Below, one piece after another: positions 1 to 64,000 of a stretch of 64,000 bases of DNA. The first letter of the stretch is position 1. Every line of letters begins with the position of its first letter. Position numbers and translations under genes: made by a program. The stretch spans positions 1-64,000 of the forward strand of contig JAGNEZ010000023.1 of NCBI GenBank assembly GCA_018003015.1. Direction: 5' to 3'. The DNA comes from Phycisphaerae bacterium (GTDB taxonomy: Bacteria > Planctomycetota > Phycisphaerae > UBA1845 > PWPN01). The notes under the pieces were generated by a model that was not told where the DNA came from, searched no databases, and saw only the letters and a list, made by a program, of their open reading frames with translations.

Positions 1-118
1 GGGGCTGGGCAGGTGAAATGGAGCCACCTTGAGGGGTACGTGATTCGCGGTAAAGGCTTCCTTGGCCCATGGTGGACGGGAGGGGTAACACATGCAGACG
101 CAGCGGGGGCCCCAAGGC

Positions 119-581
119 GAGGTTTTTTGACCACACCCCCCGGCGGGTACCTCTGATGCAGGACTGGTCGCGTACCGCGAACTCGATGAAGCCCTGGGAC
201 GGACGGCGATGGCGGACGACTTGTTCCGCGATCCTCGCCGAGGCATGAACACCCAGCACGAGTCAGATGGGGCTTTTTGAGACGGAGATTCTGACGTCCC
301 GAAAGAACCTCAAGGCCCTGATGGACCTGCCGGGGATGTGGATTGACCGTGTTCGCGAGCGCCGCGCCCTGGACAAGTTGATCCTTGACCTGGATAGCTC
401 AGTGAGCGAAACCTACGGACGGCAGGAAGGCTCGGCATACAACGGGCACTTCGAGTGCACCTGCTACCATCCGATCTTCTGCTTCAACCACCTGGGCGAC
501 CTGGAGCGGGTGTTTTTGCGGAACGGCAACGTGGCCAGTGCCGACGAGTGGCGTGCGGTGCCCGCCCTGGTGCTTTCATGA
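119..581 (+). mobile_element. IS1380-family transposase remnant
   Basis: This is a decayed DDE transposase. Positions 149-257 read [17 protein letters not shown] and on to GMNTQH, a typical IS1380 N-terminal stretch. From about 255 a different frame reads [11 protein letters not shown], then WIDRVRERRALDKLILDLDSS and EGSAYNGHF, the middle of the same family including its DLDSS segment. The part that normally lies between these blocks (roughly the ARDP..GGRAVDG region) is missing, so there is an internal deletion at about 255-260. A frame break in the C-run near 135-142 and loss of the C-terminal third after about 560 make it non-functional. No terminal inverted repeats were found. The family is clear from motif order; the exact ends are not. 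Confidence 0.8.
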
Positions 582-1119
582 TGGCTGGACAAGCCCCTCA
601 GAATGGCTTCCGTTGCGATGTTCCCTGGGGATGCTCTGCGCCGACCCCAAGAAACGAGACCGAAAAGCCACCCTGGCACGCGTTGGAGGGGGCGTTTCAG
701 CCGTCGGGGCCAGAAAACACTCGAAAAGATGATTGGCGCAACGGGGGGGGGCGCTGGTACAATGGTGGAACACAACCCGGCGGTGTATCCAGGTGGAGGT
801 CAAGTGGGAAATGTCGGTCTACTGAAGAGGATCCCAGAAACGGCAGTGACTAGGTAAGATGGCTACGAGCGGCCCGATGGCGGACGTGATCCGGGCAATC
901 CAGGATCACCGAGCGCGAAAGCCGGGTTGGGACCGATGGCACGCGGGAATTGCCTCCTTTCTTTGTTGTGTATGTGAGCTTGGGGCGCCGACCGGCGCCT
1001 CCCGTTCCGCATTGACCCAGCCAGCACCTCCGGCGCGGACCGAGACAATGCTGTCACCTGTTGGCCGGGCCGACGAAGGCACTTCGCAATTCAATGCATC
1101 AGCAGAAAGGATGGGTTCA
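582..1119. other. Intergenic stretch upstream of secreted repeat protein
   Basis: I see no gene in these 538 bases. There is a nine-G homopolymer near 743-751 and a weak promoter-like pair on the plus strand (TTGGCG at 733-738, TACAAT at 758-763, 19-base spacer). An open frame in phase with the downstream gene begins at 859, but its translation up to 1110 has low-complexity, non-conserved character and no ribosome site. Confidence 0.4.
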
Positions 1120-3108
1120 ATGAGCAGCAACAGATTCCTCAATCCTGCGGTGATCGTGTGTTTCACCGCGTTGCTCGCAGCGGGCCCGGCCTTCGCTCAA
1201 ACGCCCGTGGGTACAGCCTTCACGTACCAGGGCCGGCTGACCAATGCAGCGACGGTGGCGAGCGGCCCGTATGACTTCGAGTTCCGCCTGTTTGACGACG
1301 TGGCCGCCGGCGTGCAGGCAGGACCAACCCTGACGGTGAATGACGTGACGGTGACCGGCGGCCTGTTCACGGTGACGCTCGACTTCGGCAGCGTCTATAA
1401 CGGGACCAGACGCTGGCTGGGCATCGCGGTTCGGCCGGGCGAGAGCGTCGAGCCTTACACGCCGCTGACGCCACGCCAGGAGCTGACCGGCACGCCCCAT
1501 GCGCTGTTCGCGCTGAACGCCCAGGCCGCCGATGGTCTCCGCCTGCCTTTCGGCGCGAGCGCTTCGGCGGGAATCCCGATCTTCTCAATCCACAACACGG
1601 GCACGGGCCTGGCGATCTCCGGCACCGCAGTTGGCACAGGCGTCTCGGGGTCATCAACAGCGGCCACCGGGATGACCGAGGGCGGACTGTTCCGCAGCAG
1701 CAGCACCTCAGGCCGAGGCGTCTTCGGGATTGCCAGCGCTGCCGCGGGCAACACCAGCGGCGTGTATGGCCAGAGTGACAGCGCCACCGGCCGCGGTGTA
1801 TTTGGAACAGCCACCGCCACCACGGGAGCGAAGAACTACGGCGGCTGGTTCCAGAGCGACGGCACCGGCGGCGTGGGCGCATTCGGTTGGGCATCCTCGG
1901 GGTCGGGCACGACCTACGGCCTCTACGGCCTGAGCGACAGCACGCAAGGAGGTGGGGTTCAGGGGGTGGCGAAACCTGACTCCGGCGAGACCTCCGGCGT
2001 GTTCGGCCAGAGTAACAGCACGTCAGGCCGCGGCGTCTACGGAATCGCGGCTGCGTCCACGGGGCAGAGCTATGGCGGATATTTTCAAAGCAAGAGCAGC
2101 GAGGGAACGGGCGTCTATGCGTCTGCGGAGACGGGCCGGCCGGCGGTGGTGGCCGATCACATGCTTCACGTCGGCTCGGACACCCGCGAGGGCTGGCTGC
2201 GCGTGTACGGCACGGCCTCGAAAGAGTCCCTCGTGAACATTTTCGCGGATCGCGATGGCGGAAATGTGGTTGTCCTCGAGAGTGAGGGTCGCCCCGCGGC
2301 GGTGTTGGAGGCGAGTCAGGACCTTTCGGGCGGCCACCTCCGCGTGGATCGCGGGAGCGGCAATCCCGGCTTCGAGGTGCGGGGCAACGCGGGCAGTGAA
2401 GAACCCATGGTGCGCATCACCGGCAGTTCGCGTTCGGCCATCTTCAATATGCGGACGACCATTCCAGACGATGACACCGTCATCCTGCCGGAGGGTGCTG
2501 TGTGCGCATCGGAGATCGGCGACGAGCCCGGGATTGCCGTCGGCTACGACGCCAGCCACTCATTGACCGAGTCGCTCACCACGCTGCTCTCCGTAGACAT
2601 CACGGCGCCGGCCGTGGGCTATGTCTTTGCGATCGCGACGGCCAACGCCCGTGTGGAACACGGCATAACCGGGGCCAGCTCGGCTGAATTCGGCTTGAAT
2701 GACGGGATTTCACCCTCGTACTCGGCCGCCGCGTTCGTGCACGCGGGTCTGCCCGCTGGCCCCTTCCTCATCCCGGTCACGGTTCAGCGTGTCTTTCCAG
2801 TGAACGCCGGCCTCACCACCATTTCGGTCATCGGGCGGGAGATCCTTGATGGGTGGACCGCTAAGAACATCAGGCTTACCTTGATCTACTTCCCCACTGC
2901 CTACGGCGCCGCGACCGCGAGCGCGTCGGCAAGCATGCCAAAGACCACCGCTGGTCAAGTCGTATCGGCTTCCGGCCAACCCGCACCAACGGCCAAGGCG
3001 CCTGCTTCTGACCGCGCCCCCATGGAAAGCGAATTGAAGGAAGTGAAGGCCAGGCTGGCCAGGCTGGAAGCTATGCTGGAGCAGGAACGCAAAGGAGCCG
3101 GCCGATGA
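1120..3108 (+). CDS. Secreted repeat protein with C-terminal coiled coil
   Basis: This predicted 662-residue exported protein starts at ATG 1120, where AAAGG lies nine bases upstream. The N-terminus (MSSNRF...LLAAGPAFAQ) is a good Sec signal peptide cleaved after AFA. It is followed by a conserved block (TAFTYQGRL, RWLGIAVRPG, TGTPHALFA) common in large secreted planctomycete proteins. Residues of about 150-350 carry degenerate glycine-rich repeats of the form GVFGIA...GVYGQS, probably a beta-rich fold. The last 25 residues (MESELKEVKARLARLEAML) form a short coiled coil, suggesting oligomerisation. No catalytic motif is recognised and the function is unknown. It lies between a transposase remnant and an integrase remnant, so it may be cargo of an old island. 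Confidence 0.75.
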   Translation: MSSNRFLNPAVIVCFTALLAAGPAFAQTPVGTAFTYQGRLTNAATVASGPYDFEFRLFDDVAAGVQAGPTLTVNDVTVTGGLFTVTLDFGSVYNGTRRWLGIAVRPGESVEPYTPLTPRQELTGTPHALFALNAQAADGLRLPFGASASAGIPIFSIHNTGTGLAISGTAVGTGVSGSSTAATGMTEGGLFRSSSTSGRGVFGIASAAAGNTSGVYGQSDSATGRGVFGTATATTGAKNYGGWFQSDGTGGVGAFGWASSGSGTTYGLYGLSDSTQGGGVQGVAKPDSGETSGVFGQSNSTSGRGVYGIAAASTGQSYGGYFQSKSSEGTGVYASAETGRPAVVADHMLHVGSDTREGWLRVYGTASKESLVNIFADRDGGNVVVLESEGRPAAVLEASQDLSGGHLRVDRGSGNPGFEVRGNAGSEEPMVRITGSSRSAIFNMRTTIPDDDTVILPEGAVCASEIGDEPGIAVGYDASHSLTESLTTLLSVDITAPAVGYVFAIATANARVEHGITGASSAEFGLNDGISPSYSAAAFVHAGLPAGPFLIPVTVQRVFPVNAGLTTISVIGREILDGWTAKNIRLTLIYFPTAYGAATASASASMPKTTAGQVVSASGQPAPTAKAPASDRAPMESELKEVKARLARLEAMLEQERKGAGR

Positions 3109-3155
3109 GAATTGGGTGCCAAGGCGAGCGGATCGCGGCCTTGCTCCAGGTGCGA

Positions 3156-3217
3156 CCGGCGCGGCCCTCGAGTTGGTGTGCCGGGAGCCTTGGCGAAGGG
3201 TCAAAGTGCTCGATCTG
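3156..3217 (+). repeat. 62-bp inverted repeat, copy A
   Basis: This 62-base segment is identical, in reverse complement, to 4246-4307 inside bioF. The match ends abruptly at both sides (A versus G before it, C versus G after it). Both copies are read in the same protein frame. The copy belongs in bioF by sequence context and appears to have been transferred here. Confidence 0.9.
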
Positions 3218-3558
3218 CCGGACGGTGCCGAGTACCTCGTCAGTAAGCGGTACCGAACGGGCTCTCAAAACCTGCGAACGCAGTTCAAGCGCATACTCGA
3301 CCGGGCCGGGGTCGATCCGTGGGAGAAGCTGTTTCACAACATGAGGGCGACCCGACAGACCGAGCTGGCAGCAATCTTCCCGCTACACGTGGTCTGCACC
3401 TGGCTGGGCAACCGGGCGGCGATCGCGGGGGAGCACTACTTGACCGTCCGGGACTCCGACTTCGCCAAAGCCGTCGGAGAAGCGACGCAAAATCCGACGC
3501 AGCAGCCACACGCTGGGTGTCACAATGACTCGCAGGACTCGCTCCCGGAAATGAAAAA

Positions 3559-3580
3559 CCCCGCGAATTGCGGGGCTTTT
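3559..3580 (+). terminator. Rho-independent terminator after integrase remnant
   Basis: The stem CCCCGC / GCGGGG closes a GAATT loop (3559-3575). It is followed by CTTTT on the plus strand and preceded by AAAAA, so it could work in both directions. It would stop transcripts coming from the repeat protein or the integrase before the oppositely oriented tRNA gene. Confidence 0.7.
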
Positions 3581-3623
3581 CGTAAACCTGCGTGGTCTTG
3601 CGACTACCCTAACAAAAACCTTA

Positions 3624-3696
3624 TACCCCCAACGGGACTCGAACCCGTGTCTTCAGGATGAGAACCTGATATCCTAGGCCGCTAGACGATGGGGGC
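3624..3696 (-). tRNA. tRNA-Glu (anticodon CTC)
   Basis: The minus strand folds as a full 73-nt cloverleaf. The acceptor arm GCCCCCA pairs with TGGGGGT (one G-U at the end), the anticodon stem TCAGG/CCTGA encloses TTCTCAT with anticodon CTC, and the T-arm carries GTTCGAGTC. CCA is not encoded. The 3' end faces the integrase remnant, consistent with use as an integration site. Confidence 0.93.
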
Positions 3697-3975
3697 CTCG
3701 TACCGTGCCGGTCTGGTTCGGCCTCCAACACGATCGCGCCAGATTACCGGCATCGATGGTTGTCGTCAAGCCCGGCTGGAGCCGGAGGAAGGTTCGGCCG
3801 CATCGACACGGCGCGGGCTCGCCAGCAGCACCAAGCCGCCAGACGTTTCGGACTCCAAGCTTCGGCCTACACCCTGCGGCGGCTCCGCCTCGCTTCGGTG
3901 TTCGGCTTGGCCGGTCAGTGCTTGGCCCCGGCCGTGCTCCCTCAGCCCTGGCGTTGTTGGCCCGCATTGGCCCAA

Positions 3976-5148
3976 TCAACACGCGTCCCGATGACGCTCG
4001 AGGGCCTCCACGAGCACGGCGACGTCCTCGGGTTCATGCTCCGCCGACAGGCTGATCCGCAGCCGGGCCCTCCCCGTCGGAACAGTGGGTGGGCGAATCG
4101 CGGGAACGAGGATGCCCTCGCTCTCCAAGGCTGCCGACAATCGAAGCGCCCGTTCGGACGAACCGACGATCACCGGCACGATCTGGGTGCACGAGGGACC
4201 GGTATCCCAGCCCCGAGATGCCAGCGCACTCCGCACCCGTTCCGCCAGATCGAGCACTTTGACCCTTCGCCAAGGCTCCCGGCACACCAACTCGAGGGCC
4301 GCGCCGGCCGCCGCACATGCCGCCGGTGGCAACGCCGTCGTGTAGATGAAAGCACCGGACGTATTGACCAGCCAATCGATCATGAGCCGCGAGCCGGCCA
4401 CGAATCCACCGAACCCGCCCAACGCCTTGCTCAGCGTGCCGACGGTCACGTCCACTTGGGCCGCGACATTCATCAGTTCGGCCGCGCCCCTTCCCCCCTG
4501 GCCGAGCACGCCGGTCGCGTGGGCTTCGTCAATACAGAGGATCGCCTCGTATCGCCGCTTCAATTCGACCAGTCGAGGCAGATCCGCCAAGTCGCCATCC
4601 ATGCTGAACACGGAGTCGGTTACGATAACCCGCCGGCGGAACGCTCCACCTCGCTCCAGCAGTCTCTGAAGCTTGGCGTAATCACGGTGAGGACAGATCC
4701 TGACGACCGCCCCGCTGCCGCGTGCCGCGTCGATGATGCTGGCATGATCGAGCTTGTCGAGGAGTATCACATCGCCCGGTCCGGCCAGTCCCCGAATCGC
4801 CGCGAGATTCGCCTGGTAGCCAGTCGAACAAACCAGGGAGGCTTCCGCCGATTCGAAGGCTGCCAGGCGGTCTGCCAGTTCGGCATGGGCGGCGGTGTGT
4901 CCGGTGATCAACGCCGACGCGCCGCTCCCCCACCCCCATCGCTCGATCGCCGCCTTGGCCGCCAAGGCGACAGCGGGATGGGCGGCCAAGCCCAGATAAT
5001 TGTTACTTGAGAAGCAGACCAGCCGCCGGCCGTCAGCGGTCAGATGGCGACCCTGGGCAGATTCGACGGTTCGCAGCGACCGATGCAAACCGCGCGCGGC
5101 CAGATCCGCAAGCTGCTCCGCCCAAGGGCTGTCTTCCCTGACGGTCAT
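3976..5148 (-). CDS. bioF: 8-amino-7-oxononanoate synthase (BioF)
   Basis: This 390-residue PLP enzyme of the alpha-oxoamine synthase family would condense pimeloyl-ACP/CoA with alanine in biotin synthesis. Visible hallmarks are NNYLGLAAHP near residue 49, the GSGASALITG loop, LDHASIID, IDEAHATGVLG around 207-216, and the PLP-lysine segment GTLSKALGGFGG with Lys241. Length is typical. KBL (glycine C-acetyltransferase) is a close relative and cannot be fully excluded, but bioA at 59251-60684 supports the biotin assignment. Residues 282-301 are encoded by the 62-bp repeat also found at 3156-3217. The start overlaps the end of the upstream small membrane protein gene by four bases (ATGA), indicating translational coupling. 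Confidence 0.88.
   Translation of the reverse strand: MTVREDSPWAEQLADLAARGLHRSLRTVESAQGRHLTADGRRLVCFSSNNYLGLAAHPAVALAAKAAIERWGWGSGASALITGHTAAHAELADRLAAFESAEASLVCSTGYQANLAAIRGLAGPGDVILLDKLDHASIIDAARGSGAVVRICPHRDYAKLQRLLERGGAFRRRVIVTDSVFSMDGDLADLPRLVELKRRYEAILCIDEAHATGVLGQGGRGAAELMNVAAQVDVTVGTLSKALGGFGGFVAGSRLMIDWLVNTSGAFIYTTALPPAACAAAGAALELVCREPWRRVKVLDLAERVRSALASRGWDTGPSCTQIVPVIVGSSERALRLSAALESEGILVPAIRPPTVPTGRARLRISLSAEHEPEDVAVLVEALERHRDAC
4246..4307 (-). repeat. 62-bp inverted repeat, copy B (inside bioF)
   Basis: This is the native copy of the repeat at 3156-3217, encoding BioF residues from about GAALELVC to VKVLDL. The two copies are in opposite orientation and flank the integrase remnant, terminator, tRNA-Glu and the bioF 3' end. 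Confidence 0.9.
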
Positions 5149-5429
5149 GACGGCTTGGCCAAATCGGACGCTGACGAGGTCGACGCCGTTCGGCTGTTGG
5201 CTAGCCGCGTCGCCCCGGCGACCACATGCTCACGAGGAATAACCGGCCGCGCCCCAAGTTCGGCCAGGTTATCGGGCCGCCGGTCGCGGGCCCCGCACAG
5301 ACCCCGTCCGCAACACCCGCCCCCCCCCTGCTGCCCCTTCAACCAGCGACGCAGGGCCAGGGCAAGATAGCCTCCGGCGCCTCCAACCAGCAGAACCACG
5401 GCGATAGTCTCTCCAACGCTCGCAAGCAT
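5145..5429 (-). CDS. Small Cys-rich membrane protein, upstream of bioF
   Basis: This 94-residue protein has one N-terminal membrane segment (about residues 5-27, ETIAVVLLVGGAGGYLALAL) followed by RRWLKGQQGGGGCCGRGLCG, a glycine/cysteine cluster. The layout resembles the small FeoB-associated Cys-rich membrane proteins (one helix, then GxxCCGxxC), but no iron-uptake genes are nearby and the polar tail of about 45 residues is unlike them. The stop overlaps the bioF start by ATGA, so it is probably co-translated with bioF. The ribosome site is weak. Function is not known. Confidence 0.5.
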   Translation of the reverse strand: MLASVGETIAVVLLVGGAGGYLALALRRWLKGQQGGGGCCGRGLCGARDRRPDNLAELGARPVIPREHVVAGATRLANSRTASTSSASDLAKPS

Positions 5430-5623
5430 CTGGACATTGTTGTCCAGTTCGCCTTTCCAGGCAAGTCGCTCGGTGCTCTGAAATGAGTGGTCTCAGGGCT
5501 CCTGCAGGCCTCCGCGGCGGCAAGACAACGTCCGGTATCCGGTTTCAGGTCCACCGGGAGCGGTTATAAGCCGATCATTGGACTGACCGGAGGGTGATGC
5601 CTGTTCCTTGCGAGAGGCCTTGC

Positions 5624-6544
5624 ATGACGCTCATCGTACGATCGCCGGCGGTCGCTGCCATCCTGATGGTGTTTCCCCCTTCGCTGCTCGCCCAGGATTC
5701 GGGCCAAGTCAGCATCCAGATTCTGAGCAGTGGCCAGAGCAGCATGACCGTGGCTCCAGGCCCGGTGGACCTTCAGCTCGATCTCAAGATGAGCACCACT
5801 GTCGGACTTGTTGCCGCGGAGTTCGCCCTCGATTGTTCCTCGCCCGCCCTTTTCGTCTATGCCGAGCCCACGGTCTCCAACGGCTCTCCGTTTACCGAGA
5901 CCGACCTCAACTTCGTCCCTATTAAGCCACCCGCCAACGATGGGACACCGCTCTCCGACCACCCGAGAATCACTTTCTTTCGACTGGAGGCGGGCAGCTA
6001 CGAACCGGCGCTCTTTCCCTCGGTAGTGCTAACTTACCACGTGCGCTCGATCGGGACTCTGCCATCTGGAGCCTCCTACACATTCTCCCTGACCGAGGAT
6101 GATGAACTGCCGCTCTGGATCAGCGATTCAGGCCCAACCGAGCTTCTCAGCGGGAAGATCGCGGTCGGAACGGAGGGCATATTCACCCTTCAAGTCTCCG
6201 CTGGCGACAACGGCGGAACGCCCTCCGGCGAAAGTGAAACAACGCCGGGTGATGGGAGCGATACCCCAGACGACGGTGGAACCACTCCCGGCGACGGTGA
6301 GACCACCCCGGACGATGGAGGAACGACGCCTGACGACGGCTCGATCACCCCGGGCGACGGCGACGCCACGCCGCACGACGAAGGGACCACCCCGGGTGAC
6401 GCGCCCAATCAGCCGTCGGAGGGAAGCCCCGCCACGACGCCGACCGGGACCACGGCATTCTGTGGCGCCGGCGTCGGTCCGGCCTCCCTGTCCGCCGTCC
6501 TGCTCGGCCTGTGGCTGATCTCCCCCCGACCCCGGCGGCGATAG
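5624..6544 (+). CDS. Secreted protein with heptad-repeat stalk and C-terminal anchor
   Basis: This 306-residue protein starts at ATG 5624, with AGAGG about nine bases upstream; an in-frame GTG/ATG at 5594/5597 is possible but poorly spaced. A Sec signal peptide (MTLIVRSPAV...SLLAQ) precedes a domain of about 170 residues with alternating beta-type patterns (VDLQLDLKMSTTVGLVAAEF, VVLTYHVRSIG) reminiscent of cohesin-like folds. Eight acidic heptads of the TTPGDGE/TTPDDGG type follow, then TAFCGAGVGPASLSAVLLGLW and a terminal RPRRR. The Cys-Gly, helix, Arg-cluster ending resembles tripartite surface-sorting tails such as MYXO-CTERM. It is probably a surface-anchored protein; its ligand is unknown. 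Confidence 0.65.
   Translation: MTLIVRSPAVAAILMVFPPSLLAQDSGQVSIQILSSGQSSMTVAPGPVDLQLDLKMSTTVGLVAAEFALDCSSPALFVYAEPTVSNGSPFTETDLNFVPIKPPANDGTPLSDHPRITFFRLEAGSYEPALFPSVVLTYHVRSIGTLPSGASYTFSLTEDDELPLWISDSGPTELLSGKIAVGTEGIFTLQVSAGDNGGTPSGESETTPGDGSDTPDDGGTTPGDGETTPDDGGTTPDDGSITPGDGDATPHDEGTTPGDAPNQPSEGSPATTPTGTTAFCGAGVGPASLSAVLLGLWLISPRPRRR
6236..6403 (+). repeat. Eight 21-bp tandem repeats encoding TTP[GD]DG heptads
   Basis: Within the secreted protein gene, eight consecutive 21-base units encode ETTPGDG, SDTPDDG, GTTPGDG, ETTPDDG, GTTPDDG, SITPGDG, DATPHDE and GTTPGDA. The units have diverged at the DNA level, so copy number is probably stable now, but the region is a candidate for length variation. 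Confidence 0.85.
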
Positions 6545-6622
6545 GGACGAGTGGCTCGGGAGCTGCATTCACGCCTCGACAAGCGGTCGCTTCGGCTGCA
6601 TAGTATAGGCAGGAGAACCGCA

Positions 6623-7039
6623 ATGCCCGATCTCGTCAGACTGAGTCTCTCCATCGAGAAGCCGCTCTACGAGCGATTGGAGAAGATGGTCAGGCGCTCA
6701 GGGTACACCAACCGCTCCGAGTTCGTGCGCGACATGATTCGCCAGCAGCTCGTGGAACGCGAGTGGGATGCCAATGCCGAGGTCGTCGGCACCGTGACGC
6801 TGGTCTACGACCACCACCGCCACAACCTGACCGAGAAGCTTACCGACCTCCAGCACGAGCATCACACCGCGGTTCTGGCGACGACTCACGTGCATCTCTC
6901 GCACGACTTGTGCGCCGAGATGATCCTGATGCGCTCCAAGGCCAGGCACATTCAGGAACTAGCCGACTCGCTGCGCCAGCAGAAGGGTGTACTGCACGCG
7001 GGCCTGACCATGACCAGTACGGGGCATTCACTCGCATGA
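6623..7039 (+). CDS. nikR: Nickel-responsive regulator NikR
   Basis: This 138-residue protein starts at ATG 6623, with CAGGAG upstream. The N-terminal ribbon-helix-helix (VRLSLSIEKPLYERLEKMV, then TNRSEFVRDMIRQQL) is followed by an ACT-like metal domain. The nickel ligands of E. coli NikR (H76, H87, H89, C95) correspond here to H78, H89, H91 and C97 in LQHEH and THVHLSHDLC. It should be a tetrameric DNA-binding repressor that responds to nickel or a related metal. No nickel transporter gene is visible in this window. Its stop overlaps the start of the next gene (ATGA), implying that the transporter downstream is co-expressed. Confidence 0.92.
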   Translation: MPDLVRLSLSIEKPLYERLEKMVRRSGYTNRSEFVRDMIRQQLVEREWDANAEVVGTVTLVYDHHRHNLTEKLTDLQHEHHTAVLATTHVHLSHDLCAEMILMRSKARHIQELADSLRQQKGVLHAGLTMTSTGHSLA

Positions 7040-8148
7040 AGAAAAACGCGGGGATGAAAGAGACCGACGAGGCCCGAGCCGACCGGCCGGTCCAGACTTT
7101 CTGTCTGCTGGTGTTGACCCTGATCGCGTCGGGCTTCGCCCTCTACGCGCTCAAGCCGGTGCTGGTGCCTTTCGTGCTGGCCGTCTTCTTCACCTACTGC
7201 CTCACTCCAGTGATCGACTTTCAGACCCGCTTGCTGCGGTTTCCGCCTACCGTAGCCCTGGCGGTCACGGGCTTGCTCGGCATGGCCGCTCTGGTGGCCA
7301 TCGCGTTCCTTGTCGCGGCGGCGGTCGGGGCCATGTCTGACAGCCTTCCAGTCTACCAGGCGCAGTTCAACCGGCTCACGGAGGATCTCGCTCAGCTCGT
7401 CCCGCTGGATCGACTCGGGATCAGGGTGGACCCGCAGACCGGTCCGATCATTCGGGTGCCGGAGAACGCCAGCGTCAGGTTCGTCTCGGCCGTGCTGGCC
7501 GAGACCACCGCCCTGATCTCGAACGGGGCCATCGTCCTGATCTTCATGATGTTCATTCTGCTGGGCCGCACCGGAACCAGTAAAAACCAGGATGGACTTC
7601 TCGCCGAGATCGAAAACCGAGTGAAGCGATACATCAGTCGGACCGTGCTCATGTCCGTTCTAACCGGGGTGCTGATCGCCGCAGTGCTCGCCATCCTGCG
7701 TGTACCGTTCGCCAGCGTCTTCGGTTTTCTCGCCTTCCTGCTCAACTTCATCCCCAACATCGGCTCGGTCGTCGCCACGATTCTGCCCCTTCCCGTGGTC
7801 CTGCTGAGTCCGGAACTGTCGCCGACCGCCAAAGTGCTGGCCCTGGCCATCCCGGCCGCGATTCAGGTCCTGCTCGGCAGCATCATCCAGCCCAAGCTGC
7901 AGGGAAGCGCCCTGAATCTGCATCCTGTCGCAGTCCTCATGTCCCTGATCTTCTTCGGCATGATCTGGGGCATAGTCGGTGCGTTCCTGGCCACGCCCAT
8001 CGCGGCGGTAATCCGGATCATCTTCGAGCGAATTCCCGCCACGCAACCCCTGGCCGAGCTACTGGCCGGCCGCTTGGACGCGGTGTCCGTCGGCGGCAAT
8101 ACTGGCAAACCCCCGGCTGGCGGCGCCCGCGCCGAATCCGGGCGATAG
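7036..8148 (+). CDS. AI-2E family transporter (TqsA/PerM-like)
   Basis: This 370-residue integral membrane protein starts at ATG 7036, overlapping the nikR stop. Paired N-terminal helices (FCLLVLTLIASGFALYAL, LVPFVLAVFFTYCLTPVIDF), a large soluble loop at about residues 95-170, and C-terminal helices with FLLNFIPNIGSVVATILP and HPVAVLMSLIFFGMIWGIVGAFLATPI are typical of the family. Members include AI-2 exporters and Na+/H+ antiporter-like proteins, so the substrate cannot be named. Coupling to a nickel regulator is unusual and could mean that a metal or ion response controls it. Confidence 0.88.
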   Translation: MKKNAGMKETDEARADRPVQTFCLLVLTLIASGFALYALKPVLVPFVLAVFFTYCLTPVIDFQTRLLRFPPTVALAVTGLLGMAALVAIAFLVAAAVGAMSDSLPVYQAQFNRLTEDLAQLVPLDRLGIRVDPQTGPIIRVPENASVRFVSAVLAETTALISNGAIVLIFMMFILLGRTGTSKNQDGLLAEIENRVKRYISRTVLMSVLTGVLIAAVLAILRVPFASVFGFLAFLLNFIPNIGSVVATILPLPVVLLSPELSPTAKVLALAIPAAIQVLLGSIIQPKLQGSALNLHPVAVLMSLIFFGMIWGIVGAFLATPIAAVIRIIFERIPATQPLAELLAGRLDAVSVGGNTGKPPAGGARAESGR

Positions 8149-8165
8149 GAGGCGGTACGCAAACG

Positions 8166-8915
8166 ATGGACGAGCCTTCACAGACACCTGGAACGTCGAC
8201 CTCGGCATTGGCCAAGGGGAGCATCCACGTCTGGCGGTGGCCACTGACCGTCCCACCCAGGCGGGTAGAGTCCCTGGCTGGCTCGCTGAACGAGATGGAA
8301 CTGGAGCGCGCCGGCCGCTACCACTTCGAGACCCTTCGCCACAAGTTCATCGTCGCCCACGCCGGTCTGCGAGCCGTCCTCGCCGGCTATACCGGCATCC
8401 CGGCCGAACAACTCTCCTTCCGCTTCGGCGTGCAGGGCAAGCCGACGCTCGTGGACCGCGGCGCCGCCCCCGGCCTGGAGTTCAACCTGAGCGACTCCCA
8501 GGATATCGCCCTGGCCGCGGTCACGCTGCATCAGCCCATCGGCGTGGACATCGAGCGCGTTCGCGAAATCCCGGAGCTCGATAGCATCACCACGTCCATT
8601 CTCGCGCCGGAGGAACTCAGCTTCCTGCGAAGCCACGAAGGACCTGAACGCCTGGCCGCCTTCCTCCGATTCTGGACCTGCAAAGAAGCGATCATCAAGG
8701 CCATGGGCGTGGGCCTCTCGGCCAATCTGAAGCGAATCGTGGTCGACGCCCAATCGGCGGCGGCCAGTCGCTGGTTCACCGTCCACGTTCCGGCGTCCGG
8801 CCGCACCTGGAGCGTCCGGAGCCTCCCGATCGATGGCGGATACCAGGCCGCCCTGGCCATCGAAGGAAGCGGGGGCGACGTCGACGTGCGCGAGTGGACC
8901 TTCCCTATCCCATGA
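8166..8915 (+). CDS. 4'-phosphopantetheinyl transferase, Sfp type
   Basis: This 249-residue enzyme would transfer phosphopantetheine from CoA to carrier-protein serines. Motifs are KFIVAHAGLRAVLAGYTG, the substrate-recognition loop GKPTL near 91-95, FNLSDSQD, the Mg-binding GVDIERV (D128, E130), and FWTCKEAIIKAMGVGL (WxxKEAxxK at 170-178). Length fits the Sfp/Gsp class that serves non-ribosomal and polyketide synthesis rather than the short AcpS class. It follows the AI-2E gene by 17 bases with AGGAGG inside that gap, so it may be the third gene of the nikR unit. An MbtH-like gene and a DevBCA-type exporter lie just downstream on the other strand. Confidence 0.92.
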   Translation: MDEPSQTPGTSTSALAKGSIHVWRWPLTVPPRRVESLAGSLNEMELERAGRYHFETLRHKFIVAHAGLRAVLAGYTGIPAEQLSFRFGVQGKPTLVDRGAAPGLEFNLSDSQDIALAAVTLHQPIGVDIERVREIPELDSITTSILAPEELSFLRSHEGPERLAAFLRFWTCKEAIIKAMGVGLSANLKRIVVDAQSAAASRWFTVHVPASGRTWSVRSLPIDGGYQAALAIEGSGGDVDVREWTFPIP

Positions 8916-9402
8916 CGGCGTTTGCACACTGTGGCAGACGCAGGTCCAACGGGTCCCTCACCATTTCAACATGGGGATGGCTGAGCATCGTGCCGTGGAA
9001 GCCGGGTATGCGACGGCCCCCAGACCTCCGCGGCAGAGCCGCCGCCAGTCAACCAGAGGATCGCCCGTGTCATCCCCGGATCCTGCTGAACGGAAGACCG
9101 TGATCGGACCGGTGTATTCGGCGGGCCGATCACGATGAAACGCCGGCATGTTGGCATTCAGCACCCGCGGATAGCGGTCCATCTTGTCCATGCCGACATG
9201 GTGTGGAATCTGACCGGTCTCGCAGTGAAACAGACCTCGATGGAGTCCGGCAAGTGTGACGGCGAGTTGCCGAACAAGGACGCGCCACCACTCGAATAGG
9301 GCAGAGAGAACGCGCGTGTTCTTTCATGAGGGATGACAACAGGAGCGGGCGAGCCAGGGCATCAGCACGTGGGGCCTTGCCGAGGGAAGTGACGAACACG
9401 CC
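8916..9402. other. Intergenic stretch between convergent genes
   Basis: No convincing gene is visible in these 487 bases. A 54-codon plus-strand frame from ATG 9135 to the stop at 9297-9299 (MKRRHVGIQHPRIAVHLVHA at its start) has no ribosome site and no recognised motif. I list it only as a possibility. No strong terminator hairpin was found. Confidence 0.4.
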
Positions 9403-9630
9403 TTACGGCTTGTCCTTCGCGGCTTGGTCCATCTGCTTGCGGAGGCTCAGCGGCCGCATGTCCGTCCAGACCTCCTTGATGTAAGCCAGGCACTCCTCTT
9501 TCGTGCCGTCCTTGCCCGCGTCCCGCCAGCCCAGAGCATTTTCTCGCTCGATTGGCCAGATAGAGTACTGTTCCTCATGGTTGACCACGACCTTGTAGTG
9601 CTTGAAGACGTCTTCCTGTTCCTCGTTCAT
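9403..9630 (-). CDS. MbtH-like protein
   Basis: This 75-residue protein carries the full family signature: [15 protein letters not shown], then [20 protein letters not shown] and [10 protein letters not shown] with the conserved Trp residues. MbtH-like proteins bind and activate adenylation domains of non-ribosomal peptide synthetases. The start ATG (complement of 9628-9630) has GAGGTGG upstream. It follows the HlyD-type gene by 31 bases and is probably the last gene of that operon. No NRPS is in the window, so its partner must lie elsewhere, or the gene is an orphan. Confidence 0.95.
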
Positions 9631-9661
9631 CGTCCCACCTCGCTCGTACCCTCTCGTTGTT

Positions 9662-10750
9662 TCACTGCGCTGATGCCCTGCCGGTTGCCGGCCACGTGGC
9701 CGTCCGATCGCGAAGAAACCATACCGACATCTGCAACTCCAAAGGCAGATCCCGGCCGTCGTCCAGGGCGATGACCACTTCCAGAATCTTCGTATCGGCT
9801 TTTTCTGTGGGTCGATCCGTCCGGAAGTTCTTGCGGCCCAGGGTCTGGGCGATCTGGACCACCATGCCCCCGAACCGCCGCGTGCCGAACGCGTCGCACG
9901 TGGCGAAGACCCGCTGGCCCTTCCTGACCTTCGACAGATCCATCTCATCCACGTCAGCCCGGATGTGCAACGTGTCGCGGTTGCCGATCGAGATGATCGG
10001 GGCAGGCACGTTCGGGAAGACCGACTCACCGGGCTCGCGAAACCGGTAGATCACCATGCCGTCGATGGAACTGCGGATCCGTGTCTTCTCCAGTTGGGTT
10101 CGGGCGACGTTCAGTTGGGCCTCTGCTTCGACGACGGCGGCCCGGGCGACGGCGATCTCCTCGGGCCGGGGACCGGCAGTCGACCGCTCGTAGCGAGCCT
10201 GCACGGCCTCAGCCCGGGCCCGGGCGGCGGCCACGTCGTTACGCGTGTCGTTGAGTTCCTTGTCAGAGACGGCCGAGCCGCTCTGAAGTGACTCAAGCCG
10301 TCGCAGTTCAAACTCCGCCCGCTGGAGCAAGGCATTGGCCTCATCCCATTGAGCCTTGGCCATCTTCCGATCTTCGGGGCGCTCCCAACTCTCCAGCTTG
10401 GCCAGATCGGCCTTCGCCCGAGCCACCTGGGCCTCGGCCCGGGTGACCTCGGCCATCTGCGAGTCGTTCACGAGCTCGAAGAGGAGCTGTCCAGTCCTGA
10501 TACGATCTCCCGGCTCAACTTCAATCTTGCCGATGGTCCCCGGAAGCTCGCTAAACACCTGGATGGCCCGCGAAGCCGGCTCAGTCACACCCGGGGCGCT
10601 GAAGAGCACATCCGGATCGTCGCTCGGCCACTCGACGGCTGCTTCCGCCAGCTGGGTCTGGGCGCTCTGGGTCCGCGAGGCGGCGTATTGTGTATACCCC
10701 ACCCAGGCGATGCCCGCCAAAACCACGCCGATGATGAGACCTCGTACCAA
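9662..10750 (-). CDS. HlyD/DevB-type membrane fusion protein of an exporter
   Basis: This 362-residue protein has one N-terminal membrane anchor ([20 protein letters not shown]), a lipoyl half-motif ([23 protein letters not shown]), a long coiled-coil hairpin of about residues 105-215 rich in Ala/Arg/Glu, a second lipoyl half ([18 protein letters not shown]) and a beta-barrel ([18 protein letters not shown]). It should bridge the ABC exporter and the cell envelope. The start is TTG, chosen because CAGGAG lies seven bases upstream and no ATG is in frame. Together with the two preceding minus-strand genes it forms a DevBCA-like set. Confidence 0.85.
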
Positions 10751-10859
10751 GCCATCGCTCCTGTACCACCTTCATGATAGCTCGATTGACGCATTCCGCA
10801 ACGTGGAGACGCATGGCCGCATCATCCTCCGCCCGACGACGGCCCGGCGGAGTGGGCAG

Positions 10860-11576
10860 TCAGGCCGCTGCACCGTCGTGCCGTTCGACGATGGTCCCGT
10901 CCCTCATCCGGACCACGCAATCGGCGTGCTCTTGCAGGCTAAGGTCGTGAGTGACGACAAGGACGGCCCGGTTCTCCTTGTGGGCAAGATGGCGGAGGAT
11001 ATCCACCACCTGGGCGGCTGTCCTGGAATCGAGGTTGCCCGTCGGCTCGTCGGCCAGGATGAGTTCCGCCTGGCTGGCCAGGGCTCGGGCAACGCCCACG
11101 CGCTGTTTCTCACCGCCGCTCATCTCGTCGGGCAGGTGGCTCCAGCGATCAGCCAGGCCGACATGGTCGAGCAGGGCCATGGCCTGCTTGCGGGCGGCGC
11201 GGCCGTAGACACCCTGGAGTCCGAGCACGACCTCGACGTTCTCGGCGGCGTTCAAGGCCCCTAAGAGGTTGAAGTTCTGGAAGATGAAACCCACGTGCCG
11301 ACGGCGCAGGGCAGGCAATGCGGACTCATCCAGGCGGGTCACGTCGCGGCCGAGCAGCTCGACCCGGCCGGAGGTCGGCTTCATCAGCAGGCCCATGATG
11401 GTCAGGAGGGTGGTCTTGCCTGAACCGCTGGGCCCCATGAGCAGAGTCAGATCGCCGCGGGCAATGCCGAGGTTGACACCATGGAGCACTTCAAGCGCAT
11501 GTGCGCCTTCGCGGTAGCTCTTGTGCAGATCCCACACGCGAACGGCCGTACCAGAATGGGCTGTCATCTCTGCCAT
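10860..11576 (-). CDS. ABC transporter ATP-binding protein (DevA/MacB type)
   Basis: This 238-residue ATPase has Walker [11 protein letters not shown]-loop [18 protein letters not shown], signature [19 protein letters not shown], Walker [16 protein letters not shown] and switch His in VVTHDLSL. The sequence belongs to the LolD/MacB/DevA class that drives mechanotransmission-type exporters. It starts five bases after the permease stop, so the two are one translational unit. The 109-base gap before the HlyD gene shows no terminator. Confidence 0.92.
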
Positions 11577-11580
11577 CGGG

Positions 11581-12717
11581 TCAGCTGCGGAACACCATGG
11601 CCGGCTCCAGCCGGAAGACGCGGAGCACGCTGGTGATGCTCGCGCTCACGCAGATTCCCACGGTCACGAAGAACATCGCCCCCACGAGGGCGGGCGGTAC
11701 ATGCAGAGGGACGTTGTAGGCCGGCAGACACTTGCCCATGTAGTAGGACAAGGCACTGGCCATGATGTAGCCGAGTAGACCGGCGATGAGCGATTGACGC
11801 AGGATGATCATCCCGAGTGTATAGTTGCCCATGCCCAGCGCCTTGAGCGTGCCATACTCGCGCAGCCGCTCGACCGTGGCGGAGTACATAGTCTGGCTGA
11901 CGATGACCACGCCGACGATGACGCCTAGGACGGCTCCGAACATGATCCCGATGCCCATACCCGTGCCATACATCCAGTACCAGCGGGTCTTGCGGGAGAA
12001 CTCGTCGGCGGTGTAGGCCTCGGCCTCAGTGAGTCGTTCGCGAACCCGGTCGCGGAGTTGCTCGGGGGTGACGCCCGGCCTGGCCTTGAGGACCACGTAT
12101 TTGGTCTGCCGCTGGGTCATGCCGCTGAAATCCAGTCCGCGCTTGTAATCGCAGAACACATAGGGGGAGGTCGTGAAACTCCCTACGCCGCGGCAGAAGC
12201 CGACCACGCGGGCGGCCCGGCCGAGGATCTCGGTCTGCTCGTTCAAGGAAAGCGGCAAGCCCTCGTTACCGAAGCGGACGCGTTCCCGTTCGTCGATAAT
12301 GACGCCGTTCATCGCCCAGATCCGGTCCCGGCTGCCAGCGATCATCTCCCAGGGCAAGTTCAGCCGCGAGTTGGGGTATAGGCCGACGATCTCGACGTTC
12401 TCCTGGCGGCCATCAACCAGCTTCCACCGAGTGAACTGCACAATCAGCCGCTCGCCCCAGGCGACCCCGGGCGTGGCCACGGCCTGGTAGTAGCGGCGGT
12501 CGAGCATGACATCGCACAGGTCCAGGTTGCGGGTGCTCTTCTGCATGACCCAGACATCGGCCCCGGCGTGATCAATGATCCCGCTGGCGTTGCGCATGGC
12601 GCCGATCAGCAGGCCAAGCTGGAGCGTGACCAGGGCGACGGAGAAGACAATCCCCACCAGGGCCATGATCAGCTTGACTTTGTCGTGGAATAGATTGCGT
12701 CGAGCGATGGCCGGCAT
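11581..12717 (-). CDS. DevC/MacB-type ABC transporter permease
   Basis: This 378-residue permease starts at ATG 12717 (MPAIARRNLFHDKVKL); an in-frame ATG 54 bases upstream lacks a ribosome site. One N-terminal helix (LIMALVGIVFSVALVTLQLGLLIG) is followed by a periplasmic domain of about 220 residues, then three C-terminal helices (GIMFGAVLGVIVGVVIVSQTMY, SLIAGLLGYIMASALSYYMG, ALVGAMFFVTVGICVSASI) with the coupling segment VERLREYGTLKALGMGN. This is the FtsX/MacB fold used by DevC glycolipid exporters. The periplasmic stretch VWVMQKSTRNLDL is typical of DevC-like proteins. Confidence 0.9.
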   Translation of the reverse strand: MPAIARRNLFHDKVKLIMALVGIVFSVALVTLQLGLLIGAMRNASGIIDHAGADVWVMQKSTRNLDLCDVMLDRRYYQAVATPGVAWGERLIVQFTRWKLVDGRQENVEIVGLYPNSRLNLPWEMIAGSRDRIWAMNGVIIDERERVRFGNEGLPLSLNEQTEILGRAARVVGFCRGVGSFTTSPYVFCDYKRGLDFSGMTQRQTKYVVLKARPGVTPEQLRDRVRERLTEAEAYTADEFSRKTRWYWMYGTGMGIGIMFGAVLGVIVGVVIVSQTMYSATVERLREYGTLKALGMGNYTLGMIILRQSLIAGLLGYIMASALSYYMGKCLPAYNVPLHVPPALVGAMFFVTVGICVSASITSVLRVFRLEPAMVFRS

Positions 12718-12825
12718 CAGTGATTTCCCTGCCGGTGTTACTCCATGAACCACGGCACGACCATACAGCATGGTAGCGAGGAGAACGGAGTCGGGTCAAC
12801 CCCGGTGGGATTCGCCTCGAGCGGC

Positions 12826-15243
12826 TTACGGTATGCAGTCGGCATCGGCCCAGACGCCCGGGCCGCTCAGACACTGACGGAAAAGGAGGAAGTCGTTGCG
12901 GTCCACGAAAGGATCGGAGTTCAGCATGGCATCCGCGCAGTCGGGGTCGGCCTGAATCACTCCCATGGGGGTCATGCATCGCTGGAAATGGGCATAGTCC
13001 TCCATGTCGACGTCACCGTCGGCATCGTAGTCCACCTTGGCCACGGGACAGCCGTTCGATTCCGCCACTCTCCAACAATGGGACGTGCCAGGACAGGCAT
13101 CACAGGCGTCGATGACGCCGTCGCCGTCTGCATCCGGCTGCAGTTCGTCCGGCACCCCGTCCTTGTTACAGTCATTGCCCGAGGAAGGGTAAGCGTAAGG
13201 GCCGGTTAACTTCAGCTGGAAACTACCCGTCGCGCCGGCGGCTCCAGCCACGCGAATGTAGTAGACCGAACGGGTGGTCACCGAGAGGGTCAGCGTCGAC
13301 TGCTTGTCACAGCCGTTGTCGTTGCATCCCAGCTGACGATTGTTGCCGGTGCTCGGACAAGCGGAGTGAACGGATACCACGGTGTCATAGCTGGAACCAC
13401 ACAACGAAACGGTCAGCGTACCCGAGGCGTACGGGCTGTATTTGTACCAGACATCGGGCGAGCCACCCGAACTGCCACAGGAGGAGAAGTAGACGTTGGT
13501 CATGCCCGCGGTGGAACCGGTGTAGGTCTTCCCCGGACCGACCCACTGGGCATACGCGCAGCTGTCCTGGGCGACGGCATCCGGCGCGACCGGAGCAGGC
13601 CGCTGACACTCGTCAGGGATCGCGTCACCGTTGCAGTCCGCACTCGTCCCGTGAGCGATGTCCGTCTCGTCGCCCACGTTGTTCGCGTTGCAGTCCGCGG
13701 AATCCAGGTACGTGAAGGTCATGGTCGAACCGGAAACACTGACGTTCTTGAGGTACAACTTGGAGGCCGTTCCGTCCCACCACCGGGTGTTCGGGGAGGA
13801 ATCGGGGGTGCAGAGCGTGTACGTCGGAGATGACCACAAGTCGTTGGAGTCACCAGAGTTGCGGTTGTTCTCCATGTCCCACAGGCCGTCCGCCTGGACG
13901 AGGGTCACCTTGTAGTGAGAAGCGGCGGTCATTTCATTGTTGTCGTTACTGCCGTTCTCGTCGACGTGCCAGATGGCCAGACCGTCATCGGGCAGGCCAA
14001 CGTCGCGCCCGGTCCGTTGGCGATTCTCGAGCAGAAAGTACTCCTTGGTGCTCGAAGGTCTGGAGTACTTGTAGATCGCGTTGCTGTTCGAGATGAGGGG
14101 GAGGTTTGCCTGCGAAGTGAGCAGTTCGGTCACCGTACACCATCCTGCCTTATTCCGCATATAGGCGCATGGCCGGCACGGATTCGTGCTGCTGGTACCG
14201 AACGCCATGAGGCAGAAATGGCCCACCCCGGTGGAATCGTAGTCATAGTCATACAGGTCCGGCCAGCCCAGCAGCATGTGCCCGTTCTCGTGACAGAAGG
14301 TGCTGATCCTGAGGCTGCTGCCCATGTCGGTGATCTGATAAGGACCGGCGCACACTCCGCCGGCGCAATAGGACATCCAACTGGCGTGCGGCCAAAGCCC
14401 CTCGGACCAGGGCGAGTTGCTCGACCCGGCATAGAGGCAGTTCAAGGCATCGATAGTGCCGTCGCTGTTGGTGTCACACTGCCCGAAGTTGAAGCCACTG
14501 GCCTTCAGGCGGTCGAGAGCCTCGGTGATGAGCTCCCGAGCCCGAGTACCGTAGTCGATGCTCTGGTCGGTGTAGTACGTCTTGGGATGCTTCGCCCGAT
14601 GGTAGGCGGTCGGCACGTAGTTGGTGTAGGTCAGCTTCCCGCCGGAGATGTCGTAGAAGTAGTCACGAACCGAGCCGTTGTTGCCGTTGGCCGTGTATCC
14701 GATCTTGTTGCAGAAGTCCGCGACCGCGCTTGCGGGAATCGTAGCCACATCGTCCGAGAAGTCCACGATCAGGCAGAGCCCCTTGGGGGAGCCGATGGTG
14801 ATGCCCTCCTGGGCCAGGCTGCCCTTTTCAGTCGCAAGAAAGGTTGCCTTCTGGGCCTGCTGCAGCTGACGGTTGGCGGCGATCCTGGACTTGGCGGATT
14901 CGACAGTGATGCGGATGTGCTGGTCGATGCCGACCGGAGCAGCCTCATTCTGGCCGGCCACGATGCCGGTCGGCTCCAGCCGGGTGCCGTCCGCCGACAA
15001 CCTGGCGTAACAAGCCGCTCGTGTGGCTGGATCCTCGACCAGCGTGTAACCATCCAGCGTCTCGGCCACAGCGTAGAACTCGTCGCCCCAGACCCGGACC
15101 TCGATCACCGTCCCGTCCGGCTGCCGGAACGGCATGGTCTCGCCGACAATCGGATGGGCCCGCGCCGTCGTGGTCAGTCCCAGCAGAGCACCCATCACCA
15201 AGAGCAGGGAAACACGCTTCTGGCGGCCGACCGCGAAGACCAT
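12826..15243 (-). CDS. Secreted M6-family metalloprotease with calcium-binding modules
   Basis: This 805-residue exported protease begins at an ATG with GGAG eight bases upstream. The signal peptide is LLLVMGALLGLTTTARA. The M6 (immune inhibitor A-like) domain carries the zinc site HENGHMLLGWPDLYD at residues 318-332. After about 520, DCNANNVGDETDI and DCNGDAIPDEC are planctomycete-type calcium-binding linkers. They are followed by a pre-peptidase C-terminal-like beta domain (about 555-690), more DxDGDG loops, and a dockerin-like pair (DYDADGDVDMEDYAHFQRCM, DPFVDRNDFLLFRQCL). It is probably an extracellular or surface protease. It precedes the exporter operon by 108 bases on the same strand without a clear terminator. 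Confidence 0.9.
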   Translation of the reverse strand: MVFAVGRQKRVSLLLVMGALLGLTTTARAHPIVGETMPFRQPDGTVIEVRVWGDEFYAVAETLDGYTLVEDPATRAACYARLSADGTRLEPTGIVAGQNEAAPVGIDQHIRITVESAKSRIAANRQLQQAQKATFLATEKGSLAQEGITIGSPKGLCLIVDFSDDVATIPASAVADFCNKIGYTANGNNGSVRDYFYDISGGKLTYTNYVPTAYHRAKHPKTYYTDQSIDYGTRARELITEALDRLKASGFNFGQCDTNSDGTIDALNCLYAGSSNSPWSEGLWPHASWMSYCAGGVCAGPYQITDMGSSLRISTFCHENGHMLLGWPDLYDYDYDSTGVGHFCLMAFGTSSTNPCRPCAYMRNKAGWCTVTELLTSQANLPLISNSNAIYKYSRPSSTKEYFLLENRQRTGRDVGLPDDGLAIWHVDENGSNDNNEMTAASHYKVTLVQADGLWDMENNRNSGDSNDLWSSPTYTLCTPDSSPNTRWWDGTASKLYLKNVSVSGSTMTFTYLDSADCNANNVGDETDIAHGTSADCNGDAIPDECQRPAPVAPDAVAQDSCAYAQWVGPGKTYTGSTAGMTNVYFSSCGSSGGSPDVWYKYSPYASGTLTVSLCGSSYDTVVSVHSACPSTGNNRQLGCNDNGCDKQSTLTLSVTTRSVYYIRVAGAAGATGSFQLKLTGPYAYPSSGNDCNKDGVPDELQPDADGDGVIDACDACPGTSHCWRVAESNGCPVAKVDYDADGDVDMEDYAHFQRCMTPMGVIQADPDCADAMLNSDPFVDRNDFLLFRQCLSGPGVWADADCIP

Positions 15244-15340
15244 CTCGACTTCTCCAGGGAATTCGACTCTAAACCTGGCTCAAGTATACCAGAATCTCCC
15301 CCGGATCGGCCAGCCCGGGCGGCCCGCCTCCAGGCCCGAT

Positions 15341-15360
15341 AACCACCCGACCGGGCGGTT
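15341..15360 (-). terminator. Possible weak terminator after glycoside hydrolase
   Basis: On the minus strand AACCGCCC pairs with GGGTGGTT around a GGTC loop, with one G-T pair. No U-run follows, so intrinsic termination is uncertain. Confidence 0.3.
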
Positions 15361-15397
15361 TCGGTGCGAGGATCGCAACCGCTGATTCTGGCGATCG

Positions 15398-17836
15398 TTA
15401 GCCAGGCTTCTCACCGACGAGGTACGCGTCGCTGATCTCGAGTACATTGTCCTCGCTCTCGGTGTTCAAGCCAAACGAGACGGAGTGAATCTGGTCCGCG
15501 TCAAGCCGGCCATTCCCATCGGGTGAGCTGGCGAGTGAATCCACATCGCGGAGCGGTATCAAGACCACGTGCCAGCGGCCGTCGGCCGGGATCAGCGGGC
15601 GACGGGATAGGTAACCGGCCTGACTGTCCTCCCAGGCGATGAAACGAACCGACGCCGGCTTGTCGCATTTGGCCCGCAGGAGCAGGTACTTGGCGCGCCC
15701 CCATTTCACGTCTTCGCCCAGCCTGAGCTTCGGGTAAACCCATCGATCCCCCGCTCCGAAGTGAACTTCCAGCCGCCACCCCCCCTCCTTCGTCTTGGAC
15801 ATGGTCATGCGCCCCCGACTGGCAACATTCTCCTGCCAGGCCTCCAGCTGGGCGATGGGTAGCGCCATCCTGACCGGAAAGCGAGCCAGGTGGGCGTCCA
15901 CCGTCTTCTCCACGAACACATCCACAGCCAGCGGACTGATCCACGGGGCCATGGTGCCCCTGGCCACCACCTGGATGGTCAGCGGCTGGCCGTCCGAACC
16001 CCCCTGCCTCACATCGACTTCCCACGCAACTTCAGTGCAGCCCCGAGGGGCAAGTTCAAGGCTTCTGGGCTCGATCGCGACGGGAGAGGCCACCCCCCTG
16101 ATCGATGGCGTCAGGTCGACTCTCCCAGCCTGATCAGCCAGATTGTGGACGACCACGCGAAAAGGAAAACGCGCCGCAGTCTCATGGGTCACGTGATAGC
16201 CCTTACAGGTGAAGTCGCCTATCGAGGGGTCCCACGCATGCCGCAGGATGACCGGGGATGGAGCCGGTCGCGAGGGCGGAGGTCGCCTGCTCACGGAGTA
16301 CATTCCGGCGGCTGGAGTGTCCTTGACCACGGCATCGGCCATCGAGCCGGCATCAAGCCATACGTAGGTGAGACCGTCGGGAACGGGAAGACCGCCCGCA
16401 GTATCCGCCCTGAGCGTGCGACCGTCGATACCCTCCAATCGCCCCCCGGGCACGCCCAGCCTGACTCTCGCGTCCCGATTCACCGACCCCGTATACAACA
16501 CCGCCACCGTCCCGCCGGTGCCCATGAACACCCTGGCCCGCTTGACGGCCGGATCCAAGGTCTTCAAATCTCCAACGTATGCCTTGTTCGCCAACGCCCT
16601 CACCATCTGGGCATAGGCGGCCATCGAACGAAGCGGGGTGACTTCCCGCCCCATCATCCCGAAGTTGTTCTGGTTCTCCTCGTAGTACACGCAGACGAAG
16701 GCGAAATACGCAGCCACCCCACAGGCCTTCGACTCAATGGCCTTCATCACGATGTCCAGGGCGCTGACCGCGTCTTCGCTCATGGCCGGCCGCGGCTCCC
16801 CCTTGGGCCAGGGCCGTCCACTCTCGGTAATCCACAGGGGCATGGACTCCTTGCCATAGGCCTTGAGCCAAGCTCGGTACCGCTTCACCATGTCCTCAAC
16901 AGTCGTAGCCTGCTGATAGGTGTGGAAGCTGATCGCGTCGACCTGATCGAGCAGGCCGTTCTCGGCGCATGCCCGACGGTATTCGTCCGGAGCAATGTCG
17001 GTGAGAACACCGCCGACCAGCGGGACCGCCGGCAGGTGGTGGCGGAGCCCCCAGGCCGCGGCCTTGGCGAGGGGCACATACTGGTCGGCCGGAAGGTGGG
17101 CACCGAACTGGACGTCGGGCTCGTTCCAGATCTCCAGCCCGCCCCATGTGCTCCCCCAGCGACGGCCGAGATCGCCGATCGATCGTGCGGCTAGAAGCAG
17201 GTTTGTGGGATACGGGTTGGCGTCCGTCCGGCCCAGCCATGTCGGACTATCATGGAACATCTCCAGAACCTTGACCCCGCGCCGAGCGTACGTGCGGCGG
17301 AGGGTCTCAAACTGACAATCACCCTCCCAATCCCACACGTCCTCGGACTTGTTGACCACATTCCAGCGGAGCCGCTCGCGCGATTGGCCGATGCCAAGCC
17401 GTTTGAGCACCCTGGCGAGTCCGTCGCGGATGTCCTCCCGCTTCTCGAGCCAGGAAAGAGCGCTGTCGATACAGAAGAACGCGTCCTCAGGCCCGGCGTG
17501 TTCCGGCAGCACGACGATACCGCTGCGGTGACCGAGTTGCGGCAGGGCCACTTCGTAGAAGCCCCCAGGCAAGTTGACCGAGATTGAGATGGCCCCGTCC
17601 CGATCGGCGACAGCCTCACCCGTGGCCACCTCGCGAGCCCAGTAGTCGGAAATGACGTAGCCCAGATCCGACCGGCGGGCGGGCGGATCTGCCCTCCATG
17701 CCAGACGCGCCGGCCGCTCAGGCGGAATGAAAAACCCCTCGCAGTCGGCCGAGCGAACCTCGCCCAGGCACCCGGCCGCACCGACAAAAACCTCGATGAC
17801 CCCCAGAAATAACGATCGGAAACGGGTATCAGACAT
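15398..17836 (-). CDS. Clan-A glycoside hydrolase (GH39-like)
   Basis: This 812-residue protein starts at ATG 17836 with GGGAG about eight bases upstream; an in-frame start 39 bases earlier is less likely. The N-terminus is a signal-like helix (FRSLFLGVIEVFVGAAGCLG). The barrel contains LEIWNEPD (Glu239, predicted acid/base) and MPLWITESGRP (Glu338, predicted nucleophile), with HDSPTWLGR and ISFHTYQQ between: the usual arrangement in clan GH-A families such as GH39. The C-terminal 230 residues form beta domains, the last (from about GRMTMSKTKEGGW) resembling a carbohydrate-binding jelly roll. Substrate is not predictable. It is a single gene unit between the protease and the sensor kinase. 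Confidence 0.75.
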   Translation of the reverse strand: MSDTRFRSLFLGVIEVFVGAAGCLGEVRSADCEGFFIPPERPARLAWRADPPARRSDLGYVISDYWAREVATGEAVADRDGAISISVNLPGGFYEVALPQLGHRSGIVVLPEHAGPEDAFFCIDSALSWLEKREDIRDGLARVLKRLGIGQSRERLRWNVVNKSEDVWDWEGDCQFETLRRTYARRGVKVLEMFHDSPTWLGRTDANPYPTNLLLAARSIGDLGRRWGSTWGGLEIWNEPDVQFGAHLPADQYVPLAKAAAWGLRHHLPAVPLVGGVLTDIAPDEYRRACAENGLLDQVDAISFHTYQQATTVEDMVKRYRAWLKAYGKESMPLWITESGRPWPKGEPRPAMSEDAVSALDIVMKAIESKACGVAAYFAFVCVYYEENQNNFGMMGREVTPLRSMAAYAQMVRALANKAYVGDLKTLDPAVKRARVFMGTGGTVAVLYTGSVNRDARVRLGVPGGRLEGIDGRTLRADTAGGLPVPDGLTYVWLDAGSMADAVVKDTPAAGMYSVSRRPPPSRPAPSPVILRHAWDPSIGDFTCKGYHVTHETAARFPFRVVVHNLADQAGRVDLTPSIRGVASPVAIEPRSLELAPRGCTEVAWEVDVRQGGSDGQPLTIQVVARGTMAPWISPLAVDVFVEKTVDAHLARFPVRMALPIAQLEAWQENVASRGRMTMSKTKEGGWRLEVHFGAGDRWVYPKLRLGEDVKWGRAKYLLLRAKCDKPASVRFIAWEDSQAGYLSRRPLIPADGRWHVVLIPLRDVDSLASSPDGNGRLDADQIHSVSFGLNTESEDNVLEISDAYLVGEKPG

Positions 17837-18003
17837 CTTCACTTCTCCCGCAATACCCCCCTCTGAACCGTCCAAAGCAGGAAGGAACCGCCAGGTGTCA
17901 GGAACTCAAAGACAGCGAGGAGTATAGAAAGGGCCGCGTCATTCCGCCATCGGACGATCCGGGGAAGCCACGAGCCTCAGGAAAAGACCGGGGGCGGGCG
18001 GGA

Positions 18004-18199
18004 TCACCGAACGCGAGAGCGCTGTTTGGAGGCCAGGAACCCCAGGGGGGTGCACTTATCCATCAGCACGCTGCCCCGGACCGGCTTGACGAGGAAGCCG
18101 CTCCAATTACCGGCCGGCGCGAGACAGACGTTCAATGGCGAGCTGTCGGCCAAGGCGACGATCTTCCCAGCGCGCGGGCGACGAGCGGACCACAACCCA
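18004..18199 (-). pseudogene. Receiver-like fragment downstream of histidine kinase
   Basis: Directly after the kinase stop the minus strand encodes GKIVALADSS, then SGFLVKPVRGSVLMDK and LASKQRSRVR. This resembles the end of a receiver or pseudo-receiver domain (the FLVKPVR part corresponds to the conserved Lys-Pro of receivers) and lacks the Asp-containing front. It has no start of its own. It may be a remnant of a second receiver of a longer kinase. The call rests on one short motif. Confidence 0.3.
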
Positions 18200-19810
18200 T
18201 CACGACGGGGCGGCCTCGGCCGTCCGGCTCCTGGGAAACGATCGACCGTGCCACTTGTGCAGTGTCGCCAAGAGGGTAAGACGATCGATCGGCTTGGCGA
18301 CATAGTCGTCGCACCCGACTCGCAGGCACTTCTCCCGGTCGCCGGCCATGGCGTGTGCGGTCAGGGCCACAATCGGCTCTGCATATCCTTGCTCGCGCAG
18401 CCGGGTCGTGGCTGTGTAGCCGTCCATGGTGGGCATCTGCATATCCATCAGTATCAGATCGAACGGATGACCCGCCCTCTGAGCCTCCAGGGCGAGTTCC
18501 ACCGCCTTGCCGCCGTTGTCGGCCAGCGTCACTTCGGCCCCCGCTTTCTTGAGGACGAAGGAAATGAGTCGTTGATTGTCGATCCCATCCTCGGCCAACA
18601 GCACGCGCGCATCAAGCGGCTTCTCCTCCATGTTCACCGTCGCTTCGACGAACTCAGGCTCATCCTCGGCGATGATCCGCTCGGTCGGTCCTTCAGTCAT
18701 CTCCACCCCATCCAGCGGACCGGTGGCGATGACCAGCCGGAACGTCGTCCCCTGATCCGGAACGCTGTCCACGCTGAGGTCACCCCCCAGCAGGCTGGCC
18801 AGGCGCTTGCAGATCGTGAGACCGAGCCCGGTACCGCCAAACTGTGGAGCCTCGGGTCCTGAGGAGTTGGAGAACGGATCGAACAACACGGCTATCTGAC
18901 CTTCCGTCATGCCGACCCCGGTGTCAATCACCTCGAACTGCAGAACCGGCTCCAGGCCGGAGTCGGAGAAATGCACGGCAAGTCGTACGCCGCCAACCTG
19001 AGTGAAGCGGATCGCGTTTCCAACCAGCTTGCTGAGGATCTGGGCAAGCCTGGCCGGGTCGGTCTGAATCGTCTCAGGCACCTGGCCGACGAAATCGACG
19101 GACAGATCAAGTCCCTTCCGGCTCGCGACACACTTGGCCGCGGAAAGGATCTCGCTCACGATCTGGAGTGGCGAACAGACGGCGTGCCGGATTTCGAGAC
19201 GTCCGGTTTCAAGGTAGGCGATATCCAGGAGGCTGCACAGGTTGGTCATCAGTTCCTGGCCATTCCGCTTGATGGTCTCAAGGGCTCGCTCCCGGTCATC
19301 GCTGGTCATGACCGGATCAGACAGGTTCTCGGCGAATCCGATGATCGGCGTCATCAAGGTGCGGGCTCGATGGCTGAAACCAGCGAGAAACTCATACTTG
19401 CTGTGCGAGGCCACCTCCGCAGCAACTTCGCTGCGGTCCGCGCGCTCGGTGGCGTCCTCCAGTTCCTGGCAGACCCGCCGGAGCTGCTCGTTGGCGTCCT
19501 CGTACTGATGGCGTATCACCTCGCCCGCCGCGCTCACCTCGGTGAGGGCAGACTCCGCCTCCAGGCGGGCGGCCGCTTCCTCGCGAATTCGGAGCTGACA
19601 ATCACTGAGCTCCTGCTCGCAGCGACCAGCATCGGCCCGCCAGCGTCGGGTGAAGGCCAGCAGAGATCCCAGACCCGTCAGAACGATCAGCGTCGTCAGA
19701 AGAGGGTAGCTGCCCAGAGCCATCGCCCCTGCCGCCGCCACGGAAGCGGCGCACAGGGCGACGAGAACCCACGGGCCGGCTTGGTGTCTACGGTCTGTCG
19801 ATATGGTCAT
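18200..19810 (-). CDS. Hybrid sensor histidine kinase with C-terminal receiver
   Basis: This 536-residue protein has two N-terminal membrane helices (about 13-33 and 36-53), a coiled coil at 60-130, a dimerisation/phosphoacceptor region with FLAGFSHRARTLMTPIIGF (His147), an ATPase domain with GNAIRF, DTGVGM and GGTGLGL boxes, and a receiver domain near 400-525 with LAEDGIDNQRL, ILMDMQMPTMDG, ALTAH and KPID. There is almost no sensory domain between the helices. The H-box deviates from the usual SHEIRTPM (SHRARTLM). Its target is unknown; no separate response regulator lies nearby. Confidence 0.9.
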   Translation of the reverse strand: MTISTDRRHQAGPWVLVALCAASVAAAGAMALGSYPLLTTLIVLTGLGSLLAFTRRWRADAGRCEQELSDCQLRIREEAAARLEAESALTEVSAAGEVIRHQYEDANEQLRRVCQELEDATERADRSEVAAEVASHSKYEFLAGFSHRARTLMTPIIGFAENLSDPVMTSDDRERALETIKRNGQELMTNLCSLLDIAYLETGRLEIRHAVCSPLQIVSEILSAAKCVASRKGLDLSVDFVGQVPETIQTDPARLAQILSKLVGNAIRFTQVGGVRLAVHFSDSGLEPVLQFEVIDTGVGMTEGQIAVLFDPFSNSSGPEAPQFGGTGLGLTICKRLASLLGGDLSVDSVPDQGTTFRLVIATGPLDGVEMTEGPTERIIAEDEPEFVEATVNMEEKPLDARVLLAEDGIDNQRLISFVLKKAGAEVTLADNGGKAVELALEAQRAGHPFDLILMDMQMPTMDGYTATTRLREQGYAEPIVALTAHAMAGDREKCLRVGCDDYVAKPIDRLTLLATLHKWHGRSFPRSRTAEAAPS

Positions 19811-20002
19811 CGCGACTATGCCCGTCGGTTAGAAAGCCATGGACATCCACGACTCTGAATCGGCTAGTCGGAGCGCCGACATAAGCGCGGAACCGGGACG
19901 GCCGACAGATCAGGACGACGGGTCGGACTTGAGGAAAGTCCTCGTGGATACCCGGGAGCGAACGGTTTATCGGTCGCCAGCCCCGCTACGAACCGGAACG
20001 AA

Positions 20003-23000
20003 CTAGTTCTCGGGCTTGATACCGGTCGAGGCTCCGAGCTTCGTGTAGCGGCGATTGCCGATGGCGGCCTGCGGAGCACCCTCCGGCCAGACCGAGAGGC
20101 CAAGGCTCAGATCGTCGGCCTGCTCGTCCACGGCAAACGTCAGGGCGGCATACCACCGGGGGAACTTGCGAACCACAGTAACCTCGAGCTGATCCAGCTT
20201 GCCCCGCTCGATGTCATAGAAGGCCCTCAGGGCCAGACGATGCTTGGCGTTGAGCTCATAGTTGGCCCCCCCACCGATCAGGTTCGAGTCGGTGGGCTCG
20301 ATCCGCCGGTACCCCACGAAATAGGACAGACGAGGAGATCGCTCGACCGCATAGGACAAGTTGAACAGATCGAGGCTGCCATCGCTCAAGTCCCAATTGG
20401 CGTCGGAGAGAACCGAGGTCGTGTCGCTGATGCGATATTGGAAGTCGGAGCGCACGTGGTTGCGGGCAACGCTGTTCTCCGGTCGGGCGTTGTCGTAACG
20501 TCCGATCGGCAGCTCCTGCTCGGGATGGTCGCCAAAAAGGTTGAGTTCCACATCAAACAGGATCCAGTCCACCACCCGCCAGCCTCCCGGCAAGCCGCGC
20601 TTCGTCTGCCAGCGCTGGCGGACGGCCAGCGAGGCCCCGTAGAAATCGTCGATATCCTCGACGCCCGGGCTGAACGGGTGCAGCTCCAGGCTGTTCGTGT
20701 TGGTGGTACTCATCCAGGCGGTGGCTTCCGGTCGAATCACGTGCCGCACGCCGTGTACGTCCAGCAACTCCGAGTTCATCGTGTCGAACAGTCGCCAGAC
20801 CTCGGTGCCGGTGCGCACACCCGCCATGCCGAAGAGCCGGTCACGCGAGCCGCCCGCCGCGGAACCATCCCAGTATCCCGCCCGTCCGGTCGCGAACGGC
20901 ACAATGTTCGCGCTGCCCAACTTAATCGGCACATCGAACTCGTTCCGGGTTTCGCTCTGGAAAGTCATGTCGCTCGCCCCGGTGTTGTCCACAACCCATT
21001 TCCGATCCCACAGTCGACGCGAATCAGGACGATACCGGGCCATTCCGAGGTGCGATTCGCTGTAAAAACTGGCGATTTCGGCGAGTGGTTCGCCGGCCAG
21101 GTAGTATGCCAGCTCCGGGAAGTGCTCCGTTTGGGTCAGAAAATCGAGAACCCGGGCCTGCACCAGACCTGTCACCGCCCAGTTGTCCTTCTGCTTCTTC
21201 AGGTAGGCGAGCGTCTCCTGCTCCTTGCCTTCGTCGTACTCACCCTCGAAGTACTGCTCCATGAACGTCGGATCGCTCAGGTAGGACCCCTCGAGAGTTA
21301 ATTCCCACCCCTGACCTAGAATCTCCCGATGCCGCCAGGTGAGCCGCCCCCGGTTCTCGGTATCCGGGTCATTGTCCCGAAACGAGCCGAGGCTGTCCCG
21401 GCCGGTGTCATGAATGTAGTACCCGCGAAACACGCCGAACGAATTCTCGGTCTCATAGTCCACGTCCGTACCCACACCCGGGCCGTGCTCGCTGAAATAG
21501 TCCAACCGCAACGTACCGTCCACACCCTTGGGCTTCTCCAGCCCCAGAAGATTGAACAAATACCATTTCGATTCCAGGGTGACGCCGTACTTCTCACTGT
21601 AGCCCGTCCGGACGCTGCGAATGGAACTCTCACCCTCCTTGAGATCCCCAGTGACGTACGGCCAGTAGGCCAACGGCACGCCCTCGACATTCAAGGTCGC
21701 GTCACGTACCTGGTAACGTCCGGCCTGAAGCCCCGCCACCTGCCCCGACTCGTCCCTGGGCGTGGCATCAATCAACCGAACCTGCTCGGCCCCGATGTGC
21801 ACGTGAGGCGTGTGAAACTCACTGGTCGTGACTATGGCCTTGTGAGCCAAGTACTCCGTGGTCGACAATTGACGCACCTGCTGAGCGCGAACATAAATAG
21901 GGAGTTCACCCCCTGGAGCCAGAGCCCGCATCACCACATCAAGAATCAAGGCGCGATCATTCTCGAAATCGTAGTACAGCTCGGATGCCCGAATCATCCG
22001 CTCACCACGGGTTAGAACCACATCGCCCTGGAGGTAAACACCTGATACTCCCTCGCCAACGCTGGCACCCAGACTACCGACTCCGGCCACACCGGCGTCC
22101 GTCTCCCGGCTCTCACCCTCCGCCCGTTCCGGCGGAAACGCCTGGGTCTCAGCGGAGGGGCTGACCGAGGAAGCGGATGATGCTTCCTTCGGTCTACGGC
22201 TCAGAAAGATGACGGCGGCATCCGCCCGAATCTCCAGAAAGTCGCCACTGTCAACCAGTCCCTGAGACACATACACCTTGCCAATGGCCGTGACGGTCCC
22301 CCGCCCCTCGTCGATCGACGTCTGGTTTCCATGGTAATGGACCAACGGACGGGCCTCGGGCCGCGGCTTGAGCTCAGGCTGCTCCAGATCCACAATCTCC
22401 ACGCCCCCAGGCTGCGTTGTCGGCCCCGTCCTGGCCAACACAACCTGCCTGATCTTCACGGCTTCGGCATACAGCGGCGTCTCTGCCGAGGATTCACGTG
22501 TCGTCACGTCCGCCTGGAGAACCGGAGGATCCTTGGTGTTGAAGGTCACGAAAAGCACCGGACCCGTCGTCACCGTCCCCCCAGCATCCTGAACCCTGGC
22601 CTGCTGAGAGAGGAACACCTCGAAATGGTAGTAGGCCTGCCCCTGCCAACGGCACTGCTGCATCCAGGTAACTGCCTCTCGGGCGGAAAGCCGTCGATCA
22701 CCCAGATGGACCGCCAGATCCCCGTAGTACTGGACAACCTCACAGCCGTCAGGAAGAGCCCAGACATGGGCATAGTCTCCGAAAAACTCTGGGGCCACAC
22801 GACTCACCTCAACCGGCAGCATCGGGTTGGTGGTTTCAGGATCGTCCAGGGGGACAAGGGAAGCGCCCCGCGCGGAGAGGCAGACACAATACAAAAAGAC
22901 GGCCGCGAGCCGGCCGGAGGCAAAAACACGTGCTATACTTCTCACGAAGCTCAAGATGTCCCGGCCTTTCGCCCAGAAGAGACGCGGCCCTCCGGGATCC

Positions 23001-23005
23001 GCCAC
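20003..23005 (-). CDS. lptD: LPS-assembly protein LptD-like outer membrane protein
   Basis: This protein of about 1000 residues has an N-terminal signal-like segment (RVFASGRLAAVFLYCVCLSARG), two OstA/LptA-like beta-jellyroll stretches (IDEGRGTVTAIGKVYVSQG, GVYLQGDVVLTRGERMIRASELYYDF) and a long C-terminal beta-barrel with alternating hydrophobic strands (RGYYIHDTGRDSLGSFRDNDPDTENRG region, YFVGYRRIEP, LSLGLSVWPEG). The motif VPLAYWPYVTGD matches the LptD P-x-F/Y-W-P segment. It would insert LPS or a related lipid in the outer membrane. The annotated start is GTG 23005, but ribosome spacing there is poor; TTG 22954 is an alternative. A near-consensus promoter lies upstream. Confidence 0.82.
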   Translation of the reverse strand: MADPGGPRLFWAKGRDILSFVRSIARVFASGRLAAVFLYCVCLSARGASLVPLDDPETTNPMLPVEVSRVAPEFFGDYAHVWALPDGCEVVQYYGDLAVHLGDRRLSAREAVTWMQQCRWQGQAYYHFEVFLSQQARVQDAGGTVTTGPVLFVTFNTKDPPVLQADVTTRESSAETPLYAEAVKIRQVVLARTGPTTQPGGVEIVDLEQPELKPRPEARPLVHYHGNQTSIDEGRGTVTAIGKVYVSQGLVDSGDFLEIRADAAVIFLSRRPKEASSASSVSPSAETQAFPPERAEGESRETDAGVAGVGSLGASVGEGVSGVYLQGDVVLTRGERMIRASELYYDFENDRALILDVVMRALAPGGELPIYVRAQQVRQLSTTEYLAHKAIVTTSEFHTPHVHIGAEQVRLIDATPRDESGQVAGLQAGRYQVRDATLNVEGVPLAYWPYVTGDLKEGESSIRSVRTGYSEKYGVTLESKWYLFNLLGLEKPKGVDGTLRLDYFSEHGPGVGTDVDYETENSFGVFRGYYIHDTGRDSLGSFRDNDPDTENRGRLTWRHREILGQGWELTLEGSYLSDPTFMEQYFEGEYDEGKEQETLAYLKKQKDNWAVTGLVQARVLDFLTQTEHFPELAYYLAGEPLAEIASFYSESHLGMARYRPDSRRLWDRKWVVDNTGASDMTFQSETRNEFDVPIKLGSANIVPFATGRAGYWDGSAAGGSRDRLFGMAGVRTGTEVWRLFDTMNSELLDVHGVRHVIRPEATAWMSTTNTNSLELHPFSPGVEDIDDFYGASLAVRQRWQTKRGLPGGWRVVDWILFDVELNLFGDHPEQELPIGRYDNARPENSVARNHVRSDFQYRISDTTSVLSDANWDLSDGSLDLFNLSYAVERSPRLSYFVGYRRIEPTDSNLIGGGANYELNAKHRLALRAFYDIERGKLDQLEVTVVRKFPRWYAALTFAVDEQADDLSLGLSVWPEGAPQAAIGNRRYTKLGASTGIKPEN

Positions 23006-23044
23006 CTTCCGGCCCGCGTCGGCCGAATATCGGCACGGAAGCCC

Positions 23045-23072
23045 TTGACGAGGTAACGGCTGGCATTATATT
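23045..23072 (+). promoter_or_regulatory. Sigma70-like promoter, plus strand
   Basis: TTGACG (23045-23050), 16-base spacer, TATATT (23067-23072). It points to the RHH-like gene at 23321, leaving a 5' leader of about 240 bases. Nothing else is seen in the gap 23006-23320 apart from this and the overlapping minus-strand promoter. Confidence 0.5.
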
Positions 23073-23092
23073 GTTGAGCCAGTCCAAGTCAA
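23065..23092 (-). promoter_or_regulatory. Sigma70-like promoter for lptD, minus strand
   Basis: On the minus strand TTGACT (complement of 23087-23092), 16-base spacer, TATAAT (complement of 23065-23070). Transcription would begin near 23058, about 50 bases before the lptD start. Its -10 box overlaps that of the divergent plus-strand promoter. Confidence 0.6.
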
Positions 23093-23320
23093 CGCACGGG
23101 GCTGTGGGCACAAACAGACCGGACGCGCGACCCGAGGATAGCCGAGCAGCCGCCTCCAGCTGCCAACGGATGAAGGAAGCGACCCGGCCGAGCGAGGACC
23201 CGAGAACAAATCGGGAATCAGGGAGCCCGGAATAAAACGCCGAGCACCCCTGTGGATTCATATTTCTGTTTCGGTTCTGCACCGTGTACGCCACGGCGCG
23301 CAAGAGAGGAGATTGTAGTT

Positions 23321-23521
23321 ATGTCAGAAAAGCCAAAAAGATCATATTACCTCCCCGGGAAGCTCGTCACTACATTCGACAAGGAGTGCGCGAAGTCCGG
23401 TTACGTGAAAGAGAAGGTCGTCGCCGCGGCGATGCTGGCCTTCCTCGATGCCGGAGCTGAGTCCCGAAGCAAGATGTTCGAGCGACTCGACCTCTTCCTC
23501 CACGGCAAAGCCAAGAAGTAA
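23321..23521 (+). CDS. Small ribbon-helix-helix-like protein
   Basis: This 66-residue basic protein starts at ATG 23321, with AGAGGAG about nine bases upstream. The pattern RSYYLPGKLVTTFDKECAKSGYVKEKVVAAAMLAFLDA reads as one beta strand, helix, turn and helix, as in RHH DNA-binding proteins, and ends KMFERLDLFLHGKAKK. No toxin partner is adjacent, so it is probably a stand-alone regulator rather than an antitoxin. The fold call is from pattern only. Confidence 0.6.
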   Translation: MSEKPKRSYYLPGKLVTTFDKECAKSGYVKEKVVAAAMLAFLDAGAESRSKMFERLDLFLHGKAKK

Positions 23522-23556
23522 CCGCTCAGCCGGCCCTGTCGGTTGAACGATTCAAT

Positions 23557-23597
23557 GCAAACGGATGGCCGGTCGTTGAAACCGGCCATCCGTTTGC
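23557..23597. terminator. Strong bidirectional hairpin between convergent genes
   Basis: A perfect 17-base inverted repeat (GCAAACGGATGGCCGGT and its complement) encloses the loop CGTTGAA. It sits between the ends of the RHH-like gene (+) and the HtrA gene (-). There is only a short T-rich tail (GTCTT), so it may act as terminator or as an mRNA-stabilising end. Confidence 0.65.
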
Positions 23598-23681
23598 GTC
23601 TTGGACCGCCTGTACCTCCGACCGCCGGCAAGCTGCGACCTGGGCACTCGGCAACAGCTGTCGGCCGGCAGGCCGCCATCC

Positions 23682-25334
23682 TCATTGCGGCAGTTGTTCG
23701 AACAGCGATCGTGACCGGCCCGTTCGGACCGACTTCACCCGCAAACGAACGCCTTTCTCAAGGTTCTCCTTGCTCAGGGCCTTCTGCAAGGCCCTGCCGG
23801 TTGTCACTTTCTCCCCCTGAACGCTCAAGATCGCATCGCCGACTTCGATCCCCATGCCCGCTGCCCCTTCCCCCAGCGTCTCAACGCTGGTCACCAGCAG
23901 GCAACCTTCCACTTCCTTGGGATCCGACCAGCCGAGCTTCTTTGCCAGAGAGGGTGCCGCCGGCTGAACCGAAATGGCCAACGCCTCAATCTCCGCTTCA
24001 CCTTCAGCACCCTCATTCTCGGCGTCACGCTCGGCGCCTTTCTGTCGCCAGCCGCCATCCTGGGCGAAGAACTGCTTGGGCTGCTTCTCGATCACCACCG
24101 GAATGGTGATCTCCTTCTTGTCGCGCCAGACCCTCAACTCCATCTTCGTGCCCGGCGAGGTGCGCGCCACCTTGGACTGCAAGGCCTGCACCGACTTCAC
24201 CGACTCACCGGCCAGCGTGAGGATCACGTCGTCGGCCTTGAGGCCCGCCTTGGCTGCCGGGGTACCACTCATCACCTCTTCGACCACTACGCCCTTCTCT
24301 TCCTCAAGCCCAAACGTCTTGGCATAGCCCGGAGGAGCGGTGTCAAAGCCCTGTATGGCCACTCCAAGATAGCCACGAACAATCTCCTTGCCTTCCTGCA
24401 AGTAAGGAAGCAGTTCTTTGACCGTCTGACTCGGGATGGCGAAGCCGACGCCGGCGTAGGCGGCCACCATACCACGAGTGACAATCGCGGTGTTGATGCC
24501 GATGACCTCGCCACGCATGTTCACGAGCGGACCCCCGCTGTTGCCCGGATTGATGGCCGCATCCGTCTGAATGAAGTCCTCATATCCTTCCACAATTCGA
24601 GGATTCCGACCTTTGGCCGAAATGATGCCCTGAGTCACGGTCTGGTCCAGGTTGAAAGGGGCACCAATGGCCATGACGAAGTCGCCGACCTCCACCTTGG
24701 AGCTGTCTCCCAAGGGCAAAGCCTGCAAACGGTCACCCTTGATCTGGATCAGGGCGAGGTCAGTCTTGGGATCCTTGCCCACGATCTGGCCAAGAAAGCG
24801 GCGCCCGTCCGCCAGTCGAACATCGATCCGCCCCGTGTCCTTGTCCTTCTCGATGCCTTCGACCACGTGATTGTTGGTGATGATGTAGCCTTTCTCCGCA
24901 TCAATGATAACCCCGCTCCCACTGCCAATCTGCGGTTGAGGCTGAACCTCCTCAGGCAATCGGAACTGGAACCTCGGACCTCGCTGCCCGTCTTCCCGGT
25001 CCTCGAAGAATTTCCGCAGGGCCTCCGGCAAATCACTGGGATCAACGCTCCGCGGAGACTTCTCCCGGTCGACCTTCTTGGGCTCTACCCGGGAGTAAAT
25101 GTGGACAACCGCAGGACTGGCTCGCCTGGAAACCTGACGAAATACGTCGGAGATCGCCTCAACGTTGATCATCCCCTGGCTGGAAGCGCCACCGGGCTTC
25201 TCGGCCACAGCCTGATCGGCAGCAAACACTTGTCCCACAAAGAGTTCCGATTGGACTAGTCCCCCAGCCCCCAGGCCAAACAGGAGACCGAGTCCCAACC
25301 GAATCACGCGTACACGCATCGCTTCTGTTCTCAT
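23682..25334 (-). CDS. HtrA/DegP-type serine protease with two PDZ domains
   Basis: This protein of about 550 residues would act in periplasmic protein quality control. The start at 25334 (MRTEAMRVRVIRLG) has GGGAG nine bases upstream; in-frame starts up to 25379 exist. After a signal or anchor helix (LGLGLLFGLGAGGLVQ), the trypsin-like domain has the triad His156 (TNNHVVEG), Asp192 (KTDLALIQ) and Ser266 (NPGNSGGPLV). PDZ1 starts near GYLGVAIQGFD and PDZ2 near EVEGCLLVTSVE. An acidic insert (GAERDAENEGAEGEAEIEA) separates the PDZ domains. It is probably monocistronic. Confidence 0.94.
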   Translation of the reverse strand: MRTEAMRVRVIRLGLGLLFGLGAGGLVQSELFVGQVFAADQAVAEKPGGASSQGMINVEAISDVFRQVSRRASPAVVHIYSRVEPKKVDREKSPRSVDPSDLPEALRKFFEDREDGQRGPRFQFRLPEEVQPQPQIGSGSGVIIDAEKGYIITNNHVVEGIEKDKDTGRIDVRLADGRRFLGQIVGKDPKTDLALIQIKGDRLQALPLGDSSKVEVGDFVMAIGAPFNLDQTVTQGIISAKGRNPRIVEGYEDFIQTDAAINPGNSGGPLVNMRGEVIGINTAIVTRGMVAAYAGVGFAIPSQTVKELLPYLQEGKEIVRGYLGVAIQGFDTAPPGYAKTFGLEEEKGVVVEEVMSGTPAAKAGLKADDVILTLAGESVKSVQALQSKVARTSPGTKMELRVWRDKKEITIPVVIEKQPKQFFAQDGGWRQKGAERDAENEGAEGEAEIEALAISVQPAAPSLAKKLGWSDPKEVEGCLLVTSVETLGEGAAGMGIEVGDAILSVQGEKVTTGRALQKALSKENLEKGVRLRVKSVRTGRSRSLFEQLPQ

Positions 25335-25476
25335 CTTGAGCATCTCCCTCATAACATCGAGCTGACTGTCTTCCGACACCCATTCAATTCAATGACGCCT
25401 AGATCGGCCAGTTCCTGTCATCTTCATCATGGTCGCCGCAGCCACCCGGCTATTTCACAACCGGAAACCAACCGGT

Positions 25477-28323
25477 TCACGGCCGGGAGCCAACTGCAGC
25501 CTCCCGCTCCGAACAAGCACCCCCGTACTTGTATGTCCCGGGGCGCCCTGCAGTCGCGGCGGCCAGACCGAGCAGCAGGATAGCGGCCGTCACGCTCAGG
25601 ACACAGGCTTTCTCGAAACCTGGGGGACGATAGACAAAACGGACTTCGTGCCGCCCCGAGGGTACTGGCACGGCCTGTGCCACGGCGTTCGCTCGATAAA
25701 TCGGCGTTTCCCGGCCGTCGATCGAGGCCCGCCACCCGAGATCATAGGTCTGATTGAAGACCAGCAAGCCGCCACCAGCCGATTCCGCCTGGACGCGCCA
25801 CTCCTGACCGGACACCTGCTGCCAGGCGAGTGGCCCGGACGTACAGGTCGCAACCAGGTCGCTTCCCGGCCTGCCTTCAAGCACTGTGGCAGTCGTCTGC
25901 CGGATTGACAGGCTCTGAAGCCGATCCACCGCCTCCAGCAGGCTGGACACAATCTCCACACTCGGCGACCAGTACCAGAGCGGACGGGAGCCGGGCAGTT
26001 CGTAGAGTGAAACGCCGCCCGGCAAGTCCGCTCGATGGACAAAGGGCGAATGCGAGGCGAACGCTTCAGCAGCGGACGAATCGGTCGCCGCTGCCGCCAG
26101 GCCAAACGCCGCTCTGCCGAGCCACAGAGCGTGCCCCATATCCGCCTTGATGCGAAGGTAGGCGCGACCGGGAGCTACGTCGCTGTAGAAGTGGAAACGG
26201 AGCCGTCGAGGGCCTGCGGCCAAGTCCACCGGGTCGATGGACGGCATCGGACCGATGCTCCTGGCAGGGGATGTCTCCAAACGGACAAACCAGCGACTCA
26301 AAGAACCCGCGACCGGAGTGGCGTCAACCTCAAGAAGGTAGAGTCCGGGCCGATCCACGGTCACCGGCCATAGGACGTCGCGGCCGCGACGCACCTGTCT
26401 CGGCTTGCCCGTCGATTCGGGGATTTCGTGAAGCTGTAAGGGCCGGGCAGAAGGAAGCAAGGCGTTGCCAAGCATCGCGCGCTCCTGGTCCGACCGGACG
26501 ACTATGAACCGGATCCCCAGGGCCTGACAGAGGTTCACGTTGCGCAGGAGAGCCACAATCTCCTCGCTGGAACCCCAGGGCATGAACCGGAGCAGCAACC
26601 GATTGGCCACCGGCCAAAGCGGACCGTAGCCCTGGAATGTCGCAATGCCCTGAGCCACATTCGTCTGCGGCCACAGCACTTCTAGAGGACGCTGGTAGTC
26701 CGAGGAGTATCGCGGCACGAGCAGACGATCGCCCGGGCCGGGTTTCAACCTGCCGATGGCCTCCGCCAGGGGCGGAGGTCTTTCAAAGTCGGCTCGGGAG
26801 TAAGTGCGTGTATCGACGTCCACGAACGCGGCAACACTCGCCAGATCAACCAGAAACACGAGGAACAGCAATGTGAGTCGCAACGGCCGGCGGTCGGCCA
26901 CCCATCGCAGCAGACACCATCCCGTCACCGCAGCCAGAAGAACAGGCCACCAGATCGCGGGATTGGCAGGATGTAGGGCTCGCTGGGCCCCCGCCCAAAC
27001 CGGATCATACTCGGCACTGGTAAACCGCGTTGCCAGTCTGGCGGCGGAGAACCTGAGCACCACCATGGCTAGCAGGACGATCCCCCCCATCACCGGCAGC
27101 ACGCGACCCATCGCCCAGCGTACCCAAACGCCCATCGCTCGAGCGGGTTCCTTGCCCTTCAGAATCACAGACATGACCAGGGATGCCAGCACGGGCATCG
27201 CGAATGACCAGACCAGGATCCACCGGGCCGGGACGCGCAGACTGTTGTACAGGGGCACCTGAACGAGCAACCTGCTGACCGGCGTCAGTCTGCCTAAGGC
27301 AATGACCAGCGCTACGCCGCAGGCCAGCCACCAGAAGATGGTCTCCCGCCTTCGCCCCCGGGCCGCTCCGACCGAGGCCATGGCTAGAACCAACACCAGA
27401 ATGGAGGCGTAGGCCGATTGCTCGCAAAAATGCGATGGTCCCCACCAAGGCTGGTCCCAGAGGTTCGGCGTCCGAGTTCCAAAAACCATCGGAAAGAGCA
27501 TCATGGCCGCCGAACTGGGAAGCCAGGAGTTCTCGACAAACAGGTAGAATGCAGGGGCACCGCGGATACTGCCCGCGAACTGCATCCAGGTCGGTACCAG
27601 TTGGATGGCGGACAGCATCGCTCCTGACGCCATCCCGGCCGGGTACTGCCACCACAGGGACCGCCGCCCAGGCCAGAGCACGATCACCGCGTAGGCGGAG
27701 AGCAGAGTCCCGCCGATGATCGATACCTGCACGTGTTGAACCAGCATCTGCATGCCGAAGAAGAGAGCCGCTGCCGACCAGTGCTGGACGCGACCCGTAT
27801 CGGCAAATCGGCGCCAGGCATAGAACATCCACGGCAACCAGGCCGCGGCATGATGGATGGTCAGGTGAGCCCGATGGGCAACCAGAAAGCCGGAGAACTC
27901 GAAGGCGATCGCGGCCAGCAGAGCGGCACGCCAATCGTGCCGACACGCCCGCAGGAAACGGTACATGCCGCCCCCCGCCAGAGCGAAATGCAACACGAGC
28001 GTCAGAGGATAAGCAACCAGCGGCGGAAGCAGTGCAAAGAGCCACGTCGGCGGATACCAGAGCCCGGCCTGCGGGTCTGTGGCAACCGAGGTACCCATGG
28101 CAACCCAGGGATTCCACACAGGCCATTCGCCTGCTCGGATCCGCTCGCCAATATACTGCCTGGCCGGCAGATAAAAAAGAAGATCATCCTCAAGAGCGGA
28201 GACACCACCCAGACGCCATGCACCTGCGAGGATGACTACCGGCAAGCCAAGCAAGAGGCTGCTCACCAACATCCTCCGACGACGGCATACGCCTCTGTCT
28301 CCGGATGCGCCTTCCTGACCCAT
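25477..28323 (-). CDS. YfhO-like multi-spanning membrane protein
   Basis: This protein of about 948 residues resembles the YfhO family, GT-C-like membrane proteins linked to glycosylation of cell-wall or surface polymers. About twelve helices fill residues 20-490. Family traits visible are an early acidic pair in the first loop (ALEDDLLFYLPARQYIGERIRAGEWP), WNPWVAMGTSVATDPQAGLWYPPTW, and a C-terminal soluble beta domain with NQTYDLGWRASIDG and YRPPGFEKACVLS before the last helix. Start is uncertain (28347 GTG, 28323 ATG, or 28266 GTG with CGGAGG six bases upstream). It lies 108 bases after the NeuD-like gene on the same strand. Confidence 0.8.
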   Translation of the reverse strand: MGQEGASGDRGVCRRRRMLVSSLLLGLPVVILAGAWRLGGVSALEDDLLFYLPARQYIGERIRAGEWPVWNPWVAMGTSVATDPQAGLWYPPTWLFALLPPLVAYPLTLVLHFALAGGGMYRFLRACRHDWRAALLAAIAFEFSGFLVAHRAHLTIHHAAAWLPWMFYAWRRFADTGRVQHWSAAALFFGMQMLVQHVQVSIIGGTLLSAYAVIVLWPGRRSLWWQYPAGMASGAMLSAIQLVPTWMQFAGSIRGAPAFYLFVENSWLPSSAAMMLFPMVFGTRTPNLWDQPWWGPSHFCEQSAYASILVLVLAMASVGAARGRRRETIFWWLACGVALVIALGRLTPVSRLLVQVPLYNSLRVPARWILVWSFAMPVLASLVMSVILKGKEPARAMGVWVRWAMGRVLPVMGGIVLLAMVVLRFSAARLATRFTSAEYDPVWAGAQRALHPANPAIWWPVLLAAVTGWCLLRWVADRRPLRLTLLFLVFLVDLASVAAFVDVDTRTYSRADFERPPPLAEAIGRLKPGPGDRLLVPRYSSDYQRPLEVLWPQTNVAQGIATFQGYGPLWPVANRLLLRFMPWGSSEEIVALLRNVNLCQALGIRFIVVRSDQERAMLGNALLPSARPLQLHEIPESTGKPRQVRRGRDVLWPVTVDRPGLYLLEVDATPVAGSLSRWFVRLETSPARSIGPMPSIDPVDLAAGPRRLRFHFYSDVAPGRAYLRIKADMGHALWLGRAAFGLAAAATDSSAAEAFASHSPFVHRADLPGGVSLYELPGSRPLWYWSPSVEIVSSLLEAVDRLQSLSIRQTTATVLEGRPGSDLVATCTSGPLAWQQVSGQEWRVQAESAGGGLLVFNQTYDLGWRASIDGRETPIYRANAVAQAVPVPSGRHEVRFVYRPPGFEKACVLSVTAAILLLGLAAATAGRPGTYKYGGACSEREAAVGSRP

Positions 28324-28454
28324 GAGCGGTGATGATCCGGTTGACACCGGTGGCCGTCAAGCGTCTGCGACGATGACGATGAGCCTGCCTGCAGACGACG
28401 TGGAGGATCACCAAACAGTCTGACGGCGGAGATGCGGCGGGCGGAGCGCGGCAG

Positions 28455-29186
28455 CTACTTGGTCGTGGTCAGAGCCGGCTTCCGAAGCCCAGGAGGGGTC
28501 AGCAGATCTGCAAAGTCGTCATAGCCAGGTGCGGCATGGACGACCCGAGCCGGCACACCGACGACCGTGGTCATGGGTTCGACATCGTTGATCACCACGG
28601 CTCCCCCGCCGATGACGGCCTCACACCCGATTCGCAGGCACTGCAGAACGGTCGAGCCGATACCCACAAAGGCGCCAGCCTCGACAGTCACACGCCCCGC
28701 GAGCCTTGCCCCCGGGCAAACGTGGACCGCGGTGCCTATCATGGATTCATGGTCGACGATGCACCCGGTGTTCAGGACCACAGAATCGCCGATCTGGCAA
28801 TGAGCCGAGACCAGGGCACCGGCGGCAACGACGACGTTCCGCCCGATCCGCACGTTGCGAGCCAGGTGGGCCGTGGGATGTACAGCATTGATCAACTCGA
28901 CGCCGGCCTGCTCGATCCGCTCGGCAAACGAGCGGCGAGCCCCATTGTCACCGATCGCGACGATGGCCCCGCCAAGCCCCTGGGCACGAAGATCGGCCAG
29001 CGAGGATAGGTCCCCAAGCACCGGAAAACCGTCCATGTGTCGGCCGTGAAGCGCCGGATTGGAGTCAAGAAAGCCGATGACACGGTACTGCCGGGCGGAA
29101 AGCAGGATGTCGAGCACAACACGTCCATGCCCGCCCGCGCCAACAATCACGCAGTCCAACGGCTTGGGTGTGCCAGGTGTCAGCAT
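28455..29186 (-). CDS. NeuD/PglD-type sugar O-/N-acyltransferase
   Basis: This 243-residue protein starts at ATG 29186, with AGAGGGAG upstream; longer in-frame starts lack a site. The N-terminal Rossmann-like part (CVIVGAGGHGRVVLDIL, VIGFLDSNP, VAIGDN) is followed by a left-handed beta helix of hexapeptide repeats (IGRNVVVAAGALVSAHCQIGDSV) with the catalytic His in CIVDHESMIG. This is the trimeric acetyl-CoA-dependent sialic-acid/bacillosamine acyltransferase family. Next to YfhO and EpsI it suggests polysaccharide or glycoconjugate decoration. Confidence 0.88.
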   Translation of the reverse strand: MLTPGTPKPLDCVIVGAGGHGRVVLDILLSARQYRVIGFLDSNPALHGRHMDGFPVLGDLSSLADLRAQGLGGAIVAIGDNGARRSFAERIEQAGVELINAVHPTAHLARNVRIGRNVVVAAGALVSAHCQIGDSVVLNTGCIVDHESMIGTAVHVCPGARLAGRVTVEAGAFVGIGSTVLQCLRIGCEAVIGGGAVVINDVEPMTTVVGVPARVVHAAPGYDDFADLLTPPGLRKPALTTTK

Positions 29187-29362
29187 ATCGTCACTCCCTC
29201 TTATCGGACAGGCCAGCACCGGAGTGAACTTTTTCGCCTCAGATACGGTAAGTACTGCTGACGGGCCCCCGTCGGGGCGGTCTCCTGGCATCGGGAATGG
29301 CGTCTTCAGCCCAGTTTGGCGACCGGCAAGCTGTCCTGCCACGCCGGGACGGTCGATGATAT

Positions 29363-29390
29363 TTGACCGGGCCTGCCGTGGGCTTATAGT
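29363..29390 (+). promoter_or_regulatory. Sigma70-like promoter for EpsI-TPR genes
   Basis: TTGACC (29363-29368), 16-base spacer, TATAGT (29385-29390). A transcript would start near 29397, about 68 bases before the EpsI start. No other feature is seen in the divergent gap 29187-29464. Confidence 0.5.
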
Positions 29391-29464
29391 GGCCGTCAAG
29401 ATGGGTAAGTCCCTGTACGTTGGGCTGCCACCGGGTTACTGCTGACGAGTGGAAGGATTCGATC

Positions 29465-30289
29465 ATGACGACGCCGGCCGGTAGCGCGGCCAAGCCAGTC
29501 CATCCCCCCAGCCGATCCCTGACCAGCGTCTTCAGGAACGGGTGGTTCGTTGCCTGCCTGGGGTTGCTGCTGACCTTCGCGGCCACCTTCCAGCTCATGG
29601 CGTACGCCTTCGCCTGGCAGACCCGCAAGCTGCCGGTTCCCCTGCGTAAGCCACTGGATGGCCTCGATCAGACCAAGCTCCACGGCTACAAGTTTCACCA
29701 CAACTACATGATCAAGCCGGAGGTTCTCGAGAAGCTGGGAACGAAAGAGTACATTCAGTGGGTGTTTCAGGATGTCTCCCCGACAGCCTCCAAGGGCCCA
29801 GAGGACTTCGTCAGTCTGTTCGTCACCTACTACACCGGACAACCGGACCAGGTGCCCCACGTGCCCGAGGAGTGCTACAGCGGGGGCGGCTACGAGATCC
29901 AACGAGAGGACATCCTGGAGGTCCCCGTCACTCACCAAGGAAAAACGACCAAGGTCCCGTTCAAGATCCTGACCATGGATGCCCGTTCGGATCTGCGCGA
30001 GAAACGCACGGTCATCTACACCTTCCATGCCAACGGGCAGTTCTGCGCCGACCGGAACGCGGTGCGAACCGTCGTCGCAGACCCTGCCGAGAAATACGCG
30101 TACTTCAGCAAGCTGGAGTTGACCTTCGGAGTCAACGATGCCCTGCCCACTCGGGAGGCGGCCATCGAGTCTGGCAGGCGATTTATCCAGCAGGTTGTCC
30201 CGCTGCTGCTGGATGAGCACTGGCCGGATTGGCAGCAAGTCAAGCAGGCCGAACAAGCTGCGTCGGCGAAGACGCCGGCGAAGAACTGA
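29465..30289 (+). CDS. EpsI-type exosortase-associated protein
   Basis: This 274-residue protein starts at ATG 29465 with AAGGA upstream. One N-terminal membrane helix (WFVACLGLLLTFAATFQLMAYAFAW) is followed by a periplasmic domain with LFVTYYTGQPDQVPHVPEECYSGGGYEI and later VIYTFHANGQFCADRN. The P-E-x-C-Y-x-G-G-G-Y element corresponds to the conserved P-E-x-C-Y-P-G-x-G-W segment of EpsI (DUF3485) proteins, which act with exosortases in EPS assembly. The exosortase itself is not in the window. It is followed 32 bases later by the giant TPR gene, probably co-transcribed. Confidence 0.75.
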   Translation: MTTPAGSAAKPVHPPSRSLTSVFRNGWFVACLGLLLTFAATFQLMAYAFAWQTRKLPVPLRKPLDGLDQTKLHGYKFHHNYMIKPEVLEKLGTKEYIQWVFQDVSPTASKGPEDFVSLFVTYYTGQPDQVPHVPEECYSGGGYEIQREDILEVPVTHQGKTTKVPFKILTMDARSDLREKRTVIYTFHANGQFCADRNAVRTVVADPAEKYAYFSKLELTFGVNDALPTREAAIESGRRFIQQVVPLLLDEHWPDWQQVKQAEQAASAKTPAKN

Positions 30290-30321
30290 CAGGCACACAG
30301 AGAAGGAACCGAGATTCAACC

Positions 30322-33300
30322 ATGGCAAAACGACTCAATAAGAAGCTCGTAGTAGGAATGACCGTCGTCGGCATGTTCCTGACGATCCTGGCCGCGTTCC
30401 TGGCGGTAACGCGATTCTTGCCGAAACAAGATCCCACGCCGGCAGTCGATAACGCCGAGAGGGCGGCGAGGCTCGGAACCCTGGAGGGGTACAAGGAGGC
30501 CGCCAGGCAGTACCATGTGGCGGCCAATCGAGCGAAGGCCCTGGCGGATTCCTCCGGCACTGACGCGACATACGAGGAGAAGAGCAAAAAGTACCGGCTG
30601 CTGGCGGGCGACATGGCCCTCAAAGCCGGCGATCCGAAAACGGCAGTCGAGCAGTGGAACCGGGTGATTCTGGCGGATCCGAAGTACGGACCGGCCTACG
30701 AGAGAAAGCTCGATCTGGTGTTTGAATACCCCGATTTCCGCTTCTTCGGGGGAAAAGACATCGAGGACTTCGCCTCCAACCTCCTGAAAGCCCAAACCGA
30801 GAGCAACAAAGCCCGTCATGCGCTCGGATTCGCCCTGCTGGTGCAAGCCGAAGCCCGACGAGAGAATCTCGCCGCTGGCGAGTACTTCCTCCGCCAGGCC
30901 GTCGAGCGGGAGAAGTCCAACGCGGACTACGTGGACAGCCTCGCCCGGCATTTGCTGCAGCAGAGCCTGTCCGACGAATGGACGAAGCGATACGACGAGA
31001 GCATGGAGAAGAGCCTGGCAGCACTGGCCCAATCGACCGAATCCTGGGCCGCGCAAGTCCCCAGGGACTTCTGGAAACCCCGAACCGGCTCGGACCTCGC
31101 CAAAGAGGCCGACCAGATGTTTGAGGACCTGACCCGCGATCACCCCGTTCCCGCGACACCATCGATTTCGCCAGCCGCAAGCCCAGCCTCCGAAGAAGAA
31201 AAGGACAAGGAGAGACAGAGACTCATCGCCGCCGTCGAGGCGTGGAGGAAACGAGGCATCTACTGCACCACCAAGGCGGGACTCTTGAGTCGGGAATGGG
31301 CCTCGCTGCGCCTGAAGCGGGCCTCGCCGGAGGAACTGACGGAGGCCTTGACCGCCATCAAGGAGACGAACCAGAAGGCCCTCGAGTGTCTTGAGACTGC
31401 CAGGAAGATTGCCGGACAATTGGAGCCCAGCGATCCCGCGAGGATCGATAGCCTGATCGCCCTGGCCAAGTACTACCGGAGCATGTTTCCCAGCCAGCCC
31501 GAAGACCCCAAGGCCATTCAGAGCGAACAGCAGTCGAACAACCAGGTTGCTCGTCAGTTCTACGAGGAGGCTATCAAGAGCGATGTATATGGCTTTGATG
31601 CCTATCGCCAGATCGCGGACCTGTTGCGAACGAACCGCGACCCGGAGGGAGCCATGCGTTATCTGGCCCAGCGTTATGCCCTGGGCATCAAGCGGATCGG
31701 CATGGAGGCGATTCGCAACCGGCAAGCGATGAGCGACCTTCGGGATGATCTTTTTAACTGCCTCTACTATCTACCGGGCAACGCGGGGAAACAGCCCATC
31801 AAGAGCAGCATGGACCTTCTAACCCGCTTTTCGCTGAAAGATGTAGACGGACAAGATGCCAAGACCCCCGACGGCCGTCCGATCATCGTTCCCTCGCTCG
31901 AGGAGCTCCGCAAGGACCAGGCCGCCGATCTGGGCGAGGACGCCCCTTCCGTCCTGGTGATGAAGGCGCTAATCGCGATGATCCAGGGTAATCATGCCCT
32001 CGCTGTCCGCTCCTTGGAGGAAGCCTCAAAGAAGGTCAACCTGGACACCCCGCGCGAGGAGTGGGAAAAGAGACTGGCTCTCAAGATAGCCACACTGCTG
32101 GCGGAAGAGTACCGTGTCAGCAATACCCCTAACCTCGCGATAAACATGCTTCGACAGGCCAGGAAACTGTCTCCTGCCCATACCGGGATACTGGTTACTC
32201 TCGCGGAGCGGATTCTCGCCGAAGGCACCAACTCCGCCGGCCAGATCGATGAGAAGGCCGCTTCAGAGGCTCTGCCCATCGCGGAACAGGTGCTCCTGTA
32301 TGACCCCGACAACCAGCAAGGATACGTGCCTCGCGCCCTCCCGGTCCTTGCCACAATCTACCAATCCCAGAAGAACTGGGATCGACTGAAGGAGATCCAG
32401 GATCTTGCGGCAAAGTACCGGACAGCCGTCGATGCGGACCAGGCCGCCCTCACGGAAAAGCTCCAGAAGGCACTGCTCTTCACCATGCGGGCCGAAAGCA
32501 GCACGCCGCCCGACGCGGAGCTGCAGGCCCAGGCCGAGAAGCTGTTCCTGGAAGTCCTCGAGGCGAGACCATTCGATGACGCGGCCGTCCGGAACCTGGT
32601 TCGAGTCTATTCCCAAAGCCAACAGGCGGAAAAGTTGACTCAGCTCCTCGAAAGGCAGAAAACCCTGGCGAATGAGAAGCTCGCCGCCTTGGCCGCCGCC
32701 ACCCAACCCGCAGAAACTGACCAGAAAAAGGCGTACCAGCAGTACATCACGCAGCTCGACCGGTGGGCGGTGCTCGCCGACCCGCGATTACCCGAGAGCG
32801 ACAAGGACAAGAAGATGGAAGAGATGATCCTGGCCGACCTTGAGGCCAGCGCCAACGACACGGATCGGTTGCGAGCCACGATGGATCTCTATCGCCTCAA
32901 GATGGCTGCCGCACGCCGGGCTGCACAACCGGAGGATGCGGATCGACTGGCTAGCGAAGGCTGGAACCGCCTCCGGCAGGCTCTCGATTTGGCTCCAACG
33001 AACAAGCAACTGGTCGATGAGTTCTTCAACCTCGCCCTGACACGCGAAGACTGGAAGACCGCCGAGGAAATGGTCGGCAAGGCCGTCGAGATAGGCCTGG
33101 ATCCCTGCAAAGGCTGTTTCTTCCGCGGGCGGCTGTACCTCAAACAGGGGATCACCGAGAACAAGCCCGAGCTGTTCCAGAAGGCGGCCAAGGAACTGGA
33201 GAGCGGGCTGAAGGAGTATCCGAGTTTCCCAACCGGCCGCATTGACTACGCGTCGGCTTTGCTGAAACTCAACAAGCTCACCGAAGCCGCACGAGAGTAC

Positions 33301-35730
33301 GAGAAGGCCCTCGAGCTGGACGCTCGGAATTCGGAGGCGGCTCTCCAGCTAGCCCGCTTGGCGAGCCTGCGGAAGGATGACCAAGCGGAAGCGGACAAGA
33401 CTCGGTACCTCGAGCTCTGCAAACGGCTGATTCCCAACCATCCCTGGGTCCGCGAACAACTGCAAGGCCTCGCCGACGCCCAAGACCCTCAAGCCGGCAT
33501 CGTGCGGCGAGAAAGCCTGCGAGCGTCAAACCCCAAGGATCTCCTCAATCTAGTCGCCCTCGCCAAGCTCTACCAGAAGGTGGGAGAGGCGGCCAAGGCA
33601 GACGCCGTCCACCAGGACATGCTCAAGACCGACCCGAAGGACGCGGGGCTCACCGTCGACCCCTGGGAATGGAAGGCTGAGTGCCTCAATGACTACGCGA
33701 TGTTCATCCGCACAAGCAAGCCCGAGGATTCAGCTCGGGTGAAGGCTCTCCTGGAGGAACTGCGAGATCAGGTCCAGAAGCAGCCGGCGCCGATCCAGGC
33801 CAAGGTTCAGATGGTCTACGCCAGCCACCTCGCGGGAATGGCGACGATGTCTTCTCCCCTCCCCGACAAGCCAACGCTTCAGCAGGTCGACGACGCCTAC
33901 GAGAAAGCCGCATCGCTCGTCAACTCCCCGGTGTCCTGCATGAGGCTGTGTCTTCACTACCAGGCCACCGCCCGACAGGGGGCTCAAGACGACCAGTCGG
34001 TGGCGATTCGGCTGGCCAAAGCCGAGGAGTGGGCACGCAAAGCGGTCGAACTCGCGGAAACCCAGAAATCGCCGGAGGGCAGCACCCCGGCACGCCGAAT
34101 TCTCATCGAGTTGCTGCTGACTTCACCGGAGTTGAACGAGGCCGTCGTGCGGAAGGAGATCGAAGCCTACCGGGCTACCCAGGTGGGTGACAGCTGGGAA
34201 CTCCTCGTCGAGAGCAACCTCCTGGTCCGCATTGGCCAGCTCGACCAGGCCCTGGCGACGCTGAAGAAGTACATTGCTCAGAACCCCAAAGAAGCGGCTG
34301 CAGCTTATCTGACCCGCTCGGAGATCTTCTCCATGCGCGGCCAGTGGCTCGAGGCCGCGGATGAGCTTCGCCAGGTCAAGGCCACCAATCCCAAGGGGTA
34401 TGACTACATGCACCGCCTGCGGCTGGCTCGTTGCCTGCTGAACAGCGAACAGTCAGAGCTGGCCGTCGCCGAACTGAACAGCATCCTGGCGGACGATCCG
34501 GGCAATGAGCTGGCCGTCCGCATGCTGATGCGAATCTACAACGAGAAGGAAGCTTGGCCCGCCGCGGAGACAATGCTCCTTTCGCTCCGGGAAAAGGATC
34601 CCCGCAACCATCTCTGGCCCCTGTATCTGTCCGAAATGTACGTGACCCGCGGAAACGGCGAAGCGGCCATGCAGTACGGCACCGACGCCATCCGGCTGAG
34701 CGACTACAACGACGCGGTGGTCGAGGAGGTCCTCCGCGGAGGCGTGAAGGTCAGGCAGAACGACCGCGTCTATCGCATCATTGCCGAGATGCTGCCAGAC
34801 AGAATCAAGAACCGGCCCCAGTTCCTTGCCCTCGCGGGCAGCGCCCTGGCGGACAAGGGCGAGCGAGAGGCCGCGATCAAGCTGTACAACCAGGCCCTCG
34901 ATGCTGCCGGCGACGCGGTCGAGCTGTTCGCCTTCATCGCCCTCGATGCCAGGACCCGGCTCGGCGACGACACCGCCGCCGAGATGGTCCGCCAGCGATT
35001 GACCACGAATCCGCAGCATGCCGCGGCCAGATACGTCCAGTCCCTGGCCAAGCAGCGAGCCGGAGACATGGACGGTTTCATCAAGGACCTGGAGGACATT
35101 CTTCAAAGTCTGCCCAAAGGGGACCCCAATTTCCTGATGAACCGACTGGGCGTGCTGCAGTCTCTGGCCTCCTGCTACTACAGGAGGGAGTTGCTCGACA
35201 AGGCCAAGGAGAAATACGAGGAGCTCATCGAGCTGACCCGAAGCTACAAGTCAGCCCCGGGCCTGGCCAAGTACCACGTGTTCGGACTCAACAACTTGGC
35301 GTATCTGCTCATCGACAAGCAGAAAGATCCCAAGAGTGCTTTCCCTTATTCAGCCGAGGCCGCGAGCATCCAGGCTGACCCGAACGTCGTCGACACGCTG
35401 GCATGGAACTACGTCCTGCTTGGCCAACATGACAAGGCGGTTCATCTGCTCCGCCAGGTCGTCAAGAACGACGAAGGGCGCACGCCGGCGATTCTCTACC
35501 ACCTCGCCGAAGCACTGCATCGCAAGGCACAGCAGCTGCCCGAGGGCGAGCAGAAGGAAAGTACCCTGAAGGACGCCAAGGCGTGCTGCACCGAAGCATA
35601 CACGTTCATCGACAAGAAGAAAGCCGACGTCGACAACGTCCTGGGCGACCTCATGGTGCTCGGGGAGAAACTGGGACTCAAGTTCGAGAAACTGAATCTC
35701 GGCCAGCCGGGCGCCCAGGGGCCCTCCTGA
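30322..35730 (+). CDS. Giant membrane-anchored TPR protein
   Basis: This 1802-residue protein starts at ATG 30322 (MAKRLNKKL) and has one N-terminal membrane helix (LVVGMTVVGMFLTILAAFLAVT). The rest is nearly all helical hairpins with TPR spacing, e.g. DPKYGPAYERKLDLVFEYP, LDLAPTNKQLVDEFFNLAL, EYEKALELDARNSEAALQLARLA, LNSILADDPGNELAVRMLM and AIKLYNQALDAAGDAVELFAF. TPRs are dense in the last 900 residues. It would be a periplasmic scaffold, comparable in role to PrsT/PelB-like TPR proteins of EPS and exosortase loci, which fits its position after EpsI. No enzymatic motif is seen. Confidence 0.82.
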   Translation: MAKRLNKKLVVGMTVVGMFLTILAAFLAVTRFLPKQDPTPAVDNAERAARLGTLEGYKEAARQYHVAANRAKALADSSGTDATYEEKSKKYRLLAGDMALKAGDPKTAVEQWNRVILADPKYGPAYERKLDLVFEYPDFRFFGGKDIEDFASNLLKAQTESNKARHALGFALLVQAEARRENLAAGEYFLRQAVEREKSNADYVDSLARHLLQQSLSDEWTKRYDESMEKSLAALAQSTESWAAQVPRDFWKPRTGSDLAKEADQMFEDLTRDHPVPATPSISPAASPASEEEKDKERQRLIAAVEAWRKRGIYCTTKAGLLSREWASLRLKRASPEELTEALTAIKETNQKALECLETARKIAGQLEPSDPARIDSLIALAKYYRSMFPSQPEDPKAIQSEQQSNNQVARQFYEEAIKSDVYGFDAYRQIADLLRTNRDPEGAMRYLAQRYALGIKRIGMEAIRNRQAMSDLRDDLFNCLYYLPGNAGKQPIKSSMDLLTRFSLKDVDGQDAKTPDGRPIIVPSLEELRKDQAADLGEDAPSVLVMKALIAMIQGNHALAVRSLEEASKKVNLDTPREEWEKRLALKIATLLAEEYRVSNTPNLAINMLRQARKLSPAHTGILVTLAERILAEGTNSAGQIDEKAASEALPIAEQVLLYDPDNQQGYVPRALPVLATIYQSQKNWDRLKEIQDLAAKYRTAVDADQAALTEKLQKALLFTMRAESSTPPDAELQAQAEKLFLEVLEARPFDDAAVRNLVRVYSQSQQAEKLTQLLERQKTLANEKLAALAAATQPAETDQKKAYQQYITQLDRWAVLADPRLPESDKDKKMEEMILADLEASANDTDRLRATMDLYRLKMAAARRAAQPEDADRLASEGWNRLRQALDLAPTNKQLVDEFFNLALTREDWKTAEEMVGKAVEIGLDPCKGCFFRGRLYLKQGITENKPELFQKAAKELESGLKEYPSFPTGRIDYASALLKLNKLTEAAREYEKALELDARNSEAALQLARLASLRKDDQAEADKTRYLELCKRLIPNHPWVREQLQGLADAQDPQAGIVRRESLRASNPKDLLNLVALAKLYQKVGEAAKADAVHQDMLKTDPKDAGLTVDPWEWKAECLNDYAMFIRTSKPEDSARVKALLEELRDQVQKQPAPIQAKVQMVYASHLAGMATMSSPLPDKPTLQQVDDAYEKAASLVNSPVSCMRLCLHYQATARQGAQDDQSVAIRLAKAEEWARKAVELAETQKSPEGSTPARRILIELLLTSPELNEAVVRKEIEAYRATQVGDSWELLVESNLLVRIGQLDQALATLKKYIAQNPKEAAAAYLTRSEIFSMRGQWLEAADELRQVKATNPKGYDYMHRLRLARCLLNSEQSELAVAELNSILADDPGNELAVRMLMRIYNEKEAWPAAETMLLSLREKDPRNHLWPLYLSEMYVTRGNGEAAMQYGTDAIRLSDYNDAVVEEVLRGGVKVRQNDRVYRIIAEMLPDRIKNRPQFLALAGSALADKGEREAAIKLYNQALDAAGDAVELFAFIALDARTRLGDDTAAEMVRQRLTTNPQHAAARYVQSLAKQRAGDMDGFIKDLEDILQSLPKGDPNFLMNRLGVLQSLASCYYRRELLDKAKEKYEELIELTRSYKSAPGLAKYHVFGLNNLAYLLIDKQKDPKSAFPYSAEAASIQADPNVVDTLAWNYVLLGQHDKAVHLLRQVVKNDEGRTPAILYHLAEALHRKAQQLPEGEQKESTLKDAKACCTEAYTFIDKKKADVDNVLGDLMVLGEKLGLKFEKLNLGQPGAQGPS

Positions 35731-35766
35731 GCTGGCCGATCCCCTGCACTCGGACAAGGAGAGGCC

Positions 35767-36666
35767 ATGCGTCGGCGCGCAACACCGCGTCCGTCTCGCC
35801 CAGGGCTCTTCGGCGGATCGCGCGGCATCCAGTACGCGGGCGCTTTTACCCTCCTGGTCATCGCCCTGACCGGGAGCCGGTGCGACCGCTCAGACACGCC
35901 GGGCGACAAGCCCAGGCCACAGCCGCGGGCCGTCGGCGATCGGGCGCCATCCGCGACCAGCTCAGGGCCGGCCAAACCCCCAGATCGCCTGTCGAAACCC
36001 AACACCACGCTCCCGGGCATCACCATCCAGGCCCGAAACCGGGAGATCTTGCTGGACGGGCGAATCTGCATCGAGTCCGGCATTCTGGAGTACCTGGCGG
36101 TCAGTCGAGGCGGCAAAACCTACGAAAGCCTCTTCGAGCTGGACTGCCAACCTCGCCATCTGCACGCTGGCTTGCTGATCGCCGGCTACACCGCCGGCAC
36201 GCTGGCACCCGAGTTCCAGGGCGACTTCGCGCCCCAGGCAACAGCCAGCCGGCCGGAGGGGGCCCCGACCATCCCGGCACCCCCCGATGGCCCGCTCGGC
36301 AAGGGCGGCAATCCACCCTCCTATCTCGCGATCGAGGTTGAACTCAAACAGGCCGACGGATCCTGGCAGCGGCAGCCCCTGGAGAACCTCCTCGTCAACC
36401 GAAGTACCGGCAAGCCGCCCGGGCGGCTTCGCTGGGCGTTCACCGGCTCGTTCTTCCGCCGCAACGAGGACACCGGCGAGGAGTACTTCATCGCTGACGT
36501 CGAGAAATCGCTTGCGGCCTTGTGGTTCGATCCCACCGCCCTGATCAACCTGGCCGCCGATATGGGTAATCCCTACCGCAGCGACGACGGCGGACTGGAG
36601 GTCGCCAAGACAGACCATTTGCTTCAGGGAACACCTGTTCGCCTCGTGCTCCGCCCCGCGAAGTAA
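35767..36666 (+). CDS. YdjY-like secreted protein
   Basis: This 299-residue protein starts with AAGGAG upstream. The N-terminus has a hydrophobic signal segment (GAFTLLVIALTGSRC). The Cys is preceded by Arg, so it is a poor lipobox. A Pro/Ala-rich linker leads to a YdjY-like domain: ILLDGRICIESGILEYLAV, GKTYESLFELDCQPRHLHAGLLIAGY, then beta-rich WQRQPLENLLV, GSFFRRNEDTGEEYFIAD and ALINL. Its biochemical role is unknown. It follows the TPR gene by 36 bases and is likely its operon partner. Confidence 0.7.
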   Translation: MRRRATPRPSRPGLFGGSRGIQYAGAFTLLVIALTGSRCDRSDTPGDKPRPQPRAVGDRAPSATSSGPAKPPDRLSKPNTTLPGITIQARNREILLDGRICIESGILEYLAVSRGGKTYESLFELDCQPRHLHAGLLIAGYTAGTLAPEFQGDFAPQATASRPEGAPTIPAPPDGPLGKGGNPPSYLAIEVELKQADGSWQRQPLENLLVNRSTGKPPGRLRWAFTGSFFRRNEDTGEEYFIADVEKSLAALWFDPTALINLAADMGNPYRSDDGGLEVAKTDHLLQGTPVRLVLRPAK

Positions 36667-36858
36667 CCTCTCCCACAGCCCAGGACGTGTCCGCGCGACG
36701 ATCGAGGCACCCCATCCGGTCGGCAAAGATCAGGCAAGGACACTCCGACGGCCAAACACCCCACCGGTGTCCGCTGACGCACCCTGTCTCAGGGATGCGG
36801 CAGCTCCATCTTCGCGTTCGCGGGATACAGGGGCAACAGAGTCTCCAATCACTCGGAC

Positions 36859-36887
36859 TTGGACTCATTCGATGATGCCGTTAGGAT
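36859..36887 (+). promoter_or_regulatory. Sigma70-like promoter upstream of lipoprotein gene
   Basis: TTGGAC (36859-36864), 17-base spacer, TAGGAT (36882-36887). The predicted transcript starts about 85 bases before the GTG at 36978. Otherwise the gap 36667-36977 shows no gene. Confidence 0.4.
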
Positions 36888-36977
36888 GCCACTCGCGTGC
36901 CGGCTCGGACGGCGGCGTGGGCCGAGTCAGATTTCGGTTCCAGGTTCGAGCATGTTGAACACGAGGAGTGCGATCAA

Positions 36978-38387
36978 GTGCGTCATCAGCCTGCTGTATC
37001 CATGATTCCGATGGCTTTGGCTTCACTGATTGGCGGATGTCTCCCCACCGGCCTTCCTGATCCGCCTGCCCCCCCGGGCGGACTGGAATCAGACGACTTC
37101 ATGCTCGTCAGCCAGGGAGGCTTCGACTGGCTGGACGACTTCTTCGACAAGAACGACTATGCCTGGGGAATGGAGTCGTTCAAAGGCGACGAACAGAGCA
37201 CAGGGTACATCTACGTGGCAACAGGAAATGCCATGGTGTCGTTGATGTCCCAGGGTATGGGTGCAATGGTGGGAGGCGCGGCCCTGGGCGAGATCACTGC
37301 CCGGCCGCCGGAAATGCGACGATATCGCCCGGATCTCGGCCAGAAGGTATGGGAACGGGTGCTTGACTACCGGAACATCGAGAACGACCCGGACTTCGAG
37401 ACCATCGGGTTCCGACACATGAAGGTCTATCGAGCCCGCAGCAATGGGGCAAACTACCTTTATGCCGCCACCTTCGGCAAGAACGCCACACTCTGGCGAT
37501 CACGCACCGGCGATCCGATGAACTGGGAGTTGACCTGGCAATCGGGTGAGATGGGCTCGGTCCGCATGATGGCTGAGCACAACGGCCTTCTCTACCTGGC
37601 CCTGGCCAACGATACACCGGTCGCCGGCCGGATCGGCAAGATCTGGGCAACCGACGGCCAGCAGTTCTGGTCGGTGATTGAAGACGGCTTCGGTAACCCC
37701 AACAACGTCGGCATCATGAGCCTGATCTCCTACAACGGCTGGCTCTACGCCGGAACGATGAACACCACCGAGGGGTATCAGGTCTGGAAGTTGGAGGGCC
37801 CCGAGGGTAGCACCGGACCGAACCTGGTTGTCGACCACGGCGGCTCGTCTCCATCCAACGAGTCGGCCGTCACTCCGTGCATATTCCAGGACCGGCTCTA
37901 CTGGGGAGCAATGATCTACATGCTCAACATGCTGGATTTCAAGGGAGCCGACATCATACGGATCAACGCCGATGATACTTGGGAAACCGTCGTAGGCACG
38001 AACTCCATCTCCAGTTACGGACCCGGCTTCGGTCACTGGCCGAATACATACGTCTGGTCCATGACCGTCTACGATGGATGGCTCTACGCTGGCACCTACG
38101 ATATGGCCAGTTCACTCACCCACATGATCCCGTCCCTCACCCTTGCGAATCTGCCGGGGCGCCTGACCTCTCGTCCACCCAACCTCCTCGACTTCCTCCT
38201 CCAATCCGGCGCGGACCTGTACAAGACCCAAAATGGGATAACCTGGTATCCGGTCACGCTCAACGGCCTGAACAACGGCGAGAACTACGGCTTTCGCACG
38301 CTGCTGGCGGCCGATGACGGGCTCTACGTCGGAACCGCCAACCCATTCACTGGGCTACAGATCTGGAAGGGGACGGTCCCAGAGTGA
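36978..38387 (+). CDS. Predicted lipoprotein with beta-propeller-like repeats
   Basis: This 469-residue protein starts at GTG 36978, chosen because GAGGAG lies nine bases upstream and the resulting N-terminus (MRHQPAVSMIPMALASLIGGC) is a proper lipoprotein signal with the lipobox IGGC. The body has repeated blade-like units: YIYVATGNAMV, YLYAATFGKNATLWRS, LLYLALANDTP, WLYAGTMNTTEGYQVWKL, WLYAGTYDMASS and GLYVGTANPFTGLQIWKG. These suggest a six- or seven-bladed propeller. No active site is recognised. It converges on the HprK-like gene of the peptide locus but is probably independent of it. Confidence 0.65.
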   Translation: MRHQPAVSMIPMALASLIGGCLPTGLPDPPAPPGGLESDDFMLVSQGGFDWLDDFFDKNDYAWGMESFKGDEQSTGYIYVATGNAMVSLMSQGMGAMVGGAALGEITARPPEMRRYRPDLGQKVWERVLDYRNIENDPDFETIGFRHMKVYRARSNGANYLYAATFGKNATLWRSRTGDPMNWELTWQSGEMGSVRMMAEHNGLLYLALANDTPVAGRIGKIWATDGQQFWSVIEDGFGNPNNVGIMSLISYNGWLYAGTMNTTEGYQVWKLEGPEGSTGPNLVVDHGGSSPSNESAVTPCIFQDRLYWGAMIYMLNMLDFKGADIIRINADDTWETVVGTNSISSYGPGFGHWPNTYVWSMTVYDGWLYAGTYDMASSLTHMIPSLTLANLPGRLTSRPPNLLDFLLQSGADLYKTQNGITWYPVTLNGLNNGENYGFRTLLAADDGLYVGTANPFTGLQIWKGTVPE

Positions 38388-38427
38388 GAACAAGGTGACG
38401 AGCCTCAGGCAGAGACCTGCGGATGAA

Positions 38428-39330
38428 TCAGGCGTCGATCAGATGCTCCAGTTCGTCGCAGGTTGCATGGATGGGACCCGAATCGAGAGCGTAGCATCGA
38501 GCACCACGAGCCAGGTCCGACAGGATCGACGCCGCGCGCGCCCCGTGGACATTGCGATTCAGGGCATGGCGGGCAAGCTCAAAAGCGGCTTGAGCCCTCG
38601 AAATGGGATAGAGCCGCGGCCGGGCGTTCTCCGCATATCGGGGAAACACGATCAATCGCACCGCGCAGGCTTTGGCTGCCACCGCTCTGCCGCCGGCGAG
38701 GGGATTCACATAGCCGACCTCACCCTTCAATGCCTTGACGTAGTGCCGCCGCCGCCAAACAGGCAACCCCAGCCGCTCCATCACTGGAAACGAACCATTC
38801 TTGACACACAAGGCTTTCGGAAACGGATGGATCCGCAAATCGTCCGGGGCAATCAGTGCAAATTCATCGCTAAGGTACTGCCAGCCACGGGCCAGCAAGC
38901 CGGCCGCCAGCGTCGTCTTGCCGAAGCCGGACTCGGCCGCCATGATGAGACCGTGGCCACCTCGAGCCAGCGCCGCAGCGTGGATCTGCAGGTACTCCGG
39001 CCGGGTCGCGATGACGCGCCAGTTGATGCCCCACTCGACGTAGGGCAGTACCTCGTTGGTCTGACGCGTGGTCCAGAGTCCGTGGCCGTCGCCGGAAATC
39101 GCGTACTCGCGTCGGGCCAGGAGTGAGCGCCGGCGGGCCTCAACGGTAATGCTCACCTCGCGACGACGGGGCTCGGCGGGCCGCCGGCACGCGGCATCCG
39201 AGTAGATCGATGCGAGATCATCGAGCACGTCGGGCAGATCGCTCCTCACCGTCACGTCAACCACACCGATCCGCAGGTCAACACGATCGCGGGCCACGCG
39301 CGCCGAGATGGCATCCCCGCAAGCGATCAT
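38428..39330 (-). CDS. HprK-like kinase of a peptide-modification locus
   Basis: This 300-residue protein resembles the HPr-kinase-related proteins that occur with PqqD-like and nucleotidyltransferase genes (often called the HPr-rel-A arrangement). The P-loop is AAESGFGKTT (131-140), followed by a Walker-B-like YLSDEFALI and a KALKGEVGYVNPL segment. The N-terminal 110 residues form the usual accessory domain, with WGINWRV and YLQIHAAAL before the P-loop. True HPr has not been seen; the substrate may be a peptide or small molecule. The start overlaps the PqqD stop by ATGA. It is the last gene of the five-gene unit. Confidence 0.8.
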   Translation of the reverse strand: MIACGDAISARVARDRVDLRIGVVDVTVRSDLPDVLDDLASIYSDAACRRPAEPRRREVSITVEARRRSLLARREYAISGDGHGLWTTRQTNEVLPYVEWGINWRVIATRPEYLQIHAAALARGGHGLIMAAESGFGKTTLAAGLLARGWQYLSDEFALIAPDDLRIHPFPKALCVKNGSFPVMERLGLPVWRRRHYVKALKGEVGYVNPLAGGRAVAAKACAVRLIVFPRYAENARPRLYPISRAQAAFELARHALNRNVHGARAASILSDLARGARCYALDSGPIHATCDELEHLIDA

Positions 39331-39641
39331 GCCTTGAGTGCCTCGAACAGACCGGCCTCAGCCAGAAGGACGAGCATCTGCTCCACGTGATCGAGGGCCG
39401 TGTCCGCATCGATCTGGTAGGTCGCGGTCATGCTCTCGGCGATCTGTCGCGTTGAGGTCCGGCCGTCGCACTGTCTCCAGATGGCCAAAGCAGTCTGGTT
39501 CAGACGATGGGTATGCCCGCTGGCGGGATCGGAGAGCAGGGCCTCGCCGTCGAGCTCCTCGACCAGCACGTCCGCTCGCCTGGCAGGAGCAACGACCTCG
39601 GTGGCACACGAAACCCAGGAAGGGGGCTGCATTTCGTACAC
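39327..39641 (-). CDS. PqqD-like peptide chaperone
   Basis: This protein of about 104 residues belongs to the PqqD fold: VEELDGEALLSDPASGHTHRLNQTALAIWRQCDGRTSTRQIAESM, with the conserved LNxTAxxIWxxCDG core. PqqD-like proteins bind leader peptides of ribosomally made, modified peptides. GTG at 39641 is preferred because GGAGG lies seven bases upstream; GTG 39647 would overlap the preceding stop. It sits between the oxidoreductase and kinase genes. The neighbouring 112-residue peptide is the obvious candidate client. Confidence 0.85.
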   Translation of the reverse strand: MYEMQPPSWVSCATEVVAPARRADVLVEELDGEALLSDPASGHTHRLNQTALAIWRQCDGRTSTRQIAESMTATYQIDADTALDHVEQMLVLLAEAGLFEALKA

Positions 39642-39643
39642 GG

Positions 39644-41002
39644 TCACTCCTCCGTCGAATCAAGCGACATGACCACGGACAGATCCGGTGTGGCCGACCG
39701 CAGGACATGCTGCATACCCGACGGACCTACCCATGCTTCCGCCATCGCTTGCCAGAATGTCGGCCCTCCAAAAACCAGATTCACCGGCCGGCCGTTCAGG
39801 AACAGGGTCGGCGTGCCGACCACGCCGGCCCGCTTGCCGGCTTCGATGTCCTCGCTGATCACTTGCCGAACGGCGGGGCTGTCCATGTCCGCCACCAGGC
39901 GATCGGCATCAAGGCCCAGTTGACCGGCAAGGCGGCGATACAGGTCCACGCCAAGCCGATCCACGTTGGCGTGCAGCAGTTCGTGCATCCGCCAGAAGGT
40001 CCCGTCGCCACCCTGAAGACGAGCCGCCTCCGCCGCTTGGGCTGCTTCGCACGCCTTGGCGTGAAACTCGGAGACAACGTTCGGATTGCAGGTTTGGCAC
40101 AACGGATACTGGCGCACGATGACATCCAGACGACCGTCGAACGCCCGGATCGCCTGCTGGATAGACGCCGAACTCACCCAAGCACACTTGGGACACTGGT
40201 AGTCGTTGAAGACGACCAGCTGAGCACGCCCGCCCCGCGCCGGCTGGCGTTGACGCCCAGGGATGTCCACCGGGTCCTTTGCGAAGTGCTCGCGCCGCAG
40301 GAACGCGGGGTCCTCCCGCATGGACTTGACGACCTGCTTGAACGGAAGCACCTTCCGCAGATGGTCATGCATCGCCAGCTGGTCGGACCGATAGACCCAC
40401 AGGCCGCCGAGCAGCACGAGCGACACCGCCACAGCCCCAACCGCCTCACGATGGGTCACCGGCGCCCAGACCGCAGCACCACAGCTCAAACGCCAAATGC
40501 ACAGAACCATGGCCAGGTTCACGATGTGCGTCGCCAGGCACCACACACACCAGGGAGCCTGCCCCACCACCATCAGCCCGACGAGAAACACCGAAGCCAG
40601 ACCACCGGCCCCGGCCGCCGCGAGAGGAATATACCTCCAAGGATAACTCGCCTCCCGTGGACCGCCAACCAGCCCGAACCACACAACCATCGAAACGAAG
40701 TAGGCCAGCCCCAGGAACGCCACCGGCACACGAGCCGGCCGGATCACCAGACCCTGGTATCGCGAAGGGCGAGGAACAGGCACCGCTATCTCCGACCAGC
40801 CGCCTTTGGTCGACTCAGCACACCCGAAGCCGGCCTTCTCGGCCACGTGGCAGACGGTAAAGAAAAAGCTCGTTCGCCCTCCTGAATCCGCCCACACACC
40901 GGCATGCTGCTTCACCAGCTGCCCGCTGATCCAGGCACCAGTCATGCCCAGCGCGAGCACTACCGCAAGCAGCAATCCTGGATAGAGCCGAGTCTTCGAC
41001 AT
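39644..41002 (-). CDS. VKOR-DsbA fusion thiol oxidase
   Basis: This 452-residue protein fuses a vitamin-K-epoxide-reductase domain to a thioredoxin-fold DsbA domain. The VKOR part (1-205) has a loop Cys pair Cys51/Cys61 followed by GWSEIAVPVP and the active-site PWCVWCLATH (Cys152/Cys155) within four to five membrane helices. The DsbA part has FNDYQCPKCAWV (Cys270/Cys273), a thiol-rich insert (RQYPLCQTCN) and the cis-Pro loop VGTPTLFLNG. It should make disulfides in exported proteins using quinone. Start at ATG 41002 (MSKTRLYPG) is inferred from the first membrane helix. It lies 23 bases after the Cys-rich peptide gene. Confidence 0.9.
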   Translation of the reverse strand: MSKTRLYPGLLLAVVLALGMTGAWISGQLVKQHAGVWADSGGRTSFFFTVCHVAEKAGFGCAESTKGGWSEIAVPVPRPSRYQGLVIRPARVPVAFLGLAYFVSMVVWFGLVGGPREASYPWRYIPLAAAGAGGLASVFLVGLMVVGQAPWCVWCLATHIVNLAMVLCIWRLSCGAAVWAPVTHREAVGAVAVSLVLLGGLWVYRSDQLAMHDHLRKVLPFKQVVKSMREDPAFLRREHFAKDPVDIPGRQRQPARGGRAQLVVFNDYQCPKCAWVSSASIQQAIRAFDGRLDVIVRQYPLCQTCNPNVVSEFHAKACEAAQAAEAARLQGGDGTFWRMHELLHANVDRLGVDLYRRLAGQLGLDADRLVADMDSPAVRQVISEDIEAGKRAGVVGTPTLFLNGRPVNLVFGGPTFWQAMAEAWVGPSGMQHVLRSATPDLSVVMSLDSTEE

Positions 41003-41025
41003 ACCCAACACGCGCTCCACCTCGT

Positions 41026-41364
41026 TCAGTAGTTCTCGCACAACATGGTCGTCTCGCTGCACCGCAAGGGATTGTTGTTCATGTCCACGGGGCAGCAGTC
41101 CTTCTGCGTTCCATCCGTCGCACACGGCGAACCCACCGTATGCTGTAGAGCCGAGCCGCAGACGAAACCCGACGCCATCGCTTGCTGGGCGGTGAGCGTC
41201 AGGATCCCCGGGGTGATGTACAGCGTCTTCCTGCCTGCCCCTCCGAGAAAACCCCGGCGGGTCGTCAGGCCTTCCCCGTGCGCCTGAGGCTCCGTCGACG
41301 GCGACTGGATCGCTTCCACGGATGCCTTGGCTTCGCCGTCCGGCGTTGTTTCACATTGGCTCAA
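41026..41364 (-). CDS. Small Cys-rich peptide with Tat-like leader, candidate precursor
   Basis: This 112-residue protein starts at TTG 41364, supported by GAGGAG eight bases upstream. Residues 1-33 are polar. TTRRGFLGG (Arg36-Arg37) matches a twin-arginine motif, a weakly hydrophobic stretch (LYITPGILTLTAQQAMA) ends in an AMA cleavage site at 62-64, and the tail 65-112 holds six Cys (69, 81, 90, 91, 102, 109), enough for three disulfides. The tail has no close family that I recognise. Genes on either side encode a nucleotidyltransferase-SET protein, a VKOR-DsbA oxidase, PqqD and a kinase. It is thus the likely substrate of the set. Whether the leader is exported intact or cleaved by modification enzymes is unknown. 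Confidence 0.7.
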   Translation of the reverse strand: MSQCETTPDGEAKASVEAIQSPSTEPQAHGEGLTTRRGFLGGAGRKTLYITPGILTLTAQQAMASGFVCGSALQHTVGSPCATDGTQKDCCPVDMNNNPLRCSETTMLCENY

Positions 41365-41437
41365 ATCGGCTTCTCCTCAACTTGCCTGCTTCCCATTACC
41401 ACCAGGTCGGTCCGTTGCGCGGACACCGGGCCGCTGA

Positions 41438-42742
41438 TCAGGCCACGCCTGCCTGGACACCTCCCGGCGGCTTCCGGCAGGAACACGCGTCCGGACCGTA
41501 GTCGATGGTAATCTCCTGGCCGGCGACGATCGGCTTCAGAGCAACCAGATCGAAGCCGTCGAGCTTCGCATTTGGTCGACAGGAGTGATTCAGGAACCTC
41601 AGCTTGCCTGTGACCTCGTAGTACCGCCGGCAATCTCCCTGTTTCTCCTGTCGCCCAACGTAGGGCCCCTTCTTCTCCGCCGGCTGCCCATGATAGCGGG
41701 TGATGATCTTCCCGGCAGCGATGTCTCGAACCGCGAAGACACCCGTGCCGTGAATCGCGCTCTTCCCGGTGCGAATTCCCGAAAAGCGATACCAGACCGG
41801 AACAACCCTGCGAAGCATCGGCCACAGCATCCGCAAGCCATGGGCACAGGGAAGCCACAACCGGTGGTGCCGCCCGTACCAGCCCTCCATGTGCGCGGCG
41901 TCGGGAAACACGACCGCACGAAGGTAAGCCAGCAAAAACCGTAACCCCGGGGTACACAGAGCGTCCACCACGACATGGCTCACCGGATGGCACATGTCCC
42001 GCGGAGCCTGCCACAGAACCAACCGGCCGCGCCAACCCACGTGCACACGGTCAAGCTGACGGAGCACCTGCGGAGGACAAAGCGGACCCGATTCCGCCTC
42101 GATGCGGCGGAGGGCACGACGAAGCGGCAAAACGAGATCCCACGCTCGAGCGGTCGCCACGACTCGGTCCCAGTCGATGCTCGATTCAAAGGCCTCCACG
42201 AACCGCCCGACGTCCATCCGCCATTGCGGTCGAGAATCACCATGAACCTCAGCATGAACCGCCAAGTGAATCAACATGTCGCCGGCTTCGGGCACAAGCA
42301 CGGTTGATCGGCCGATGGGAACCGCAACCGCGCGTTCCCAAAAGGCCGCGTCGGGCACGGTGTGCGAATACCGAAGCGGACGGAAGGGCCGGACGTGCAG
42401 GTCGATCTTCACCGGGCAGATCCGGCCATAGCTGTAGGCCATTTCATAGTGAAAACGAGGAAAGAAGTCCTCGCGAACCAGTTCCTCCCCACGAAGACAG
42501 CCGGCCTCGATCAACAACGCCTGAGCCCTCGCAACATCCCGCGGGCGCACCAGCAAATCCAGATCGTCCATCGGCCGCTCGTCCGGCCGACGGTACAACA
42601 GGAGCTGCAGGGCGCCTCCCTTCAGCACGATCAGCGGCACCCCGGCCTCGTTGAACCGGGCGGCAAGCCGCTCCAAAACGTGCATCAATCGGACATTGCG
42701 CAAGGTCGTGACCATGTACCGATAACCAGAATCCTTACTCAT
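41438..42742 (-). CDS. Nucleotidyltransferase-SET domain fusion protein
   Basis: This 434-residue protein joins two enzyme domains. The N-terminal 300 residues are an NTP_transf_5-like nucleotidyltransferase: VPLIVLKGGALQLLLY (36-50) and DERPMDDLDLLVRP with the acidic D-x-D at 60-62, then KIDLHVRP and LVPEAGDMLIHLAVHAEVH. From about 318 a SET methyltransferase domain follows: HGTGVFAVRDIAAGKI, RFLNHSCRPNA (NHSC at 385-388), AGQEITIDYGPDACSC. These match the SAM-binding GxG, NHSCxPN and ExTxDY motifs plus a short post-SET Cys pair. SET enzymes methylate protein lysines. It is the first gene of the peptide locus, 73 bases before the Cys-rich peptide gene. Confidence 0.85.
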   Translation of the reverse strand: MSKDSGYRYMVTTLRNVRLMHVLERLAARFNEAGVPLIVLKGGALQLLLYRRPDERPMDDLDLLVRPRDVARAQALLIEAGCLRGEELVREDFFPRFHYEMAYSYGRICPVKIDLHVRPFRPLRYSHTVPDAAFWERAVAVPIGRSTVLVPEAGDMLIHLAVHAEVHGDSRPQWRMDVGRFVEAFESSIDWDRVVATARAWDLVLPLRRALRRIEAESGPLCPPQVLRQLDRVHVGWRGRLVLWQAPRDMCHPVSHVVVDALCTPGLRFLLAYLRAVVFPDAAHMEGWYGRHHRLWLPCAHGLRMLWPMLRRVVPVWYRFSGIRTGKSAIHGTGVFAVRDIAAGKIITRYHGQPAEKKGPYVGRQEKQGDCRRYYEVTGKLRFLNHSCRPNAKLDGFDLVALKPIVAGQEITIDYGPDACSCRKPPGGVQAGVA

Positions 42743-42852
42743 ATGATCGGACGTTGGCGGAGAAACTTGAGTTGCCCGGCGCCGGCAGCGGACGAAAGAC
42801 GGAGGACCGATAATCGGCGGCCTCCCAGGATCCCAGGCTGGGGAAGCGCTCC

Positions 42853-43914
42853 TTACGCTTCCATGTCAAACACGACCTTGAGGCCGATCCGCTCGCTCGC
42901 CACGCGGAATGCTCCCTCATGATCGGCTAGGCCGAAGCGGGCGGTGATCAGCGGCGAGGGATCGACGTAACCCGCGGCTACGAGCGACAAGGCCTCGGCA
43001 AAATCGCAGCGACGCGATTCCGAGGCCCCAAAGACCCGGATCTGCTTGTAGTGAATCATGTTCGGATCGATCATCGATGCCGAACCGACCGGGTATCCCG
43101 AGAACAAGCTCAAACGGCCGCAAGGACGCAGGGCTTTCAGGGCGATTGGGACGAGTTCCGGCACATCCACCGCGAGGATCACGGCATCGAACGCATTGCT
43201 GCCATCAAACTCACTCGGCAGAATGACCTTCTCCGCACCCAACGAGCCAGCCAAACGCCGCCGATGCTCCAGCGGTTCGATCATCGTGACCCTGACGCCT
43301 GGAACGCGAGCCCGTGCCAGCAACATATGCAGCATCCCGATGGGCCCGGCCCCAAAGATCGCCAGCGACAAGGGCCTTCCAGCCGGGTTAGACCCACCAT
43401 CCCCGAGTCCCATTTCATGCTGGCCGTTCAGACAGCAACCCATCGGCTCGAGCATCGGGGCCACGTCCAGCTCAATGCTCTCGGGCAGCTTGAACAGGTT
43501 GCCGCGGCGAATCGCCTGGGCGGGGATGAGCAGATAATCGGCGAACGAGCCGTCGGTGTGATACCCAATCGTCCGCCGTGACGCGCACAGGTTCTCATGG
43601 TTGGCATGACAGAACTCGCACTCGCCGCAAGACACGACGACGCAGATGGCCACCCGCTCGCCCCGTGCATAACCCGTCACGCCCGGCCCCACGACCGCGA
43701 TCGTCCCCGCCGCCTCATGACCAATCGGGCAACCGATCCGAACATCGCGAGCCTTCGTACCGCGAACGATCCTGATATCGGTACCACAAATGGCCGTCCA
43801 GCAAACCCGAACCAGAACCTCGCCTTCCCCCGGTACGGGGCGGGGAAGCCGGCTGAGAACCTGACGCCCAGGAGCCTCGAAAACCAGAGCACGCATCGTG
43901 GACATGGTTGACAT
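42853..43914 (-). CDS. Zinc-dependent alcohol dehydrogenase family protein
   Basis: This protein of about 353 residues is a medium-chain dehydrogenase of the sorbitol/threonine dehydrogenase type. It has the catalytic-zinc segment CWTAICGTD and IGHEAAGTI, a structural-zinc Cys set (SCGECEFCHANHENLC) and a Rossmann motif AIFGAGPIGMLHMLLA. NAD(P)-dependent oxidation of a polyol or threonine is likely; the substrate is open. Three in-frame ATGs (43914, 43905, 43896) are possible. It is upstream of the nucleotidyltransferase-SET gene by 110 bases on the same strand without a clear terminator. Membership of that operon is possible but not shown. Confidence 0.88.
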   Translation of the reverse strand: MSTMSTMRALVFEAPGRQVLSRLPRPVPGEGEVLVRVCWTAICGTDIRIVRGTKARDVRIGCPIGHEAAGTIAVVGPGVTGYARGERVAICVVVSCGECEFCHANHENLCASRRTIGYHTDGSFADYLLIPAQAIRRGNLFKLPESIELDVAPMLEPMGCCLNGQHEMGLGDGGSNPAGRPLSLAIFGAGPIGMLHMLLARARVPGVRVTMIEPLEHRRRLAGSLGAEKVILPSEFDGSNAFDAVILAVDVPELVPIALKALRPCGRLSLFSGYPVGSASMIDPNMIHYKQIRVFGASESRRCDFAEALSLVAAGYVDPSPLITARFGLADHEGAFRVASERIGLKVVFDMEA

Positions 43915-44122
43915 ACCCGCATGGTAGCCGCCCGGTCCCGGCAGAGGCAACCAGGGGGCGACAAGCCCGGGAACGACCCACCAGCGGTTGCTTTCCCCGG
44001 GGCATCAGGCCCAGCCCGAATCCTCTCCCCTCACCGACAGGCGATCCGAAAACACCATCCCGTTGATATTCCGAGGTTTCACGCCCTCTTGCGCCTCGCC
44101 CGCTTTTGGCCAGGGAACCGCG

Positions 44123-44151
44123 TTGCGACACCCCCGTCGAATCCGTAGAAT
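44123..44151 (+). promoter_or_regulatory. Sigma70-like promoter for hflKC-like genes
   Basis: TTGCGA (44123-44128), 17-base spacer, TAGAAT (44146-44151). A transcript would start about 68 bases before ATG 44226. The divergent gap 43915-44225 otherwise shows no feature. Confidence 0.4.
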
Positions 44152-44225
44152 ACACTCTTCCGCAGGCGAGACACCCAGCGAGCCGCAGGGCAGGAGATCG
44201 GCCACAGGAGGAGATGGAAGCCGGC

Positions 44226-46031
44226 ATGAACATGTCCCTGGAGACGCTATCCTGCTCGGACTTGTTCGCCTTCGAGCCTTCGGAAGGCGCTCGCTTTGCC
44301 TCGCTCAGGATCCACCGAATTGTCACCTTGACACCCATCGGCGAGAAGGACCTGCTCCGTCTGGTCAGCAGAATCCAGTGGCCCATTGGCTCTCCACTTG
44401 CCCAGACCATCGCCGCCGCCCTGCGGGAACGCGACATCCCGCCATCACCTCCCGAGAAACCAGCCAATAACGGCAGCGGCCATTGGCACCCGATTCCCGG
44501 CCAGGGCATCGATGGAAGTATCGACGATTTCGACGTGCTGCTGGGCACGGAGCAGTTCATAGAGGACGCAGGTATTCCCATCGCGGAGCCCGCCCGGGCC
44601 GCTCTGGCCGACCATCACCGGAACCACTGGGCATCGATCCTGATCGCTGCTTTCCACCACGTCGGAACCCCCAAGGAGATCCGCCGGTCATTGCTGGGGG
44701 TGCTCGCCGTCGGGCACGAGGCCCATCCTGAAGTTCTTTCGGATGTCCCCTGCATCGCCGCGCAGGTTGATGCCGACTCGACCTCCAGGGGTGTCGAAGA
44801 GCCATGCCCCGAGATCCCCGCGAAAAGTCCCTCCCAAAACGGCAATCAGGACGAATCGGCGAGACAGCCCGGTGCGCCATCCACCCTCACTGCCGAAGAA
44901 CAGTCCGCGCTCATCCATCAGGTCTCCACGGGCACCGACACCGTAAAACCCCTCGCGACGACTGCTCCGCGGATACACGGAAGATACTCGATCCGGCCGA
45001 GGCTTACGCTCAAAAACAGGCACTCTCGACAAGCCGCAATCCTGCTTTGCTTGGCATGCCTGTCCGCCATCGCCGGTATGGCCGCATCGTGTCTCAGCGT
45101 GAACACCGACGAGGCCGTCATCGTGCAGCGATTCGGCCACATCGTTGCCGTCTGCGGACCTGGCCTTCACTTCCGACCACTGTGGCCGGTCGAGAAGCTC
45201 ACTTGGCTTCAACCCGGGTTGATACGAGAGGTCCAGATCGGCTCGCCGACCACTGACCGAGAACCCGCCTCGGCGATAACGGGCGAACGAGTCTCCAGCC
45301 TCTTCTTGACCTCGGACGCCGCCGTGCGTGTCTCCGGCCGAGTTGAGTACGCTGTCAATGATCTGGAGACTTTTGTACTCACGGTTGAGGATCCAGATCG
45401 TCTGGTCGCCGCAACGGCCGAGGCAGCGCTGGTCGAAAGCCTGGCTGGCTGCTCAATGCTGTGGGCACTCGGCCCAGAACGAGGTGTCTTCTCCACCCGC
45501 CTCAAGGACACCCTGCAGCAACGGCTGAACGCACTCGCCGCCGGCATTCGCATCCACGGGCTGATTCTGGACGAGCTGGCCCCGCCGAGAGGAACGACGT
45601 CTATCAGTATCACGGACACTTTCCATCGCCTGGCCCTGGCCGAAGCCGACAAGGCCGCCGCCATCCAGAAATCCCTGGCCGAGAAGGAGCGAACCATCGC
45701 CGATACCAAGGCCCAAGCGGCAGATCTGGTCAATGCTGCTGAAAGCGAGCGAACGAGGACAGTGGCGGCGGCCAAGGCGCTGGCTCAACGAGTCCAACTT
45801 CACCTCCGGGCCTTTCGAGACAATCCCTCCGAAGTTCGCGAGCAGCTGATTCTCAACCTGCTGATCAAGAATGCGTCCGGACGACCGAAGGTTCTGGTCG
45901 ACCCGGCGCTGAGCGGCAGAATCCAGTTCATGGTCGGAAACAGCGAACCGGCGAACACCCTCGCGCCGCCTTCCCTTCCGGCCGAGACCCAGCCTGCCGC
46001 CGCCTCACAACCCCCGGGAGGCAGACCATGA
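44226..46031 (+). CDS. HflK-like SPFH protein with decayed P-type ATPase extension
   Basis: This 601-residue protein has an unusual N-terminus. Residues about 13-165 align by eye with the phosphorylation and nucleotide-binding region of heavy-metal P-type ATPases: FAFEPSEGARF in place of FDKTGTLT, IGSPLAQTIAAALRERDIP in place of SEHPLAxAI, and HPIPGQGIDGSIDDFDVLLGTEQFIEDAGIP matching the IxGxGVxG...VLxGN...GI pattern. A linker, a membrane helix (269-291) and an SPFH domain (VNTDEAVIVQRFGHI...GPGLHFRPLWP) follow, with a coiled coil rich in Ala/Glu. HflK partners HflC to regulate FtsH. Start is 44226 or 44214. It overlaps the HflC-like gene by ATGA. Confidence 0.78.
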   Translation: MNMSLETLSCSDLFAFEPSEGARFASLRIHRIVTLTPIGEKDLLRLVSRIQWPIGSPLAQTIAAALRERDIPPSPPEKPANNGSGHWHPIPGQGIDGSIDDFDVLLGTEQFIEDAGIPIAEPARAALADHHRNHWASILIAAFHHVGTPKEIRRSLLGVLAVGHEAHPEVLSDVPCIAAQVDADSTSRGVEEPCPEIPAKSPSQNGNQDESARQPGAPSTLTAEEQSALIHQVSTGTDTVKPLATTAPRIHGRYSIRPRLTLKNRHSRQAAILLCLACLSAIAGMAASCLSVNTDEAVIVQRFGHIVAVCGPGLHFRPLWPVEKLTWLQPGLIREVQIGSPTTDREPASAITGERVSSLFLTSDAAVRVSGRVEYAVNDLETFVLTVEDPDRLVAATAEAALVESLAGCSMLWALGPERGVFSTRLKDTLQQRLNALAAGIRIHGLILDELAPPRGTTSISITDTFHRLALAEADKAAAIQKSLAEKERTIADTKAQAADLVNAAESERTRTVAAAKALAQRVQLHLRAFRDNPSEVREQLILNLLIKNASGRPKVLVDPALSGRIQFMVGNSEPANTLAPPSLPAETQPAAASQPPGGRP

Positions 46032-46981
46032 CCCCGACGCGACGGCGGAGGCTTCGACTCGCGGCCATGTCGGTAGCGGCGGCCGTCGCGATCTGCCTGC
46101 TGGCCCGCACGAGCTTCTTCGCGATTCAGGCAGATCAGGCCGCGGTCGTGTTTCGCTTTGGTTACCCAACCGGACCGTCCGCCCGCGGACCCGGCATCCA
46201 CGCCAAATGGCCCTGGGAGCAAGTGAAGATCCTCGACCGGCGGGTGCACCTCCTCGTGCTCGAACCGGCCGAGAGATACACCGCTCGACTCGAGCCGATT
46301 CTCGTGCAGCCGATCATCTGCTGGCGGGTGGCCGAAGATGCAACCGACACGTTCCTGCGAACCGTGGGAAACGAGGATTCTGCCCGGCAGCGACTGGCCG
46401 ACCTCGTGTGGGCGAGCCTCGACGCGGAACTGCCCGCCCGGCCACTCAGCCACTGGATGCGAGCCGGCAACCAAGCCCATGCGTCCACCGAGTCAGCCCT
46501 GACCCAGACGGTTCAGCAGATCGGCCAAGCCGTCCAGTCGAAAGCACACCATCTCCTCGGCCTCGATGTGCTGGACGTACGACTCCGTCGCATGGCCCAG
46601 CAGGACCGTGCAGCCGAGTCGCTGTACCGGCAGGCTAAAGCCACTATCGAGAGCGAAACGGATCGCATTCGACTCACAACCCACTTGTGCCTGGCCGAGA
46701 TCAAGGCGACGGCCAGAGCCGAGAGCGAACAGATTATCGCCCAGGCCGAATCCAGAGCCGCCGCGATTCGCGAGCAGGGTCACGCCGAGGCCGACAGAAT
46801 CCACTCGGACGCCCGACGCATGAACCCCGAACTGACCGATCTGATGCGCAAAATCGAAAGCTACCGCAAACTGGTCAACGACCATACGACAATCATCATG
46901 ACCGGCGATGAGAGCCTCTTCGGCAGGTCACCGGCGGCGTCAGCGCCGGCGAGTACGCAACCGGTTCAGCCCCCTCGCTGA
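46028..46981 (+). CDS. HflC-like SPFH protein
   Basis: This 317-residue protein has an N-terminal membrane helix (LAAMSVAAAVAICLLARTSFFAI), an SPFH domain starting IQADQAAVVFRFGYPTGPSARGPGIHAKWPWEQVKILDRRVHLL, then a coiled coil (SETDRIRLTTHLCLAEIKATARAESEQIIAQAESRA) and a typical HflC tail (YRKLVNDHTTIIMTGDESLFG). It pairs with the preceding HflK-like protein, with which it is translationally coupled. The complex would sit in the inner membrane around the FtsH protease. Confidence 0.88.
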   Translation: MTPTRRRRLRLAAMSVAAAVAICLLARTSFFAIQADQAAVVFRFGYPTGPSARGPGIHAKWPWEQVKILDRRVHLLVLEPAERYTARLEPILVQPIICWRVAEDATDTFLRTVGNEDSARQRLADLVWASLDAELPARPLSHWMRAGNQAHASTESALTQTVQQIGQAVQSKAHHLLGLDVLDVRLRRMAQQDRAAESLYRQAKATIESETDRIRLTTHLCLAEIKATARAESEQIIAQAESRAAAIREQGHAEADRIHSDARRMNPELTDLMRKIESYRKLVNDHTTIIMTGDESLFGRSPAASAPASTQPVQPPR

Positions 46982-46990
46982 CGAGCCATC

Positions 46991-48223
46991 TCACGGGACC
47001 ACGCCAGGACCTGATGGCGAGGGAGCGGCAGTGTCGACATCGTTCCCGTACAGACGCTGACCGAGCGGGTCGCGCGGAAGTACCGATGTCTCACCGGTCT
47101 TCTCGCGCCACCACCCGGCAAACCTGACCCTGGCCTCGGCCATGTCGGCCGGATTCATCAGGTTCACCGGCCGGCGCCCCAGCGTCACACTCAAAACCTC
47201 TTGCTGGATCGACCTGGCTCCGATCAGCAGAGATGCCCCCGGCTTGAGCCGCGAACAGAGATTCTCCCAGCTGTCGCCGTCAAGGATGGGCAAGATACCC
47301 CCCTGCCCGACCACATCGCCGCCCGGAGAAGGCAGGGAGTACGCGGCCTCCACCAGCACATCCATCGGCTTCAAGCCGGCGGCGGCGGCCGGTGAGTCGG
47401 CGGCCACCTCGGTCACCATCAAACCACCCTGAATCTGGCTGATGGTCAGGGGCGACGCGCCCAGCATGACTCCGGGTACGGGCAGGAAGCTCGCTCCCTC
47501 CAACGTCTTGGCAGGTTCCGCCTTGATGGTCAACTGCAGCTTTCGCTCCGGGAGACACCGCAGCAGACGAATCCTCGCCGTCGTCCCCGCCCCACGCCGC
47601 TTCACATGCCAGGTGAACCGCTCGATCTTCTCAGTCGGCACCCCGACCGGCTGAACCGCCACGGGCGGAACAACCGCCGGAAGTCCCCCCCCAACGCCGG
47701 CAACCTGGGCAGGAGCCCCACCTGCAAGAAACCACGCAACCGGCTTGCCGTCGAACTCGACGATCAGATCGCCGTCACGAACACCCGCCTTCTCCGCCGG
47801 TTGCCCCTTGAGAGCCTCGTTGACGTAAACGCAATCACCACTGCGGCCAGTGGCAGGATCCACCACGCCGCTGACCGCCATCAATCTGATTCCCAGAAAG
47901 GCCTCTTCCCCAGCCTGCAGTCGAGTCAGGTACATCTGCTCGATCACATGCCGCAAACGGAGCTTCTTCTCGTGCCCATGGATCTGACGGTACTTGGCTA
48001 CCAGCGCGTCGAGCACGGAAGCGTCGAGCCGGGCCAGCTGAACAGTGGTCCGATCACGAACCGCATAGCTCGGATGGTCCAGTCGGTCAATGAGCGAGGA
48101 GAGAACGGAGGCAGAAACCGCGGGAGCCGATGAGGTCGCGGGCCGGGACGCCGGCACGCCAGGCGAGTCGCCTACCCCTCCGTTGGCCGCCAAGAGAAGC
48201 CAGAAGACCAGCCACGCCGTCAT
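46991..48223 (-). CDS. Secreted PDZ-domain protein
   Basis: This protein of about 410 residues starts at ATG 48223 (MTAWLVFWLLLAANGG, signal peptide) with GAGG upstream; it follows the phosphotransferase stop by 14 bases. After an Ala/Ser/Pro linker, residues 40-110 form HEAT-like helices (SSLIDRLDHPSYAVRDRTTVQLARLD). A PDZ-like unit follows (EEAFLGIRLMAV...LKGQPAEKAGVRDGDLIVEFDGKPV), and a second lies near GLMVTEVAADSPAAAAGLKPMDVLVE. No protease domain is present, so it is a binding or adaptor protein. It converges on hflC with 9 bases between. Confidence 0.75.
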   Translation of the reverse strand: MTAWLVFWLLLAANGGVGDSPGVPASRPATSSAPAVSASVLSSLIDRLDHPSYAVRDRTTVQLARLDASVLDALVAKYRQIHGHEKKLRLRHVIEQMYLTRLQAGEEAFLGIRLMAVSGVVDPATGRSGDCVYVNEALKGQPAEKAGVRDGDLIVEFDGKPVAWFLAGGAPAQVAGVGGGLPAVVPPVAVQPVGVPTEKIERFTWHVKRRGAGTTARIRLLRCLPERKLQLTIKAEPAKTLEGASFLPVPGVMLGASPLTISQIQGGLMVTEVAADSPAAAAGLKPMDVLVEAAYSLPSPGGDVVGQGGILPILDGDSWENLCSRLKPGASLLIGARSIQQEVLSVTLGRRPVNLMNPADMAEARVRFAGWWREKTGETSVLPRDPLGQRLYGNDVDTAAPSPSGPGVVP

Positions 48224-48237
48224 GAGCGATCCGCCCC

Positions 48238-49284
48238 TCAAGCCCGGGCCAGCTCGATCAGCCGCTCGGCGTTCGTCCGTAGCCAAGCCACTTTCCGGCC
48301 GATCATCCGCAAGAACCGGAAACCCTCGATCCGCCCAAAGGAACCCGTAGCCGCGATCGGCATGACCGCTTCGGCGATGAGGGCTTCGATCATCAGCCAC
48401 GGGACCGCCTCGTACTGGACCATCGCCCCGTCGCAGGTTCTCTCGTAGCCATGGCGGAATTGACGGAATCGGCTTTCATCCAGCTCCGGAGGCCATTGCC
48501 GCGGATCAACGGGCCCGCCAATGATCGAGAACTGAAGCAGACCGTTCGCCAGGTCGGTCACCGACGGCAGGAGGTGCAGAGAATCATAGTCGATCACCGC
48601 CGCCACACGGCCCTCGGCGAACAACATGTTGCCCGGATGCCAATCGGCGTGAACGATCTGCACCGGCCAAGAGTAGAAGCCCGAATCATTCACCCGCTGG
48701 GCGGCATCCTCGTAAGCGTCGAACAATTGCCCAACGGTGGACAGAAGCTCCGATTCCCGACCGACCACGCTGTCATCCTTGCCGACGCTGGCCGGAACAC
48801 CATTCAGGTTGCTGCGAACCAGATTGGAGTCGTGATACCCGCGCCGGGCGGGCTCCCAATCCGAGTGGTAGTCCGCCAACAGATTGTGAAACTCGCCCAG
48901 TAGCCGACCGGCGTCGGCCGTACAGTGCCGCGAATGGTCGTAAGGACCGCCAGGCACATAGGCGAAGAGCTCGTAAATGAGCTCGTCGAGAATGACCATC
49001 GTGCCCGAACCGTCCTTGACCGGCACCAGGGCCGGAACGGGAAACCCCCGCTCCGCCAGGAAGCGCTGCACCGAATGGGCAAAGGCCACCTTGAGCGGAT
49101 GATCCCGCCCCCGAGCCCGCCGCTTGAGCAGGAAACGACCGTGGTCCGCGGTGATGATCACCTTGGGCGAGCGACGGGAACCCTTGAGCTGCTTGTCGAG
49201 CCGGGTGATCGTGCCCAGGTCGTAGCGGGATAAGACCGCCGACAGCTCCTCGGGCTGAAAATCCGCACGCAACCGACTTGGCAC
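48238..49284 (-). CDS. APH-family phosphotransferase
   Basis: This 348-residue protein starts at GTG 49284 with GGGAGG upstream. It has the aminoglycoside-phosphotransferase/choline-kinase fold: nucleotide-binding Lys in GRFLLKRRA, a hinge at LIYELFAYVPG, the Brenner motif IVHADWHPGNML with catalytic Asp, and VIDYDSL for metal. The family phosphorylates small hydroxyl compounds (homoserine, fructosamine, choline, antibiotics). There is no reason to call it a resistance gene. It sits between the LOG and PDZ genes in one minus-strand series. Confidence 0.82.
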   Translation of the reverse strand: MPSRLRADFQPEELSAVLSRYDLGTITRLDKQLKGSRRSPKVIITADHGRFLLKRRARGRDHPLKVAFAHSVQRFLAERGFPVPALVPVKDGSGTMVILDELIYELFAYVPGGPYDHSRHCTADAGRLLGEFHNLLADYHSDWEPARRGYHDSNLVRSNLNGVPASVGKDDSVVGRESELLSTVGQLFDAYEDAAQRVNDSGFYSWPVQIVHADWHPGNMLFAEGRVAAVIDYDSLHLLPSVTDLANGLLQFSIIGGPVDPRQWPPELDESRFRQFRHGYERTCDGAMVQYEAVPWLMIEALIAEAVMPIAATGSFGRIEGFRFLRMIGRKVAWLRTNAERLIELARA

Positions 49285-49295
49285 ACCCGCCTCCC

Positions 49296-50336
49296 TCAGG
49301 CCCTGTTGACCTCGTTGATCAGCAGCCGCAACCGGCCCACGCTTTTGCGGTCAAACGCCAGCGCAAGCCGGGCTTTGTCCGGCAACTCGTCGTTTTCGCC
49401 TTCGATCGGGCCAGCATGCTGCTCGATCCGGCCGCCCGTCATGATCCCGCTGAAGGTGTCATTGAGCCGCTCAAGAGCGTCCGCGGACAAAGGCGAGTTC
49501 AAACGCATCACGAAGAGGTCGTTGACGTACCGCGATGAATGGTAACGCCGGTAGAACTGGATGATCTCCTGCACCGCCGTGCCCGCATCGTCGGTCAGCT
49601 TGAACAGGTTCATATCCTCGGGTGAAATCATGTTGGTGCGCAACAGCTCCGCGGCCACATACGTCCGCCAGTGCTGCCAGTAGAAGCCACCCGGGGCATC
49701 GATCATGACGATCGGAATCGGTGCGCTCTTGCCGGTCTGGACCAGCGTCAAAGCCTCGAAGCCCTCGTCCTGCGTGCCGAATCCGCCAGGAAACAAGACG
49801 ACGGCGGAAGCCTCTTTCATGAACACCAGCTTGCGAGTGAAAAAGTACTTGAAGTTCACCAGCTTGGCATCGTCGGCGATCACCGGGTTGGTCTTCTGCT
49901 CAAACGGCAGGCGAATGGCTACCCCGAAACTGGCATCCCGACCGGCCCCGTCGTGGCCGGCACGCATGATGCCATCCCCCGCACCGGTAATCACCATCCA
50001 GTCGTTCTCCCGCATCCCGCGCGCAAATCTGTCCGCCTGGAGGTACTCAGGATGATCCGGCGGCGTGCGGCTCGAACCGAAAATCGTCACCTTGCGGATC
50101 TGAGCGTACGGGGCAAAGATCTTGAACGCATAACGCAGCTCCTTGACCGCACTGTTCAGCAACTTCAACTCGCCGCGCCCCGTGCCGTCCGCCGCAAGCC
50201 GGCATATCGTCACCATCATGTCGGCGAGAAGATCCTGGTCCGGACTGTCCGCGAACTGCTTGAGAAACGCCTCGATCGCCCGCTGCCGTTCGGGATGACC
50301 GGTCGTCTTCAATGATCGACTATGCGTGTCCGCCAT
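49296..50336 (-). CDS. LOG-family (lysine decarboxylase-like) nucleotide hydrolase
   Basis: This 346-residue protein starts at ATG 50336 with AGAGGAG upstream. It has the Rossmann-like LOG core: VTIFGSSRTPPDHPEY, MVITGAGDGIMRAGHDGAG and VVLFPGGFGTQDEGFEALT (PGGxGTxxE motif). Enzymes of this family hydrolyse nucleoside 5'-monophosphates (cytokinin riboside type, or PpnN-like). The flanks of about 75 residues at each end make it longer than plain LOG proteins, similar to the PpnN-like class. The precise substrate is open. Confidence 0.85.
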   Translation of the reverse strand: MADTHSRSLKTTGHPERQRAIEAFLKQFADSPDQDLLADMMVTICRLAADGTGRGELKLLNSAVKELRYAFKIFAPYAQIRKVTIFGSSRTPPDHPEYLQADRFARGMRENDWMVITGAGDGIMRAGHDGAGRDASFGVAIRLPFEQKTNPVIADDAKLVNFKYFFTRKLVFMKEASAVVLFPGGFGTQDEGFEALTLVQTGKSAPIPIVMIDAPGGFYWQHWRTYVAAELLRTNMISPEDMNLFKLTDDAGTAVQEIIQFYRRYHSSRYVNDLFVMRLNSPLSADALERLNDTFSGIMTGGRIEQHAGPIEGENDELPDKARLALAFDRKSVGRLRLLINEVNRA

Positions 50337-50460
50337 ACACTCCTCTGCCTTCACGACACGGCTGAACCACGAGTATACCACGGCCATGGCGCGATAACCA
50401 CAATCGGAGGAAAGCCGACACCGAAATAATCTGAGCGGCAGGCCATCGGGCGCGGAGAGG

Positions 50461-52161
50461 TCAACGGTTCTCAAGAGCCTCGATCAGAGCCCGGGCTCCG
50501 GCCAAGTGGTCCCGATACCAGTCCGGCCCCAGCTGGCCAGCCACCGGATCGACGGCAGCCCGGGCAAACGCTTCTTGATGCCCGGTGTCGCGCGCCTCAT
50601 TGAGCCATAGCAGAGAAAAACTCAAGACGCCCGCGTATAGAAAGCTGGCCGCGACGACGGGAAGAAACGCACGGCTCACCACAGCGAGGCTAAACCGCCC
50701 CTGCCGGTACCGTCGTATGTTCAGTAGAATCCATAAAGTTGCTAAAAGAATTAAAAAGAGGGAGACCATAAGCCCGGCGGCACGAAACTCGCGCACCCAC
50801 AGGGGCGGCCGCCATGGAGCACCCCCACCGACGATGCCGCGAACCAGCAACAGGGCCAGCAGCAAAACCACACCCACAACGTACACCCCCTTCAGCGACC
50901 ATCCGTACCGGCGCTCCTCCTCCACCACGCCGGCAGAGACGTACGCGACCATACCGAGGAGAATCACCGTCAGCCCGGGAAACAGAGCCACACCAACCAC
51001 CGAGGGGGCGGACAACAGCCAGGAAAAGTCGATCTCCGCAAGCGACAGAAACAGCAACATCGCCAGCAGCGGCAGAACCGGCAGGGCGGCCACACGCCAG
51101 CACCTCCATCGGCCGCCCGGCCACTTCAACTCGACGTCCGGCGGCATCCGCGTGGCAGCGACCACAATACCGACTAGAACGAGCAGCACCAGAAGGGTCA
51201 GACAACACGCCAGCGCCAACACAGAAGAAACCAGCGAAACCATGACCCGATGATGCTCACATCGGGCCAGCAGGACATGCATGGACGCTCCCATCCAGGG
51301 CAGCATGCCCACCCCGCCCGTGTCCACAACCTCGTGCCACGCGTCACCCAGAGCGGCCGCTTTGACCGCCTCCACATCGCAACGTCGTGCGTCCATGACC
51401 GGCGGCAACGGGCGATCCAGTGTTCCGCCCGCCGGGCCTGAGCCTGTCCCGGCCGCCGCACGATCCCGGGCTAGTTCCCGGCACGCCGAGGCGGTCAGCT
51501 CCGACGCCAGCAGCAACGTGCCCGGCGACGGCGAATCCAGCGCCACGTCGGTCGCTAGCCGAACAAGGACTGCATGGGCGCGAACCGCATCGGCCGCGCG
51601 CCCGGTCTCACGCCAGGCCGAAGCCCTGGCAATCAGCAACCGGGCCAGCTCCCGAAATACCCTGTCGTGAAACTGCTGAAGCCACGTGCAACTCTCCCAA
51701 GCCACAACCGCCGCCCGCCGCCGCGACACGCCTTCCCGTCCAAGAGCCTCCTCAACAACCTGACGCTGACGGAGAACATGGAGGCGGACAGGAGACGCCG
51801 AGGAGACTCTCGAGAGCCCCGCCAGCAAGGTCTCGTCGCTCCCCTGTCCCGACCGCAGCAGAAGAAGCAGGTCCAGATAATCGTACAGGCCGTTGTCCGC
51901 ATCACTTCGACGGAAGCTGTCCAGCGTCGACGGCGTGCCGCCACGCAGGCTCACCTCCTCGAACGCCCGTCGAACCGCGTTGATCTCAGGCCGCCGTGCG
52001 ATAGCGCTGGCAATGGTGCCAGGAGGAATCCGGTCGGCGTACTTCGCCATCCAGGGAACCGCCGCTTCAAGCCCCGGCACCATCTCGACAACCTGCCTGC
52101 AAATGATCTCGACGGCCGGCAGACAGCAAAGCAACAGGAAGACGCCTATCCCCCCACACAC
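50461..52161 (-). CDS. Unknown multi-spanning membrane protein
   Basis: I do not recognise this protein of about 566 residues. It has an N-terminal membrane helix (IGVFLLLCCLPAVEII), a helical soluble region at about 30-310, and seven or so helices from VSLVSSVLALACCLTLLVLLVLVGIVV to VVAASFLYAGVLSFSLLWL. The only usable start in frame is GTG 52161. The frame stays open further upstream to the TAA that ends the RidA gene, encoding a basic stretch (HGKRHKKESSAARPTGRR) that would suit a cytoplasmic N-terminus, but no standard start codon is there. Confidence 0.65.
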   Translation of the reverse strand: MCGGIGVFLLLCCLPAVEIICRQVVEMVPGLEAAVPWMAKYADRIPPGTIASAIARRPEINAVRRAFEEVSLRGGTPSTLDSFRRSDADNGLYDYLDLLLLLRSGQGSDETLLAGLSRVSSASPVRLHVLRQRQVVEEALGREGVSRRRAAVVAWESCTWLQQFHDRVFRELARLLIARASAWRETGRAADAVRAHAVLVRLATDVALDSPSPGTLLLASELTASACRELARDRAAAGTGSGPAGGTLDRPLPPVMDARRCDVEAVKAAALGDAWHEVVDTGGVGMLPWMGASMHVLLARCEHHRVMVSLVSSVLALACCLTLLVLLVLVGIVVAATRMPPDVELKWPGGRWRCWRVAALPVLPLLAMLLFLSLAEIDFSWLLSAPSVVGVALFPGLTVILLGMVAYVSAGVVEEERRYGWSLKGVYVVGVVLLLALLLVRGIVGGGAPWRPPLWVREFRAAGLMVSLFLILLATLWILLNIRRYRQGRFSLAVVSRAFLPVVAASFLYAGVLSFSLLWLNEARDTGHQEAFARAAVDPVAGQLGPDWYRDHLAGARALIEALENR

Positions 52162-52242
52162 CCAAGGCGAACGGGAGAAACGTCTCCCGGTAGGACGTGC
52201 TGCAGAAGACTCCTTCTTGTGGCGCTTGCCGTGGCTGATGGG

Positions 52243-52707
52243 TTATCCCCGCACTTGTGCGATCAGTTCAATCTCCACCGCCGCATCGAGGGGAAGCTCG
52301 GCGGCCCCGACCGCGGCCCGGACATGCCGACCGGCCTCGCCGAAAACCGCCACCAGGAAGTCGCTCGCTCCGTTGGCAACCTTCGCCTGATCAGTGAAGC
52401 CCGGCCCGCTGTTCACGAATACACCGAGCCGAACGATGCGAACCATGTTGTCCAGCCCACCCAGGGCGGCCGCAATCTGAGCCAGCCCGTTCAGTGCGGC
52501 AACCTTGGCTCCTTCCGCCGCCTCCTCGATGGTCACGGCCGTGCCCACTTTGCCTCGGGCAACCAAAGTGCCCGCTCGCGTCGGGAGCTGCCCACTGACG
52601 AAAACCAGATCGCCGGCTCGCACGCAGGGAACATAGGAGCCCACCGGCTTGGGAGCCTCAGGCAAAGTCAGTCCCAGTTCCCTCAATCGCTCGTTGACGT
52701 TGCCCAC
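52243..52707 (-). CDS. RidA/YjgF-family protein
   Basis: This 154-residue protein starts at GTG 52707 with GAGGAG seven bases upstream. Motifs are FVSGQLPTRAG, AAEGAKVAALNGLAQIAAALGGLDNMVRIVRLGVFVNS and a C-terminal VEIELIAQVRG. The group is the slightly larger COG0251 branch that starts with ERLRELGLTLPEAPKPVGSYVP. The Arg that anchors carboxylates in RidA deaminases is not clearly in place, so enamine deaminase activity is uncertain. It follows scpA by ten bases. Confidence 0.88.
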   Translation of the reverse strand: MGNVNERLRELGLTLPEAPKPVGSYVPCVRAGDLVFVSGQLPTRAGTLVARGKVGTAVTIEEAAEGAKVAALNGLAQIAAALGGLDNMVRIVRLGVFVNSGPGFTDQAKVANGASDFLVAVFGEAGRHVRAAVGAAELPLDAAVEIELIAQVRG

Positions 52708-52717
52708 CGTTCACTCC

Positions 52718-53725
52718 TCACAGCTCGGCCTGGGGTTCATCACCCTCGGATTCCTCGTCCGGCTCTTCCACATCGTCGGCCCGCCCCAGCTTCACCTCGC
52801 CGATCTCAATCGCCTGAATCCGACGAGCGAACTCGTCCTGATCTTCTTCCTCATCCGCCAGGCCCGGGGCGGGGACGTTCCCGTCGCCTGCCTCGACCGC
52901 CAGCCCTGCATCCGCAAAGGACGCCTCTCCACCTTCCTGCCCGCCCCCGCCACCCGCTGAGCTCTCCTCCTGCTCAACCAGGCGGTCCGGATCGGTGATC
53001 GGCGTCGCGTCCACGAGGTGAACCAGGATCGGCCCAAACCGGTCATTCTGTTCGATTCGCACCCGCTTCTGCCGGATCAGCTCGAGCAGAGCTAGGAACA
53101 AGCCGATCATCTCGCTTCGCGTACGGCCCTCGAAGATCTGCTCGAAATAAAGCGACTTCCCTTCCCGCAACAGTCGATCGGCGATGTCCACCGCGTGAAG
53201 CGCAATCGGCGTATCGTCGTACTTGACCTCGTGGAACGTCCGTTGACTGCCAACCGAGGTCATCAGCTTGTTGAAGGCCGCCAGCAGGTCCCAGACCTGA
53301 ACGTCCTCAATGTCAACCTGCTGCTCCTCGCCAGGCAACTCGACCGGCGGCCGACCGAATCGCCGGGCATGGAACTCCGCCCGCTGCGACAGGGCACCCG
53401 CCGCATCACGGAAACAACGATAGGCCAGCAACTGCCTGACCAGATCGGCCCGCGGATCCAGCGCCTCGTCGCCCTCAGCCTCCTCGGGCAATACCCGCGG
53501 CAGCAGCATCCGCGACTTGATCTCCATCAGCGTCGCCGCCAAGACCAGAAACTCCCCCACGGCCTCCGGGTCCAGGACCTCCAGGACCCGTACGTACTCC
53601 AGGTACTGCTCCAAGATCCGCGCAATCGGAATATCGTAGATGTCCACCTCTTCGCGGCGAATGAGATACAGGAGCAGATCCATCGGGCCGCTGTAGGTGT
53701 CCAGTTGTACTCGGTAGTCCTCCAT
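52718..53725 (-). CDS. scpA: Segregation and condensation protein ScpA
   Basis: This 335-residue kleisin subunit starts at MEDYRVQLDTYSGPMDLLLYLIRREEVDIYDIPI, the canonical ScpA N-terminus, with LVLAATLMEIKSRMLLP next, and ends its folded part with the winged-helix segment EMIGLFLALLELIRQKRVRIEQNDRFGPI. It would link SMC heads with ScpB in chromosome segregation. A C-terminal acidic, Gly-rich extension of about 80 residues beyond the usual end is atypical. scpB is not adjacent. The start has no clear ribosome site, but conservation fixes it. Confidence 0.93.
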   Translation of the reverse strand: MEDYRVQLDTYSGPMDLLLYLIRREEVDIYDIPIARILEQYLEYVRVLEVLDPEAVGEFLVLAATLMEIKSRMLLPRVLPEEAEGDEALDPRADLVRQLLAYRCFRDAAGALSQRAEFHARRFGRPPVELPGEEQQVDIEDVQVWDLLAAFNKLMTSVGSQRTFHEVKYDDTPIALHAVDIADRLLREGKSLYFEQIFEGRTRSEMIGLFLALLELIRQKRVRIEQNDRFGPILVHLVDATPITDPDRLVEQEESSAGGGGGQEGGEASFADAGLAVEAGDGNVPAPGLADEEEDQDEFARRIQAIEIGEVKLGRADDVEEPDEESEGDEPQAEL

Positions 53726-53797
53726 CGGGACACATTCTAACGACCAGGTCGCCACCATGCCATGGATGACTCGCGGCCAACGGGTTAGCATGTGCCC

Positions 53798-54577
53798 ATG
53801 CCAGTCCTGAGACTCAGTAACATCGGCTTCCGTCGCGGCGAGCGGCAAATCCTCTCCAGCGTCTCCTGGACGATCGAGCCCGGCCAGCACTGGGCCCTGT
53901 TGGGCGCGAACGGCTCCGGTAAAACCACCCTCCTCAAGATCGTCACCGGCTACGAATGGGTCAGCGAGGGCTCCGTCGAGGCCCTCGGGCAGCTCTTCGG
54001 CGAATGCGATCTCCGCACCCTTCGCAAGTCCATTGGATGGGTCAGCTCGGCCCTGGTCCACACCTTCCCAGGCAGAGACACCGCCGAAAGCGTGGTTCTC
54101 TCCGGTCTGGAAGCATCGATCGGACTGTACCGGGATTTCACCGCGGAGGAATCCAACCGGGCCCGCCATACCCTCGCCCTCATGGGCGCCGAGCACCTGG
54201 CCGAACAGCCCTACGAACTGATGTCACAAGGCGAGCAACAGCGGGTCCTCATCGCTCGAGCCCTGGTCAACCAGCCCACCCTGCTGATCCTCGACGAGCC
54301 CTGCGCCGGCCTCGACCCGGCCGCCCGCAACCACTTCCTGTTCGATGTCGGCCAGCTCGCCCAGCGTCCTCAGGCCCCTACCCTGATCGTCGTCACCCAC
54401 CACATCGAGGAGATCCACCCCTGGATCACCCATGTGCTCGTCCTCAAGGAGGGCCGGGTCCTCGCCACCGGGCCGAAAGAGACCGTCCTCACCTCCGCTC
54501 ATCTCTCCACAGCCTTCAGCTTCGATTGCCATGTCCGCCAGGACGGGAGACTGTTCTACCTTGCCGGGCCGGCGTAA
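53798..54577 (+). CDS. Lone ABC ATPase (ModF/YlmA-like)
   Basis: This protein of about 259 residues has Walker [15 protein letters not shown], signature YELMSQGEQQRVLIARAL, Walker B LLILDEPCAGLDP and switch THHIEEI, followed by KEGRVLATGPKE. The sequence fits the ModF/YlmA class of ATPases, which usually lack a dedicated permease gene. None is adjacent here. Start is ATG 53798 (GTG 53792 in frame). It diverges from scpA with a 72-base gap. Confidence 0.88.
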   Translation: MPVLRLSNIGFRRGERQILSSVSWTIEPGQHWALLGANGSGKTTLLKIVTGYEWVSEGSVEALGQLFGECDLRTLRKSIGWVSSALVHTFPGRDTAESVVLSGLEASIGLYRDFTAEESNRARHTLALMGAEHLAEQPYELMSQGEQQRVLIARALVNQPTLLILDEPCAGLDPAARNHFLFDVGQLAQRPQAPTLIVVTHHIEEIHPWITHVLVLKEGRVLATGPKETVLTSAHLSTAFSFDCHVRQDGRLFYLAGPA

Positions 54578-54621
54578 GAGCACCGGGGGCGCATGCATGA
54601 TCCGCCCTCTTCGCCAGCCTG

Positions 54622-55479
54622 TCACCGCCTTCGCCTTCCCCATAGCATGACCAGCCCGGCGGCGAGAGCCATCACCGAGGCCGGCTCGGGCACGGCATGG
54701 GTCGAGGCCAAGGCCTGGATGCCGGTGGAGCCGGCGATGCCGAAGCGGCGGTGCTCCGTGCCGTCACGCCCATAGACAATGACCTGCTTGTAGTCCCGCG
54801 ACACGTGAAGGCTGACGTAGGTCTCCTCGCCGATCGCGGCCAGCCCCTTTGCGGCATAGACGGCATCGGCATCCTCCATGCTGAATCGATCTCGAATGAC
54901 GCCTGTCAGAGGATCAAGTCCGAGAATCTGGGTCTGAGCGAAAGAACCGACGGGGTGGGCAATGGCCAGCAGCCGATTCCTGGGCCCGAACTCGCCCAAG
55001 TCGGCGTCGATCATGAGGTTCGACTCGGCGGGATTGGCCTTGTGGAAATCAATCGCCCGCACAAAGGCCCCGGTTGCCAGATCGTACACCTCGATGTCGT
55101 TGTGACTCGAACGCCAATCGTTGGTGTAAAGACAGTCGCCCATCGTCGCCAGGCCGGAGCGATAGGGATTGTCGGGCAGATGGTACTGGCCGACGACGGC
55201 GCCGGTGTCCGGGTTCAGCTTGTAGACCGTGCTGTACACAGCCGAGGGACCGGGCAAGTAATACAGATGGCTCCCATCAAAGGCCAGCCCGGCGTTCTGG
55301 TTCGGCGAGGCGGGAGGGGCATAGGAGTTCAACACCGCACCGGTCTGCGGATCGAGCTCTGTGATCTTCGAAGAACCCCAGATGCTGCAATGCGTGGCGA
55401 AGAGACGGTCGCCCCCGCGGCTCTCCGCCGAGGCAACGAACAAAACCCCCGCCCATATGACGAGACTGAGCCTTCGCAT
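54622..55479 (-). CDS. PEP-CTERM sorting protein with propeller-like domain
   Basis: This 285-residue protein starts at ATG 55479 with GCGAGG six bases upstream. It has a signal peptide (MRRLSLVIWAGVLFVASAES), a body of repeated units such as KITELDPQTGAVLNSY, VYKLNPDTGAVVGQYHL, IEVYDLATGAFVRAIDF and ILGLDPLTGVIRDRF (quinoprotein/propeller-like), and ends VPEPASVMALAAGLVMLWGRRRR, a textbook PEP-CTERM tail. Such tails are processed by exosortase, which fits the EpsI gene at 29465. No enzymatic residues are seen. Confidence 0.9.
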   Translation of the reverse strand: MRRLSLVIWAGVLFVASAESRGGDRLFATHCSIWGSSKITELDPQTGAVLNSYAPPASPNQNAGLAFDGSHLYYLPGPSAVYSTVYKLNPDTGAVVGQYHLPDNPYRSGLATMGDCLYTNDWRSSHNDIEVYDLATGAFVRAIDFHKANPAESNLMIDADLGEFGPRNRLLAIAHPVGSFAQTQILGLDPLTGVIRDRFSMEDADAVYAAKGLAAIGEETYVSLHVSRDYKQVIVYGRDGTEHRRFGIAGSTGIQALASTHAVPEPASVMALAAGLVMLWGRRRR

Positions 55480-56003
55480 ATCGAACCTCGCGATGATCGG
55501 GACAGCACGGACACCCCCCCAGGAATCCAGCAGCCAGGATGGCGCCGCGAGTTGGCCTGACCATCGCAAGATACCCGATCCCGCCGGCCCAGGCAAGCGT
55601 CGGCTATTGCATCCTGATCGTGGCTTGTCCCACAATGACCAGAACAGGACGACCCGAGACGGGATCGAGCACCACAACCTGGCTTGACTGGCCTCGACAA
55701 GCTCGACCTACCGCCTTGGACGGCCACCGATCCCGAAAGAACCGAGGGCAACTCGCCGAAATACGAGACCCGAATGTGGCAGATTGGAGGTACAAACCAT
55801 TGTAGGCGAAACGCGTCACAGCTAGCCGGGTGCCGTGCGCAGAGGGGTCAGGAAGTCCAACAGACTGCCGCCCGCACCGTGGCGCAGACGGCATTCGATC
55901 CCTCGCGGGTCCTGTGGCGGCTCCAACGCGTTGCCTGCCACTCAGAGCCCCCGGCCGCTTCCCAGGCTTCCACAGCGCGCCAACCGCCGGACCGACCATC
56001 ACG
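55480..56003. other. Intergenic stretch, no gene recognised
   Basis: This 524-base gap separates the end of the broken glycyl-radical gene from the PEP-CTERM gene. Open frames here look like composition shadows. I see no hairpin or promoter of note; it may include further eroded sequence of the 56-59 kb locus. Confidence 0.4.
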
Positions 56004-57475
56004 CTACTCGCCCGCGAACGCATGCCGGGCAATGACATGATCCTGGTAGGGCTCTTCCAGCTCGCAGAAGTACCCACTCCAACCCCACACGCGAACAATC
56101 AGGTCTCGGTGTCGCTCAGGATGGCTTTTCGCATCGCGAAGCGTCGCAGCGCTCACCGTGTTCAACTGCAGTTGCTGGCAACCCAGTTCGGCTGCGACGT
56201 GAACGAGCAAGGCGACCTTCTCGATCGAGTCGGGACTGCGAAAGACCGCATCCGCAAGCTCCAGCGTGATCGGGCCGCCGTTGCAGATCCGTCGGTAGTC
56301 GATCTTGCCGAAGCTCTGAAGAACACTGATCGGCCCACGGATGGCCACCCCTTGCGATGGAGCCAGATTCGCCCCGAAATACTCGCCAGCTCGCCGACCG
56401 TCAGCGGTCGCACCCACCACCGGCTCGGGCATCCCCTCGTGACCCGTGGCCAGCCAAACGTAGTACATGGCCGAACCAGTGCCCGGCCTAACCTTCCCGC
56501 CCCGCCCGTTGCCGGATAGCGATTCGCAGGCGTCGGCCAGACGATCGAACAAAACGACCAGCATGCGGTCGGCCCGGTCGTCGTGGTTGCCCACCTTCGG
56601 CCCTTCACCCGCGAGCTTGGCCCGCAGTGGCTCGTCATCCAGGTCAGCGGGTTGGCCGCGTCAGAGCCGTCTCGCTTCACGCCGCCAAGCATCAGCGACT
56701 GACCGTTGTCACCCTGCTGGACGCCGGGATATAGATCCGAATCACGGTTCAGCGAGATAAAGAACTCCTCGAGCAGTGCCTCGGCCGCCCCGCCATCCAA
56801 CACGCCGGTCTTGAGGTCTGCCTCCAGGTAGGGCCATAGGTACTGATCCAGCCGGCCCAGACCCACATGGTAATGCCCGCTCAGCCAAACCACCGCATGC
56901 AGCAACCGAAGTGCCTGCAGCGCCTCGTGGAACGTCCGCGGCGGATTCGCCGGAACCCATTCCAGCAGCTCGGCAACATCCCGCCGGCCGAGATCACGCG
57001 CCGCCAGAGCATATCGGCCGGCCAAGGCCAGCACACCGTCGATCGCCTCGACGGCCGCATCGAGAAACTCCACCGCCTCGCCATCCCCGGCCCGGATCAC
57101 CCGGTCCCGGATCACCAGAGCCAGCCGCCGCCGCCCCAGTAACCCCTCGGACAGAACCATGCCCCAGTCGGCGCAGATATTGCTGATCGGACCTAGCTCG
57201 TGAAGCGTGTGCCCCGAAATCAGCCGCTGCCAGTCCTCCGGCTGGTAAACCGGCGGAATCCGCGGCGTCGTTCGCGTAAAGACAATTCGCTGGTCCGACT
57301 CGATGACCGGATGTTGCGCCTCACACATCCGACGGGTCAGTCGAGCTGAACGCCGCATCCACGACAGCCCCTCGGCATCGCATTCGGAAACCAGGTCCGG
57401 CAGCTGGGCTTGGCGATGACCGGTTTGTTGACGCTCGCGCACCTGATCGCGCATCCGCAGCAGTCGTGCGTCCAT
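56004..57475 (-). pseudogene. Glycyl radical enzyme (PFL-like) with central deletion
   Basis: The N-terminal part (MDARLLRMRDQV, with GGGAG upstream) runs in one frame to DAANPLTWM at about 56640 and has family features such as VWLSGHYHVGLGRLDQYLWPYLEAD and FFISLNRDSDLYPGVQQGDNGQS. A second frame then carries the C-terminal part: KVGNHDDRADRML, PVVGATADGRRAGEYFGANLAPSQG and the glycyl-radical loop LIVRVWGWSGYF. The region of roughly 200 or more residues that contains the catalytic Cys (GCVEP-like) is missing, and the frames do not match. The product cannot be an active enzyme. Its activating enzyme lies at 58340. Confidence 0.85.
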
Positions 57476-57589
57476 GGTCGCTCCCTATCCGCCGACAAAC
57501 CCCGTTCAGAACAGAACCTGACCCGACGGCCTTCCACAGCCTCTCGCAGTTCGCTGACCCGCTGCTCAGCCGGACCCTCCTCTAGTCTA

Positions 57590-58045
57590 TCAGCCCGGAC
57601 CCAACAAGGAATTGAGCCCCTGCGTATTCTTCTTGAGATTCTTTGCGCTCTCCGTCGTCGCTTGGCGGCGATAGCCACACGGCGTCTGGCCCGTCAGTCG
57701 CTTGAAAAGCACACTCATATACTCCGGATGCACGAAACCGGCGAGTCGTGCGATCGCCGCCAGGGAGAGATCCGTCTCGGCCAGCAGTTGCTTCACCCGC
57801 TTTAGCCGGACGAGCCGGATCTCCGCCTGGGGCGACCGGCCAAGGTACCTTCGGAACCCCCGTTCCAGCAGGCTTCGAGAAACCGCAATGTGCCGCAGAA
57901 CCTGCTCAACCCGCAGACCACCGCAGGCCCGCTCGCGAATGAAACTCACTGCGGCCGCCACGTCCGGATCGTCAATCCGCAATACGTCGGTCGACTGGCG
58001 AGTGATAACCCCAAGAGGCTCGATCCGTCGCTCCTGAACGGCCAT
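57590..58045 (-). pseudogene. XylR-type AraC regulator, N-terminally truncated
   Basis: The surviving part reads RRIEPLGVITRQSTDVLRIDDPDVAAAVSFIRERA and then an AraC DNA-binding domain (VSRSLLERGFRRYLGRSPQAEI, LLAETDLSLAAIARLAGFVHPEYMSVLFKRLTGQTPCGYRR). In XylR-type regulators these motifs follow a LacI-like sugar-binding domain of about 270 residues, which is absent here. The frame stays open to 58117 but that stretch is antisense to another truncated gene. A short HTH-only protein might still be made from ATG 58045, though no ribosome site is seen. It precedes the glycyl radical gene on the same strand. Confidence 0.75.
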
Positions 58046-58343
58046 GGTCAGCGCGATCGCCCTCTTCACCGACGCCCTGCTGAAGTGGGAACCCGGTAAG
58101 GTGAAGATCGTGGCCATGGACGCCCTGCCCGCCCAGCTACCCTACGTTCGCAAGGGCGTCGTCGCACGGCTCTTCGCTCAGCAAACGTATCAGTGGGGCT
58201 ACCGCTCCATCGAGATCCTGACCGACAAGGTCGTGCTCCACAAGGACCCTCCGTCGGCCATCGAGTACTCCCCGCTCCTGCCGGTGGACAAGAACAACGC
58301 CGAGCAGTTCGAGACAAACTGGAAGAAATGGCTCCGCCAATGA
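58044..58343 (+). pseudogene. Sugar ABC substrate-binding protein, C-terminal fragment
   Basis: The frame encodes ALFTDALLKWEPGKVKIVAMDALPAQLPYVRKGVV, then AQQTYQWGYRSIEILTDKVV and ENWKKWL-like tail sequence (FETNWKKWLRQ). This is the C-terminal third of a periplasmic sugar-binding protein of the RbsB type, where VAMDALP and LFAQQTYQWGYRSIEIL are characteristic. The signal peptide and N-terminal lobe are missing. The break at about 58044-58055 coincides with the break of the XylR-type gene on the opposite strand. Its stop overlaps the start of the activating enzyme (ATGA). Confidence 0.75.
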
Positions 58344-59101
58344 GCAGCGTACGCACCGGCAGGGTGTTCGACATCCGGGAGTTCACCATCCATGATGGCC
58401 CGGGCATTCGCACCACCGTCTTCCTCAAGAGCTGCCCGCTACGGTGCACGTGGTGCCACAACCCCGAGGGGCTCTCCCCCGAACCGCAGGTGCTGCGCAG
58501 CCCGGCCGGAGAGCGCGAAGTGGGCCAGATGTACCGCTCGACCGATCTCGCGGAACGGCTCAACCGCCAGGCACCGGTGCTCCGCGATCACGGCGGCGTG
58601 ACGTTCTCCGGAGGCGAGCCGCTGGCTCAGGCCGCATTCGTCGCCGAGGTCATCGACGCACTCGATCGGCTTCATGTCGTCCTGGACACGTCCGGTTACG
58701 CGAACCGAGAGGATTTCCGCCTCGTGGCCGCCAGGTGCAATCTGGTCCTTTTCGACCTGAAGCTGATCGATGGCGCCCGACATGCCCGCTGGACCGGCGC
58801 CGGCAACGAAGTCATTCTCGACAACCTCCGGATCTTGAGCGGCATGGGCATTCCGTACATCATCCGCGTCCCCCTGGTCCCCGGCGTGACCGACACGGAA
58901 GATAACCTGTCCAGCATTGCCCGACACGTCAGCGGATTGCCCGGACTCCTCCGCGCGGAACTGCTTCCCTATAACCGGGCTGCGGGTGGCAAGTACGCCG
59001 CATGCGGCATGCGGTTCTGTCCCGGGTTCGACGAGTCTCAGGAACCCAGGTCCACCACCGCGTGCTTCGAGGCCGCAGGCGTCGAGGCGCGAGTCCTGTA
59101 G
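58340..59101 (+). CDS. Glycyl-radical enzyme activating enzyme (radical SAM)
   Basis: This 253-residue protein starts at ATG 58340 (MSSVRTGRVFDIREFTIHDGPGIRTTVFLKSC). It has the radical-SAM cluster motif CPLRCTWCHNPEG (CxxxCxxC), GGVTFSGGEPLAQ, LDTSGYA, FDLKLID and VPLVPGVTDTEDN, all typical of PFL-activating enzymes. It lacks the ferredoxin-like Cys insert between the CxxxCxxC motif and GGVTFSGGEP that many larger GRE activases have; the corresponding stretch (GEREVGQMYRSTDLAERL) has no Cys. The enzyme appears complete even though its presumed partner at 56004-57475 is broken. Confidence 0.92.
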   Translation: MSSVRTGRVFDIREFTIHDGPGIRTTVFLKSCPLRCTWCHNPEGLSPEPQVLRSPAGEREVGQMYRSTDLAERLNRQAPVLRDHGGVTFSGGEPLAQAAFVAEVIDALDRLHVVLDTSGYANREDFRLVAARCNLVLFDLKLIDGARHARWTGAGNEVILDNLRILSGMGIPYIIRVPLVPGVTDTEDNLSSIARHVSGLPGLLRAELLPYNRAAGGKYAACGMRFCPGFDESQEPRSTTACFEAAGVEARVL

Positions 59102-59250
59102 AGCAGCCTCCTTCCGGCGAGCAAGCCCCAGGCGGCGAATGCGGCACAAACCCGCTTGTGCCCGCCCCTTCGGTTCAGCAGGGAAAACGAGGGCTCATCG
59201 GGATGCCGCGCCTTTGCCTGCCGCCGCTGACAGCTCTAACATGCTCAGGT

Positions 59251-60684
59251 ATGGCCAAGGCCGGAGATCCACGTCCACTCTCCCAACAGGACAAACATCG
59301 TCTCATCGACTGGGACCGACGGTTTGTCTGGCATCCGTTCACCCAGCACAGCCTCTGGAATGCCGTGGACCCGCTCGTCATCATCGCAGCCGACGGAGAT
59401 TACGTCATCGATACCGACGGGAACCGCTACCTCGACGGACACTCGAGCCTGTGGTGCAACATCCACGGGCACCGTCGGGCGGAGATCGACCGGGCCATCA
59501 TCGAGCAGGTGGGCAGGGTCGCCCATTCCACCCAGCTAGGCCTCGCATCCCCACCGGCCATCGAACTCGCCAAACGCCTCGTGGACATCGCTCCGATAGG
59601 ACTCACCAAGGTCTTCTACTCCGATGACGGCTCCACCAGCCTGGAGGTCGCCTGCAAGCTCGCCTTCGCCTACTGGCAGCATCGTGACCGGCCGGAACGC
59701 CGGCTGTTCATCGCCCTGAAAGAGGCTTATCACGGCGACACCATCGGCTCGGTGAGCCTGGGCGGCATCGACCTGTTCCACCGCGCCTACCAACCCCTGC
59801 TGTTCCAGACCCTCTTCGCCCCCTCACCCTACTGCTACCGCTGTCCACTGGGCAGGTCGCACGAGACCTGCGGCTTGGCTTGTGCCGACGTCGTGGGGAC
59901 CATGCTGGAGGAGTATCCCGGCCAGGTCGCGGCCGTGGTGATCGAGCCGCTCGTCCAGTGCGCCGGCGGCATCATCACCGCGCCGCCAGGCTTCCTCACC
60001 CAGATCCACAACCTGTGCCGCAAGCACGGCACTCTACTGATCGCCGATGAAGTGGCCACCGGCTTTGGCCGGACAGGCCGCATGTTCGCCGTGCAACATG
60101 AGCAGGTGACCCCGGACTTGATGTGCCTGTCCAAGGGACTCACCGGTGGCTACCTGCCCCTGGGCGCAACGCTGGCGACCGAGGAGATCTACCAGACCTT
60201 TCTCGGCCCCATCGACTCGGGCCGGACCTTCTACCACGGACACACGTTCACGGGTAACCCCCTGGGCTGCGCCGCCGCTCTGGCCTCGCTGAACCTCTTC
60301 GAATCCGATGAAACGCTGCAGCGACTCAAACTCAGGATCGCCTGCATCGCCTCACACCTGGCCCGGCTGGCAGACAACCCGCATGTCGGCGACGTCCGCC
60401 AGCGCGGCATGATCGCCGGCGTGGAACTCGTCCGCGACAAGACCACCCGCGAGAGCTACCCCTACGGCCTGCAGGTCGGCGCCCACGTCTGCCTCCACGC
60501 CCGGCAATACGGCGTCATTCTCCGGCCCTTGGCCGATACGATCGTCATCTTGCCTCCCTTGGCCATCTCCCTCCCCAACCTCGAACACCTGCTGCTCACG
60601 ATCGAGCGATGCATCGACGAGACTGTCCCCCGCATCCGGAACGGCGCTCGCCCAGACGGCCCCGGTAGCGACGGGCTGGAATGA
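59251..60684 (+). CDS. bioA: Adenosylmethionine-8-amino-7-oxononanoate aminotransferase (BioA)
   Basis: This 477-residue class-III PLP aminotransferase starts at ATG 59251. BioA markers are WHPFTQHSLW near 27-36, DGHSSLWCNIHGH, FYSDDGSTSLEVACKLA, KEAYHGDTIGSVSLGGI, the DEVATGFGRTG block and the PLP lysine in CLSKGLTGGYLPL (Lys295). An internal Cys-rich loop (PYCYRCPLGRSHETCGLAC) is found in some BioA lineages. It converts KAPA to DAPA in biotin synthesis, the step after BioF. bioB and bioD are not in the window. No clear ribosome site precedes the start. Confidence 0.93.
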   Translation: MAKAGDPRPLSQQDKHRLIDWDRRFVWHPFTQHSLWNAVDPLVIIAADGDYVIDTDGNRYLDGHSSLWCNIHGHRRAEIDRAIIEQVGRVAHSTQLGLASPPAIELAKRLVDIAPIGLTKVFYSDDGSTSLEVACKLAFAYWQHRDRPERRLFIALKEAYHGDTIGSVSLGGIDLFHRAYQPLLFQTLFAPSPYCYRCPLGRSHETCGLACADVVGTMLEEYPGQVAAVVIEPLVQCAGGIITAPPGFLTQIHNLCRKHGTLLIADEVATGFGRTGRMFAVQHEQVTPDLMCLSKGLTGGYLPLGATLATEEIYQTFLGPIDSGRTFYHGHTFTGNPLGCAAALASLNLFESDETLQRLKLRIACIASHLARLADNPHVGDVRQRGMIAGVELVRDKTTRESYPYGLQVGAHVCLHARQYGVILRPLADTIVILPPLAISLPNLEHLLLTIERCIDETVPRIRNGARPDGPGSDGLE

Positions 60685-60688
60685 GCCC

Positions 60689-60717
60689 TTGGCATCAACG
60701 AGCCACCCGCGTACATT
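60689..60717 (+). promoter_or_regulatory. Sigma70-like promoter for SDR-kinase genes
   Basis: TTGGCA (60689-60694), 17-base spacer, TACATT (60712-60717). It would start transcription about 35 bases before the SDR start at 60759. Confidence 0.5.
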
Positions 60718-60758
60718 GATGGACGTCCGAATCGAAAGGACAGAAGGAGTTCCCAGTC

Positions 60759-61538
60759 ATGCCTGAAAAGAAGCGCGTCGCCCTGGTCACGGGCGGGTCG
60801 AGGGGAATCGGCCGAGGCATCTGCCTGGCCCTGGCCCAGGACGGATTCGCCGTCGTCGTCAACTACAACAGCAACAGTGACGCCGCTCTCCACACCAAGC
60901 ATATGATCGAGCAGATGGGCGGCACAGCCGAGATCTGCCAGGCGGATATCACAACCGTCGAACACCGCGAATTGCTGGTCGATCACTGCATGGAAACATT
61001 CGGCCGCCTCGACGTCCTGGTCAACAACGCGGGCATCGCCCCGCCTGAGCGACGCGACCTGCTGGAAATGACCGAGGCGAGTTACGACCTGGTCATGGCC
61101 ACCAATCTCCGGGCCCCTTTCTTCCTCGCCCAACGGGTCGCCCGCCTCATGATCGAACAGAGAAAGAACCGCTCCATCCCCGCCGCCTCGATCATCAATG
61201 TCTCCTCGGTCAGCGCCTACGCCGCCAGCATCAACCGGGGCGAGTACTGCATCAGCAAGGCAGGCCTCTCCATGATCACCACCCTCCTGGCCGTCCGACT
61301 GGCCGAAGAAGGAATCAACGTCTACGAGATCCGCCCAGGCATCATCGCCACGGACATGACCGCAGGTGTCAAGGAAAAGTACGACCGCCTGATCAGAGAG
61401 GGCTTCACGCCAATCCGCCGGTGGGGCCAGCCCGCCGATGTCGGCAAGGCCGTGGCCATGCTCGCTCGAGGCGACCTGCCCTTCTCGACCGGCGAGGTGA
61501 TCAACGTCGACGGCGGCTACGCCTTGCGGTACTTCTGA
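60759..61538 (+). CDS. Short-chain dehydrogenase/reductase (FabG-like)
   Basis: This 259-residue classical SDR starts with AGAAGGAG upstream. It has VALVTGGSRGIGRGIC, VLVNNAGIAP, INVSSVSAYAASINRGEYCISKAG (Ser, Tyr and Lys of the active site) and RPGIIATDMT. By sequence it is close to 3-oxoacyl-ACP reductases, but its partner downstream is a KDG-kinase-like gene, so a sugar or sugar-acid reductase role is equally possible. The two genes are 16 bases apart and share the promoter at 60689. Confidence 0.88.
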   Translation: MPEKKRVALVTGGSRGIGRGICLALAQDGFAVVVNYNSNSDAALHTKHMIEQMGGTAEICQADITTVEHRELLVDHCMETFGRLDVLVNNAGIAPPERRDLLEMTEASYDLVMATNLRAPFFLAQRVARLMIEQRKNRSIPAASIINVSSVSAYAASINRGEYCISKAGLSMITTLLAVRLAEEGINVYEIRPGIIATDMTAGVKEKYDRLIREGFTPIRRWGQPADVGKAVAMLARGDLPFSTGEVINVDGGYALRYF

Positions 61539-61554
61539 CGAAAGGAGGCGGGCC

Positions 61555-62655
61555 ATTTCCACCCTGAACATCAAACCCGCCCCATCCTGCCGATGGGACG
61601 CAGTCGCGCTGGGCGAAATCATGCTTCGGCTCGATCCGGGCGAAGAACGCATTCGCACCACACGCCAATTCCGAATCTGGGAAGGAGGCGGCGAGTACAA
61701 CGTGGCCCGCGGACTCCGGCGATGCTTCGGACTGAGAACGGCCGTGGTGACGGCCATCGCCGATAACGAGGTCGGACGGTTGCTGGAAGACTGCATCCTC
61801 CAGGGCGGCGTGGACATGTCCCACGTCAAGTGGGTGAAATTCGACGGAGTCGGACGAAAAGTCCGCAACGGACTCAACTTCACCGAGCGGGGGTTCGGTG
61901 TCCGGGCGGCAAAGGGCTGCTCGGACCGCGGCCATACCGCCGCCTCACAGCTCAAGGTCGGCGACATCGACTTCAAGAGCATCTTCGTACAGGAGGGAGC
62001 CCGCTGGCTCCATTGCGGCGGCATCTTCGCCGCACTATCCGAGACGACCCAAGCCGTGGCCAAAGAGGCAATGATCGCGGCCAAGGAGGCCGGTACCATC
62101 GTCTCCTACGATCTCAACTACCGCCCGTCGCTTTGGCAGGACATCGGCGGAAAGGCCAGGGCCCAGCAGGTCAATCAGGAACTGGCCAGGTATGTCGACG
62201 TCATGATCGGTAACGAGGAAGACTTCAGCGCCGCACTGGGTTTCGAAGTACCAGGCCTGGACGAGCAACTCGCGGAACTCGATCCTCGTCACTTCAAGAC
62301 CATGATCACCAAGGCGGTCGCCAAGTATCCGAACTTCAAAGCAGTCGCCACCACCCTGCGCCACGCCAGAACGGCCACCATCAACGACTGGGGCGCGATT
62401 CTGTTCCTCGACGGCAAATTCTACGAGGCCCCCCAACGCCCTAATCTCGAAATCCTCGACCGGGTGGGCGGCGGCGACAGCTTCGCCAGCGGACTGATCT
62501 ACGGCTTCCTGGCCGGCAAATCACCCGAACAGTGTGTCAACTGCGGGGCAGCCCACGGAGCCCTGGCCATGACCACGCCGGGAGACACCAGCATGGCAAC
62601 ACTCGACGAGGTCGAGAGGGTCATGAAAGGCGGGACCGCTCGGGTAGCCCGTTAG
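61555..62655 (+). CDS. PfkB-family sugar kinase, KDG-kinase-like, ATT start
   Basis: This kinase of 366 residues appears to start at ATT 61555: AAAGGAGG at 61541-61548 is six bases upstream, no ATG, GTG or TTG is in frame before 61621, and the conserved family N-terminus WDAVALGEIMLRLDPGE begins well upstream of ATG 61621. Motifs include IWEGGGEYNVARGL (sugar binding), SYDLNYRPSLWQ, and the catalytic loop DRVGGGDSFASGLIYG. The GGGD form and LNYRPSLW are typical of 2-dehydro-3-deoxygluconate kinases. CTG 61564 is a less well placed alternative start. Confidence 0.88.
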   Translation: MSTLNIKPAPSCRWDAVALGEIMLRLDPGEERIRTTRQFRIWEGGGEYNVARGLRRCFGLRTAVVTAIADNEVGRLLEDCILQGGVDMSHVKWVKFDGVGRKVRNGLNFTERGFGVRAAKGCSDRGHTAASQLKVGDIDFKSIFVQEGARWLHCGGIFAALSETTQAVAKEAMIAAKEAGTIVSYDLNYRPSLWQDIGGKARAQQVNQELARYVDVMIGNEEDFSAALGFEVPGLDEQLAELDPRHFKTMITKAVAKYPNFKAVATTLRHARTATINDWGAILFLDGKFYEAPQRPNLEILDRVGGGDSFASGLIYGFLAGKSPEQCVNCGAAHGALAMTTPGDTSMATLDEVERVMKGGTARVAR

Positions 62656-62727
62656 CAGATCACCAGAGGCTCCAAACGCCGTCGATGAGGCCGCTTGAAC
62701 CCCCTCCGGCCCCAGGTCCCGTTCGAG

Positions 62728-63543
62728 TCAGGTGTTGGCCAGGCGGTGAAGCGTGGCAAAGTACTTCTGAGCCTCGAGGGCGTCTGCCACCCGACACTCA
62801 AACGTCTGCGGATCCACTCTCCGAACATGCGGCACCGCTTCACAAGCGTGCAAACCTTCCCAGTTGCGAAACCGAATCCTCAGCGCGGCCGGAAAACCGG
62901 GCTTGAGGGGCGGGATCGACTCAGCGTCAAGCACCGCTTTGGCCGCCGTGCGGCGAATCTCGTCTCGAACCTGCTGTATCGGACGCATGCGGGCGGCATT
63001 GGGACCCCAGCCCGTCTTCGTCATCACCGTGTACACGCCCTGGGGAAGCTCCTCCTTGACCTGGGCCACAAGCTTGTCGTCGCCGGTCACCATGACGACG
63101 GGAACGCCAAAATGACCGGCAAAGGTCGCAGCCCACCCGGTCTCGCCCAGGGGCTTGTCGTTGACCTCCAGGGCCATCACATTGCTCGACCAGGTGTGAG
63201 CCAGCGTCCCCCCGGCCGTCGTCGCCCGCGCGTGGTAGCCGATGAGCAATACAACGTCGAAGGTCTCGTCGATCCCTTCAACCATGCTCCGGAGAGGTCC
63301 CCATCCACTGATCAGCTCCGCGAAAGGATGAAGCCGCTCCAATTCAATATTCGTACCCGCACCATGGGAGTCCTTGACCACAATCCGCTTGGCCCCCGCT
63401 TCAACCGCCCCTTCGACGGCCGCGTTCACCTCTTCCACCATCCAGCCACATGCTCGCTTGTAGTCCGCACCATCCGCGGACCAATGGGTCTGGGCCATCA
63501 CCCCACAAATGCCCTCAATATCAGCCGAAATGAACACGTTCAC
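62728..63543 (-). CDS. M55-family D-aminopeptidase (DppA-like)
   Basis: This 271-residue zinc peptidase has the metal and active-site segments MNVFISADIEGICGV, VVKDSHGAGTNIE, LIGYHARA, GTLAHTW and VVMVTGDDKLVAQ of the M55 family. DppA-type enzymes remove D-amino acids from peptides, for instance peptidoglycan-derived D-Ala peptides. GTG 63543 is chosen because AGGAG lies seven bases upstream; TTG 63549 is too close to that site. No peptide transporter is next to it. It converges on the kinase gene. Confidence 0.9.
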   Translation of the reverse strand: MNVFISADIEGICGVMAQTHWSADGADYKRACGWMVEEVNAAVEGAVEAGAKRIVVKDSHGAGTNIELERLHPFAELISGWGPLRSMVEGIDETFDVVLLIGYHARATTAGGTLAHTWSSNVMALEVNDKPLGETGWAATFAGHFGVPVVMVTGDDKLVAQVKEELPQGVYTVMTKTGWGPNAARMRPIQQVRDEIRRTAAKAVLDAESIPPLKPGFPAALRIRFRNWEGLHACEAVPHVRRVDPQTFECRVADALEAQKYFATLHRLANT

Positions 63544-63689
63544 AGCCAATCTCCTGCCGGAACAACCATCCCATCCAACCGCGATCCGGGCCCGTAAGAC
63601 TACTGAGCCGCCCCGCCAGGGTCAACCTCGCCCCGGGCGTACCCCCAAGCCCACCACAGGTCTAAAATAGGATGTCAAGGAGGTGTCCC

Positions 63690-63890
63690 ATGCGGATCGA
63701 ACTCACCGCCGCCGAATGTGACGTCCTGTCCGATCTGGTGGAGCAGAAGATCTCCGCACTCGGACCCGAGATCCACCACACCAGTACCAGCCGATTCCGG
63801 GAGTACCTCAAGGAGTACCGGCAACGACTGGAAGGGCTGCTTCCACGCCTGCGAAACGAGGAACTCGCCGAGACCACGGCGCCGCCCTGA
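63690..63890 (+). CDS. Small conserved-looking protein, function unknown
   Basis: This 66-residue protein starts at ATG 63690 with a near-perfect ribosome site (AAGGAGGTG). Sequence MRIELTAAECDVLSDLVEQKI, then SRFREYLKEYRQRLEGLLPRL predicts two helices. A TAAAAT -10-like box lies at 63663-63668 without a clear -35. I do not recognise a family. Confidence 0.6.
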   Translation: MRIELTAAECDVLSDLVEQKISALGPEIHHTSTSRFREYLKEYRQRLEGLLPRLRNEELAETTAPP

Positions 63891-64000
63891 TCGGCCTCTC
63901 CTCGCGGCACGAAGACGCCACCCTCGGATGCTCAGACGCAACCCCGTGCGTCCGATGGGAAAATGCTGCAGAGCGGGCCGTCGGTAAACCCGCCCCCGCG
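63891..64000. other. Window end, nothing recognised
   Basis: The last 110 bases hold no recognised gene start or structure. Confidence 0.4.

Follow-up and report, generated by a model that had tools for sequence, protein, structure and literature searches.

Do five neighbouring genes in a planctomycete genome make up a single system that matures one small peptide? The question is raised by a minus-strand block at positions 38428-42742 of the window, that is, the whole stretch of 64,000 nucleotides that was analysed. Its relatives identify the source as a planctomycete of the class Phycisphaerae. A preliminary description of the block had proposed one peptide system, in which a PqqD-like protein holds the leader of a Cys-rich substrate, kinase, nucleotidyltransferase or SET enzymes modify it and a VKOR-DsbA protein folds it. 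The cassette is real and conserved, and this earlier hypothesis has been largely borne out by comparison with related genomes, in refined form.

The five genes are, in order, a nucleotidyltransferase-SET fusion, a Cys-rich peptide, a VKOR-DsbA fusion, a PqqD-family protein and an HprK-like kinase. Pfam and NCBIfam identify four of them, the peptide being the exception. The open reading frame positions confirm the close packing described earlier, with intergenic gaps of 73 and 23 bases followed by two 4-base overlaps. The 434-residue nucleotidyltransferase-SET protein (41438-42742) consists of an NTP_transf_5 nucleotidyltransferase-like domain at about residues 1-315 (Pfam, 8e-42) followed by a SET domain (9e-12). 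The VKOR-DsbA fusion (39644-41002; VKOR 2e-10, DSBA 6e-13) retains the VKOR loop Cys pair, the membrane CVWC and the DsbA CPKC. It starts with the ATG at 41002, and a GTG at 41011 is a possible alternative start. The PqqD-family RiPP recognition element (RRE; 39327-39647, 9e-16) is the likely leader-binding adaptor. The kinase (38428-39330) is of the HprK_rel_A type (TIGR04352, 9e-57), with H117, the P-loop K138 and D155-E156 as its motif residues.

Is the peptide a gene at all? Its frame (41026-41364, minus strand) opens with a TTG behind GAGGAG and encodes 112 residues, a leader and a six-Cys core. There are seven Cys in all, six of them within the predicted mature part; the preliminary description had spoken of a six-Cys core. 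Judged by its conservation this is evidently a real gene, because the congener G009 has the same reading frame with the same TTG start and the same GAGGAG ribosome-binding site, and because dN/dS between the two is about 0.20 over the whole gene and about 0.08 over the mature part. Nor is the arrangement of the five genes due to chance. In the congener the nucleotidyltransferase-SET, peptide, VKOR-DsbA and PqqD genes close contig C67 and the kinase opens contig C10, and genome G005 keeps all five in the order seen in the window. A second copy of the precursor was searched for in the window's own genome and none was found.

How far does the cassette extend beyond these close relatives? The kinase, nucleotidyltransferase and peptide were used as queries against genomes at four ranks, from the family through order and class up to the phylum. 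Scanning GTDB contigs gave 68 loci, nearly all from Phycisphaerae MAGs, and further neighbourhoods were fetched in addition, for a total of about 75 related loci, nearly all from Phycisphaerae. Homologous loci without the peptide, or with the genes dispersed, would speak against a single system. Instead, nearly all of the loci hold PqqD, the kinase, the nucleotidyltransferase and a short reading frame with a common leader, together. The nucleotidyltransferase orthologues adjoin the precursor in most loci, and stand first in some lineages and last in others. Gene order thus differs between lineages, and the cassette has therefore been kept through rearrangement. In L198/L083, from one MAG, PqqD is even fused to the precursor. 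PqqD, the kinase and the nucleotidyltransferase are the fixed partners of the leader peptide, and the core is the variable part. The comparison supports the view that these genes constitute a maturation cassette whose substrate is the peptide, a precursor with a conserved leader.

The leader carries three signals, all of which recur. A twin-arginine (Tat-like) motif, TTRRGFL, lies at 41245-41265, and the RR pair is found in 69/69 precursors. The putative adaptor-binding motif YITPGIL, of the form YxxPx[VIL], lies at 41200-41220 ([YFW]xxP in 63/69). The predicted cleavage site, AMA (41173-41181), ends 16 residues from the Tyr, and an AxA is present in 60/69 precursors. Counted from the Tyr, Pro occupies position 4 and [VIL] position 6 in 70/70, Ala is at 16 in 61/70 and a Ser falls within 17-21 in 69/70. 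In the window, Ser stands at core position 1 and again after the first Cys, and not at position 3. The RR motif and the AxA fit a Tat substrate, and TatC is encoded in the window's genome. On these signals, Tat-type export of the peptide is proposed.

The closest known system is that of the linear polyphosphorylated peptides (LPP) of Bacillota (PMC13381572). The lpp cluster of Paenibacillus alginolyticus likewise has a discrete RRE, an HprK-like kinase and an NTP-transferase beside the precursor. In both, the precursors have a YxxPx[V/I/L] leader, a variable C-terminal core, a cut (predicted in the Phycisphaerae) 16 residues from the Tyr and a Ser near the start of the core, and the surroundings are often rich in glycosyltransferases (PMC13381572). 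The LPP leader consensus is YxxPxVLxHQxIxFETxxS, with the cut after T16 and phospho-Ser at 19 (PMC13381572), a spacing matched by Ala16 and the Ser at 17-21 of the Phycisphaerae precursors. However, the lpp cluster also has a SipW-like peptidase and an MsbA-like exporter and is reported to be restricted to Bacillota (PMC13381572). The five genes and the window neighbours that were scanned include neither a SipW-like signal peptidase nor an MsbA-like exporter, and no recurring neighbour family could be recognised as either. The cassette is therefore best classed, by its gene content, as LPP-like rather than LPP, because these two LPP core genes are absent. What it has instead are RR/Tat-like and AxA signals, a predicted inhibitor-cystine-knot (ICK) core, VKOR-DsbA, and SET or GT2/GT4 additions. 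The preliminary description had known of no pathway with this exact composition. That needs qualifying, as the RRE/kinase/nucleotidyltransferase core is already described in LPP (PMC13381572); the predicted ICK core, VKOR-DsbA, SET and the Phycisphaerae host set the window locus apart from it.

Precedents for the three fixed partners come from LPP and from lasso peptides. PqqD-family RREs bind YxxP leaders in both, and the YxxP is needed for binding (PMC13381572); PadeB1, for example, binds its leader (PMC5067487). This agrees with the earlier proposal that PqqD holds the leader, and the comparison supports it as the likely adaptor. In a model of the PqqD-precursor fusion the leader has pLDDT below 50, so the contact between the two is not placed by the model. 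HprK-like kinases phosphorylate S3 of the LppA core (PMC13381572) and, in paeninodin, the C-terminal Ser of the precursor (PadeK; PMC9266682). PsmN, annotated as a nucleotidyltransferase, is needed to add hexoses onto phospho-Ser, with PsmK as its partner kinase (PMC9266682). In the Phycisphaerae kinases H117, K138, D155 and E156 are invariant columns of a 10-sequence alignment. The strict H-P-loop-DE pattern fits 69/78 loci, and the remainder vary in the P-loop or in spacing (PQSGKS, for example).

Could the locus belong to one of the other families that share these parts? The lasso peptides paeninodin and pseudomycoidin resemble it in the HprK-like kinase acting on a precursor Ser, in the hexose-adding, nucleotidyltransferase-like PsmN and in a YxxP/WxxP leader bound by the PqqD-like B1 (PMC9266682). 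However, there is no Asn-synthetase-like macrolactam cyclase in the cluster (the genome's Asn_synthase genes lie on other contigs) and no B2 leader peptidase domain in any of the proteins scanned, whether from the five genes or from their window neighbours, and the core is linear or, by prediction, disulfide-knotted. A lasso peptide can be rejected. The preliminary description had called the trio of kinase, PqqD and nucleotidyltransferase HPr-rel-A type (NCBIfam TIGR04352/TIGR04353). The three do occur together here as there, but the label is inexact, because the kinase scores 192.2 bits, under the TIGR04352 cut-off of 200, and because the over-cut-off HPr-rel-A loci examined (L276-L278) have no such precursor. 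The PqqD score of 35.1 bits passes the TIGR04353 cut-off of 35 marginally. SynChlorMet also pairs an HprK-related with a PqqD-related protein (ScmC/ScmD). Scores against these fall far under the cut-offs (30 of 125 and 41 of 100 bits), and, unlike SynChlorMet, the five window genes include no radical SAM gene; this family can be rejected as well.

What the conserved leader carries is of two kinds. In 36 precursors it is followed by a Cys-free tail, mostly short and Ser-containing (e.g., ASPSS, ASGVSATS, GSGGSLITPGP), and 26/36 of these end in Ser or Thr. The other 33 have Cys cores, mostly with six Cys, four of them doubled to twelve. The six Cys are invariant in 24/24 aligned cores, with ICK order and spacing. 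In Pfam, single Cys cores hit ICK toxin families, the best of them at 7e-5, and a Cys-core profile run against the PDB matches mostly ICK-type peptides (best 7.5e-5). The window's predicted mature peptide (41029-41172, 48 residues) has its Cys at precursor residues 69, 81, 90, 91, 102 and 109, in ICK order. Searched by itself against Pfam, this core matches no ICK toxin family. For its AlphaFold model (pLDDT 76) the best structural alignments are with ICK chains, at 2.1 A and with a low Z of 3.5, as expected because the match spans only 34 residues. The earlier claim of a disulfide-rich six-Cys core thus stands as to the Cys and is refined, by profile, Pfam and model, to a predicted ICK. Animal and plant ICK (knottin) peptides share the C-C-CC-C-C order, a Gly that almost always precedes Cys 2, and the predicted fold, and the core shape can be likened to the knotted peptides of spiders, cone snails and plants. 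The Phycisphaerae peptides, known here by sequence, differ from these in being bacterial and leader-guided and, apparently, in having an oxidase of their own and a kinase/nucleotidyltransferase step. No paper on bacterial knottins of such a kind was found in the open-access library that was searched, nor did a search on HPr-rel-A and on knottins in Planctomycetes give anything relevant. One clue to how the two kinds of core relate is that the SNHSS of a short tail (L106) has a counterpart, SNHSC, with which many Cys cores begin. This points to the Ser segment as the modified part that both kinds share, with the knot added on.

The VKOR-DsbA gene follows the Cys core. It is present in 26/33 loci with such a core vs 0/36 of the others (Fisher 6e-13, uncorrected). 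The 26 take in L076, with only part of DsbA on its contig; L163 and L148, in which only the end of the core is visible (L148 being partly masked); and L077, which has no kinase on its contig and is absent from the tree. Mapped on the kinase tree, core type switches about three times and VKOR six times. An independent-pair test yields two to three pairs on well-supported branches, which agree in direction or show no difference, a number at which significance is unreachable. The association therefore rests on few independent evolutionary events. In L147, which by kinase is the locus nearest to the window (60 percent identity), Cys core, VKOR-DsbA and an intact SET motif are missing all together, and the leader, PqqD, kinase and nucleotidyltransferase are retained. 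The DsbA CxxC is lost in several loci with VKOR-DsbA. Seven Cys-core loci have no VKOR-DsbA within the locus, and there the enzyme may act in trans, since homologues are near-universal in the order (112/114 genomes). The proposal that VKOR-DsbA folds the six-Cys core holds insofar as gene and core go together; from this co-occurrence we infer folding itself and a dedicated oxidase role.

Two further additions are tied to the Cys core. GT2 glycosyltransferase genes adjoin the cluster in 17 loci, mostly accompanied by GT4. All of these loci have a Cys core or VKOR, with the exception of L151, where no peptide was seen; there are none among the loci without Cys and none in the window-locus flanks examined. 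The other addition is SET. The window protein has NHSCRPN, EITIDY (with its Tyr) and a post-SET CSC, the motif residues expected in an active SET domain. Among SET-bearing loci the NHxC His/Cys and post-SET CxC are intact in 13/13 with a Cys core, a count that takes in the window locus and its congener, and 5/5 without one, from two lineages, have lost them. Is SET then a Lys methylase of the exported knottin, and this the defining modification? The motif counts favour the idea. However, the mature peptide is free of Lys in six of the SET-intact loci, SET is missing from the clade-B Cys loci, and the rest of the domain is shortened or altered in L009 and L077. This reading is very improbable. 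The earlier suggestion that SET modifies the peptide therefore survives in part: the motif does track the Cys core, but methylation of the mature peptide is unlikely. More likely, because of the six Lys-free mature peptides, SET is a Cys-core-linked accessory whose target is the leader or some partner protein, or else a binding module.

How might the parts work together? The cassette is probably an LPP-like RiPP maturation system whose core is a knottin, whose product leaves by a Tat-type route and which has an oxidase to itself. The precursor would be translated with a leader holding RRxFL, YxxPx[VIL] and AxA. PqqD would bind the YxxP part and present the precursor, as motif and neighbourhood suggest. 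The HprK-like kinase would then phosphorylate a Ser just past the AxA, by the precedent of LPP and paeninodin and given a Ser in nearly every precursor, and the nucleotidyltransferase may extend the phosphate by another group, perhaps a sugar, in the manner of PsmN. The modified peptide would be exported by the Tat route and cut at AxA, and the membrane VKOR-DsbA would oxidise its six Cys to the predicted ICK, with SET as the accessory outlined above. The more specific picture is tentative, its chances being a little short of even: that a Phycisphaerae RRE, HprK-like kinase and nucleotidyltransferase, acting on a swappable core, give phosphorylated, perhaps glycosylated, Tat-exported ICK peptides with a dedicated VKOR-DsbA, and with SET or GT2/GT4 as lineage-specific additions.

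What if the peptide is instead an ordinary Tat-exported Cys-rich protein with its own oxidase, and PqqD, kinase and nucleotidyltransferase are an older, separate unit with another target? RRxFL and AxA do resemble a plain Tat signal peptide, VKOR-DsbA alone could account for folding, and its homologues are general in the order. However, the leader stays together with PqqD, kinase and nucleotidyltransferase where Cys core, VKOR-DsbA and SET are all missing, and YxxPx[VIL] and its distance from the cut match LPP. Mature products of 3-8 residues are implausible as ordinary secreted proteins, and one locus fuses PqqD with the precursor. This explanation is unlikely. Perhaps, then, the peptide is a scaffold, on whose Ser tail the kinase and nucleotidyltransferase build a small product to be released, the knot having come later to protect or aim it. 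The 36 loci with short tails, often of a few residues and mostly ending in Ser or Thr, would suit this, as would the retention of nucleotidyltransferase and kinase with both core types. However, the Ser of the Cys-type cores is internal, before the knot, and therefore a C-terminal product could not be released in the same way. A peptidase gene was also recognised in none of the recurring neighbour families, and the scaffold idea is quite unlikely.

If maturation of the LPP-like kind is the right reading, the LPP type of RiPP reaches from Bacillota into Planctomycetota. One leader-guided kinase/nucleotidyltransferase route would then serve a five-residue tail and a cystine knot alike, and knottin scaffolds could be had from bacteria, together with an oxidase dedicated to them. 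SET, VKOR-DsbA and glycosyltransferase genes would also share one substrate, and the reading would make the action of HprK-like kinase and nucleotidyltransferase on a peptide testable.

The core of the precursor is not uniform among the related loci. Twelve Cys residues are found in the cores of L083, L146, L152 and L156, which apparently carry two knottin repeats per precursor. L075 (oriented 6065-6145) and L150 have a degenerate second precursor-like ORF ahead of the VKOR-DsbA gene, with just two Cys (IAGNNHSYHPF..). Related leaders are followed by other sequences elsewhere: L280, from a genome of another class (G365), has the leader TSRRKFLKRIVYTAPVIMTFVASRAHAQS and then a differing Cys repeat, ASCQPENCHPVDCIPGDCNPGPCVPASCRPAN, and in L241, from a Planctomycetaceae MAG, NGSGGNCGSGGHRRRRHRNHHNGQGRGDGRNDD comes after the leader. 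One twelve-Cys precursor has a PqqD domain in frame at its N-terminus (L198:4663-5337, the same locus as L083:11660-12334). This arrangement was found in a single MAG, G241, where a second PqqD adjoins; the fusion may be natural, or it may stem from an error in the assembly.

N runs lie close to the cassette in L148, where the only readable precursor part is CCPGLTCLGTVGSKTCQ, and in L149, where none is readable. L206 is titled Alphaproteobacteria; it carries the same cassette as G033, a genome grouped here with the window's order, and the record is probably mislabelled.

The VKOR-DsbA fusion varies as well. The CxxC of its DsbA domain is gone in L086, L087, L089, L100, L108, L154, L157, L162 and L085, yet the VKOR Cys residues are kept in all of them. 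At L085 no precursor is visible either.

GT2 glycosyltransferase genes adjoin the cassette in L075, L076, L083, L085, L086, L087, L089, L100, L151, L154, L155, L156, L157, L161, L162, L164 and L165, mostly accompanied by a GT4 gene. GH130 is close by in five of these (L075, L083, L085, L151 and L157).

In the window itself, a 496-aa ORF that had no match in Pfam and NCBIfam searches (36897-38387) is convergent with the cassette. At 29420-35730, a DUF3485 (EpsI-like) gene is followed by one whose 1833-aa product resembles TPR-type repeat proteins, and together these suggest an exosortase or exopolysaccharide locus.
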